Shown piece after piece: positions 1 to 39,241 of a DNA stretch of 39,241 nt. This stretch comes from Acidobacteriota bacterium. GTDB lineage: Bacteria > Acidobacteriota > Blastocatellia > RBC074. The notes under the pieces are model-generated. The model saw only the letters and a list, made by a program, of their open reading frames with translations. It was not told the DNA's origin and searched no databases. Numbering within the stretch: position 1 is the stretch's first letter; the number at the start of each line of letters is the position of its first letter. The DNA lies in the NCBI GenBank assembly GCA_016196035.1, contig JACPYM010000082.1:1-39241 (forward strand), written 5' to 3'. The translations under genes were made by a program, and so were the position numbers.

Positions 1-47
1 AGTTGGTCTGGACAGACTAAAGTCCGTCCTACTTTCGCGGTGCCGGT

Positions 48-121
48 GCAAATGGCAAAAGCCTCAACCGCCACTGTTCAGTGTAATTCTGAGACAGCGC
101 CTGTTGAGGCTTTTGCTTTGC
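48..121. repeat. inverted repeat downstream of small membrane protein gene
   Basis: Positions 55-68 are perfectly complementary to 103-116 (14 bp). A further 5 bp pair (48-52 with 117-121) after a 2-nt bulge. The repeat starts 22 nt past the stop codon of the minus-strand gene ending at 143. Read on the minus strand the right half ends in a T-rich stretch, so it could serve as a terminator for that gene. Confidence 0.7.
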
Positions 122-142
122 CTTGAATAATAGAACCGGCCT

Positions 143-649
143 TTACCAGCCGTTAATCGCCAACCGGCCATTTTCCATCACCACGACAATCGGGATGATC
201 TTGTATTGCTTGTCCAGGAAATAGTATACGCAATCGGAGCGCACCGTTGATTCCGTACTGGCGCCGGAAGCAGTGATTGCGGCCTCCATGACTTTGTCGT
301 CTTTGCGGTCGCCCAACATACTTTCGCGCAAGGTTTTCTTTTCATCGGTCAGCCGTTGCTTCCCGGTAGCAGAGAGCAGGTTTTCCGCTTCACCCCAATT
401 CTGGTCTTTGATGAACCCGTTGAATTTGTTGATGAGATCGCTGATCTGTTTCGGGTCTGTCAGCGAAACCGGCGGCGGTGGCGGCACCGGCGGTTTGCGG
501 TTGGCCGCCCAATGGTAGGTGCGCCAGGAACCAAAGAAAAAGAGGATGGCGAAAATCCAGAGGAACATCGTCAGCCGCCGGCCACGTTCATTGGCCTTGG
601 CATCCTCTATATTTTCGCGTTCAGTCGTGTCTTCAAAAACTGTTCTCAT
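143..649 (-). CDS. small single-pass membrane protein of unknown function
   Basis: The 168-residue product is not one I recognise. It has a charged cytoplasmic N-terminus of about 27 residues, one hydrophobic segment at about 28-47, a proline run (PPVPPPPPV) as a linker, and a mixed alpha/beta domain of about 110 residues that would lie outside the membrane. The topology is what would be expected of an anchored extracytoplasmic binding or stress domain, but no catalytic motif is visible. The start at 649 is preceded on the minus strand by a GGGAAGA-like Shine-Dalgarno about 8 nt upstream. It is divergent from the homoserine dehydrogenase gene and is followed by an inverted repeat that may terminate it. 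Confidence 0.7.
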   Translation of the reverse strand: MRTVFEDTTERENIEDAKANERGRRLTMFLWIFAILFFFGSWRTYHWAANRKPPVPPPPPVSLTDPKQISDLINKFNGFIKDQNWGEAENLLSATGKQRLTDEKKTLRESMLGDRKDDKVMEAAITASGASTESTVRSDCVYYFLDKQYKIIPIVVVMENGRLAINGW

Positions 650-760
650 GATTGTCTTCCCAAGTTGTTAGCGTCGCCCACGCAAGGCCTGCTCAATGAC
701 GCGCAAAGTAACGTACCGTTTCAGCGGCTGTCAAACCGCCCTTTTGCGGGCGCGTGTTAT

Positions 761-836
761 GCAAAGCTACATCGGCACGAACGGCAGGGCGGGGCAGGTC
801 TTGCAGCTTTGCCACGGCCATAGCGTTGCGCCGATG
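761..836 (+). promoter_or_regulatory. possible pseudoknotted leader of the homoserine dehydrogenase gene
   Basis: Positions 761-768 pair perfectly with 805-812 (8 bp). Inside that loop, 770-775 is complementary to 831-836 (6 bp), giving an H-type pseudoknot order (S1, S2, S1', S2'). It ends 59 nt before the ATG at 896, where no good Shine-Dalgarno is seen. It does not match the SAM-II, SAM-I or cobalamin consensus as I know them. Chance pairing cannot be excluded without homologues. Confidence 0.25.
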
Positions 837-895
837 CGCCTTTGGCGGTTAAGCTGCGCCTTAATTCTCAACCCGGCAGAACACACACAGCATTT

Positions 896-2191
896 ATGAG
901 CATCAAGACTACACTTGGCATTATCGGCCTGGGCACCGTCGGCACAGGCGTCGTCAATTTATTGCGCGACAATCCCCAGTTCGACATTCGCGGCATCGCC
1001 GTCGCCCACCTCGACAAACCGCGCGAAGTGGACTTGCAACAACTCGCGCTCACCAACGACCCCTTCAAACTGGCCGACGACCCGGAGATTGAAGTCATTG
1101 TCGAAGTTGTGGGCGGCGTTGACCCCATGTACGAGGTGGTCAAACGCGCGCTCACCAACGGCAAACACCTGGTCACCGCCAACAAAGAACTCATTGCCAA
1201 ACACGGCCCCGAGCTTTTCGCGCTGGCCAATGCACACAACGTCACGATCTTTTTTGAAGCGGCGGTTGGCGGCGGCATCCCGTTGATTTCGACTTTGCAA
1301 CGCGGCCTCCAAGCCAATCGCATCGCGCGCGTCGCCGGCATCATCAACGGCACGACTAACTACATCCTGACCAAAATGGAGTTGGAGAAGAAGCCCTTTG
1401 CCGAAGCCTTGAGCGAAGCGCAGGCCGCAGGCTTTGCCGAAACCGACCCGACCAACGACATCGAAGGCTTTGATGTCGTTTACAAAATCGCCATCCTTTC
1501 CTCGCTCGCCTTTCAAACGCCGGTCGAAGTCGGCCAGATTTACCGCCAGGGCATCACCGCCATAAGCGACCTGGACATTCAACTCGCCAACGAATTCGGC
1601 TACCGCATCAAGATGATCGGCCTGGCGCAGCCGGGGAATGACGAACAGCCAGAAACCAACTTTCCACAAAGACTCGACGTGCGCGCGCACCCGATGCTCG
1701 TCCCGCAGCATCATCCGTTGGCGGGCGTCGAGGGCGTCAACAATGCGATTTTCATCAGCGGCAGCGCGGTCGGCGAAATCATGCTGTTCGGCCCCGGCGC
1801 GGGCCGCTACCCCACGGCCAGTGCGGTCGTCGGCGATGTGATCAATCTGGCCAGTGCCATCAAGCTGCCCGACTTCGCGCGTTACTTCCAATCCTCCATC
1901 CGCTCGCAAGCCTCTGAAGTTTTCCCGATTGCCGAAACGGTGAACGGCTATTACATCCGCCTCGAAACGCGCGACTCGCCCGGCGTCATCGGCCATCTGG
2001 GCCAGGCTTTCGGCAACCACGGCGTCAGTTTGCACAGCTTCACGCAAAAGGGCGTGACCGAAGACGGCACGGCGACCATCGTCTTGCTGACACATCGCGT
2101 GCGCGAGCAGCAATTGCAGGACGCGCTGCGCGAGATCGAAGCGCAGCCGACGACGAAGCAAGTGGCGATTGTGTTGCGCGTCTTGAATTAA
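896..2191 (+). CDS. hom: homoserine dehydrogenase
   Basis: The 431-residue enzyme reduces aspartate semialdehyde to homoserine with NAD(P)H, the branch point to threonine, methionine and isoleucine, in the cytoplasm. The Rossmann motif GLGTVG is at residues 11-16. The family sequence TANKELIAKHG follows, the catalytic domain contains INGTTNYIL and the FAETDPTNDIEGFD stretch, and a C-terminal ACT domain (about 350-431) would give allosteric control by threonine. The length is typical of the ACT-bearing bacterial form. I chose the ATG at 896 because family members begin just ahead of the Rossmann strand; an in-frame TTG at 842 would add 18 unconserved residues. No strong ribosome binding site precedes 896. 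The stop codon directly abuts a long inverted repeat. Confidence 0.95.
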   Translation: MSIKTTLGIIGLGTVGTGVVNLLRDNPQFDIRGIAVAHLDKPREVDLQQLALTNDPFKLADDPEIEVIVEVVGGVDPMYEVVKRALTNGKHLVTANKELIAKHGPELFALANAHNVTIFFEAAVGGGIPLISTLQRGLQANRIARVAGIINGTTNYILTKMELEKKPFAEALSEAQAAGFAETDPTNDIEGFDVVYKIAILSSLAFQTPVEVGQIYRQGITAISDLDIQLANEFGYRIKMIGLAQPGNDEQPETNFPQRLDVRAHPMLVPQHHPLAGVEGVNNAIFISGSAVGEIMLFGPGAGRYPTASAVVGDVINLASAIKLPDFARYFQSSIRSQASEVFPIAETVNGYYIRLETRDSPGVIGHLGQAFGNHGVSLHSFTQKGVTEDGTATIVLLTHRVREQQLQDALREIEAQPTTKQVAIVLRVLN

Positions 2192-2332
2192 CCCTGGGAG
2201 CGCAGACGTCTCACCTGCTAATAAAAAAAGCGGCGCAGCCTTCCTTATTCCAGTGTTGGCAATGTGCAAGGCTAAGGATAAGGAACGCTACGCGGCTTTT
2301 TTACAGCAGGCGAGACGCCTGCGCTCCCAGGG
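2192..2332. repeat. 141-bp palindromic (REPIN-like) element between hom and the sigma factor gene
   Basis: Arms 2192-2219 and 2305-2332 match at 26 of 28 positions, and pairing continues imperfectly inward for about 30 more bases per side. The right arm itself forms a 7-bp hairpin (GCAGGCGagaCGCCTGC). The element begins at the base after the hom stop codon and ends 16 nt before the ATG of the sigma gene. Its outer ends (CCTGGGAGCGCAG) recur in the element at 9528-9636, so the two belong to one dispersed family. No clear target duplication flanks it. Confidence 0.85.
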
Positions 2333-2348
2333 GTGCACCACCAGTCAA

Positions 2349-2942
2349 ATGCCAAACGACTCGCCCCCAGAAGTTACGCAATTGCTGCACGCTTGGCACG
2401 ACGGCGATGCGGCGGCGCTCGCCCAATTGACGCCGCTGGTTTACGGCGAATTGCAGCGGCTGGCGCACGGGTATTTGCGCGGCGAACGCGCGGGCCACAC
2501 GCTACAAACCACGGCGCTCATCAACGAAGCTTACCTGCGCCTGTTCGATTGGCAACACGTCGAATGGCAAGACCGCGCGCATTTCATCGCCATCGCCGCG
2601 CAGATGATGCGCCGCGTGCTGGTGGATTTTGCCCGCGCGCGCCATTACGCCAAACGCGGCAGCCAGGCGCAACAGCTCGAATTCGATGAAACCCTGATCG
2701 CCGCGCAACAGCGTGACGCCGAATTGATCGCGCTGGATGACGCGCTGCAACTGCTGGGCGAAGTTGACCCGCGCAAATGCCGCATCGTCGAGTTGCGTTA
2801 CTTCGGCGGTTTGAGCGTTGACGAGACCGCCGAGGCGTTGCAGCTTTCGCGCCGCACCGTTTTGCGCGAATGGAAACTGGCGCGCGCGTGGCTCTATCGT
2901 GAACTTCGTAGCCCTGACTTGGGAGGCGCTGATGAAACTTGA
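2349..2942 (+). CDS. ECF-type RNA polymerase sigma factor, TIGR02999 family
   Basis: This 197-residue protein has the signature of the acidobacterial/planctomycete ECF-like sigma group: a region 2 with GHTLQTTALINEAYLRL, then RAHFIAIAAQMMRRVLVDFA, a variable linker, and region 4 with ELRYFGGLSVDETAEAL followed by a helix-turn-helix. Members of this group direct RNA polymerase to their own targets and are usually encoded directly before a Ser/Thr kinase, as here: the stop codon overlaps the kinase start by 11 bases. I placed the start at 2349; an upstream in-frame ATG at 2253 lies inside the repeat element and adds unconserved sequence. No anti-sigma factor is adjacent, so control may run through the kinase. 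Confidence 0.92.
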   Translation: MPNDSPPEVTQLLHAWHDGDAAALAQLTPLVYGELQRLAHGYLRGERAGHTLQTTALINEAYLRLFDWQHVEWQDRAHFIAIAAQMMRRVLVDFARARHYAKRGSQAQQLEFDETLIAAQQRDAELIALDDALQLLGEVDPRKCRIVELRYFGGLSVDETAEALQLSRRTVLREWKLARAWLYRELRSPDLGGADET

Positions 2943-5124
2943 TCCCGTCCGCTGGCAACGCATCAACGAGTTGTTTGCGCAGGCCGAAGACCTCGACGCC
3001 GACGCGCGCGCCGCCTTGCTCGCACAAGCCTGCGCTGACGACGACGGGTTGCGCGGCGAAGTCGAAGCCTTATTCAACGCTGATGCGCAAGCCGAGCGGG
3101 CCGATGATTTCCTGAGCGAACCCGCGCTCGAAGCCGCCGCCAAAAGCATGGCCGCGCAAGCCGCCGCGCTGCGCACCGGTCAAACGCTTAGCCACTATCG
3201 CATCGGCGCCTTGCTGGGGCGCGGCGGCATGGGCGAAGTCTATCGCGCCGAAGATCAACGCCTGGGCCGCACCATCGCGCTCAAATTGCTGCCGCCCGAA
3301 TTCACGCAAGACGACGAACGCGTCCAGCGTTTCAAACAGGAAGCGCGCGCCGCCTCTGCGCTCAACCATCCGAACATCATCACGATTTTTGAGATTGGCG
3401 AATTGGACGGGCTGCATTTCATCGCCACCGAATTCATTGACGGCAGCACGTTGCGCCAGCGTTTGAGCGAAGCGCCGTTGCCCTTGGCCGAAACGCTCGA
3501 CCTCGCCGCGCAACTCGCCAGCGCGCTGGCCGCGGCCCACGCCGCCGGCATCATTCACCGCGACATCAAACCCGAAAACGTGATGGTGCGGCCTGACGGC
3601 ATCGTCAAGGTATTGGATTTCGGCCTCGCCAAATTGAGCGAACAACATATTCCGCATTTCGCAATCCACCATCCGCAATTCCACACTGACCCCGGCAAGG
3701 TGTTGGGCACGCCGCGTTATATGTCGCCCGAGCAGATTCGCGGCGTCGAAGTGGATGCGCGTTCAGACCTCTTCAGCTTCGGCGTCGTGCTCTATGAAAT
3801 GCTCGTGGGCCGCGCGCCGTTCGAGGGCGCTTCGATTGCCGAAACGATTGCCGCGATTCTTGAACGCGAGCCGTTGCCGCTGCCCCAATCTGAAAATGAT
3901 GACAGCACCGAATTGCAGCAACTTGTTCAACGCGCATTGGCCAAAGACCGCGACGCGCGTTGGCCCAGCAGCCGCGAATTGCTGGCCGAATTGAAACGCC
4001 TGAAACTTGAACTGGATTTTGCCGCCCGGCACAAACCCGATACCGAAGAGCAAGCCACGCTGCCCCTCGCCGCCACGTTGCCGCCGGTTCAGCATTCGCA
4101 TCCTGCCGAATTGGAACCCGTAGGTGGCGCGGTGCCGCTGGCTTCGCGCTTTTACATCGTGCGTCCGACCGACGAAGAGTTCCGCGCGGCCATCGCCCGG
4201 CAAGACAGCATCGTCCTGCTCAAAGGCGCGCGGCAGGTCGGCAAGACTTCGCTGCTCGCGCGCGGCTTGCAACAGGCCCGCAGTGCCGGGGCCAAAGTCG
4301 TGCTGACCGATCTGCAAAAGCTGAGCGCCGATGAACTGGTTTCCGCCGAAGCCTTTTATCTCGCGCTGGCCGATCTGATCGCCGATCGACTCGACCTGGA
4401 CGTCGTGCCCGAAGACGTCTGGAATGCGCGGCGCGGCCCCAGCATCAATTTCGAGCGTTTCATCCGCCGCGAAGTACTCAGCAAAATCTCCGGCCATCTG
4501 GTTTGGGGCCTGGATGAGGTTGACCGTTTGTTTGCCTGCACGTTTGGCAGCGAAGTCTTTGGCCTCTTCCGCTCCTGGCACAACGAACGTTCGCTCGACC
4601 CTGATGGGCCGTGGCAACGGCTGACGCTGGCGATTGCCTATGCCACCGAAGCGCACCTGTTTATCAGCGACATGAACCAATCGCCCTTCAACGTCGGCAC
4701 GCGGCTGGCGCTCGATGATTTCAGCCTTGAACAAGTGGCCGAACTCAACACGCGTTACGGCGCACCCTTGCGCGACAATGCCGAAGTCGCGCGTTATGGC
4801 CGCCTGGTCAGCGGCCATCCTTATCTGGTGCGTTGCGGCTTGCAGGAAATGGTCAATCACCGTCGCACCCTCGCTGAACTTGAAACCATCGCCGACCACG
4901 CCGACGGTCCATTCGGCGATCACTTGCGCCGCATTGCCGCATCGCTGGAACAGGACGCCGAACTCAGCGCCGTCGTGCGCGGCGTCTTGCAAGGCAAACC
5001 CTGCCCGTCGCCCGAAAGCTTCTACCGTTTGCGCAGCGCCGGGTTGATTGCGGGTGATTCGGCGCGCGAGGCGCGTCCGCGTTGCCAGTTGTATGCGACT
5101 TATCTTGAGAAACGGTTGCTGTAG
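2932..5124 (+). CDS. Ser/Thr protein kinase fused to an AAA-like (STAND-type) NTPase domain
   Basis: The 730-residue protein starts at 2932 after a GGGAGG Shine-Dalgarno, overlapping the sigma gene. Residues 1-85 are the usual helical leader of kinases paired with this sigma group. The kinase domain (about 89-360) has the glycine loop GRGGMGEV, HRDIKPEN with catalytic D211, DFG at 229-231 and GTPRYMSPEQ. After a linker comes a P-loop NTPase of the AAA-like type (PF14516-like): Walker A GARQVGKTS at 432-440 and Walker B VWGLDEVD at 524-531. No membrane segment is visible, so it is probably cytoplasmic. Kinases of this context usually carry TPR, TolB or WD40 tails; an NTPase tail resembling the start of the next gene is unusual. 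It may phosphorylate the sigma factor or the neighbouring NTPase, which is inference. Confidence 0.9.
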   Translation: MKLDPVRWQRINELFAQAEDLDADARAALLAQACADDDGLRGEVEALFNADAQAERADDFLSEPALEAAAKSMAAQAAALRTGQTLSHYRIGALLGRGGMGEVYRAEDQRLGRTIALKLLPPEFTQDDERVQRFKQEARAASALNHPNIITIFEIGELDGLHFIATEFIDGSTLRQRLSEAPLPLAETLDLAAQLASALAAAHAAGIIHRDIKPENVMVRPDGIVKVLDFGLAKLSEQHIPHFAIHHPQFHTDPGKVLGTPRYMSPEQIRGVEVDARSDLFSFGVVLYEMLVGRAPFEGASIAETIAAILEREPLPLPQSENDDSTELQQLVQRALAKDRDARWPSSRELLAELKRLKLELDFAARHKPDTEEQATLPLAATLPPVQHSHPAELEPVGGAVPLASRFYIVRPTDEEFRAAIARQDSIVLLKGARQVGKTSLLARGLQQARSAGAKVVLTDLQKLSADELVSAEAFYLALADLIADRLDLDVVPEDVWNARRGPSINFERFIRREVLSKISGHLVWGLDEVDRLFACTFGSEVFGLFRSWHNERSLDPDGPWQRLTLAIAYATEAHLFISDMNQSPFNVGTRLALDDFSLEQVAELNTRYGAPLRDNAEVARYGRLVSGHPYLVRCGLQEMVNHRRTLAELETIADHADGPFGDHLRRIAASLEQDAELSAVVRGVLQGKPCPSPESFYRLRSAGLIAGDSAREARPRCQLYATYLEKRLL

Positions 5125-5140
5125 CCAACTGGCTTTAACG

Positions 5141-5304
5141 CCCTGAAAGGGCGCGATTCAATAGCCGTGGGCAACGCCCACGGAATGGTGCGCGTAAGCC
5201 CCCGACCCTGAAAGGGTCGCATCCGATTTGATATGCGGCCCTTTCAGGGCCGGAGTTTTTTGGTGTGCGCTCCGTGGGCGTTGCCCACGGCTATTGAATC
5301 GCGC
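5141..5304. repeat. compound palindromic element between the two NTPase genes
   Basis: Positions 5151-5184 and 5271-5304 are a perfect 34-bp inverted repeat. Each arm contains its own 8-bp hairpin (CCGTGGGCaacGCCCACGG). The palindromic word CCCTGAAAGGG or its complement lies outside at 5141-5151 and inside at 5206-5216 and 5239-5249, and recurs at 25760-25770. The element starts 16 nt after the kinase stop. A small GAGC/GCTC hairpin followed by eight T at 5336-5343 could act as a terminator. Confidence 0.85.
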
Positions 5305-5419
5305 CCCTTCGGGGCTGAGCAGAATGCTCTCAAGATTTTTTTTCATGCCCGTGTCACTTTCCAGCGCCCTTTCCCGCCTTACCCGGCGCAGGACAATCTG
5401 AATTTCTTCGGGAGGGCTT

Positions 5420-8400
5420 ATGACCGCAACAGCTTCGAGCAACCGCGCAACCAATCTCGCAACTAATCGCGCAACTAATCGCGCAACTAATCGCGCAACT
5501 GGCGAAACCGGTTTCTATGTCACCGGTGGAACGCTGCGCCGCGATGCGCCGTGTTATGTCGAACGCCGCGCTGATCAGGCGCTGTATGATGGGCTGTGGC
5601 AAGGGCAGTTCTGTTACGTGCTGACTTCGCGCCAGATGGGCAAGTCGAGCCTGATGGTGCGCACGGCGGCCCGGTTACGCGAAGCGGGCGCGCACGTCGT
5701 CGTGCTCGATCTGACCTCCATCGGCCAGAACCTGAATGCCGAGCAGTGGTACGACGGCTTGCTCAACCGCGTCGGGCGGCAGCTCGGCTTGGAAGACGAG
5801 TTGGAAGATTACTGGACGGAGCATCCGCGGCTGGGGCCGTTGCAACGCTGGATGTCGGCGCTGCACGAAGTCGTCTTGCCGCAACGCGCCGGACGCCTCG
5901 TCTTTTTCGTGGACGAGATTGACGCCGTGCGCAGCCTGCCGTTTTCGACCGACGAGTTTTTCGCCGCCATCCGCGAACTTTATAACCGCCGCACCGAAGA
6001 CCCCGAACTCGAACGCCTGACGTTCTGTTTGCTGGGCGTAGCCTCGCCCTCCGATTTGATCCGCGACACGCGCACGACGCCGTTCAATATCGGGCAGCGC
6101 ATCGAACTCAACGATTTCAACGACGCCGAAGCCGCGCCGCTCGCGCGTGGTTTGGGGCGTGACGACAAGACGGCCAACAAACTGTTGCAACGCATTTTGT
6201 ATTGGACGGGCGGGCATCCTTACCTGACGCAACGCCTCTGCCAGGCCACTGCCGAAGACGCGAATGTCAACGATGCCGCCGGGATTGATCGTTTGTGCGA
6301 AGAGTTGTTTTTCACGACGCGCGCCCGCGAACGCGACGACAACCTGTTGTTTGTCCGCGAACGTATGCTCAAGAGCGAAGCCGACCGCGCCGCGTTGTTG
6401 GACTTGTACAAAAAGCTGCGCGACAACCAGCGCGTCAAAGATGACGAAACGAATCCGCTCATCAGCGTGCTGCGCCTGTCGGGCATCACGCGCGTCGCCG
6501 AAGGGCTGCTTTACGTGCGCAACCGGATTTACTACCGCGTCTTTGACCGGGAATGGGTGCTGGCGAATTTGCCGGATGCCGAAGTGTTGCGGCAACGGGC
6601 GGCGTATCGGCGAGGGTTGTTGCGGGCGGCAGCGGTGGCGGCGGTGATTGTTGCAATCGTTGGCGGACTGGCTTTCACTGCGTTCAGACAACGCAATCGC
6701 GCAGTACAATCAGAACAAACAAATCGGCGGTTGCTTTACAACGCGCATATGAACGTGGCTGGGCAAGACTGGGAGGCGAGTAGCATAGATCGCCTGCGCG
6801 AGTTGCTAAATGGACACATTCCACAGTCAAAAGAAACAGATTTACGCGGGTTCGAGTGGTTTCATATGTGGCGGCTTTGCCATCGTGAAATCGCTACTTT
6901 GCTTCATACAAATGATGTCAACTCAGTAGCTTTCTCGCCGGATGGGAAGGTGCTAGCAACGGCAGATGGTGAGATGAACGTAAAAATTTGGGACCTTCTT
7001 ACTCAGAAGGAACTATTCACCCTGAAGGGCCATACCAAAGCTCCGTGGTCTCTCGCCTTTTCCCCCGACTCAAAGAGACTAGCTTCCGGAGGCTATGACA
7101 GGAGCATCAAGCTCTGGGATGTTTCAACGGGGAAGGAAGTAATTACTCTCAAAGGACACAAAGACCGAGTACACTCCCTAGTTTTTTTACCGGACGGGAA
7201 AAAGCTGGTTTCTGCCAGCAACGATAAGACGATCAAACTGTGGGATGTCACAACCGGACAGGAACTCCGTACATTCACAGCCAACATTGATGCCGTAGAA
7301 AGAATGTCTTTTTCGTCTGATGGTCAGCGGCTAGCCATCTCAGGGAATGACCGAACTGCAAGAGTCCTGGACGTTACGACGGAGCAGGAACTATTCATAA
7401 CTAAACCCAGTTCCCGCCCCGCTCACACCTGCGCGTTGTCTCCTGATGGAAAACGGTTGGCGTTAGGTGGTATCGGAGAGGTAAAAATATATGACTGTGC
7501 CTCCGGGCTGGAGTTGGTTAAGTTGGCACTTGATGCAAAGGAGATCGCTGTCTCTCTGGCGTTTTCTCCGGATGGGAAAAAGATCGCTGCAGGGCAGTAT
7601 GAAAATACAGTGAGGCTGTGGGATGCATTTACAGGAAAAGAATTGGCTACTTTCAAAGGGCATACCCAAAGTATTCATTCGGTAGCCTTTTCGCCGGATA
7701 GCAAACAACTGGCTTCGGCTAGCGCCGATTTCACAGCGAAACTTTGGAGCGTAGAAGCTGAACCGGAGCCACTCGTGTTGCCAAAGCAGGAAGCGGGGAT
7801 TAGCTCAGTTGTATTTTCGCCTGACGGAAAAAGGATGGCGGCTGGCATACAAGACCAGACGATAAAATTGTGGGATACAAATACGTGGCAGGAGTCGCTC
7901 ATCCTCAAAGGGCACACAGGTCGTGTCTATGGCGTCAGTATTTCACCTGATGGAAATAAGCTGGCTTCTACAGCTAGCGATAGCACTCTGAAGTTATGGT
8001 CATTGTCATCTGGTACTGCGCTCTTCTCAATCGCTTTGAAAAATGAGGAGACAGCGGCTGTGGCGTTTTCCCCAGATGGCAGAAAGATCGCAGCAGGTTA
8101 TGGCGAAGGAAAAGTTAAGGTTTGGGATACGAATTCCGGGCAAGAGTTACTTACACTCAGCGGCCATGTTCCGGGAGTCTTCATTTCTAAAATCGCTTTT
8201 TCACCTGATGGCAAAATGCTTGCTTCGTGCAGCTTTGATAAAAGCGTGATCTTGTGGGATTTAGTTGCAGGCCGTGAACTGCGAGCACTTCTGGGACACA
8301 AAGGTTATGTTCTTGATGTCGCGTTCTCTCCCGATGGCAGAACTTTGGCCTCTAGCAGCACTGATAGGAGTATCAAGCTGTGGGACGTGGCAAGTGGAAA

Positions 8401-8680
8401 AGAGCTACGTACGTTGAAAGGGCACACCAGCGAAGTCTGGACAATCGCATTTTCACCTGATGGGAAAAGGCTGGCGTCAGGCAGCCACGACCAAACGATC
8501 AAACTTTGGGATATGGATGCAGGACAGGAACTGATTACTCTGAAAGGTCATTCATCAATTGTTTTTGGAGTGGCATTTTCGCCCGACGGGAAAACTCTGG
8601 CATCTACAGGTTTCGACAAAACCATCCGCCTCTGGCGCGCGGCCACCGAAGCCGAAGTGCAGGCGCGGCGCGGGCAGTGA
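5420..8680 (+). CDS. AAA-like (STAND-type) NTPase with membrane segment and 14 WD40 repeats
   Basis: The 1086-residue protein starts at 5420 behind a GGAGG site. Residues 10-27 are a degenerate ATNR repeat encoded by a 12-bp tandem. The AAA-like domain (PF14516 type) has [13 protein letters not shown] with Walker A at about 69-77, Walker B FFVDEID near 161-167, and the [10 protein letters not shown] region. A hydrophobic segment lies at about 399-421. From about 503 to 1075 there are 14 WD40 repeats (AFSPDGK...LASGS...IKLWD), enough for two seven-bladed propellers, and the tail is [15 protein letters not shown]. Such proteins are thought to couple ligand sensing by the propeller to nucleotide-driven switching. 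Propeller DNA (about 6690-8630) is visibly less GC-rich than the NTPase part, then GC rises again at the last 20 codons, suggesting exchange of the repeat module. Confidence 0.9.
5449..5500 (+). repeat. 12-bp tandem repeat inside the NTPase-WD40 gene
   Basis: The unit AACTAATCGCGC occurs three times exactly (5461-5496), preceded by a variant copy at 5449-5460 and followed by a partial one. It keeps the frame and encodes an ATNR tetrapeptide array just after the start codon, ahead of the conserved domain. Copy number could vary between strains without breaking the gene. Confidence 0.9.
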
Positions 8681-8735
8681 GGCTTTGGCACACATTACAC
8701 CGCAGTGGTAAAGTCTGGCCGTGGAGGCAACGAAG

Positions 8736-9038
8736 ATGAAATTACCCGTAGTTCAAGTGTTAATGGAAGAAGTCACTGATCCGGTGGAGATTGCCGCCTT
8801 TCAAACCAGATGGGCGCAAGCGGAGCGCAATTCGGCGTGGTTACAAGCGCACGCTACAGAAATTTATCGCAACCAGCGCGGAAAGTTCATTGTGGTGGCC
8901 GGAGAAGAGTTGTTTGTCGGCGCTACTGCGGCAGCAGCGCTCGCGCTGGCCAAGGCCGCACATCCTGACGACCACAGCAGTCTGATCCGCTATATCTATC
9001 CGAAGAAGACGGTCCGAATCTATGCGCATCAATGGTGA
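8736..9038 (+). CDS. small conserved protein, partner of the retropepsin-like gene (DUF5678-like)
   Basis: The product has about 100 residues. The ATG at 8736 has a GGAGG site at 8723-8727, which favours it over an in-frame GTG at 8721. The second half (RGKFIVVAGEELFVG, then a helix and RYIYPKKTVRIYAHQW) resembles small DUF5678-type proteins, a match made from memory. I see no signal peptide, membrane segment or catalytic motif. Its 3' end overlaps the start of the aspartyl protease gene by 17 bases, so the two are almost certainly translated together. It may be a chaperone, substrate or inhibitor of the protease; nothing in the sequence decides this. Confidence 0.75.
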   Translation: MKLPVVQVLMEEVTDPVEIAAFQTRWAQAERNSAWLQAHATEIYRNQRGKFIVVAGEELFVGATAAAALALAKAAHPDDHSSLIRYIYPKKTVRIYAHQW

Positions 9039-9456
9039 ATGGAAGTTGTGTGAGGATAGCGTTGTGCGCCCAGTCGTGCGGGGCGAATTGCTGTCAGGCA
9101 GCGGTTTTTGGGAAGGCATCGAATTCCTCGTGGACGTGGGCGCGGATCGCACCGTATTCAGTGCGGCAGCCGTGGTCAAGCTTGGTCTGCCATTGCTCGA
9201 AGCCGAAGAAGAGATCAGCGGATTGGGTGGCATGACGGGTTCGGTCAGCGTCGAGACGAAACTCAATCTGCCACGTGAGACCGGCGCGCCAGTAATTTTT
9301 ACTAGCCGGTTTAGCGCCGTGACTGATCCCACTGCGCTTGACCTCTGCATTTTAGGCCGCGACATTATGGATCGGTTCGCCGTGATCGTAGACCGCCCCG
9401 GCAATGTCGTTTGTCTGCTCAGCCAGCGGCATCGTTACGCAATCATTCAAGCATAA
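9022..9456 (+). CDS. retropepsin-like aspartyl protease domain protein
   Basis: This 144-residue protein carries one retropepsin-type half: the flap-side strand EFLVDVGADRTVFSA with the catalytic aspartate, then SGLGGMTGSV, and the C-terminal ILGRDIMDRFAVIVD with the family's conserved GRD turn. Retropepsins work as homodimers, each chain giving one D-[TS]-G motif. Here the motif reads DVG, with valine replacing the usual threonine or serine, so activity is uncertain. No signal peptide is visible, so it would act in the cytoplasm. It overlaps the preceding small gene and sits between the end of the WD40 gene and a relic of a second WD40 gene end, so its link to the NTPase module may be physical rather than functional. 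Confidence 0.85.
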   Translation: MRINGEWKLCEDSVVRPVVRGELLSGSGFWEGIEFLVDVGADRTVFSAAAVVKLGLPLLEAEEEISGLGGMTGSVSVETKLNLPRETGAPVIFTSRFSAVTDPTALDLCILGRDIMDRFAVIVDRPGNVVCLLSQRHRYAIIQA

Positions 9457-9471
9457 CAGCCGCGCGAATCT

Positions 9472-9528
9472 TTCCGCCGCTGGCGCGCGGCCACCGCCGC
9501 CAAAGTGCAGGCGTGGTGCGGGCAATAA
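9472..9528 (+). pseudogene. relic of the 3' end of a second WD40 gene
   Basis: Read in frame this gives FRRWRAATAAKVQAWCGQ and a stop, closely matching the last residues of the WD40 protein ending at 8680 ([18 protein letters not shown] plus stop). The DNA match covers about 55 bases, including the stop position. Nothing upstream continues the WD40 frame; the retropepsin gene ends 15 nt before it. It is therefore a duplicated or left-behind gene end. Confidence 0.8.
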
Positions 9529-9636
9529 CCTGGGAGCGCAGTGCATCCCTGCCTGCGTGCTGGCGGGGAGGGCGCATCGGAAACCAAAGAGCGAGTTGTG
9601 CAAGGCCCGCAGGCTGGAAGCGCTGCGCTCCCAGGT
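9528..9636. repeat. palindromic (REPIN-like) element, second copy of the 2192 family
   Basis: Positions 9528-9541 and 9623-9636 are a perfect 14-bp inverted repeat, with imperfect pairing for about 20 further bases per side. The ends share CCTGGGAGCGCAG with the element at 2192-2332. It begins on the last base of the relic WD40 stop codon and ends 12 nt before the ATG of the NADH dehydrogenase gene. Confidence 0.8.
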
Positions 9637-9648
9637 AGAAGGTCAGAG

Positions 9649-10902
9649 ATGAATCAACCACAACCCCACGTCGTCATCATCGGCGCAGGCTTCGGCGGCC
9701 TCACCTGCGCGCAATCACTCAAACGCGCGCCAGTACGCATCACCGTGCTTGACCGCGCCAATCATCATTTGTTTCAACCGTTGCTGTATCAAGTCGCAAT
9801 GGCGGGCTTGTCGCCGGCTGATATTGCCGCGCCGATTCGCTCGGTGTTGCGCAAGCAGGCGAATGCCAGCGTGTTGCTGGCCGAAGCCAGGGGCGTGGAT
9901 TTTGACAAGCAGGTTGTCAAATTGAGTGAGGGCGAACTCGGTTATGACTATCTCGTGCTGGCGGCGGGCGGGCGCACCAGCTATTTCGGCCACGATGAAT
10001 GGGAGCGGTTTGCGCCGGGCTTGAAAGATTTGGATGACGCAGTCGAGATTCGCCGCCGCGTGCTGCTGGCCTTTGAAGCGGCGGAAAAAGAAACCGATGC
10101 CGAACGTTGCAAGCAGTTGATGACCTTCGTTGTCGTGGGCGGCGGGCCGACCGGTGTCGAATTGGCGGGCGCGATTGCCGAGTTGTCGCGCTACGTGCTC
10201 GACCGCGATTTCCGTTCGATCTATCCCGAGCAGGCTGAGATTCGCTTGCTGGAAGGCGGGTCGCGCATTCTGCCGAGCTTTGCGCCGGAGTTGTCGGCGA
10301 GTGCCGAACGCCAGTTGAGCGACCTCGGCGTGCGCGTGCGCAAGAACGCGCAAGTGACCAACATTGATGAAAGCGGCGTGTATCTGGGCAACGAGCACAT
10401 CGCCGCCGCGACAGTGATTTGGGGCGCGGGTGTGCGCGCGACGGCGCTGACGCAAATGCTGGGCGTCCCGGTTGACCGCGCGGGCCGCGTGAAAATTGAA
10501 GCTGACTTGACCTTGCCGGGCCGCAAGAATGTTTTTGCCATCGGCGATATGACTTATCTGGAACAGGACGGCCAGCCGTTGCCCGGCGTCAGCCCGGTGG
10601 CGATGCAAATGGCGCGTTGTGTGGCGCGCAATATTCGCCGCGCGCTGAACGAACAGCCGTATGAGCAATTCCATTATGTGGACAAGGGCAGCATGGCGAC
10701 GATCGGGCGCAATGCGGCGATTGCGCAAATCGGCAAGATGCATCTGAGCGGCTGGCTGGCGTGGCTGGCGTGGCTGGCGCTGCACCTGTTTTACCTGATC
10801 GGCTTCCGCAATCGCGCGGCGGCGCTCTTGAATTGGGCGTGGATGTATTTTACCTATCAGCGCGGGGCGCGCTTGATTACCGGGCGGCGCTTAAACTTAT
10901 GA
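9649..10902 (+). CDS. ndh: type II NADH:quinone oxidoreductase (NDH-2), FAD-dependent
   Basis: The 417-residue flavoprotein transfers electrons from NADH to quinone without pumping protons, at the inner face of the membrane. The FAD-binding GAGFGG is at residues 12-17, the NAD-binding VVGGGPTGVELAG is near 162-174, and the second FAD contact FAIGDM is near 299. The C-terminal part (WLAWLAWLALHLFYLIG onward) is hydrophobic and amphipathic, as in family members that dock on the membrane. WLAWLAWLA comes from a 9-bp direct repeat. The ATG at 9649 has an AAGG site 7 nt upstream; earlier in-frame starts lie in the repeat element. It stands alone, with no complex I genes nearby. Confidence 0.92.
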   Translation: MNQPQPHVVIIGAGFGGLTCAQSLKRAPVRITVLDRANHHLFQPLLYQVAMAGLSPADIAAPIRSVLRKQANASVLLAEARGVDFDKQVVKLSEGELGYDYLVLAAGGRTSYFGHDEWERFAPGLKDLDDAVEIRRRVLLAFEAAEKETDAERCKQLMTFVVVGGGPTGVELAGAIAELSRYVLDRDFRSIYPEQAEIRLLEGGSRILPSFAPELSASAERQLSDLGVRVRKNAQVTNIDESGVYLGNEHIAAATVIWGAGVRATALTQMLGVPVDRAGRVKIEADLTLPGRKNVFAIGDMTYLEQDGQPLPGVSPVAMQMARCVARNIRRALNEQPYEQFHYVDKGSMATIGRNAAIAQIGKMHLSGWLAWLAWLALHLFYLIGFRNRAAALLNWAWMYFTYQRGARLITGRRLNL

Positions 10903-11519
10903 CCCCGCCAGGTCAGGGCCAACGGTGGCGCTTGATGCATCAGCGCTTGTCCAAACAAAGGACGCGCATTCAGCAGGGCATGGCATAAATTGCTATGGCT
11001 GTTCGGCCTGCCAAACGAATTCAAAAAATCTTGATTACCTGCCACCAAAACAGTTTTTTTTGATTGCTTTGCCTGGATTGGCTGTCTATACTCCGCCCGC
11101 TTTATCGGTTAAATGGATCGGATTTCTTCAATAGTAATCACAAAGCGTTGTCCGTGCCCACGGGTTTTTCCTCCCTCTCCTTAGTAACTTTAGGCTCTTT
11201 ATCACAGCGGGTCGCTAAATATATGAAGAGCGTGTGTGGAGTTTTATCAACAGGCGGTTGATGTGACGCAAAGACCGCCGCCGCTTGCACTGCTCCCATA
11301 CTCCCACGTTACCCCCAAGCAATTGAAAACGGACTTTGTTGTTCTTCAAACTAAAATGATGAGCAGCGTAGCCGTCTCGGCGGCAGACGCGCCGGCTTTA
11401 TCGTGAAGCTGGCAGCGCAGACTGTTGCGGACAGCCGAATTTCTAACTTCGATCAGCGTCTGGCTGAGGCTAGGCCACGAATCGAAAAATCTAAAACATA
11501 ATTCAGAAAGGATTGAGCA
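10903..11519. other. 617-bp intergenic region before the EXORDIUM-like gene
   Basis: I see no gene here. A 6-bp hairpin with a 15-nt loop lies at 11253-11279. An imperfect GTCT...AGAC hairpin surrounded by GC-rich sequence lies near 11370-11395 and may be a decayed REP-like unit. The AT-rich stretch upstream of 11520 ends in AGAAAGGATTGAGCA, which supplies the ribosome binding site for the secreted protein. The long leader could hold its promoter, but no convincing -35/-10 pair stands out. Confidence 0.5.
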
Positions 11520-12491
11520 ATGAAGAGAAGCTTATGCTTTACGTTGGTGTTATTGCTGTTGGCCGTTGCTGGTCACTTTAGTGTTAGTCGAATACAAGGC
11601 CAAGGCCAGGGTAAGGATGAAGGCCAGGGTGATCCAATACCGTCAGAAGTGTTGCACCGTCCCAATCCCAACGCTCACGCCAAGATCGGTGAAGCTCCCA
11701 CTGCGGGCGGTACTACGGCAACATCGCCAATTACGCACCACGGCGGCCCCGTCATCGGCGGGATAGTGCACGTCTATCTCATTTGGTATGGCAACTGGAA
11801 CCAAGCCAATGGCACCGATGATGCTGCCGGTCAGCAGATTGTCCGCGTGTGGGCGAACAACATTAGCGGCTCACCTCATTTCAATCTCAATCAAACTTAC
11901 AGCATCGCGGGCACACCTGTTACAGGCAATGTAACCCTGGCCGGTGAATATACCGACACCGGTTCTCAGGGGACGCGCCTCTCAGATGCCAGAGTGAAGA
12001 CCGCTGTCGGCAGCGCCATTGGCCCAGGCAAATTGCCTTTTGATACGAACGGCGTTTACTTTTTGCTGACCTCTTCCAATGTCAGCGAATCTTCCGGGTT
12101 TTGTTCCCGTTATTGCGGCTGGCATACGGCGGGCAATATCACGTCGGGGCATATTCGCTACTCGTTTGTTGGCAATGCGGCGCGTTGTATCACCGGTTGT
12201 GCGGCGCAATCCACCAGCCCGAACAACAACCCAGGCGTTGACGGGATGATTTCCGTTATGACGCACGAACTGGAAGAGGCTGTCTCTGATCCTGATTTGA
12301 ACGCCTGGTATGATTCCGGTGGTGCAGAGAACGCTGACAAGTGCGCGTGGACGTTCGGACATTTTCAATTCCAAACGGCCAACGGCTCGTGGGCAAATGT
12401 CACCTTGGGCGGGCTTAATTTCCTCATTCAACGAAATTTGGAGCACAACGCTTCGGGCGATTTATGCAAAGTGGATAGCGCGCACAACTAA
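11520..12491 (+). CDS. secreted EXORDIUM/PHI-1-like protein
   Basis: The 323-residue protein has a Sec signal peptide (about 1-28) and a Gln/Gly/Asp-rich linker. The mature part matches the plant phosphate-induced protein 1/EXORDIUM family (PF04674) from memory: GGPVIGGIVHVYLIWYGNW, then LAGEYTDTGSQG, GVYFLLTSSNV with a paired CSRYCGWH, YSFVGNAARC, and GVDGMISVMTHELEEAVSDP followed by NAWYD. The HELEE at 249-253 is the family's conserved position and looks like a degenerate zinc motif, though no metal site is established. Plant members are extracellular and tied to growth control; the bacterial role is not known to me. GGATT before the ATG is the likely binding site. It converges on the histidine kinase gene with a shared terminator between. 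Confidence 0.85.
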   Translation: MKRSLCFTLVLLLLAVAGHFSVSRIQGQGQGKDEGQGDPIPSEVLHRPNPNAHAKIGEAPTAGGTTATSPITHHGGPVIGGIVHVYLIWYGNWNQANGTDDAAGQQIVRVWANNISGSPHFNLNQTYSIAGTPVTGNVTLAGEYTDTGSQGTRLSDARVKTAVGSAIGPGKLPFDTNGVYFLLTSSNVSESSGFCSRYCGWHTAGNITSGHIRYSFVGNAARCITGCAAQSTSPNNNPGVDGMISVMTHELEEAVSDPDLNAWYDSGGAENADKCAWTFGHFQFQTANGSWANVTLGGLNFLIQRNLEHNASGDLCKVDSAHN

Positions 12492-12530
12492 CTCGCTATC
12501 ACAGGATGAAGTCACTGGCTTCACACCATA

Positions 12531-12575
12531 GGCAAAAGCGGCAGCAGGGAAAGGTTCCCCACCGCCGCTTTTGCC
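12531..12575. terminator. bidirectional rho-independent terminator between convergent genes
   Basis: Positions 12531-12542 and 12564-12575 form a perfect 12-bp stem. The left arm has an A-run and the right arm a T-run, so both strands read as GC stem plus U-tract, and T-rich sequence follows on the plus strand. A 5-bp hairpin sits within the loop. It lies between the EXORDIUM-like gene (ends 12491) and the minus-strand histidine kinase gene (ends 12606). Confidence 0.85.
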
Positions 12576-12605
12576 TTTCGTCTCTTTTCACAGCCCCCAG
12601 TCTCT

Positions 12606-14030
12606 TTAAGACTCAACCAGCGGGAAGCGCACCGTGAAGGTCGTGCCCTCGCTCAGCCTGCTTTGCACCTCAATGCTGCCGCCGTGCGCTTCCACAATCC
12701 ATTTCACAATAGACAGGCCCAAGCCCGACCCCGAGGCGCTGCGGTCACTGGTTTTTGCCGAGCGGCGGAAGAATCGCTCGAAGACGTGCGGTACGTCTTC
12801 AGGCGGAATACCGCGCCCGGTGTCGGCGACCTTGATGACGACCGCGTCGCTTTCAGCCGCCAGGCTGAGCGTGATCGTGCCGCCGTGGTCGGTGTATTTG
12901 ATCGCGTTGTCGAGCAGGTTGAGCAGCAGTTGTTTGATGCGTTGCTGATCGGCCTGAATGGTGACGGTTTGGGGCGGCGTCAGGCAAACCAGGGTTTGTT
13001 CGCGTTGCTCAGCCAGCGGCGTGATGTAATCGGCGGTGTCGCAACAGAGCGCGGTCAGGTTGACCGGCTCGCAGCGCAACTCGACGCGCCCGGCATCGGC
13101 GCGCGCCAGCATCAACAGGTCTTCCACTAAACGCGAGAGGCGAATGATCTCTTCCAGGTTCGAGCCGAGCGTGCGTTGATACTCTTCCGGCGAGCGTTCG
13201 CGCCGCAGCGTGATTTCCAGTTCACCGCGCATCACGGCCAGCGGTGTGCGCAATTCGTGGGAAGCGTCCGAAGTGAATTGCTTTTGCCGTTCAAAGGCCG
13301 CTTGCAGGCGCGCGATCATGTGATTGAAGGTGGACGCCAGCCGCCCCAACTCATCCATCTTTTCCGGCACCGGCACGCGCTCGGTTAAGTCGCCAGCGCC
13401 GATTTGTTCGGCGGCTTTGGTGAGGCTGTCCACCGGGCGCAGCGCTTGGTTGGCCAATACCAAACCACCCGCACCACTCAGCAACAGGGCCAGCGGAATC
13501 ACAATGCCGAAGATCAAGAGCAGCCGTTTGCGCGCCTGCTGCAACGCCGCGAGCGAATAACCCAGCCGCACATAAAAGTCGGCGCCGTCGTGTCCTTTGG
13601 TGCGGCGCGTCGCCAGACGCAAGGCTTCGCCGCCGGGCATAACGACAGTATCGTGATACGTCCGATCCGGCGCGAGCCGTTGCAGGGCCGCGAGATCGGC
13701 GGCGACTTCATTTTGCGGATGCGCGTAACTTTCCGTCTTGATTTCGCCGCGTTCGTTGATGACCTGCATCAGATGCATGGCGAGCGGCACGACCTCGTTC
13801 TCGGCTTCGGGTTCGCCGCCGGGCGGGAAGTTGGGTTCGTCGTTAGGTGAATCGTAGGTGCTGAGTTTGGCGATTTGCTCCAGCTTTTGCACCTGATGAT
13901 CGAGCGATTGGTCAATCGTATTCACCAGGCTACGCGAGATGTACCCATAAATCGCGAGGCCGCAGACCATGAGCACCAGCGAAAGAATGACCAGGTAATA
14001 AAGCGCGAGTTTGTAGCGCAGGGAGAGCAT
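12606..14030 (-). CDS. two-component sensor histidine kinase
   Basis: The 474-residue membrane kinase has TM1 at about 10-30, a periplasmic sensor of about 135 residues, and TM2 at about 169-192. A HAMP domain follows (ALRPVDSLTKAAEQI onward). HisKA has the phosphorylated histidine in SHELRTPLAV (H258), and HATPase_c has NAIKYTD, DTGRGIP and GSGLGLSIV boxes. It should autophosphorylate and pass phosphate to the response regulator encoded just upstream. The arrangement resembles the heavy-metal/CusS-like and QseC-like kinases, but the sensor domain does not identify the signal. The 88-bp gap to the regulator gene holds a purine-rich inverted repeat, and no clear Shine-Dalgarno precedes the ATG. 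Confidence 0.93.
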   Translation of the reverse strand: MLSLRYKLALYYLVILSLVLMVCGLAIYGYISRSLVNTIDQSLDHQVQKLEQIAKLSTYDSPNDEPNFPPGGEPEAENEVVPLAMHLMQVINERGEIKTESYAHPQNEVAADLAALQRLAPDRTYHDTVVMPGGEALRLATRRTKGHDGADFYVRLGYSLAALQQARKRLLLIFGIVIPLALLLSGAGGLVLANQALRPVDSLTKAAEQIGAGDLTERVPVPEKMDELGRLASTFNHMIARLQAAFERQKQFTSDASHELRTPLAVMRGELEITLRRERSPEEYQRTLGSNLEEIIRLSRLVEDLLMLARADAGRVELRCEPVNLTALCCDTADYITPLAEQREQTLVCLTPPQTVTIQADQQRIKQLLLNLLDNAIKYTDHGGTITLSLAAESDAVVIKVADTGRGIPPEDVPHVFERFFRRSAKTSDRSASGSGLGLSIVKWIVEAHGGSIEVQSRLSEGTTFTVRFPLVES

Positions 14031-14034
14031 GGTT

Positions 14035-14114
14035 GAGACGGGGCGACAGGGAGATTGGGAGAAGGGGAGACGGCGTTTTCACCCCATCTCAACCTCTCCT
14101 CGTCTCCCTGTCTC
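14035..14114. repeat. imperfect purine-rich inverted repeat between response regulator and kinase genes
   Basis: The left half (14035-14070) is built from GGGAGA/GGGAGAC-like words with about 7-base spacing, and the right half (14082-14114) is its imperfect complement, about three quarters matching by eye. It starts 5 nt after the regulator stop codon and ends just before the kinase ATG, so it could attenuate the downstream gene. Confidence 0.65.
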
Positions 14115-14118
14115 AGCA

Positions 14119-14853
14119 CTAGGCGGTTTTGCTTTCCGCTTGTAACAGGCGCGATTCGCCGTTGTATGCTTTGAATTGGTAACCAACCCCGCGCACGGTG
14201 TGAATCAGTTTCGGCTCGAATTGGCGATCCACCTTGTTGCGCAAGTAGTTGATATAGACGTCAATGACGTTGGTGAGCGTGTCAAAGGTTTCTTCCCAGA
14301 CTTTTTCCGAGAGCGTCTCGCGCGACAGGATTTCATCCGGGTGACGCATGAAATATTCCAGCAAGGCGAACTCTTTGCCGGTGAGTTGCACTTCGATGCC
14401 GGCGCGAGTGGCTTTGCGGTTGATGAGGTTGAGCGAAAGATCGCCGATTTGCAGGCGCGTTTTGTCTTCGCCGGATTCGGCGGCTTGGGCACGGCGCGCC
14501 AACGCGCGTAAGCGGGCGACCAACTCCGAAAAGGCAAAGGGTTTGGTCAGGTAATCATCCGCGCCGGTATCCAGCCCCTTGACCTTCATTTCGGTGCTGT
14601 CCTGCGCAGTCAGAATCAGGATAGCGGTTTTGTTGCCCGCGTTTCGCAATGTCTGGGCAACCTCTAGCCCGTCGCGATTCGGCAAACCAAGATCGAGAAT
14701 GATGACGTCAAAGTTACCGCCCGCTTGCGCAGCCGCCAATCCGCTGTCGCCATCGAAGGCTAACTCGACTTGCATCCCCTCCTCTTCCAGTCCGCGTCTG
14801 ATCAGGTCGGCCATCTTGGTTTCGTCTTCAATGACTAACACACGCATCGCCAT
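14119..14853 (-). CDS. OmpR-family response regulator
   Basis: The 244-residue regulator has a receiver domain with phospho-acceptor D54 in ILDLGLPNRDG, acidic pocket residues near 10-11, and K104 in LTKPFAF. It is followed by a winged-helix DNA-binding domain ending VRGVGYQFKA. Phosphorylation by the neighbouring kinase should drive dimer binding at target promoters. The ATG at 14853 has an AAGGAG site 5 nt upstream; an ATG two codons later is also possible. It is the first gene of the pair, so the promoter should be in 14854-15203. Confidence 0.95.
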   Translation of the reverse strand: MAMRVLVIEDETKMADLIRRGLEEEGMQVELAFDGDSGLAAAQAGGNFDVIILDLGLPNRDGLEVAQTLRNAGNKTAILILTAQDSTEMKVKGLDTGADDYLTKPFAFSELVARLRALARRAQAAESGEDKTRLQIGDLSLNLINRKATRAGIEVQLTGKEFALLEYFMRHPDEILSRETLSEKVWEETFDTLTNVIDVYINYLRNKVDRQFEPKLIHTVRGVGYQFKAYNGESRLLQAESKTA

Positions 14854-15203
14854 ATAAACTCCTTATAGCTTCTCGCAAATATGATGTGATCAAGCAAGGC
14901 GAATAATTGAGCCGTTCACTCAGGTCTGACACCGCGCGCCTGCGCAAACCGACACGAAGACTTGCACGGCTATACCGGGTCTGACAGGGAAAGGAATCGA
15001 GGAACGGGTTCCTTGCAATGATCTTGAGTTGTTAGGGGATCGTTGTGACGTAATCTACACAAAGCGCGTTGCTTAGGGCAAGGCGACATTCTTTGTGTCA
15101 CGTCACGAGCAATGGGGCTGATTCGGGTCAACGAACCTGTTACGGGCAATCAATAGAAATGGGCCAGCGAGCGAATCGCCAACGAACAACGCAGCGAAGA
15201 AAC
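14854..15203. other. 350-bp intergenic region upstream of the response regulator
   Basis: No gene seen. It should hold the promoter of the two-component operon (reading leftward) and the 3' end region of cutA. The only clear structure is an inverted repeat at 15046-15107. The AT-rich stretch just ahead of the regulator's Shine-Dalgarno is a plausible promoter area. Confidence 0.45.
15046..15107. repeat. imperfect inverted repeat downstream of cutA
   Basis: GTGACGT (15046-15052) and CACAAAG (15059-15065) are complementary to ACGTCAC (15101-15107) and CTTTGTG (15092-15098), with 6-nt and 2-nt spacers between the two blocks. It could be a hairpin or a paired operator; nothing in the sequence decides. 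Confidence 0.6.
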
Positions 15204-15578
15204 TTATCTGCCTGGTTTAATCGCCGCCTGCAACCACGCCAGATAATCGGCGGCGACAGTCTCAACCGGCACGGCAATGATTTCCGGCGTTTGGTAGCGG
15301 TGTAACTGCTTGAGCAAGGCTTCCAGTTCGGCGTATGCCGCGCGCGTCGTTTTGATCAGCAATAAAACTTCGCTGGCGCTTTCCAGTTTGCCTTGCCAGC
15401 GATACAGCGAAGTCATCGGCGCAAGCATTTGCACGCAAGCCGCCAACTCGGCTTCGAGCAACGCCTGGGCCACTCGGGCCGCCTCCTGCTGTGTTGCAGT
15501 GGTCGTTAAAACCAGCAATGCATCTGGCAGCGTATCTGGCGGATCGTTGCGCCCTGCTTCCGTCTTCAATTCACTCAT
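15204..15578 (-). CDS. cutA: divalent-cation tolerance protein CutA
   Basis: The 124-residue protein matches the trimeric CutA1 family: LLVLTTTATQQEAARVAQAL, ELAACVQML, YRWQGKLESASEVLLLIKT and the closing HRYQTPEIIAVPV. The first 17 residues are an unconserved extension. CutA1 is linked to copper tolerance in Escherichia coli, but its biochemical role is not settled. The start codon lies 1 nt after the stop codon of the DUF2007 gene, so translation is probably coupled. Confidence 0.92.
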   Translation of the reverse strand: MSELKTEAGRNDPPDTLPDALLVLTTTATQQEAARVAQALLEAELAACVQMLAPMTSLYRWQGKLESASEVLLLIKTTRAAYAELEALLKQLHRYQTPEIIAVPVETVAADYLAWLQAAIKPGR

Positions 15579-15579
15579 C

Positions 15580-15870
15580 TTAATGCGGTGGGCTTTCTAT
15601 CAAATCCTGATCGCTTTCGTCAAATGTCGCTTCAGAACTAAAGAAGGCCAGATACAAGGAACGCGCTTGTTCAAACTCGCTTTCGGCCACGCCCAAGCGG
15701 ATTTCCGAATACCCGCCTGGAATCAGCAATGGTTCCAGCCCGCCGAAATTGCCGCCCTGCAAGACCGCCGAGATGCCATTGTTTTCGAGCAACTCGGCGA
15801 CCATCCCGGCTTCAGCAGAGTTGGAAAAATACGCGACGGTTTTGAGTTTCAGTTCGTCGGTCGTGTTCAT
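15580..15870 (-). CDS. DUF2007-type putative signal-transducing protein
   Basis: The 96-residue protein has the small ferredoxin-like fold pattern of DUF2007: TVAYFSNSAEAGMVAELLEN, then NGISAVLQ, a short loop, SEIRLGVAESEFEQAR. These proteins resemble PII-like or ACT-like folds, and their function is not known. AAGGAG precedes the ATG at 15870. It lies between dapF and cutA in a tight minus-strand run; the tail after about residue 78 is acidic and unconserved. Confidence 0.8.
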   Translation of the reverse strand: MNTTDELKLKTVAYFSNSAEAGMVAELLENNGISAVLQGGNFGGLEPLLIPGGYSEIRLGVAESEFEQARSLYLAFFSSEATFDESDQDLIESPPH

Positions 15871-15892
15871 CGCATCTCCTTGTCAACTTGGG

Positions 15893-16744
15893 TCAACTGG
15901 CCAGCCATGCGCCCTGATACACGGCGCACGCCTCGCCCGTTTGCACGACAGAGCCGTCGGCGCGCCATTCAACCAGCAATTCGCCTGCCGCCGTTTTGAC
16001 GGTGACTTTGCGCTCGGTCAATTCGTTCAGCATTGCCGCCAGCGCCGCGCCGCACGATCCCGTGCCCGAAGCGAGCGTTTCGCCACAGCCGCGCTCCCAA
16101 AAACGGGCTTCAATTTCGTGGCGATTGAGCACGCGCACGAATTCAACATTGGTGCGGTCAGGGAAGGCCGGATGAATTTCCAACGCGGCACCCAACCGCC
16201 GCCAATCCAGGTCGAAGTTCTCGACAAATAAACTGCAATGCGGATTGCCCATCGAAGTGGCGGTGATCTCGATTGGCTTTCCACCGATTTCCAACCGTTG
16301 GCGAATGACGCGCTCCAGCGGTTGCGGCAACACTATCGGCACTTCCGCACTGCGCAAACGCGGCACGCCCATCTCAGTTTCAAATACGCAGCGCGCGCCG
16401 TCGCGTTCGATCAGGTTCAATACTTTGACGCCCGCGCCCGTGGCAATCCTGACGGTGGGCGCCGACCACGCACCGGTGTAATAAAGCCAGGCTCCGACGC
16501 AGCGCGTGCCGTTGCCGGAAATTGGCGTCTCGCCGCCATCCGCATTGAACAAGCGCACCGCGAAGTCGGCCTTAGCCGAATCAACCGCTTTGCACAGCAT
16601 CTCCAGGCCATCCGCGCCTGCGCCGAAATGCCGGTCGCAAAGCCGCCGTGACAAGGCTTCAACATCCTGTGACACCGCGCGCAGATCGCGTTCGCGTGCA
16701 ATCAGGAAGTCGTTGCCGAGGGCCTGGAATTTGTGGAAAAGCAT
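15893..16744 (-). CDS. dapF: diaminopimelate epimerase (DapF) with Ser at one catalytic Cys position
   Basis: The 283-residue protein has the two-lobed DapF fold. DapF converts LL- to meso-diaminopimelate for lysine and peptidoglycan using two cysteines. The first is present in SGNGTRC (C82). In the second motif, normally AGETLACGTGAC-like, the sequence is GCGETLASGTGSC, so S226 stands where the catalytic cysteine is expected, although cysteines lie nearby at 220 and 231. Substrate-contact motifs MGNPHCSLFV and FPDRTNVEFV are intact. It may be a lineage variant that still works, a weak enzyme, or an epimerase of another substrate. It lies downstream of the PfkB gene with a palindromic element between. 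Confidence 0.88.
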   Translation of the reverse strand: MLFHKFQALGNDFLIARERDLRAVSQDVEALSRRLCDRHFGAGADGLEMLCKAVDSAKADFAVRLFNADGGETPISGNGTRCVGAWLYYTGAWSAPTVRIATGAGVKVLNLIERDGARCVFETEMGVPRLRSAEVPIVLPQPLERVIRQRLEIGGKPIEITATSMGNPHCSLFVENFDLDWRRLGAALEIHPAFPDRTNVEFVRVLNRHEIEARFWERGCGETLASGTGSCGAALAAMLNELTERKVTVKTAAGELLVEWRADGSVVQTGEACAVYQGAWLAS

Positions 16745-16755
16745 TGCCGGTTAAC

Positions 16756-16849
16756 CGTAGGGGCAGACCTGCGTGTCTGCCCCGGTGGCAGCAGACGGGA
16801 TCGGTGGCGTCAAATTCGACCGGGACGGACACGCAGGTCTGCCCCTACG
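16756..16849. repeat. palindromic (REPIN-like) element between pfkB-type gene and dapF
   Basis: Arms 16756-16786 and 16819-16849 match at 29 of 31 positions, the outer 22 perfectly. The left arm contains its own 9-bp hairpin (GGGGCAGAC...GTCTGCCCC). The element begins 2 nt after the stop codon of the minus-strand PfkB gene and ends 11 nt before the dapF start. Confidence 0.85.
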
Positions 16850-16851
16850 CT

Positions 16852-17760
16852 CTAAATTTCAAAATGCGTGAACTCTTTGAACTCGTGGAAGCGGGCTTTG
16901 ATCTCATCAGAAGTCAGGCGGCGCAGACGGTCGCAACTGAACTCTTCGACGTTGTAAGACGCCATCACTGAACCGTAGATGATGCCGCGCCGCAGCGTAT
17001 GATCATCAATCTTGTCGGCTTGCGCGAGGTAGCCCATGAAGCCGCCCGCGAAGCTATCGCCCGCGCCGGTCGGATCGAAAACGGCTTCGAGCGGATAGGC
17101 CGCCGTGGCGAAGAAGGAGTCTTTGGTGAAGAAGGCCGCGCCGTATTCGCCGCGTTTGACGATCAGCAGCTTCGGGCCAAGATCAAGCACTTTGCGCGCG
17201 GCACGAATCAAATTGGCTTCGCCAGCCAATTGGCGCGCTTCGGCGTCGTTGATGACAACGCAATCCACGACGCTGATAGTTTTGATCAATTCGTCGCGCG
17301 CGATGTCAATCCACAGGTTCATCGTGTCCATCGCCACGAATTTGGCGTTCGATTGCTCGCGCACCTGGCGTTGCAGCGTAGGTTGAATGTTACCGAGGAA
17401 GAGGAACGGCGCGTTTTTCAGTTCGGCGGAAAGTTCCGGTTTGAAGTCGGCAAAGACATTCAACTGTGTGTCCTTGGTGACCGCGGTGTTTAGGTCAAAG
17501 CCGTATTCGCCAACCCAGCGGAAGGTTTTGCCGCCGGGCACGCGTTGCAGGTATTGCGTATTGATCTTGCGTTCGTGAAAAACGGCTTCGTCAGCCGCGC
17601 CGAAATCATCGCCGATGACGGCGACGACACTGACGTCGGTGTAAAACGAAGCGGAAACGGAAAAGTGCGTGGCGGAACCGCCGAGGCTGCGCTCGCGTGC
17701 GCCGAACGGCGTTTTGATGGAATCAATGGCGACGGAGCCAACGACTACGAGTGAAGACAT
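16852..17760 (-). CDS. PfkB-family sugar or nucleoside kinase
   Basis: The 302-residue kinase starts SSLVVVGSVAIDSI, has the glycine-rich LGGSATHFSV of the substrate site, and ends with the PfkB signature DPTGAGDSFAGGFMGYL carrying the catalytic aspartate and anion hole. The family phosphorylates hydroxymethyl groups of sugars and nucleosides with ATP. The substrate cannot be read from sequence. Its neighbour is MTA phosphorylase, which releases adenine and methylthioribose-1-phosphate, so a role in purine or pentose salvage is a reasonable guess. No clear Shine-Dalgarno precedes the ATG. Confidence 0.88.
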   Translation of the reverse strand: MSSLVVVGSVAIDSIKTPFGARERSLGGSATHFSVSASFYTDVSVVAVIGDDFGAADEAVFHERKINTQYLQRVPGGKTFRWVGEYGFDLNTAVTKDTQLNVFADFKPELSAELKNAPFLFLGNIQPTLQRQVREQSNAKFVAMDTMNLWIDIARDELIKTISVVDCVVINDAEARQLAGEANLIRAARKVLDLGPKLLIVKRGEYGAAFFTKDSFFATAAYPLEAVFDPTGAGDSFAGGFMGYLAQADKIDDHTLRRGIIYGSVMASYNVEEFSCDRLRRLTSDEIKARFHEFKEFTHFEI

Positions 17761-17773
17761 TTTTTAGCGAGTC

Positions 17774-17823
17774 GAGAGAAGTCTGGGGAAGTCTGAGTTC
17801 TACAGACTTCCCCAGACTTCCTC
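17774..17823. repeat. inverted repeat overlapping a stop codon
   Basis: Positions 17778-17795 and 17803-17820 are a perfect 18-bp inverted repeat with a 7-nt loop. Three more pairs (17774-17776 with 17821-17823) extend it past a bulge, into the stop codon (17822-17824) of the minus-strand TPR-like gene. It lies between that gene and the PfkB gene and could act as a terminator or RNA stabiliser. Confidence 0.85.
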
Positions 17824-18319
17824 ATCCTTTCTTTTCGGGTTTGGGTTCTTTGGTGGCGGGCGTCTTTTTGTCCGCTTCGACCGTGCTGCCGAGCCGTTTC
17901 TTGGCTTCGGGGAAATGTTCGCTGTCGGTGTAATCCTTGACGATGATGCTCCAACATTCCAGCGCCTTTTCGGGCTGATTGTCGCGCCTGTAAACATCGC
18001 CAAGCAGGAAGTAGACCGAATCCAGACGGGCGAACGACGGATTGGTGTCAATGATTTCTTGCAAGCGGTCAATCACCGCTTTGTTCAAGCGCGCCCAGCC
18101 CTCTTTGTCGTTTTTGCCGGCGGGTTTGCGTTTGAAATAGTAACGCGCGACTTCCAGGTTGTGGGCCGATTGCTTTTCCAGTTCGGGATCGCGCGGTGCA
18201 TTGACTGTGCCGCGGCCCACACCGCCTTGCGCCAGTGCTATCATGTTGTTTGCCAACAAGAAACCAGCGCAAAGCAGCGCCAGTCCGCCAAAAGCCGCCC
18301 ATTGAATTCGAGGTTTCAT
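17822..18319 (-). CDS. exported TPR-like protein (BamD/YfiO-like outline)
   Basis: The 165-residue protein has a signal peptide or anchor at about 7-28. Residues 45-140 form helical pairs, including SVYFLLGDVYRRDNQPEKAL and SEHFPEAKKRL, with TPR character like the tail of BamD/YfiO-type proteins, and the C-terminus is rich in Lys/Pro/Glu. It is probably periplasmic and a scaffold; no catalytic motif. I chose 18319 because a GAGGTG site lies 8 nt upstream and the signal sequence follows directly; an in-frame start at 18403 falls in the repeat element. It sits between mtnP and the PfkB gene. Confidence 0.75.
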   Translation of the reverse strand: MKPRIQWAAFGGLALLCAGFLLANNMIALAQGGVGRGTVNAPRDPELEKQSAHNLEVARYYFKRKPAGKNDKEGWARLNKAVIDRLQEIIDTNPSFARLDSVYFLLGDVYRRDNQPEKALECWSIIVKDYTDSEHFPEAKKRLGSTVEADKKTPATKEPKPEKKG

Positions 18320-18391
18320 CACGTCGCACCTCACAAAGAATTTAAGCCGTAAATTGCTGAACGAATTGCTCAGCGCCAGCTTGCGGTTGCT

Positions 18392-18493
18392 CTGGGTACG
18401 CACCGCTTCCAGCGTGCTCTCGGCATAAGACCAACTCCTACCGGAAGGAAATGCGCAATTGCCAAGAGCACGCTGGAAGCGGTGCGTACCCAG
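18392..18493. repeat. palindromic (REPIN-like) element downstream of mtnP
   Basis: Positions 18392-18420 and 18465-18493 are a perfect 29-bp inverted repeat, extended inward by five more positions with one mismatch. The arm contains a bulged hairpin (GCACCGCTtccAGCGTGC). It starts 2 nt after the mtnP stop codon (minus strand) and lies ahead of the TPR-like gene. Confidence 0.88.
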
Positions 18494-18495
18494 GG

Positions 18496-19362
18496 TTATT
18501 CAAAGTATTTGCCGATAATCGCCCAGAGCTTTTGTTTAGTCGCGTCGGGAATCAAATCGCGCTGCGTCAGAATCGCGTTTTTGGTGGCGTTGCGGTACTG
18601 GCAATCCGGCTCTGTCGTCACCAGCCGTTTGACTGCTTCGCGGATGATGCGCTGCGCGTTGGCGGAATTCTTATTCAAGTATTCGATGACCATTTCAATC
18701 GTCACCGAGTCGTGTTCGGGATGCCAGCAATCGTAATCGGTCACCAGCGCCATCGTCGCGTAACAAATCTCGGCCTCGCGCGCCAGCTTGGCTTCCTGCA
18801 AATTGGTCATGCCGATGATGTCCATGCCCCAACTGCGATAGAGGCGCGATTCGGCCAGCGTCGAAAAGGCCGGGCCTTCCATGCACAGATACGTGCCGCC
18901 GCGATGCACCTTGACGCCCGTGGTCTCGCACGACTGCGCGATGATCTCGCTCAAATCGCTGCACACCGGATGCGCGAAGGTGATGTGGCCGACGAGGCCT
19001 TCGCCAAAGAAAGTCGAGACGCGGCCCCGCGTGCGATCAAAAAACTGATCGGGCACGACGATGTCGGTGGGTGCGTATTGCTCTTGCAGCGAACCGACTG
19101 CCGAGGCCGAGATGATCCATTCGACGCCGAGCATTTTCATGCCGTAAATGTTCGCGCGGAACGGCAACTCCGTCGGCAACAGTTTGTGGCCGCGCGAATG
19201 GCGCGCCAGAAAGGCGACGCGCTGGCCTTCGAGCGTGCCCACGATGTAACTGTCCGATGGTTTGCCAAAGGGGGTGTCGAGGCTGACTTCGTGAATTTCG
19301 GTGAGGCCTTCCATCTGATAGAGGCCGCTGCCGCCAATGATGCCGATTTTTGCTTGTTCCAT
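18496..19362 (-). CDS. mtnP: S-methyl-5'-thioadenosine phosphorylase
   Basis: The 288-residue enzyme splits methylthioadenosine with phosphate into adenine and methylthioribose-1-phosphate, recycling the by-product of polyamine synthesis. Family motifs are [14 protein letters not shown], the phosphate site [32 protein letters not shown] and the signature [19 protein letters not shown] followed by TDYDCWH. The length agrees with the trimeric MTAP group. Other methionine-salvage genes are not in the window. Upstream lies a heptamer-repeat palindrome; no clear Shine-Dalgarno precedes the ATG. Confidence 0.95.
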
Positions 19363-19376
19363 TTTGGTAAGAGTTA

Positions 19377-19450
19377 GGGGCTGGGGACTAGGGACTAGGG
19401 ACTAGCGAGCTGTCTTTTTCTAGCCCCTGGCCCCACTAGCCCCTAGCCCC
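19377..19450. repeat. heptameric repeat palindrome between the parvulin and mtnP genes
   Basis: Three exact GGGACTA heptamers run from 19384 to 19404, and the sequence 19421-19450 is an imperfect complement made of CCCCTAG-like units. The right half directly abuts the stop codon of the minus-strand parvulin gene (19451-19453). Heptamer arrays of this sort resemble the short tandem repetitive sequences known in cyanobacterial genomes. Confidence 0.8.
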
Positions 19451-20689
19451 TTATTTGCTTTCATTCGGAGTGATCATTTTCATTGAGCCGCCCTGACCGG
19501 CGCCCGGAGGCAACGGGCCTGAAGGCGGACGCAAGCCCGCCACGGTGAGCTTGAAATCTTCCGGCGCGACGACCGGGAATTTCAGTGTGGCATCCTCCAT
19601 CACGCGTTTGATATTTTGTTGCCCCTGATTTGAAAGTTCATCCTCAGCCTTTTTGGTGCTGAGGTAGATGTGTTTGGCGTGCACCTCTTCAGCGTTTGGG
19701 TCGCTGTTTTTATTCGCGATTTCGTTCAGGCTGCTGCCGGGCGTGCCGGGCGGAACGGCGGGTTTGGCGGCGGCTTTGCGGCGGCCTTCGACTTTAATCA
19801 GGTGATAGCCGAAGCTGCTTTTGACTGGTTCCTGGCTGATTTGACCCGTTTGCATGGCATAAGCGGCTTTCTCGAAATCCGGATCCATCGTGCCCTTGCC
19901 AAACCAATCCAAGTCGCCGCCGCGGCCTTTGGTGCCGTCTTCGTTGACCTCGTCGGCAATTTTCTCGAAGGTTTCGCCCTTCTTGATGCGCGCCAGCAAG
20001 TCGCCCACGCGCTGTTTGATCTTGTCCGGGTCTGCTTCGGGATGTTGCGCGTAGTAATCCTGTAACTCTTTGTCGCCGGTTTTGAATTTCTCTTCGACCT
20101 TGCGCGAGTAAAGGTTGGCGAGCAGATTGCCGCGCATCATCTTAAGTTGAATTTGTACCGCCAGGTCTTTTTCCAGACCAGTCTGGCGGCCTTTATCGGC
20201 GCGGAACATCAGTTCGCCCCAGGAGGCTTTCAAACTTTCAAGCTGATCGCCCGTGGGTTTTTCCTTGGCATTGCGCGTAAAGAACGCGACATCGGAGTCG
20301 AAGTCCTTTTGATGCGCGGCGACATAGCCGTCAATGTCAGCCTTGCTGACCTGGAAGCCCTCGTTGCGTTTGCCATGTTCCTGCGCCAGCACTTTGGCGC
20401 TTTCAAGCCGCAGGGAATTGGTGTAATCGTCGCTTTTGTCCAAGCCCTCAGCCAGACCCGCCTGGGCAAAGGCAAACATCTTTTTGAACTGATCAATCAT
20501 GCCCTTGCGCCCTTGCGGGTTCTGGGCCAACTGCCGCTTTTGCTGATCCGGCATCGTCTCAGCAAAGGCGGTTAAATCAGCCTCAGTGAGCGCGGCAAAC
20601 TCTTTTTTGCCGAACTGGCAGGCACTGGCGCACAGGCTCAACGCCACCGTGGCCGCCAGGAATGATTTCAAAATGAAATGCTTGTTCAC
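19451..20689 (-). CDS. parvulin-type peptidyl-prolyl isomerase lipoprotein (SurA/PrsA-like)
   Basis: The 412-residue protein begins with a lipoprotein-like signal (C24 after ASA). A helical SurA/PrsA-type chaperone region covers about 30-200, and a PpiC rotamase domain lies at about 205-310 (GDLLARIKKGETFEKIA, GGDLDWFGKG, SSFGYHLIKVE). It should help fold exported proteins in the periplasm. A Pro/Gly-rich tail follows. The start at 20689 is a GTG with an AAGGAG site 11 nt upstream. The tail at about 340-350 (EEVHAKHIYLST) resembles the start of a second rotamase domain that is incomplete. Confidence 0.9.
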   Translation of the reverse strand: MNKHFILKSFLAATVALSLCASACQFGKKEFAALTEADLTAFAETMPDQQKRQLAQNPQGRKGMIDQFKKMFAFAQAGLAEGLDKSDDYTNSLRLESAKVLAQEHGKRNEGFQVSKADIDGYVAAHQKDFDSDVAFFTRNAKEKPTGDQLESLKASWGELMFRADKGRQTGLEKDLAVQIQLKMMRGNLLANLYSRKVEEKFKTGDKELQDYYAQHPEADPDKIKQRVGDLLARIKKGETFEKIADEVNEDGTKGRGGDLDWFGKGTMDPDFEKAAYAMQTGQISQEPVKSSFGYHLIKVEGRRKAAAKPAVPPGTPGSSLNEIANKNSDPNAEEVHAKHIYLSTKKAEDELSNQGQQNIKRVMEDATLKFPVVAPEDFKLTVAGLRPPSGPLPPGAGQGGSMKMITPNESK

Positions 20690-20711
20690 GATAAAAAATT
20701 CTCCTTATAAA

Positions 20712-20806
20712 CTGGTAGTCGGTAGTCAGTAGTCAGTAGTCAGTTCCAGGTATGACAAATCTTTGTTGCTAACGACTACCGGTAATCCGTTGACTACCGA
20801 CTACTG
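20712..20806. repeat. heptameric repeat palindrome carrying the mce stop codon
   Basis: The left half has GTAGTCG at 20715-20721 and three exact GTAGTCA heptamers at 20722-20742. The right half (20774-20806) is an imperfect complement. The stop codon of the minus-strand methylmalonyl-CoA epimerase gene (20794-20796) and its last few codons lie inside the right half. Confidence 0.85.
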
Positions 20807-21207
20807 CTTCTCTGCGTCAGTTCCAACAGCACGCCGCCCGTGCTGGCCGGATGAACGAAGGCGACGAGTGAGCCGCCCGCGCCAAGACGCGGTTCTTCGT
20901 CAATCAAGCGGGTGCCGCGCGCTTTCAATTCAGCGAGCTTGGCAGGCAGGTCATTCACTTCGACGCAAAGATGGTGAATGCCGGGGCCACGTTTGGCCAA
21001 AAACTTGCCGACGGGTGTTGCCGCGCCGGTCGCTTCCAAAAGTTCGATACGGCTCGCGCCGAGGGGCAACAGAGCGACGCGCACGCCCTGGTCTTCGACG
21101 ACTTCGATCTCGTGCAATGCCAACCCCAGGCCGTCGCGCCAAAACGCTAGTGCTTCGTCAAGCGAAGTAACAGCGACGCCGAGATGATTGATGGTGGTGT
21201 CAGCCAT
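20794..21207 (-). CDS. mce: methylmalonyl-CoA epimerase
   Basis: The 137-residue glyoxalase-fold enzyme interconverts (R)- and (S)-methylmalonyl-CoA in propionate metabolism. NHLGVAVTSLDEAL carries the first metal ligand (His), GIHHLCVEVNDL the second, and GVLLELTQ the closing glutamate. The start at 21207 overlaps the end of the coiled-coil gene by 8 bases; an ATG three codons upstream is possible. After the conserved LELTQ the last residues RSSSR and the stop codon come from the heptamer repeat, so the natural C-terminus has been replaced. MeaB, encoded two genes upstream, belongs to the same pathway; the mutase itself is not in the window. Confidence 0.93.
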   Translation of the reverse strand: MADTTINHLGVAVTSLDEALAFWRDGLGLALHEIEVVEDQGVRVALLPLGASRIELLEATGAATPVGKFLAKRGPGIHHLCVEVNDLPAKLAELKARGTRLIDEEPRLGAGGSLVAFVHPASTGGVLLELTQRSSSR

Positions 21208-21583
21208 AGGTTTCATCAAGCAGCGTGCGCCTCTTCCAAACCTCAACGCGGTTTCCCAATTCGGCGATTTGTTGTCCGCGTTCGCGCTGGCGCAACTCGG
21301 CTTTGAGGTCGCGCTGTTCGCCCCGCAGGTCGCGCAACGCTCCATTGATGTCGTACTGACCGGCCTGCAATTCGCGTACATCGGATTGGAGTTCGCGCTG
21401 TCCAGACTGTAGCTCGCGGATGTTGGTTTCGAGCGCCGTGAACCGCTCGTTATAATTTGGCGGCAGCGGGTTGGTGCGCGCTTCCAAGGTGGCCACGCGG
21501 TCATTCAAGCTGTGCAACTCACCACGTATCGCCAACAGCAATTCGCGGTCACTCATATCTTTGGTATTGAGGTCTTCAGTCAT
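21200..21583 (-). CDS. coiled-coil protein of unknown function
   Basis: The 127-residue protein is almost entirely helical. From about residue 45 to 105 it has regular heptad-like repeats (IRELQSGQRELQSDVRELQ, then ALRDLRGEQRDLKAEL), typical of a long coiled coil. The repeat is Gln/Arg/Leu/Glu-rich, and the start has SDRELLLAIRGEL, resembling the short leader seen on small coiled-coil sequences in many bacteria. No signal peptide or membrane segment. It sits between meaB and mce and overlaps mce by 8 bases, so it is probably cotranslated, but nothing ties it to that pathway. Confidence 0.75.
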   Translation of the reverse strand: MTEDLNTKDMSDRELLLAIRGELHSLNDRVATLEARTNPLPPNYNERFTALETNIRELQSGQRELQSDVRELQAGQYDINGALRDLRGEQRDLKAELRQRERGQQIAELGNRVEVWKRRTLLDETYG

Positions 21584-21650
21584 GACGAACTCCTTTCAAT
21601 TGGCATTTGCTGTTAATGCGCCACGCCGCAAAGGGCACAGCCCCCTAAGT

Positions 21651-22610
21651 TTACATCGTTACCCTGCCGCTGATCTCTTCCACAATCGAATAAGGATCGC
21701 GCCGCCGCTCGGCCACCGCTTCCGCCCACGCCTGCAATTCGCCCGGCGCGAGCGCCTCATTCAGCACGCGCCGCAACAAACGTTCGCGCAATAATTCGAG
21801 CAATCGGTTTTCCGCCACACTGGCGCGGCGGGGCAGCGCGGCGGCCTGTTCCCGGCGAAACGCGGCATAACTCTCAAGCGCCGCAGCGAACTCGGCGATC
21901 CCTTTGTTTTGCGTCGCCACCGTGCGCACGATCAACGGCGTCCAGCCATCGTTGCGCACAGACATTTCCAGCAACGCGATCAACTCGCGTTCGGTTCGCT
22001 CAACACCTTCGCGTTCGGCTTTATTGATAACGAAGAGGTCGCCGATCTCCATAATGCCGGCTTTGATGGCTTGAATATCGTCGCCCATGCCGGGGACGAG
22101 CACGACGACCGAAACGTCGGCGGTTTTGACAATGTCTACTTCATCCTGCCCGACGCCCACGGTTTCAACCAGCGTCCTATCGTAGCCAGCGGCATCCAAA
22201 ACCGCAACCGCATCAACCGTCGCCCTGGCCAGCCCGCCCAGATTGCCGCGTGTCGCCATCGAACGAATAAAAACTTTGGGGTCATTCGCCAGCGCCTGCA
22301 TGCGAATGCGGTCGCCCAGCAGCGCGCCGCCCGAAAACGGGCTGGATGGATCAACCGCGATAATGCCGACCGATTTATCCAGGCTGCGATAATGCGCGGC
22401 CAGCCGATCCACCAACGAAGATTTGCCTGCGCCCGGTGCGCCGGTGATGCCAATGGTCAAGCCCTTGCCCGTATGCGGAAACAGGTCTTTTAACAAGGCA
22501 TTCGCATCCGCCGCGTCATTTTCGATTTTGGAGATGGCACGCGCCACGGCGCGCACCTCACCATGCAAGATACGTTCGACTAAGGGATGGAGCGGTTGGG
22601 GTTGCGTCAT
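21651..22610 (-). CDS. meaB: methylmalonyl-CoA mutase-associated GTPase MeaB
   Basis: The 319-residue G3E-type GTPase protects and loads methylmalonyl-CoA mutase with adenosylcobalamin. Walker A GAPGAGKS is at 57-64, followed by VDPSSPFSGGALLGDRIRM, the switch region VETVGVGQDEVDI and the base-recognition NKAE. These are standard ArgK/MeaB motifs. I use the ATG at 22610; a TTG one codon upstream is also in frame. It is the first gene of the minus-strand run meaB, coiled-coil protein, mce. It is divergent from the DUF4126 gene, with a shared promoter region of about 200 bp. Confidence 0.94.
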   Translation of the reverse strand: MTQPQPLHPLVERILHGEVRAVARAISKIENDAADANALLKDLFPHTGKGLTIGITGAPGAGKSSLVDRLAAHYRSLDKSVGIIAVDPSSPFSGGALLGDRIRMQALANDPKVFIRSMATRGNLGGLARATVDAVAVLDAAGYDRTLVETVGVGQDEVDIVKTADVSVVVLVPGMGDDIQAIKAGIMEIGDLFVINKAEREGVERTERELIALLEMSVRNDGWTPLIVRTVATQNKGIAEFAAALESYAAFRREQAAALPRRASVAENRLLELLRERLLRRVLNEALAPGELQAWAEAVAERRRDPYSIVEEISGRVTM

Positions 22611-22813
22611 CAAGGCAGTTCGCTTTCGCGGCTTAAACGGGGATCAACGAGGTGAAAGGCAATATAACCGCACCCAAGTGAAATGCCAAACCTCAAACCA
22701 TCGCCAGCCCGCATACAACCGGCTATACTCGCGCCCTCATCAGAAGCGCGGCAAAGCGCCACCGATGAACCTCCCCAGACGACAGCAACCCGGCAACGAA
22801 AGGAATCAACGCA

Positions 22814-23443
22814 ATGTCCGTAGACTGGCTTCCGACAATGGCCACGGCAATGGGTTCGGCCTGGCTTTCCGGCATCAACTTGTACGCGACTGTCGTGACG
22901 CTTGGCCTGTTGCAGCGCTTTCACTGGGTCAAGCTGCCCGGCGAGTTGAACATGCTGGGCGAGTGGTGGGTGATTGGCATCGCCGGCGCGTTTTATCTGA
23001 TCGAATTTGTCGCCGACAAAATTCCAGCCGTGGATTCGGCCTGGGATGCGATTCACACCTTCATTCGCGTACCGGCGGGCGCGATTCTGGCGGCGACGGC
23101 GGTGGCTGATTTCGACCCCTCCGTAAAAATGGCCGCGATGCTGGTGGGCGGCACCCTGGCGCTCGGTTCACACGGCACCAAAGCCGCAACGCGGTTGGCG
23201 GCCAATGCCAGTCCCGAACCGTTCTCAAACATCGGACTGAGTCTGATCGAAGATGTCTTCGCCATCGGTTCGACGATCCTGATGGCGTTTTATCCGGTGC
23301 TGATTCTGGTGCTGATCGTGATCTTCGTGATCGTGGCCTTGTGGGTGGTGCCGAAAATTGTGCGCGCGTTGCGGCGGTTGATCGCGCGCTTCAAAGGGTT
23401 TTTTAGCGCCCCAGTTGAGGAGGCGGGCAGCCCTAGTCAATAG
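22814..23443 (+). CDS. DUF4126 membrane protein
   Basis: The 209-residue protein has about four to five hydrophobic segments and the DUF4126 pattern: GSAWLSGINLYATVVTLGLL near the N-terminus, FYLIEFVADKIPAVDSAWD, and an A/G-rich segment with GSHGTKAATRLAANASPEP before a long C-terminal membrane helix and a basic tail. The family is widespread and its function is unknown. AAAGGA lies ahead of the ATG. A 10-bp hairpin with one mismatch (23467-23499) follows the gene and may end transcription. Confidence 0.88.
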   Translation: MSVDWLPTMATAMGSAWLSGINLYATVVTLGLLQRFHWVKLPGELNMLGEWWVIGIAGAFYLIEFVADKIPAVDSAWDAIHTFIRVPAGAILAATAVADFDPSVKMAAMLVGGTLALGSHGTKAATRLAANASPEPFSNIGLSLIEDVFAIGSTILMAFYPVLILVLIVIFVIVALWVVPKIVRALRRLIARFKGFFSAPVEEAGSPSQ

Positions 23444-23748
23444 GGCTATGGTTCATTGATACTCTTGGGCCAGGCGGAATTTCAGCCGCCGCCTAGCCCG
23501 TGCTTATGAGGCCGCGCTCAATTTGAAAATTCCTGTTGCAACGCCTTCGGCAACTTCGTATAGTCCGCCTCGCACGCCCCCGAAGCCTTGAGCGTGCCTG
23601 ATTCAGTTAGCCTTTGATTCAGTGACGAGAGACAAAGATTCGGCAGCAATTTCTCAACATTTAACTTCAACGGTTTTTTCGACATCGGTACGACGCGTAC
23701 TCAGTGCCCAACACGCTAAGCCTCGTTTTTCAAAGAAGGGAGTTCTGT
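23444..23748. other. 305-bp intergenic region between DUF4126 and DUF3857 genes
   Basis: No gene seen. A hairpin of about 10 bp with one mismatch at 23467-23477/23489-23499, without a clear T-run, may terminate the DUF4126 transcript. The rest probably holds the promoter of the DUF3857 pair; AAGGGAG ahead of 23749 is its ribosome binding site. Confidence 0.5.
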
Positions 23749-25725
23749 ATGAAACGCCAACTCTGGCCCGTCCGCCTGCTTTTGCTTTTTGCTGCGAGTT
23801 GCCTGCTCAACGCGCCAGCCTCGGCCCAGTGGAATCAATGGAAACCCATTGATCCGGCCCACGTCGCGCTGCCCGCGCCCACCATTGATAAAAGCGCCGA
23901 CGCCGAAGCCTTGTTTTGGGAGGTGTATGTCAACGACGCCAATCAGGACACGGAATACCTGCATTATTTGCGCGTCAAAATCTTTACCGAGCGCGGCAAG
24001 GAAACGCAGGGCAAAGTCGAATTGCCGTATTTCAACAACGTCCAAATCAAAGACATTACCGCGCGCACCATCAAACCTGACGGCACGATCATCGAATTGA
24101 AGAAAGACGCCATCTTTGACCGCGAAGTGGTGAAATTCGGCAAGTTCAAAATCAAGGTCAAATCCTTTGCCATGCCCGCCGTCGAACCCGGCGTCATCAT
24201 CGAATACCGCTGGCGCGAGGTGCGGCAGAACCAGATGGCCGACAACGTCCCGCTACAATTTCAGCGCGAAATTCCGGTGCAGAATGTCCGTTATTATCTG
24301 AAGCCTTATCCCTACGCGACGCAGCCCATGAAATCCATGACCTTTCAGACACGCGGCCAGATGAACAACTTCGTCAAAGCCAAAGATGGCTATTGGCTGA
24401 CCGAGATGAACAATGTGCCGGCCTTTCACGAAGAGCCGTATATGCCGCCTGAAAATCAGGTGCGCACCTGGATGCTGGTGTATTACGCCGCCGACCGCAA
24501 ACAGGCGCCGCAACAGTATTGGCAGGAAATCGGCAAGGTCTTTTACGAAGTCACCAAGGCCGATATGAAAGTCAATGACGAGGTGCGCAAGGCCGCCGCC
24601 GAAGCTATCGGCGACGCCGCTACGCCGGAACAGAAGCTGGAACGGCTGTTCAATTTCTGCCGCACCAAAATCAAAAATCTCAGCGATGACGCTTCCGGTT
24701 ACACGCCCGAACAACTGCAAAAACTCAAAGACAACAAATCACCCGCCGACACGTTGAAACGCGGCTACGGCTGGGGCAGCAACATCAACGGCCTGTTTGC
24801 GGCGTTGGCGACGGCGGCTGGGTTCGATGCCCGTTACGCCGTGACCAGCGACCGCAGCCGCAGCTTTTTCGACGCGAACTTTCTCAACCTCTATTTCATG
24901 CGCGGCTCGAATATCGCCGTGAAGGTCGGCGAGCAATGGCGCTTTTTCGATCCGGCCAGCACCTATGTGCCCTTTGGCATGTTGCGTTGGCAGGAAGAGG
25001 GCATCAAAACCCTGATCGCCGATAACAAGGAAGCCACCTTTGTGCCGACGCCGCTTTCGCCGCCCGAAAAATCGCTGAGCAAGCGCGTGGCCCGGCTCAA
25101 ATTGAATGAAGACGGCTCACTCGAAGGTGTGGTGCGCGTCGAATATACCGGGCACGCCGCCGTCGAGTTCAAAGAAGATTACGACGACGCCACGCCCGCG
25201 CAGCGCGAAGAAAAGCTCAAAAATGCTGTGCAGTCGCGCCTCGGTTGCGAGTTGTCCGAGATCAAGATCGAACCGCCCAACGATCCCGTCAAACCGTTTG
25301 TCTATTCGTACAAAATCAAAGCGCCCGGTTATGCCGAACGCACCGGCAAGCGCCTCTTCCTGCAACCGGCGTTTTTCCAGAAAGGCATCGCGCCGCTCTT
25401 TTCGACCAACACGCGCGAGCATGACATCTATTTTCACTATGCCTGGCTGGAACAGGATGACGTCGAAATCGAGTTGCCCGCTGGGTATGCGCTCGACAAT
25501 GCCGAAGCGCCCGCGTCTTTCCCCATCGGTGATTTTGGCAATTACAAAGTCACGCTGGGCCTGACAGCGGATCAGAAAATTCTGGTCTATCACCGCGACT
25601 TCAAATTCGGCGGACTGATTTTCCCCAAGAGCAATTACGCGCCGCTCAAACAGGCCTTTGACACGTTGCATCAACAAGACAATCACGCCATCACGCTCAA
25701 ACAGGGCGTGGCGGCGGTGAAATGA
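23749..25725 (+). CDS. DUF3857/transglutaminase-fold exported protein, catalytic residues missing
   Basis: The 658-residue protein has a signal peptide (cleavage near ASA-Q at about 25), a DUF3857 domain (about 45-230) and a transglutaminase-like domain (about 270-420), then a C-terminal beta domain of the DUF3858 sort. In the transglutaminase motif, where the next protein has YGDCKDK, this one reads YGWGSNI, so G343 replaces the cysteine. The following histidine region has no matching histidine, while FFDPAS is kept. It is therefore probably inactive as an enzyme and may bind peptides or pair with its neighbour. AAGGGAG precedes the ATG at 23749. It is first of a tandem pair separated by a palindrome. 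Confidence 0.88.
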   Translation: MKRQLWPVRLLLLFAASCLLNAPASAQWNQWKPIDPAHVALPAPTIDKSADAEALFWEVYVNDANQDTEYLHYLRVKIFTERGKETQGKVELPYFNNVQIKDITARTIKPDGTIIELKKDAIFDREVVKFGKFKIKVKSFAMPAVEPGVIIEYRWREVRQNQMADNVPLQFQREIPVQNVRYYLKPYPYATQPMKSMTFQTRGQMNNFVKAKDGYWLTEMNNVPAFHEEPYMPPENQVRTWMLVYYAADRKQAPQQYWQEIGKVFYEVTKADMKVNDEVRKAAAEAIGDAATPEQKLERLFNFCRTKIKNLSDDASGYTPEQLQKLKDNKSPADTLKRGYGWGSNINGLFAALATAAGFDARYAVTSDRSRSFFDANFLNLYFMRGSNIAVKVGEQWRFFDPASTYVPFGMLRWQEEGIKTLIADNKEATFVPTPLSPPEKSLSKRVARLKLNEDGSLEGVVRVEYTGHAAVEFKEDYDDATPAQREEKLKNAVQSRLGCELSEIKIEPPNDPVKPFVYSYKIKAPGYAERTGKRLFLQPAFFQKGIAPLFSTNTREHDIYFHYAWLEQDDVEIELPAGYALDNAEAPASFPIGDFGNYKVTLGLTADQKILVYHRDFKFGGLIFPKSNYAPLKQAFDTLHQQDNHAITLKQGVAAVK

Positions 25726-25783
25726 AAAGCGAAAAGCTGGTTGAACGGTTCTGTCAAAGCCCTGAAAGGGTGAAATTCACAGG

Positions 25784-25850
25784 GTGTTCAGAGTTCACGC
25801 TTCAGCGTGTTAATTCGACTTAGACACGCTGAAGCGTGAACTCTGAACAC
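25784..25850. repeat. palindromic (REPIN-like) element between the DUF3857 genes
   Basis: Positions 25784-25810 and 25824-25850 are a perfect 27-bp inverted repeat with a 13-nt loop. Each arm contains a 6-bp hairpin (CACGCTtcAGCGTG). The palindromic word CCCTGAAAGGG, also found near 5141-5249, lies just before it at 25760-25770. Confidence 0.9.
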
Positions 25851-25915
25851 TAATTCAATGCCATTGCCCTACGAGGCGGCTTCGGAATTTTCAATGCTTG
25901 CCGGACGGGAAATTT

Positions 25916-27883
25916 ATGCGCAACAAATTTTGCTTTTGTCTCTTGGCGTTGCTCATTTGTAGCCGCGCAGCCATTGCCGCCAGCGATGATGTCCCCGCCT
26001 GGTTGCGGCAAGCGGCAGCCGTCACGCCGCCGGCCTATCCCAAAGAGGTCAAGGCCGTCGTCTTGCACGACGAGACGCGCAAGACGGTGGATGACGATGG
26101 GCGCATCACGACCTGGGATTATTACGCCGTGCGCATCCTCGCGCGCGATGGACGCGGCGAGGCCGTCGCGCGCGCCGGTTACACGACGGGTTCGGAAAAG
26201 ATAAAGGAAATGCGCGCCTGGCTGTTGCGTCCGGATGGCACAGTCAAAAACTATGGCAAGAAAGAAATGCTCGACCTGGCCGAAGTCGAGAACGACATTT
26301 ACAACGAATCGCGCGTGCGCGTGCTTTCAGCCAGCGCCGAGGCCGATACCGGCGCGGTTTTCGGCTACGAAATCAAGACCGAAGAGAAGACCATCTTCTC
26401 GCAATTTCGCAAAGCCTTTCAGTCGAACGTGCCTGTGTTGCTGGCGCGGCTCAACGTCACCTTGCCCAACGGCTGGCGCGCCGAGAGTCTGACCTTCAAC
26501 CACGCCAAGTTAGAGCCGGTAGTGAATGGCAATAGCTACACTTGGGAACTGACCAACCAGCCGCAGATCGAAGACGAACCGGCCAGCCCCAGTGCCTCCG
26601 CGCTGGTGACGCTGGTTGCGGTCAGTCTCTATGCGCCGCCCAACAAAACGACCATGCTGCGCGCGTTTGCCAGTTGGAAAGATGTCGCGCGTTACACCGC
26701 CGAATTGAGCGACCCGCAAGCGGCGTTCAACGATGCGATGGCGGCCAAGGCGCGCGAATTGACGGCCAATGCCAAAACTGAATTCGAGCGCATTCAGGCC
26801 ATCGGGCGCTATGCCCAAGCGGTCAATTACATCGCCGTCTCGATTGATGTCGGACGCGGTGGCGGCCATCGTCCGCACGCCGCCACCGATGTCTTCAGCA
26901 AAAACTATGGCGATTGCAAAGACAAAGCCAACCTGATGCGCGCGCTGCTCAAACCGCTCGGCATCGAGGCCTGGCCCGTGATCATTTATTCCGGCGACCC
27001 CACGTTTGTGCGCCCCGAATGGCCTACGCCGGGGCAGTTCAATCATTGCATCATCGCCGTCAAGGTGAGTGATGCGACCAACGCGCCGACCGTCATCAAA
27101 TACCCCGCGCTGGGGCGCTTGCTGATTTTCGATCCGACCGATGAGCAAACCCCGGTGGGCGATTTGCCCGATCACGAACAGGGAAGTTGGGCGCTGATTG
27201 GCGCGGGCGAACTCGGCGATCTGGTCAAAATGCCGGTCACCGCACCCGAGGCCAACAAACTCGAACGCACGGTCGAAGCCGCGCTCGACGCCAGCGGCAA
27301 CCTGACGGCCACCATCAAAGAGTCGTCATCGGGCCAAGCCGCCGTGGGTGAGCGCCGCCAATTCAAACATTATGCCCAGCCCGATTATCTGAAAATGACG
27401 GAACGTTGGATCACGCGCGGCGCGCCCGGCGCGGTGCTGAGCAAAGTCGCGCCCAATGATGACGCGCAGGCGGGCAAATTCGCGCTCGAAGTAGAATTCA
27501 AAGCCCCCGCCTATGCCAAAACCATGCGTGACAAGTTGATGGTCTTCAAACCCGCGCTTGTCTCGCGCCGCTCATCGCTCTTCCTGACCAAAGACAAACG
27601 CGCCTATCCGGTCGTGCTCGAATCGCAAGCCTACAGCGAAACCACGCGCATCCAATTGCCCGCCGGGTTTGAGGTGGACGAAATGCCCGAGGCCGTCGAA
27701 CTCAATCATCCCTTTGGCAACTACGCCATGACCTGCGAAGCGAAAGCCGGCCAATTGCTGTTCAAGCGCACCTTGATTCTGCGCGCGGGCACGATCCCGG
27801 TGGAGCAATACCCCGCCGTCCGCAGCTTTTTCGCCCGTGTGCTGGCGGCGGAACAAGCGCCGGTCGTGCTGGCGAAAAAGTGA
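25916..27883 (+). CDS. DUF3857 and transglutaminase-like exported protein, catalytic triad intact
   Basis: The 655-residue protein has a signal peptide (about 1-22), a DUF3857 domain (about 45-230), a transglutaminase-like domain and a C-terminal DUF3858-like domain. The papain-like triad is complete: C334 in YGDCKDKANL, H377 in FNHCIIAV, and D406 in IFDPTDE. It would cleave or join peptide bonds outside the cytoplasmic membrane; the substrate is not known for this family. It follows the related 658-residue gene, whose triad is lost, so the pair looks like an enzyme with a degenerate paralogue. The ATG at 25916 is preferred because the signal peptide starts there; an in-frame ATG at 25898 is possible. 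Confidence 0.9.
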   Translation: MRNKFCFCLLALLICSRAAIAASDDVPAWLRQAAAVTPPAYPKEVKAVVLHDETRKTVDDDGRITTWDYYAVRILARDGRGEAVARAGYTTGSEKIKEMRAWLLRPDGTVKNYGKKEMLDLAEVENDIYNESRVRVLSASAEADTGAVFGYEIKTEEKTIFSQFRKAFQSNVPVLLARLNVTLPNGWRAESLTFNHAKLEPVVNGNSYTWELTNQPQIEDEPASPSASALVTLVAVSLYAPPNKTTMLRAFASWKDVARYTAELSDPQAAFNDAMAAKARELTANAKTEFERIQAIGRYAQAVNYIAVSIDVGRGGGHRPHAATDVFSKNYGDCKDKANLMRALLKPLGIEAWPVIIYSGDPTFVRPEWPTPGQFNHCIIAVKVSDATNAPTVIKYPALGRLLIFDPTDEQTPVGDLPDHEQGSWALIGAGELGDLVKMPVTAPEANKLERTVEAALDASGNLTATIKESSSGQAAVGERRQFKHYAQPDYLKMTERWITRGAPGAVLSKVAPNDDAQAGKFALEVEFKAPAYAKTMRDKLMVFKPALVSRRSSLFLTKDKRAYPVVLESQAYSETTRIQLPAGFEVDEMPEAVELNHPFGNYAMTCEAKAGQLLFKRTLILRAGTIPVEQYPAVRSFFARVLAAEQAPVVLAKK

Positions 27884-27897
27884 GCAGCGAGGCCAGC

Positions 27898-28008
27898 GTA
27901 GCGCAACCCGCCGAGGTTGCGCGGCTTCAGCAGCTACGACATTCATTTCAACCATGACCTCCACTGGCTCTGCTGTTGAAGCCGCGCAACCTCGGCGGGT
28001 TGCGCTAC
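27898..28008. repeat. palindromic (REPIN-like) element downstream of second DUF3857 gene
   Basis: Arms 27898-27934 and 27972-28008 match at 36 of 37 positions. Each arm contains an 8-bp hairpin (GCGCAACCcgccgaGGTTGCGC). It starts 14 nt after the stop codon and lies ahead of the gene at 28087. Confidence 0.9.
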
Positions 28009-28086
28009 TGTCAATGAATCCGCCCGCTTCAGCCTTTACGTAAGCTCTCACGTTGAGATTCCATTCTTTTCACTCGGAGGGCGCTA

Positions 28087-28773
28087 ATGATCACTTCCAA
28101 TCATTCACCATCTGCCAGCCGCAAACGCGCGCGCTGGCTCGTGCTGGCCGTGCTGCTCGCGGCGTTGGGCTGGGCCGCTTACAACTTATACGCCCCGCGC
28201 CAGACCAAGCTGCGCGAGTTCGATGCGAACGAGGTTGCGCGCATCGAGACCGCGATGTGGCGCTCGTATTACGACAAGGAGCGGCTGGCGCTGTTTACGC
28301 AACTGGCCGAACTGATGCGCTCGCAATACCGCATGACCCTGTTGCGCTCGAACGAAGCGGCCTATCAAGCGGCCAAGGCGGCCTTTGTGTTCAAAGAAGG
28401 GAAGCAGCGCACCGATTACGAAAAAGCGCTACCGAGCATCCGCAATTTTTACCGCGACATCCGCGCGCAAAGCGATACGCCCTTTGATGTCGAACGCGCC
28501 GCCAAATTGGAATTGGAATGGTGGATCATCCATCGCCAGCGCGCCCAGCACAAAGACGGCGACTTGGCGCGCTCATTGGCCGAATTGCAGGCCGAACTGT
28601 TTCAGTTACCCGTCGAACGTTTCACCGAACACGCTCGCCTGCGCGCCGAAGCCATGACCATCCGCGATGACAAGGCCGAAGCGGGTAGTGTGACGGAAGC
28701 CGACTGGCAGCACATTGATGAATTGCTGCACCGTTCGTGGCAATCGCTGTGGAAAGCCGTGCAGCCAGGCTGA
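28087..28773 (+). CDS. membrane-anchored protein of unknown function
   Basis: The 228-residue protein is not one I recognise. A basic N-terminus leads into one hydrophobic segment (about 17-36), then an alpha-helical domain of about 190 residues rich in Arg, Ala and Glu with Trp pairs (WWIIHRQRA). It is probably an N-terminal anchor with the domain outside. A GGAGG site lies ahead of the ATG at 28087. It follows the DUF3857 pair by about 200 bp with a palindrome between, so a shared role is possible but unsupported. Confidence 0.7.
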   Translation: MITSNHSPSASRKRARWLVLAVLLAALGWAAYNLYAPRQTKLREFDANEVARIETAMWRSYYDKERLALFTQLAELMRSQYRMTLLRSNEAAYQAAKAAFVFKEGKQRTDYEKALPSIRNFYRDIRAQSDTPFDVERAAKLELEWWIIHRQRAQHKDGDLARSLAELQAELFQLPVERFTEHARLRAEAMTIRDDKAEAGSVTEADWQHIDELLHRSWQSLWKAVQPG

Positions 28774-29276
28774 GCCGTATTCTTATTGGGGAAAAGAAAG
28801 TTTCTCGCCAGGTTGCCAATATCCCTCAATGCCAGCCGTCTTAACACGGCGACACTCAGTGGAAACCCCGCGGCTGAGTGGCCGTTGGTGTAGGTGGCGC
28901 GCGCGGCACACAGACCGTTCGCGGGCCAGGGCTAGATTGCCGATTCGACGCAAATTGGCGGCTGTATTGTTCAGGCGTTCCCAGGTGCTGCCAGCAGTGT
29001 TGCAATTTCTCCCGCAAGCACGCGAGTGCTTTTCCTACCGTCCAGCTTCTGCCGAAATGAAAGCCGATCATCGTTCATTGGGCAGGACTCCTATGCCACA
29101 GACGCAGCGCGGCTGCGTAAGCGCAACTTGAGCGTTGTTCTTTCACTTCACACCAACAAATCCGGATCTGCTGCTAACCCAAAACTAATTGCATTGCTGC
29201 TGCACGCCGCAGGTAAGGCGCCCTTGGCAGGCACGGCATTGTTCGTAAAAAAAACGGCCTACCTTCAGGAGACCTT
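28774..29276. other. 503-bp intergenic region before the cytochrome gene
   Basis: I see no gene. An 11-bp hairpin with a 2-nt bulge lies at 28847-28884. The sequence before 29277 contains CAGGAG as the ribosome binding site. The long leader could hold the promoter, but no strong sigma-70 pair is apparent. Confidence 0.5.
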
Positions 29277-32200
29277 ATGAACATGACGCATCCGGCGGCC
29301 CGCTACACGCGTGGCCTCAAAAAGCTGTTGCTGCTAACTTTTTGTGTAGTCGTTGCCGTGGTTTTCAACCCGCCCTTAACGCGCCAGGCCGCCACAGCAC
29401 AATTGCCGACCTTGCTGTTTGTCACGCAACCGCCCTTTGGCTTGGACGCGACTTCGGTCAATGCCGTCAACGGCAATCATCGCGCCGACACGGGCCACAC
29501 GCCACGCGGCGGCGATCTGTATCTGCGGTTTGGCGACGGCTCGCTGCGCAATCTGACTGCCGAAGCGGGTTATGGATTGAGCGCCGGACAGGAAATCGCC
29601 GTGCGCGAACCGAGCGTGCATTGGTCGGGGGCGAAGGCGCTATTCTCGATGGTGGTGGGCGGCACGACGCCGGGCAACACCGCGCCGGTCTTTTGGCAAA
29701 TTTACGAAGTCACCAATCTGCTGCCGGGCCAGACGGCGCAAATCACCAAGCTGCCGCAACCCGCGAACAGCAACAATGTCTCGCCGATTTATGGCACCGA
29801 TGACCGCCTCATTTTCACGTCGGATCGCCCGCGCAATGGCAACTTCGCCAACTATCCCGCGCTCGATGAATATCAGGCCGAACAGACCAACACCGGTTTG
29901 TGGTCAATGGCCCCGGATGGCAGCGATTTGAAATTGCTCGATCATTCACCGTCGGGTGATTTCAGTCCGCTGATCGCGTCGGATGGCCGCCTGATTTTTA
30001 CGCGCTGGGATCATCTGCAACGCGACACGCAAAGCTCCAACGCTACACTCATCTCAAAAAACAATCCCTTCGATTATGTTTCAGAAGCCAGCACCCAACA
30101 GCTTCCGTTTGCCGACAGCTTTCCTGAACCGCTTACGCAACCCGCAGGCGCGTATCTGAAAGGACATCACTTCAGCCACTTCTTTCCGTGGCAGATCAAT
30201 GAGGACGGCACGAATCTGGAAACGCTCAATCACATCGGACGCCACGAACTCTTTCAAAGCTTCCCCGCGGCGCATCAAGGCCTGCCCGATTTCACCACTG
30301 CTGCCGGACGCCGCACCGCGATCATCTTGACGCAGTTGAAAGAAGACCCGAACAATCCGGGCTATTTTTACTGCACACAACCGCCCGATTTCGGCGGCCA
30401 TAATTCGGGGCAACTCATCGCGCTGAAGGGCGACGAAGCGACAAATGCCGACAATATGCAGGTGGATTACATCACCGATCCGCTCTCGCTGGCGTTTTAT
30501 TTGCCAGGTATTCAGACGCCACCCGCCAATCATCCCGGCCATTTCCGCAATGCGACGCCGCTCTCTGACGGCACGCTCATCGCGGTGCATTCCGATTCGC
30601 CGTACCGCGACAAGACCAACGGCGGGCCGCTCACTTCGCTTTACAACTTCCGCCTGGTGCAGATGCTGCCGGGCAATCCGTATTTCACCAAAGGCGCGCG
30701 CCTGCTCGCCAACGGCATCACGAAATCAATTTCGTATTGGGACAATTCGGTCGGTACAAGCGGGCAACAAGTGAGCTATAGCGGCCAACTCTGGGAACTC
30801 GATCCGGTCGAAGTGCGCCCGCGCGCCGTGCCGGTCAAACACAGCACCGCGCTGCCCGCCATCGAACAACAGATTTTGAGCGATGAACTCGGTGGACAGG
30901 CGGGCATTGATGCTTTTCAAAGCTACCTGCAAGCGCACAACCTCGCGCTCGTGGTCAGCCGCGATGTGACGCGCCGCGCCGACAAACAGCAGGATTACAA
31001 CCTGAAGATCGCGAACAGCGCGACGCAATCGGTCGAACCCGGCGCGGTGCCGCTCGATCTGGCGTTCATGCAATTTCTGCAAGCCGATCTGCTGCGCGGC
31101 TACAACGCCTTCAATGTCGGAGGCCGCCGCCCGATGCCGGTGATGATGCATGACGGCTTGTTGCCGGTGGCAGCGGGTGCTCCGCCGAGCAGCGTGCAAT
31201 TGGCGGGCGATGGCAGCATGGCCGCGCTCCTGCCGGCGCGCCGCGCAGTGACGTGGCAAATGCTGGGGCCGGACGGTTCGTCCGTTGTGAAAGAACGTTA
31301 CTGGGTGACGTTTGCGCCGGGCGAAATGCGTTCGTGCGCCAATTGCCACGGCATCAACCAAGCGGATGTCTTCGGTCAGCCGAAGCCGACCAATCCGCCG
31401 CAGGCTTTGCACGTGCTCGCGGCCTGGTACCGTGACAACATCAAAAACGCCGTGACCGCGCTCACCCCTGCGAATGCGAGCTTCGCCGCGAATGGCGGCG
31501 CGGGCACGGTCAACATCACGCCCGCCAACGTGGCGAATTGGCCTGCCGTGAGCAATACGAGTTGGCTGAACATCACCTCGGTCAACAGTTCGTCGGTGAG
31601 TTACACGGTGGCGAGCAATCCAACGAATGCCACGCGCATTGGCACGCTGAGCATCGCCTATCAAACCTTCACCGTCACGCAAGCGGGCATTGCGCCGCCG
31701 CCAACGCCGACACCAACCCCGTTGCCAACGCCAACGCCATTACCGTCGCCGTCGCCTTCACCGTCGCCACAAACATGCACCTTCACATTGTTGGGAGGCT
31801 TGTCCATTGTCGGCGCGAATGGCGGGGCGCTCAACGTTTCGGTTACAGCTAGCGGCGCGTGCGCGCGCACAGCCGTGAGCAACGTGCCGTGGCTGGTCGT
31901 CATCAGCGGCGCCAGCGGTGTGGGCAGCGGTACAGTCACGGTGCAAGCGGCGACCAATCCGACTTACAGCAATCGCACAGGCACCGTCACTATCGCGGGG
32001 CAAGTGCTGACCGTCATACAGTCGGGATTGAGCGGCGGCGCGTGTGATTACACCTTGACGAGCACCAGCCGCACCATTGCGGCAGCAGGCGGTACAAAAG
32101 GCCTGTCCGTCGTGACGGCGGCGGGTTGCCCGTGGACAAGCGTGAGCAACGTGCCGTGGATTACGGTCAATACGCCCAACTTGGTCGGCTTCAACACGGT

Positions 32201-32297
32201 GCAATTCACTATTGCCGTCAACAGCGGCGGCACGCGTATTGGCACGCTGACCGTGGCCGGTCAAACTTATACGGTGACCCAGACGGGCACACCGTAA
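29277..32297 (+). CDS. HzsA-like beta-propeller c-type cytochrome with three BACON domains
   Basis: The 1006-residue exported protein has a signal peptide (about 15-42). Residues 45-650 form a TolB/propeller-like region resembling the middle part of the hydrazine synthase alpha subunit (for example SPIYGTDDRLIFTSDRPR, LWSMAPDGSDLK, GHHFSHFFPWQINEDG). A single c-type heme site, CANCH, is at 687-691. Three BACON domains follow at about 725-800, 832-915 and 920-1005, the first two separated by a Pro/Thr/Ser linker. Hydrazine synthase carries two hemes per alpha chain; only one site is visible here, so hydrazine chemistry is unlikely and the match is structural. BACON domains suggest carbohydrate or surface attachment. 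It converges on the VIT/VWA gene. Confidence 0.82.
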   Translation: MNMTHPAARYTRGLKKLLLLTFCVVVAVVFNPPLTRQAATAQLPTLLFVTQPPFGLDATSVNAVNGNHRADTGHTPRGGDLYLRFGDGSLRNLTAEAGYGLSAGQEIAVREPSVHWSGAKALFSMVVGGTTPGNTAPVFWQIYEVTNLLPGQTAQITKLPQPANSNNVSPIYGTDDRLIFTSDRPRNGNFANYPALDEYQAEQTNTGLWSMAPDGSDLKLLDHSPSGDFSPLIASDGRLIFTRWDHLQRDTQSSNATLISKNNPFDYVSEASTQQLPFADSFPEPLTQPAGAYLKGHHFSHFFPWQINEDGTNLETLNHIGRHELFQSFPAAHQGLPDFTTAAGRRTAIILTQLKEDPNNPGYFYCTQPPDFGGHNSGQLIALKGDEATNADNMQVDYITDPLSLAFYLPGIQTPPANHPGHFRNATPLSDGTLIAVHSDSPYRDKTNGGPLTSLYNFRLVQMLPGNPYFTKGARLLANGITKSISYWDNSVGTSGQQVSYSGQLWELDPVEVRPRAVPVKHSTALPAIEQQILSDELGGQAGIDAFQSYLQAHNLALVVSRDVTRRADKQQDYNLKIANSATQSVEPGAVPLDLAFMQFLQADLLRGYNAFNVGGRRPMPVMMHDGLLPVAAGAPPSSVQLAGDGSMAALLPARRAVTWQMLGPDGSSVVKERYWVTFAPGEMRSCANCHGINQADVFGQPKPTNPPQALHVLAAWYRDNIKNAVTALTPANASFAANGGAGTVNITPANVANWPAVSNTSWLNITSVNSSSVSYTVASNPTNATRIGTLSIAYQTFTVTQAGIAPPPTPTPTPLPTPTPLPSPSPSPSPQTCTFTLLGGLSIVGANGGALNVSVTASGACARTAVSNVPWLVVISGASGVGSGTVTVQAATNPTYSNRTGTVTIAGQVLTVIQSGLSGGACDYTLTSTSRTIAAAGGTKGLSVVTAAGCPWTSVSNVPWITVNTPNLVGFNTVQFTIAVNSGGTRIGTLTVAGQTYTVTQTGTP

Positions 32298-32306
32298 ACA
32301 GACGAA

Positions 32307-32332
32307 GGGGAGACAGTGCGTCCCGTCTCCCC
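32307..32332. terminator. hairpin downstream of the cytochrome gene
   Basis: An 8-bp perfect stem (GGGGAGAC/GTCTCCCC) with a 10-nt loop starts 9 nt after the stop codon. There is no T-run, so it may be a processing or stabilising hairpin rather than an intrinsic terminator. Confidence 0.5.
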
Positions 32333-32368
32333 GCTTGAATGTTCAGGACATACTGGCCGGGCGAAGCC

Positions 32369-32469
32369 TTTGGAGTGCGTGCGGCACAGGCCGCCGCTTT
32401 GGTATCCCCTTTGTCATTTGCTCATCAAGGGACTACCAAAGCGGCGGCCTGTGCCGCACGCACTCCAAA
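32369..32469. repeat. palindromic (REPIN-like) element between convergent genes
   Basis: Positions 32369-32404 and 32434-32469 are a perfect 36-bp inverted repeat. The arm contains a 5-bp hairpin (GCGGCacagGCCGC). The right arm ends at the base before the VIT/VWA stop codon (32470-32472, minus strand). Confidence 0.9.
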
Positions 32470-34977
32470 TCAGAATTGAGGCGCGATGTAACGCACGCTG
32501 GCGAGTTCGGCCAGCGCCGCCAGCTTCTCCACCGGCAATCTGCCGATGAGAAATTTTGAGTTGGCTGGGTTGAGCACGATTTCAACGCCGAGCTTTTGCA
32601 ATTCGGCCAGCACCGCCGCCGATTTCTCGGTCAGGTGGATTTGCAGTTCAGCTTTGCCCGCGTGCACGAATTTGAGTTCGGCGGTGGCGGCTTGTATGGA
32701 ACTGGTTTGCAACCGTACCAGCAAGGCTGCGATGGCCGGGTGCAGTTTGGCGTTGTGCCGCGGGTCTTTTGTCATAGGATGCGGCGGTTCAGGCGACGGT
32801 GATGTTGCCACCGTAGCGTTAGTGGCTGGCCGATTGGGCAGATAGACATTCCCAATATTTCGTTCGTGAAGCCCCATTATTGCCTGTTTTTCGTCCTTAG
32901 CAGTGTCCAGATCGAAGAATGAACCGGCAAAGCCTGAAATGCCGCCGTTGACGCTGATAGTTTGGCGTCCTTTTTCTTTCAACTGAGCATCAATATCCAC
33001 TACTTCACCGGACAAGCCTTTGCGGCTCACACCCTCCGGCAATTCCACCGGCACATCCACCCGGCGCGGCACGCCGCCTTCCGTCACCATCGTCTCTTCG
33101 ACCGCGACAAACGAAGTGAATTGCGTCAGCAGCCGGAAATCCAGGCCGAGTTGCGTGATGGCCTCGCGCACTTCGGGTTTGGCGTTGCCGTTTTGCAAGC
33201 CCTGAAAATCTTCGCTCATCAGCCGGTCAATGCGCGTGCATGCCCAAAGCGTCGCTAGCACGTCGTGTTCCGGCTGTTGGTCGGGCAGTTCGATTTGCAG
33301 TTCGCGCACGAATGGCTGACCCGCTAGCTTGCCACGCAAGCGCACGGTACCGCGCGCGCCTTGGGTGTAGCGGCCCGTCAAAATCAACGGCTTTGCGCTG
33401 AACAAATCGGGAATGCGTTGCGGATAAACATCCGTCACCGGCAAGCCGCCCCAATCGAGTTCGATGTCGGTCAGCAGCGGGTTGCGCACCCTTTCGTGAA
33501 AGCGTTTGGCCGCCGCCGAACCATCGTCTTGCAAGCTGACGTATTCGACCTCGCCGCGCCCGTGTTCAGCCATTTTGTCGAGCAGGAAGCGATTCACCGA
33601 CGAGCCGATGCCGAAGGAAAAGACGCGCGCGTTCGGATGCTTTTGCACTTCGCCGATGATCTCGAAATCGTTGCCGACATAACCGTCGGTGATGAAACAC
33701 ACGATGCGCAGGTGGTCTTGCTTGTCGCTGGGGTCAAGCGCCGCGCGAATGGCTTTCATCATCTCGGTGCCGCCGCTGCCTTCGCGCGTTTCCAAAAAGG
33801 CCTGGGCTTTGGCGAGATTCGCGCGCGTGGCGGCGACGGGTTCGGGAAACAGGATGTGCGTGTCGCCGGAAAACGTGATTAGGTTGAAGGTGTCTTGCGG
33901 ATAGAGCGCGTCGAGGGCCAGCCGCATCGTCTCTTTGGCTTTCTCAAGCGGGAAGCCGCTCATCGAACCCGAGGTGTCGAGCACGAAGACCAATTCTTTC
34001 GGCGTGACATCCTTGGCCGTCACGCGCTCCGGCGGTTGCAACAGCAGTGAGAAGAAACCACCCGCGTTGCGTCGATGCGCCAGCAGCGCGTCATTGATCT
34101 TTTGGCCCGCGACATCGAATTTGAGAATGAAATCTTTGTTGGGAATCGTTTGCTGATTGCGCAAGCGCACGTTGGCGTGGTTGGGGGCCGGGCGCTCGAT
34201 GTCCACTTCGTGCAAGGTGGATTTCAAACTGTCGAGTGGCACGCCCGTGTCCACGTTGACCGAAATTGAAATGTCGTGCCCGGCGCGCGTGCCTTCAGGC
34301 GTAACGGGCGGCGTGATGCGCGAGGCGTCAGGAACTTCGGAAGTATCAGGCGCGGCTTGCGGATTCGGTTGCGCCAGGGGCTGACCCGGAATGTAGCGCG
34401 GGCCGACGACCATCGGGAAGACGAATTCATACGTGCCTTCTGCGTATTTCAAAAACTCCACGTAACTGATCGTCACCTTGACCGTTGCGCCAGGCAAGAT
34501 GTTGGCGACGGCCTGGGTGAAGATGTTCGGACGTTCTTGATCGAGCAGGCTGGCGATCTGGCCGGCGTTGCGCGCGGCTTCGTAAACGGCGCGCGCTTCT
34601 TCGCGGCGTTTGATCTGGCCTTTGATGGTGCGTTCGCCGATGCGCATGGTCATATCGTCTACGGCGGCGTTTTGCGGCAGAGGGAAGACGTAAACGGCTT
34701 CGATCTTGTCGCTGTAGGGATTGTGGAATTCCTGGGTGACGGTGACGCGCGCCAGCGAACCGGTGACGCTGGCTTGCACGTCGGTGTGTTTGAGCGGACA
34801 CGCGCCGCGCGCCTGGCCCGTGCTGTCGAGCGCTTGCAACGCGCCTTGCGTAACTTTGCCGGGGGCGGCGGCGGTCGTGCCGGGATCGTTAAAGGGCAGC
34901 AGTTCGGGCAGGCATAAATAGCCGCACAGAAACAGCGCCAAAGTGCAGAGCAGGGAAGTCGCAATACGTCGTTTCAT
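32470..34977 (-). CDS. VIT and VWA domain exported protein
   Basis: The 835-residue protein has an N-terminal membrane or signal segment (about 6-24). A VIT domain (about 60-190) includes VTVTQEFHNPYSDKIEAVYV and RREEARAVYE, and a VWA domain (about 325-500) has an intact MIDAS, DTSGSMSG near 333-340. A C-terminal region of about 300 residues follows. The order matches inter-alpha-trypsin inhibitor heavy-chain-like proteins of bacteria, which bind ligands or metal at the surface. AAGGAG precedes the ATG at 34977. The stop codon abuts a palindromic element. It is divergent from ndk across 386 bp. Confidence 0.9.
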   Translation of the reverse strand: MKRRIATSLLCTLALFLCGYLCLPELLPFNDPGTTAAAPGKVTQGALQALDSTGQARGACPLKHTDVQASVTGSLARVTVTQEFHNPYSDKIEAVYVFPLPQNAAVDDMTMRIGERTIKGQIKRREEARAVYEAARNAGQIASLLDQERPNIFTQAVANILPGATVKVTISYVEFLKYAEGTYEFVFPMVVGPRYIPGQPLAQPNPQAAPDTSEVPDASRITPPVTPEGTRAGHDISISVNVDTGVPLDSLKSTLHEVDIERPAPNHANVRLRNQQTIPNKDFILKFDVAGQKINDALLAHRRNAGGFFSLLLQPPERVTAKDVTPKELVFVLDTSGSMSGFPLEKAKETMRLALDALYPQDTFNLITFSGDTHILFPEPVAATRANLAKAQAFLETREGSGGTEMMKAIRAALDPSDKQDHLRIVCFITDGYVGNDFEIIGEVQKHPNARVFSFGIGSSVNRFLLDKMAEHGRGEVEYVSLQDDGSAAAKRFHERVRNPLLTDIELDWGGLPVTDVYPQRIPDLFSAKPLILTGRYTQGARGTVRLRGKLAGQPFVRELQIELPDQQPEHDVLATLWACTRIDRLMSEDFQGLQNGNAKPEVREAITQLGLDFRLLTQFTSFVAVEETMVTEGGVPRRVDVPVELPEGVSRKGLSGEVVDIDAQLKEKGRQTISVNGGISGFAGSFFDLDTAKDEKQAIMGLHERNIGNVYLPNRPATNATVATSPSPEPPHPMTKDPRHNAKLHPAIAALLVRLQTSSIQAATAELKFVHAGKAELQIHLTEKSAAVLAELQKLGVEIVLNPANSKFLIGRLPVEKLAALAELASVRYIAPQF

Positions 34978-35363
34978 GGTTTACTCCTTCTTTGAACACA
35001 CTCGTGCCAAGCAGTGCACGAGGACACTTCCAACAAAAGAGGGCATCGTTGTGATTGATGATGTCGGCTGACCGACTGATCTGACCGACTGATTTGAATA
35101 GACACGCAATCGGGGGGGTTGGTTCCAAACTCTCCGCGCAAAAGAACGCGGGCGGTGCGGCTGGCTTGCAGGAAAATACGGTACCGCGCGCGTCAGCAAG
35201 TGGAGCCTTGCCATTGTGTTCATTGGTTGCAAGTGCCAGGCAGCCGCTTGCTAACGCGCGCGGTACCGCATTGGTGGCGCAGATTTTTGATCGGCTGGGT
35301 TGGGATGCTATGATGCGCGCCTGCTTCATCATCAATTCAACTTACAAGTGAGGACTTTTCAAA
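34978..35363. other. 386-bp divergent region between the VIT/VWA and ndk genes
   Basis: No gene seen. It holds a direct tandem duplication of 13 bp (CTGACCGACTGAT) at 35068-35093 and a 23/25 inverted repeat at 35179-35268. Both flanking promoters should be here. GTGAGGA ahead of 35364 serves as the ndk ribosome binding site. Confidence 0.55.
35179..35268. repeat. inverted repeat upstream of ndk
   Basis: Arms 35179-35203 and 35244-35268 match at 23 of 25 positions. The outer end contains the self-complementary CGGTACCG and an alternating GC stretch. It lies about 95 nt upstream of the ndk ATG, unlike most elements here, which follow stop codons. Confidence 0.85.
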
Positions 35364-35786
35364 ATGGCAGAACCGACGATGACCTTTGCCATCATCAAAC
35401 CCGACGCGGTGCGCGCGGGCAACGCAGGCAATATCATTCAACGCATCAACGACAATGGCTTCAAGATTCGCGCCATGAAGCTGATCCACATGTCCAAACC
35501 CGTCGCCGAAGGCTTTTATGACGTACATCGCGCGCGGCCTTTCTTCGGCGAACTGGTCGAATTCATGACCAGCGGGCCGAGCGTCGTGCTGGCGCTGGAA
35601 AAAGAAAACGCCCAGCCCGCCTGGCGCGATCTAATGGGGCCGACCGACGCGACCAAAGCGCCGAAGGGCACCATTCGCGGCGATTTCGGCACGAGCATGG
35701 GCGAGAATGCTACGCACGGCTCCGACTCGCCGGAGAATGCCAAGATCGAGTTGAGCTACTTTTTCAACGCGACGGAGTTTTGTTAA
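35364..35786 (+). CDS. ndk: nucleoside diphosphate kinase
   Basis: The 140-residue enzyme moves the terminal phosphate between nucleoside triphosphates through a phosphohistidine. Conserved blocks are TFAIIKPDAV, the Kpn loop with MGPTDATKAPKGTIRGDFG, and the active-site NATHGSDS with H118. The length is normal. GTGAGGA lies ahead of the ATG. A compound palindrome follows the stop codon. Confidence 0.96.
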   Translation: MAEPTMTFAIIKPDAVRAGNAGNIIQRINDNGFKIRAMKLIHMSKPVAEGFYDVHRARPFFGELVEFMTSGPSVVLALEKENAQPAWRDLMGPTDATKAPKGTIRGDFGTSMGENATHGSDSPENAKIELSYFFNATEFC

Positions 35787-35797
35787 AGGCTGAAGGC

Positions 35798-35945
35798 TGA
35801 GTACACCGGAAACTAAGTTTCTTGGCATTTTAAGCTCACCTTGTAGTAACGAATTTATTCGTTACGCGCTGGGACGTAACGAATAAATTCGTTACTACAA
35901 GGTGAGGCCGCAATTCTAAAAGAACTTAGTTAGCCGTGTACTGAG
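35798..35945. repeat. outer palindrome interrupted by another palindrome, downstream of ndk
   Basis: The left segment at 35798-35822 is nearly complementary to 35922-35945 (about 22 of 25). It is split by an unrelated perfect 32-bp inverted repeat, 35835-35866 and 35875-35906, with an 8-nt loop. The inner arm has its own 8-bp hairpin (GTAACGAAtttaTTCGTTAC) and is AT-rich, unlike the outer element. The simplest reading is that the inner element inserted into the outer one. A further 8-bp hairpin follows at 35945-35971. Confidence 0.8.
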
Positions 35946-35991
35946 GGATGAAGGCTGAAAAGTTTCATCCCTCACCCCTCATCCCACAATC

Positions 35992-36669
<678 letters not shown>

Positions 36670-36795
36670 TATTTCGCCGCCCGGACGCCTTGCCGCCATT
36701 TGCGCGCCCAGCCCCCTCGACTATACTGCCCCCGCTCCGTTAAGGGAGTTGCCACAGCATCACATTCAACACTACGAAAAATAAGGGGTACGGCC

Positions 36796-37164
36796 ATGAC
36801 TTATCGCACACACCTTGATCACAAGATTTGGTTGACGCTGAGCCTGACGCTCGGCTTACTGGCCTGCTGTTTTGCAAGCTGGCGTGCGGGTGCGCGCGAA
36901 CCGCGTCCGCTTTTGTCAGAACACAATCCACAACAACGTGCACTGGCTGGCAAGGCGCAGGCGCTTGCGGGCGTGCTCAATGCCGATGGCACGGTGAAGC
37001 CGGGTCTGGCGGGGAGTTTTGATGCGAGTGGGTATCGGATGGAGTATACGGCGACGGGGGCCCACGCTTTGTCCAGGCAGCGGCTTGCATGGGACACACA
37101 GTTCTGGTTGAACAACGGGGTGAATGGCTCCGTCAGAGCCTCACCCACAGCGGTTCCGACCTGA
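36796..37164 (+). pseudogene. truncated exported protein, N-terminal part of a larger beta-propeller-type protein
   Basis: An AAGGGG site and signal peptide precede the 122-codon frame. From residue 45 on, VLNADGTVKPGLAGSFDASG and MEYTATG look like the N-terminal leader of long acidobacterial propeller proteins, and WDTQFWLNNGVNGSV resembles the first repeat. The match then fails: the continuation (SGSDL) is found in another frame just before the stop at 37164. So the gene is frameshifted or is only the head of a lost gene. This assignment rests on memory of the protein class. Confidence 0.5.
37118..37146. repeat. 11-bp hairpin with bulge at the start of an AAC-rich segment
   Basis: GGGTGA (37118-37123) pairs with TCACCC (37141-37146), and GGCTC (37126-37130) with GAGCC (37136-37140), leaving a 2-nt bulge and a 5-nt loop. 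On the minus strand the stop codon of the AAC-rich fragment lies in its loop. No T-run is present. Confidence 0.6.
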
Positions 37165-37306
37165 AGTCGTTGCCGCCGTCGTTGTAGTGGTTGAATCGGT
37201 GGTTTGAACGCGCGTTGTTGCTGGAAGCCGTGTGGTTGTGGCTCACGGATTTGCCGTTCGTGTTATCGTCAATCTGTATCGCGCGGCGGAGGGCAAATAG
37301 TTAAAT
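37133..37306 (-). pseudogene. AAC-rich 5'-truncated gene end, variable-repeat-like
   Basis: Read on the minus strand this gives about 55 residues ending FRSEPLWVRL and a stop, with nine AAC codons in the central third (SSNNARSNHRFNHYNDGGND). A dense run of AAC followed by FR resembles the ends of formylglycine-enzyme-like C-type lectin proteins and the template or variable repeats of diversity-generating retroelements. It has no start; an in-frame stop lies just before it, next to the palindrome at 37313. No reverse transcriptase is in the window, so this is a weak candidate. Confidence 0.3.
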
Positions 37307-37312
37307 CACAAC

Positions 37313-37421
37313 CTAGTACTCCATCAAGCTGTAAGTGATGGATGCTGAGAGCGCATCCGGGATGTAGGGCGGGATTAAATCCCGCCCTACATCCCTCATT
37401 TTCAGCTTGATGGAGTACTAG
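37313..37421. repeat. nested palindromic elements
   Basis: Positions 37313-37331 and 37403-37421 are a perfect 19-bp inverted repeat. Inside is a second perfect 18-bp palindrome, 37359-37376 and 37378-37395, with a 1-nt loop and a different sequence. The inner element may have inserted into the loop of the outer one. Confidence 0.85.
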
Positions 37422-37479
37422 TGGATTTTATCGTTTAGAGTATTGACAGGTGCGGGCAAGGAGTTTATAAGCTGCTTTC

Positions 37480-37520
37480 AGCTTCGATAGTTATAGGCTA
37501 ACTCATTCAATATCGAAGCT
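37480..37520. repeat. 10-bp inverted repeat
   Basis: AGCTTCGATA (37480-37489) is complementary to TATCGAAGCT (37511-37520), loop 21 nt. It lies in the AT-rich patch upstream of the gene at 37742 and could be a regulatory site or a hairpin. Confidence 0.6.
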
Positions 37521-37653
37521 ACTCTCTGAAAAATAGAAAGCCTATTAAACGCAGTCAGCTAAATTCGTTTTTTTGCTTTTATTTTACTTCTTAGCAATTT
37601 TCACTGTTCTTTCTGGTTGGATCAAACAGTTCTTGCCCCGCATAAAACATCTA

Positions 37654-37697
37654 ACGTTTTACAGAAGCTTCTGATGGCAGAAGCTTCTGTAAAACGT
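37654..37697. repeat. perfect 20-bp palindrome upstream of the gene at 37742
   Basis: Positions 37654-37673 and 37678-37697 pair perfectly with a 4-nt loop, and the arm contains the palindrome CAGAAGCTTCTG. It ends 44 nt before the ATG at 37742, so it could be a terminator for upstream transcripts or a structure in the leader. Confidence 0.88.
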
Positions 37698-37741
37698 GTG
37701 CAGCAGAGCTTTGTTGTTTTTATATAAAGGAGGATCAAGTC

Positions 37742-38551
37742 ATGAATTGGTATACGTTTCGCAACGTACTGCTTGTATTGATTGTCTGTTTGAGCAGTCT
37801 AGGGTCAGTCTCATTGAGAAAGCAGTCAACCACGCTACCGAAAGTCTTGGCTTCAAAACCTGCCCAAAAAAGTAGTGCCCCGGTAATAACAATGGCCTCT
37901 GGCTTTCAGGTAGTCGAGTTTAAGCAGGTTGACCGAAAAGTCAGCATGGTCTTGCTCAATAGCTACACAAAAAACATTACGGCCTATATTTTGACAGCCA
38001 CAAGCCCTGATATTGCCAGCGCCATACTTACTCACAGTATGGACTTGATTGACATGAGCCCAGAAGACGGAGGGGTAATACACACCGGTGCCAAGACAGT
38101 TTTTGAAGGAGAAATCTATGGCCCAGCCGAGCAATGCAATCTGACAATACGCGCTGTAGTTTTTGAAGACTTTACTGCTGACGGTGAAGAGCGGTATGTA
38201 AAAGAAATACTCGACAACCGCCAGGGAAGGCAAGCATTGATTAACACGGTGTTACCTAAGATTCGATTACTTGCGCACATTACCGAACAGCCCGTTTCTC
38301 TAGCTCATAGCAGCTTCTCAAGTCAACTGACTGAAGCAAAAGAATTCGTAGCTTCTATAGCTAATAATCAAAGGCCGAAAGGATTCTCTGATATGATGAC
38401 TGGGGGGTATTGGAAGGAAGCAGATGCGATTCGCCTTCGCCTTGAAGAAGTTGATAAGGATGTTCAGTCAGGAGACACTAATAGAATTAAGTTTAGGACG
38501 TTGCGACTTGAAAGCCTTCTTGAAAAGCTGCGAGATAGACTTTATCCCTAA
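37742..38551 (+). CDS. exported protein of unknown function
   Basis: The 269-residue protein has a signal peptide (about 1-25) and no family I recognise. The middle region (about 50-160) looks like a beta-rich domain (ASGFQVVEFKQVDRKVSMVL, then YILTATSPDIASA) and the C-terminal 90 residues are helical. A strong AAAGGAGG site at 37727-37734 and AT-richer codons set it apart from the rest of the window. It is the first of two secreted unknowns, with the next gene 38 nt downstream, so they probably form an operon. Confidence 0.75.
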   Translation: MNWYTFRNVLLVLIVCLSSLGSVSLRKQSTTLPKVLASKPAQKSSAPVITMASGFQVVEFKQVDRKVSMVLLNSYTKNITAYILTATSPDIASAILTHSMDLIDMSPEDGGVIHTGAKTVFEGEIYGPAEQCNLTIRAVVFEDFTADGEERYVKEILDNRQGRQALINTVLPKIRLLAHITEQPVSLAHSSFSSQLTEAKEFVASIANNQRPKGFSDMMTGGYWKEADAIRLRLEEVDKDVQSGDTNRIKFRTLRLESLLEKLRDRLYP

Positions 38552-38589
38552 ATGAACGTCTTGCATAATTTTATGTTAGGAGAATGGCT

Positions 38590-39173
38590 ATGAAAAAGAG
38601 CTTGATCTACACTTTTTACTGTTCATGTTTGTTTTGTTTGCGACCTTGCTGGGCATTTTTAATGAGGTAACAGCCGCCACTGGTCTCTGTAGCGTAGAGT
38701 ATCTTCACCCGTTACCGTCGCCTGTGCTTAATGTGACAGGTACGCCAAGCATTTTTAAGTTAAATGGTATTTTACGTCACTCCTTTCAACAGCTTCAGAA
38801 ATCACAGGGGTTGACGGTTTATTGGCAATATGGAGGCACAAGAAACTATAATTTTAGTGCATCTGGGGAGGCGACGCGCGTTTTACAATATGGTGTTTGT
38901 ACTGATCAAACTACGCCGAGCTTCCTGTGGGAATGTTGGCCAGATTTTATGGGGCCATACGACTTTTCATCTTGTCAGGATCATACGCAACGACTTACAG
39001 TTGTTGTAAATGATAGGGGGTTTGACCGATATTCATTGGCTCCTAATCAATTCGCGTTATGCTCTAGCTCTAACGAGACAGCACAGGGAATAGTTAAGTT
39101 TGCTGATCCCATCGAATTTTGTGGGTCAGCATCTATGGCCGCCGAGCGAAGCGGCAATCAGCAAGTTGTGTAA
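38590..39173 (+). CDS. exported protein of unknown function, frame broken in the signal peptide
   Basis: The body (from the ATG at 38625) is a 182-residue frame with paired cysteines and no recognised family. The better start is the ATG at 38590, with AGGAG about 8 nt upstream, but it is one base out of frame. Adding one T to the five-T run at 38613-38617 joins the two into a good signal peptide (MKKSLIYTFLLFMFVLFA, then TLLGIFNEVTA). So there is a one-base deletion there: a sequencing error, slippage or true inactivation. Without repair, translation from 38625 would still give a signal-like start. The mature part is beta-rich with four or more cysteines, suggesting disulfides outside the cell. 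Confidence 0.6.
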
Positions 39174-39241
39174 CCAATTCTGGTGATAAACAAAACCGTT
39201 CAAATCCGCAAAGGGCGAGTGACGCGTCGGGTCACGGCGGC

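Follow-up and report, generated by a model that had tools for sequence, protein, structure and literature searches.

A single-heme relative of the hydrazine synthase alpha subunit with three BACON domains in a Blastocatellia genome

To our knowledge, hydrazine synthase has been treated as an enzyme nearly without relatives, and the gene described here raises the question of what a protein related to its alpha subunit, HzsA, might do with one heme site, fused to BACON domains, in an organism that is a soil-type bacterium. The gene is located in a stretch of 39,241 nucleotides (contig JACPYM010000082.1 of assembly GCA_016196035.1), which is referred to below as the window in its full length, and its features are collected in Table 1. 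A previous sequence-only reading had proposed a hydrazine-synthase-alpha-like cytochrome with BACON domains outside anammox bacteria, and the host does belong to Blastocatellia of Acidobacteriota. Homologues of HzsA outside anammox bacteria are already in print (PMC12758564). In the literature searched, which was mostly without subscription papers, no description was found of a partner-free, single-heme branch that swaps its surface modules.

Table 1. Features of the single-heme HzsA-like gene and protein, in positions of the window
Feature	Residues	Position	Strand	Basis
Single-heme HzsA-like protein gene	1006 aa	29277..32297	+	ORF and Pfam scan
Ribosome-binding-site-like AGGAG, 5 bases ahead of ATG 29277		29267..29271	+	Sequence
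Signal-peptide-like N-terminus	1-41	29277..29399	+	By-eye reading of the sequence
N-terminal TolB/HzsA-type beta-propeller	~42-516	29400..30824	+	Model, TolB alignment, profile chain to HzsA
NHIGRHE loop	318-324	30228..30248	+	Conserved rows; aligned to the HzsA segment with Zn ligand Cys303
HzsA-type middle domain (heme alphaI domain)	~517-722	30825..31442	+	Pfam, model, structural alignment
Pfam HZS_alpha PF18582 match (profile 46-97 of 98)	640-691	31194..31349	+	Pfam
Sole heme c motif, C687-A-N-C690-H691; counterpart of Cys583/Cys586/His587 (heme alphaI) in HzsA	687-691	31335..31349	+	Alignments
BACON domain 1	730-803	31464..31685	+	Pfam
Pro/Thr/Ser linker (PTPTP...SPSPSP)	806-832	31692..31772	+	Sequence
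BACON domain 2	~834-917	31776..32027	+	Pfam (three stretches); bounds read from the repeat
BACON domain 3	~923-1006	32043..32294	+	Pfam (three stretches); bounds read from the repeat

The window protein matched the Pfam profile HZS_alpha (PF18582) with an E value of 4.9e-8 and 33.8 bits, above the cut-off of 26.6, and its resemblance to HzsA is thus not one of generic propeller repeats alone; the propeller repeat PD40 was matched at E 0.0028, under its cut-off. The last positions of the HZS_alpha profile are CxxCH, and the match is the heme-binding heme-alphaI (middle) domain, which the propeller precedes. The sequence-only reading had taken the propeller for the middle of HzsA, a name that needs correcting because HZS_alpha is the heme-alphaI domain and not the propeller. 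Its other domain assignments were recovered: BACON (PF13004) matched in three stretches (E 1.3e-13, 51.1 bits, cut-off 25), and CANCH is the single CxxCH of the ORF at 29277-32297. No CxxCH was found in the other window ORFs of at least 100 aa. The signal-peptide-like segment, read by eye, is formed by a basic RGLKK followed by LLLLTFCVVVAVVF, and the window protein is probably secreted. The N-terminal propeller is predicted, by homology, to be six-bladed. As well, the NCBIfam model hydrazine_alpha (NF052339, cut-off 800 bits) matched neither the window protein nor its core, and one of three other family members scanned with it, L140, gave a weak match (E 0.0012, 16.8 bits).

Relatives were sought in one genome per species, by which 280 were found and the best 80 were analysed. 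By record label, these 80 are distributed over 15 phyla, with four unplaced and some labels belonging to single metagenome bins, and the leading phyla are Acidobacteriota (27), Verrucomicrobiota (18), and Myxococcota (8). Family members are also carried by named isolates, such as Tahibacter harae, Parachitinimonas caeni, and Sulfidibacter corallicola, and no relatives were found in viral contigs or on plasmids. Among 396 Acidobacteriota genomes, the family (E <= 1e-60) is present in 22 and any PF18582 match in 46, and 10 of 162 genomes of the window's class have a PF18582 match. Each of the best 80 of the 280 relatives possesses exactly one CxxCH, which is followed by G-x-N in 73 of them; the second CxxCH of heme alphaII, which had been proposed as something to look for in relatives, was found neither in any of the 80 nor in the window protein. 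Moreover, PF18582 was matched at E <= 0.001 in all 81 family members scanned (at least one of them, L068, falls slightly under the cut-off when scanned whole, with 24.7 bits), and none of the 85 aligned rows lacks C687, C690, or H691, so the HZS_alpha match and the heme motif are not due to chance.

The link between this family and HzsA was established through intermediates. A PDB sequence search with the single protein did not reach HzsA, and neither the family profiles nor a heme-domain profile reached the HzsA structure 5c2v by sequence. The family profile aligned with HzsA-like acidobacterial cousins over 431 columns (hhalign probability 99.8, E 1e-28), and the alignment of these cousins reached 5c2v (E 1.9e-68), as did a mixed alignment that included the window protein (E 2.2e-29). 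With no direct hit of the family profile on 5c2v, the residue mapping onto HzsA depends on these intermediates; the homology of the window protein to HzsA is firm.

An AlphaFold2 model of the 681-residue core (residues 42-722), which was built without heme from an 85-row alignment, reached a mean pLDDT of 92.8 and a pTM of 0.93; an earlier prediction from 10 sequences (pLDDT 55) was set aside. The best PDB match of this model in Foldseek was HzsA 5c2v (E 1.7e-17), followed by the family of S9 peptidases (E 2.2e-7). In VIA-align, model residues 1-681 were superposed onto HzsA 55-613 with 460 residues aligned (Z 23.7, rmsd 3.2), and TolB was superposed with 256 residues over the propeller only (model residues 1-475, Z 20.3). 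Among the structural matches listed, HzsA alone covers the model to its end, and each of the others, with less than 280 aligned residues, ends at or before model residue 616. The match ends at HzsA residue 613, ahead of the C-terminal heme alphaII domain, whose place is occupied by the BACON domains in the window protein. Therefore, the propeller and the heme-alphaI domain have been retained and heme alphaII has been lost. The relationship to HzsA, first suspected from the sequence, is borne out by the profile chain, the fold search, and the model; the suggestion that the protein was derived from the same propeller is too narrow, because the heme domain is kept together with the propeller.

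The family CxxCH aligns with Cys583, Cys586, and His587 of HzsA (numbering is chain residue + 27). According to PMC12758564 and PMC12607021, the heme alphaI iron of HzsA is ligated by Tyr591, and His587 is a Zn ligand; the other Zn ligand is Cys303, which is also absent from Scalinduaceae (PMC12758564). The position of Tyr591, four residues after the heme His, is occupied by Q695 in the window protein and mostly by T, S, or R in its relatives, and no widely conserved Cys besides the heme pair 687/690 was found in the 85-row alignment. Since Tyr591 is missing, His691 would most likely be the proximal iron ligand, as in ordinary cytochrome c; a His proximal ligand has likewise been inferred for a homologue from Syntrophobacter fumaroxidans (PMC12758564). 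By two alignment paths, Cys303 maps within NHIGRHE, of which H319 is conserved in 85, R322 in 83, H323 in 80, and E324 in 83 of 85 rows, and this loop would face the heme. In total, 68 positions with a charged, polar, or aromatic residue, Cys, or His are conserved in at least 80 of the 85 rows.

The sequence-only reading had seen no partner subunits near the gene, and no beta-gamma-type match was found in the window. When all ORFs were searched by BLAST with eleven beta-gamma-type queries, no beta-gamma-type diheme protein was detected in the window or in the 80 loci, whose flanks are often short (3 kb or more on each side in 46 of 80); one short propeller match was returned in these loci, in L086. 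As a positive control, the same queries found a beta-gamma-like protein in 7 of 19 cousin loci with 1.5 kb flanks. In the 396 acidobacterial genomes, a beta-gamma-like match lies within 3.5 kb of 16 of the 20 strongest HzsA-like PF18582 matches, and on the same contig as none of 24 window-family members from 22 genomes, with two candidates scored per genome. For the cousins, this contrast agrees with PMC12758564, which describes alpha homologues adjoining beta-gamma genes, and it sets the window family apart. In that paper, no other experimentally confirmed function is given among the top structural hits. Around the 80 loci, no conserved gene neighbour hinting at a substrate was found, the top neighbour clusters being regulator and kinase families, and no FG-GAP cluster appeared in the general neighbour clustering.

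The source genome carries two family copies, one in the window (contig C82) and one on contig C31, as well as one cousin with two CxxCH motifs on contig C131, which bears a Soli_cterm surface tail. Contig C123 carries a beta-gamma-like part within a copper-oxidase fusion of 2290 aa. The genome-wide search missed this weaker match because two candidates were scored per genome, and the window family may therefore have an unlinked partner. A MauG protein of this genome was considered as the missing gamma partner and rejected: none of the seven CCP_MauG matches is on C82, C31, or C131. The one on C123 is beta-gamma-like yet part of the fusion, and stands as a side finding and a caveat. A cytochrome c assembly gene (PF01578) is also present. 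Proteins of the PSCyt1/PSCyt2/PSD1 type occur near the C31 paralogue. HAO-type PF13447 had no match in the source genome, and its control likewise matched nowhere, so HAO-type proteins may still be present.

What the protein does is best explained, and more likely than not in our judgement, by a surface-anchored single-heme oxidoreductase that keeps the propeller and heme-alphaI unit of HzsA and is not a hydrazine synthase. The protein would be a secreted c-type cytochrome, in which the propeller and the middle domain act as one catalytic unit and form a chamber for one heme c attached through CANCH, and NHxGRHE would replace the Zn-ligand loop of HzsA, probably lining the heme pocket. In hydrazine synthase, heme alphaII and the beta-gamma partner feed hydroxylamine to alphaI. 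Without heme alphaII and an adjoining beta-gamma partner, the window protein is unlikely to be such an enzyme. The lack of a relay heme and of an adjoining partner next to its single heme points to a reaction that it most likely completes by itself, at an open heme and with small oxidants or donors that can diffuse, on the surface or on a polymer to which the add-on domains bind. Our guess for the chemistry at this heme is a peroxide- or N-oxide-type reaction, or oxidation of such a polymer, and the interchangeable Ig-like and BACON modules may anchor the protein to the cell surface or a matrix polymer. Surface redox activity, one half of what the sequence-only reading had offered, is thus kept as the likely role, and substrate binding alone is treated below as a rival.

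A heme protein that serves in binding or electron transfer would be compatible with the same data. A monoheme electron-transfer protein, whose heme would do no more than shuttle electrons between a periplasmic cytochrome and a partner at the surface, with the propeller as a docking platform, is conceivable but doubtful. The single heme agrees with such a role, as does a source genome with several other c-type heme proteins (the seven CCP_MauG and the PSCyt1/PSCyt2/PSD1 proteins). However, propeller residues far from CxxCH and one specific fold are conserved beyond the needs of a carrier, and no conserved redox neighbour was found around the loci. It is rather unlikely, in turn, that the heme-alphaI chamber has been rebuilt in a partner-free secreted enzyme family of these 15 phylum labels, through loss of the proximal Tyr and replacement of the Zn-cysteine loop by the invariant His loop NHxGRHE, which would hold a second metal or act as a distal base in N-oxide or peroxide chemistry at the surface; if so, the branch would show the role of the HzsA fold outside the anammox enzyme.

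The regions outside the core differ widely among members. The protein stops at most 57 residues after the heme site in 31 of the 80 relatives, 23 of which also have no N-terminal extension of more than 110 residues (two of them are 5'-truncated), and the other 49 have longer tails of 89-578 residues (one, L073, is cut by the contig end). When these 49 tails and that of the window protein were scanned, the matches included fn3 (7), BACON (4), carboxypeptidase-regulatory (4), dockerin (4), TIG (3), FG-GAP (2), and Soli_cterm (2), together with PKD, Calx-beta, and others, and T9SS sorting domains were found in six tails by Pfam and seven by NCBIfam. FG-GAP is thus seen as a fused tail in few members. 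The tails group into 19 clusters by BLAST, and tail state, when mapped onto the core tree, has to change at least 27 times. The four BACON rows are dispersed among the others in this tree, although its well-supported branches force just two BACON changes. N-terminal extensions of more than 110 residues occur in 16 of the 80 relatives, some perhaps through a wrong start, and seven of eight extensions scanned match PKD, Big, He_PIG, InlB-repeat, or I-set above the Pfam cut-off. Tails and extensions thus vary around a core that is the constant part, and surface modules are exchanged. The usual setting of BACON domains is in carbohydrate-related proteins of Bacteroidota; here, BACON is found in 4 of 50 scanned tails and is incidental, an add-on that is exchanged like many others. 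An adhesin or binding protein that works through BACON and other Ig-like domains, and whose heme is structural, sensory, or vestigial, would suit the BACON, fn3, PKD, TIG, and InlB repeats and T9SS sorting tails of the family, but we consider it improbable, given the 31 relatives that end so soon after the heme site, most of them with no long N-terminal extension either, and the CxxCH conserved in every aligned row. A genuine hydrazine synthase alpha subunit, from an unrecognised anammox-like system, is hardly credible. The window protein shares the fold and heme alphaI domain of HzsA, and the source genome does encode a beta-gamma-like part within the copper-oxidase fusion, but the protein lacks Tyr591 four residues after the heme His, any conserved Cys beyond the heme pair, heme alphaII, an adjoining beta-gamma gene, and a match to hydrazine_alpha, and the hosts of its family include ordinary isolates, such as T. 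harae and P. caeni.

An HZS_alpha annotation, accordingly, does not imply anammox. A partnerless single-heme branch in named isolates offers a simple model for the heme-alphaI fold acting alone and therefore bears on the origin of the anammox enzyme. Hydrazine-synthase-like enzymes have been proposed as a broader family with other substrates (PMC10732223), and hzsA has a row in a table of PMC10423856.

Compared with known systems, the HzsA-like cousins, which are mostly Acidobacteriota proteins of 470-710 aa with motifs of the CIGCHED/CVGCHTGP type, share PF18582, the propeller, and the heme alphaI motif with the window family and differ in being far nearer to HzsA, as the direct hit of their alignment on 5c2v indicates. 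The two-CxxCH cousins (CGGCH...CxxCH; 1072-1260 aa in six complete ORFs read) likewise have PF18582 and a propeller, but in the copies read, a second CxxCH follows the first at a distance of 69 residues, and their similarity to the window family is weak (hmmsearch E 1.4e-9 to 6e-4). Clades I-III of HzsA homologues described by Hagglund et al. 2025 (PMC12758564), clade I including Paludibaculum fermentans, were selected for their position next to a beta-gamma homologue, and an FG-GAP gene lies close by. All three resemble the window family in having the heme alphaI site and missing the Tyr591 region, and clades II and III also in having heme alphaI without heme alphaII, whereas their beta-gamma neighbours have no counterpart at the window-family loci examined. 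With BACON-domain proteins (PF13004), the window protein has its three BACON stretches in common, and differs in that these are fused to a protein with a heme motif.

Finally, HzsA of Kuenenia stuttgartiensis (PDB 5C2V) and the window family have in common the propeller, the heme-alphaI middle domain with an equally placed CxxCH, and the motif DGS...Q...G...W...R.C..CH. Unlike HzsA, the window family lacks Tyr591, Cys303, the C-terminal heme alphaII domain, and an adjoining beta-gamma gene, possesses the specific motifs WDHLQRD, NHxGRHE, TRxADxQQ, and GRR, and has BACON or other surface modules added.

No functional link of the single-heme HzsA-like gene (29277-32297) to its DUF3857/transglutaminase-like or VIT/VWA neighbours was seen in the window. 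Among the other window ORFs, a 1086-aa one gave weak matches to the queries for beta-gamma, the partner subunits of HzsA (BLAST, best E 7e-7); it carries no CxxCH and is probably an unrelated propeller protein.

The same genome possesses a family paralogue on contig C31, which is flanked on both sides by PSCyt1/PSCyt2/PSD1 (DUF1549/DUF1553) cytochrome proteins, with gaps of ~1.2 and 2.8 kb. The genome's two-CxxCH PF18582 cousin, which carries a Soli_cterm tail, is weakly matched by NF052339 (hydrazine_alpha, E 6e-15). In Pedosphaera, more family-like ORFs (4271-5527 and 5570-6751) lie immediately downstream in locus L085, forming a broken or incomplete tandem array. As well, one family member (L075) comes from a metagenome bin that bears the name Klebsiella pneumoniae. 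In the core tree it groups with a Deltaproteobacteria bin, so a mistake in binning or naming probably explains the label.

Features in the window and at related loci
Feature	Location	Remarks
DUF3857/transglutaminase-like proteins, two in tandem	window 23704-25725, 25898-27883	upstream of gene 29277-32297
VIT/VWA protein	window 32470-34977	opposite strand, downstream of the gene
1086-aa ORF	window 5420-8680	weak matches to beta-gamma queries
Family paralogue	L009:7134-10016	own genome, contig C31
PSCyt1/PSCyt2/PSD1 cytochrome proteins	L009:2720-5899, L009:12858-15794	either side of C31 paralogue
Two-CxxCH PF18582 cousin	L008:6455-10117	own genome; CGGCH + CATCH, 69 residues apart
Family-like ORFs	L085:1810-6751	Pedosphaera
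Fusion protein, 2290 aa	L154:1270-8142	own genome, contig C123
Counterpart of C123 fusion	L177:2298-7751	genome G004
MauG protein	L151:3064-5730	own genome

A stretch of ~210 residues (50-56% identity) is common to an own-genome MauG protein and two family members with Soli_cterm tails, L066 and L069, and thus one tail module passes from one kind of heme protein to another.

Finally, the C123 fusion joins a part resembling the radical copper oxidase GlxA (NF052501, E 6.2e-43) to Ig/PKD domains, a YVTN propeller, a MauG-type diheme part and BACON. The counterpart in the related genome G004 holds oxidase, propeller and diheme parts in the same order (E 8.9e-45 and 2.3e-24). Against the NCBIfam model of the hydrazine synthase beta-gamma fusion, the C123 diheme part scores E 1.7e-21, a match far below the model's cut-off. 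Peroxide from the oxidase part could supply the diheme part.
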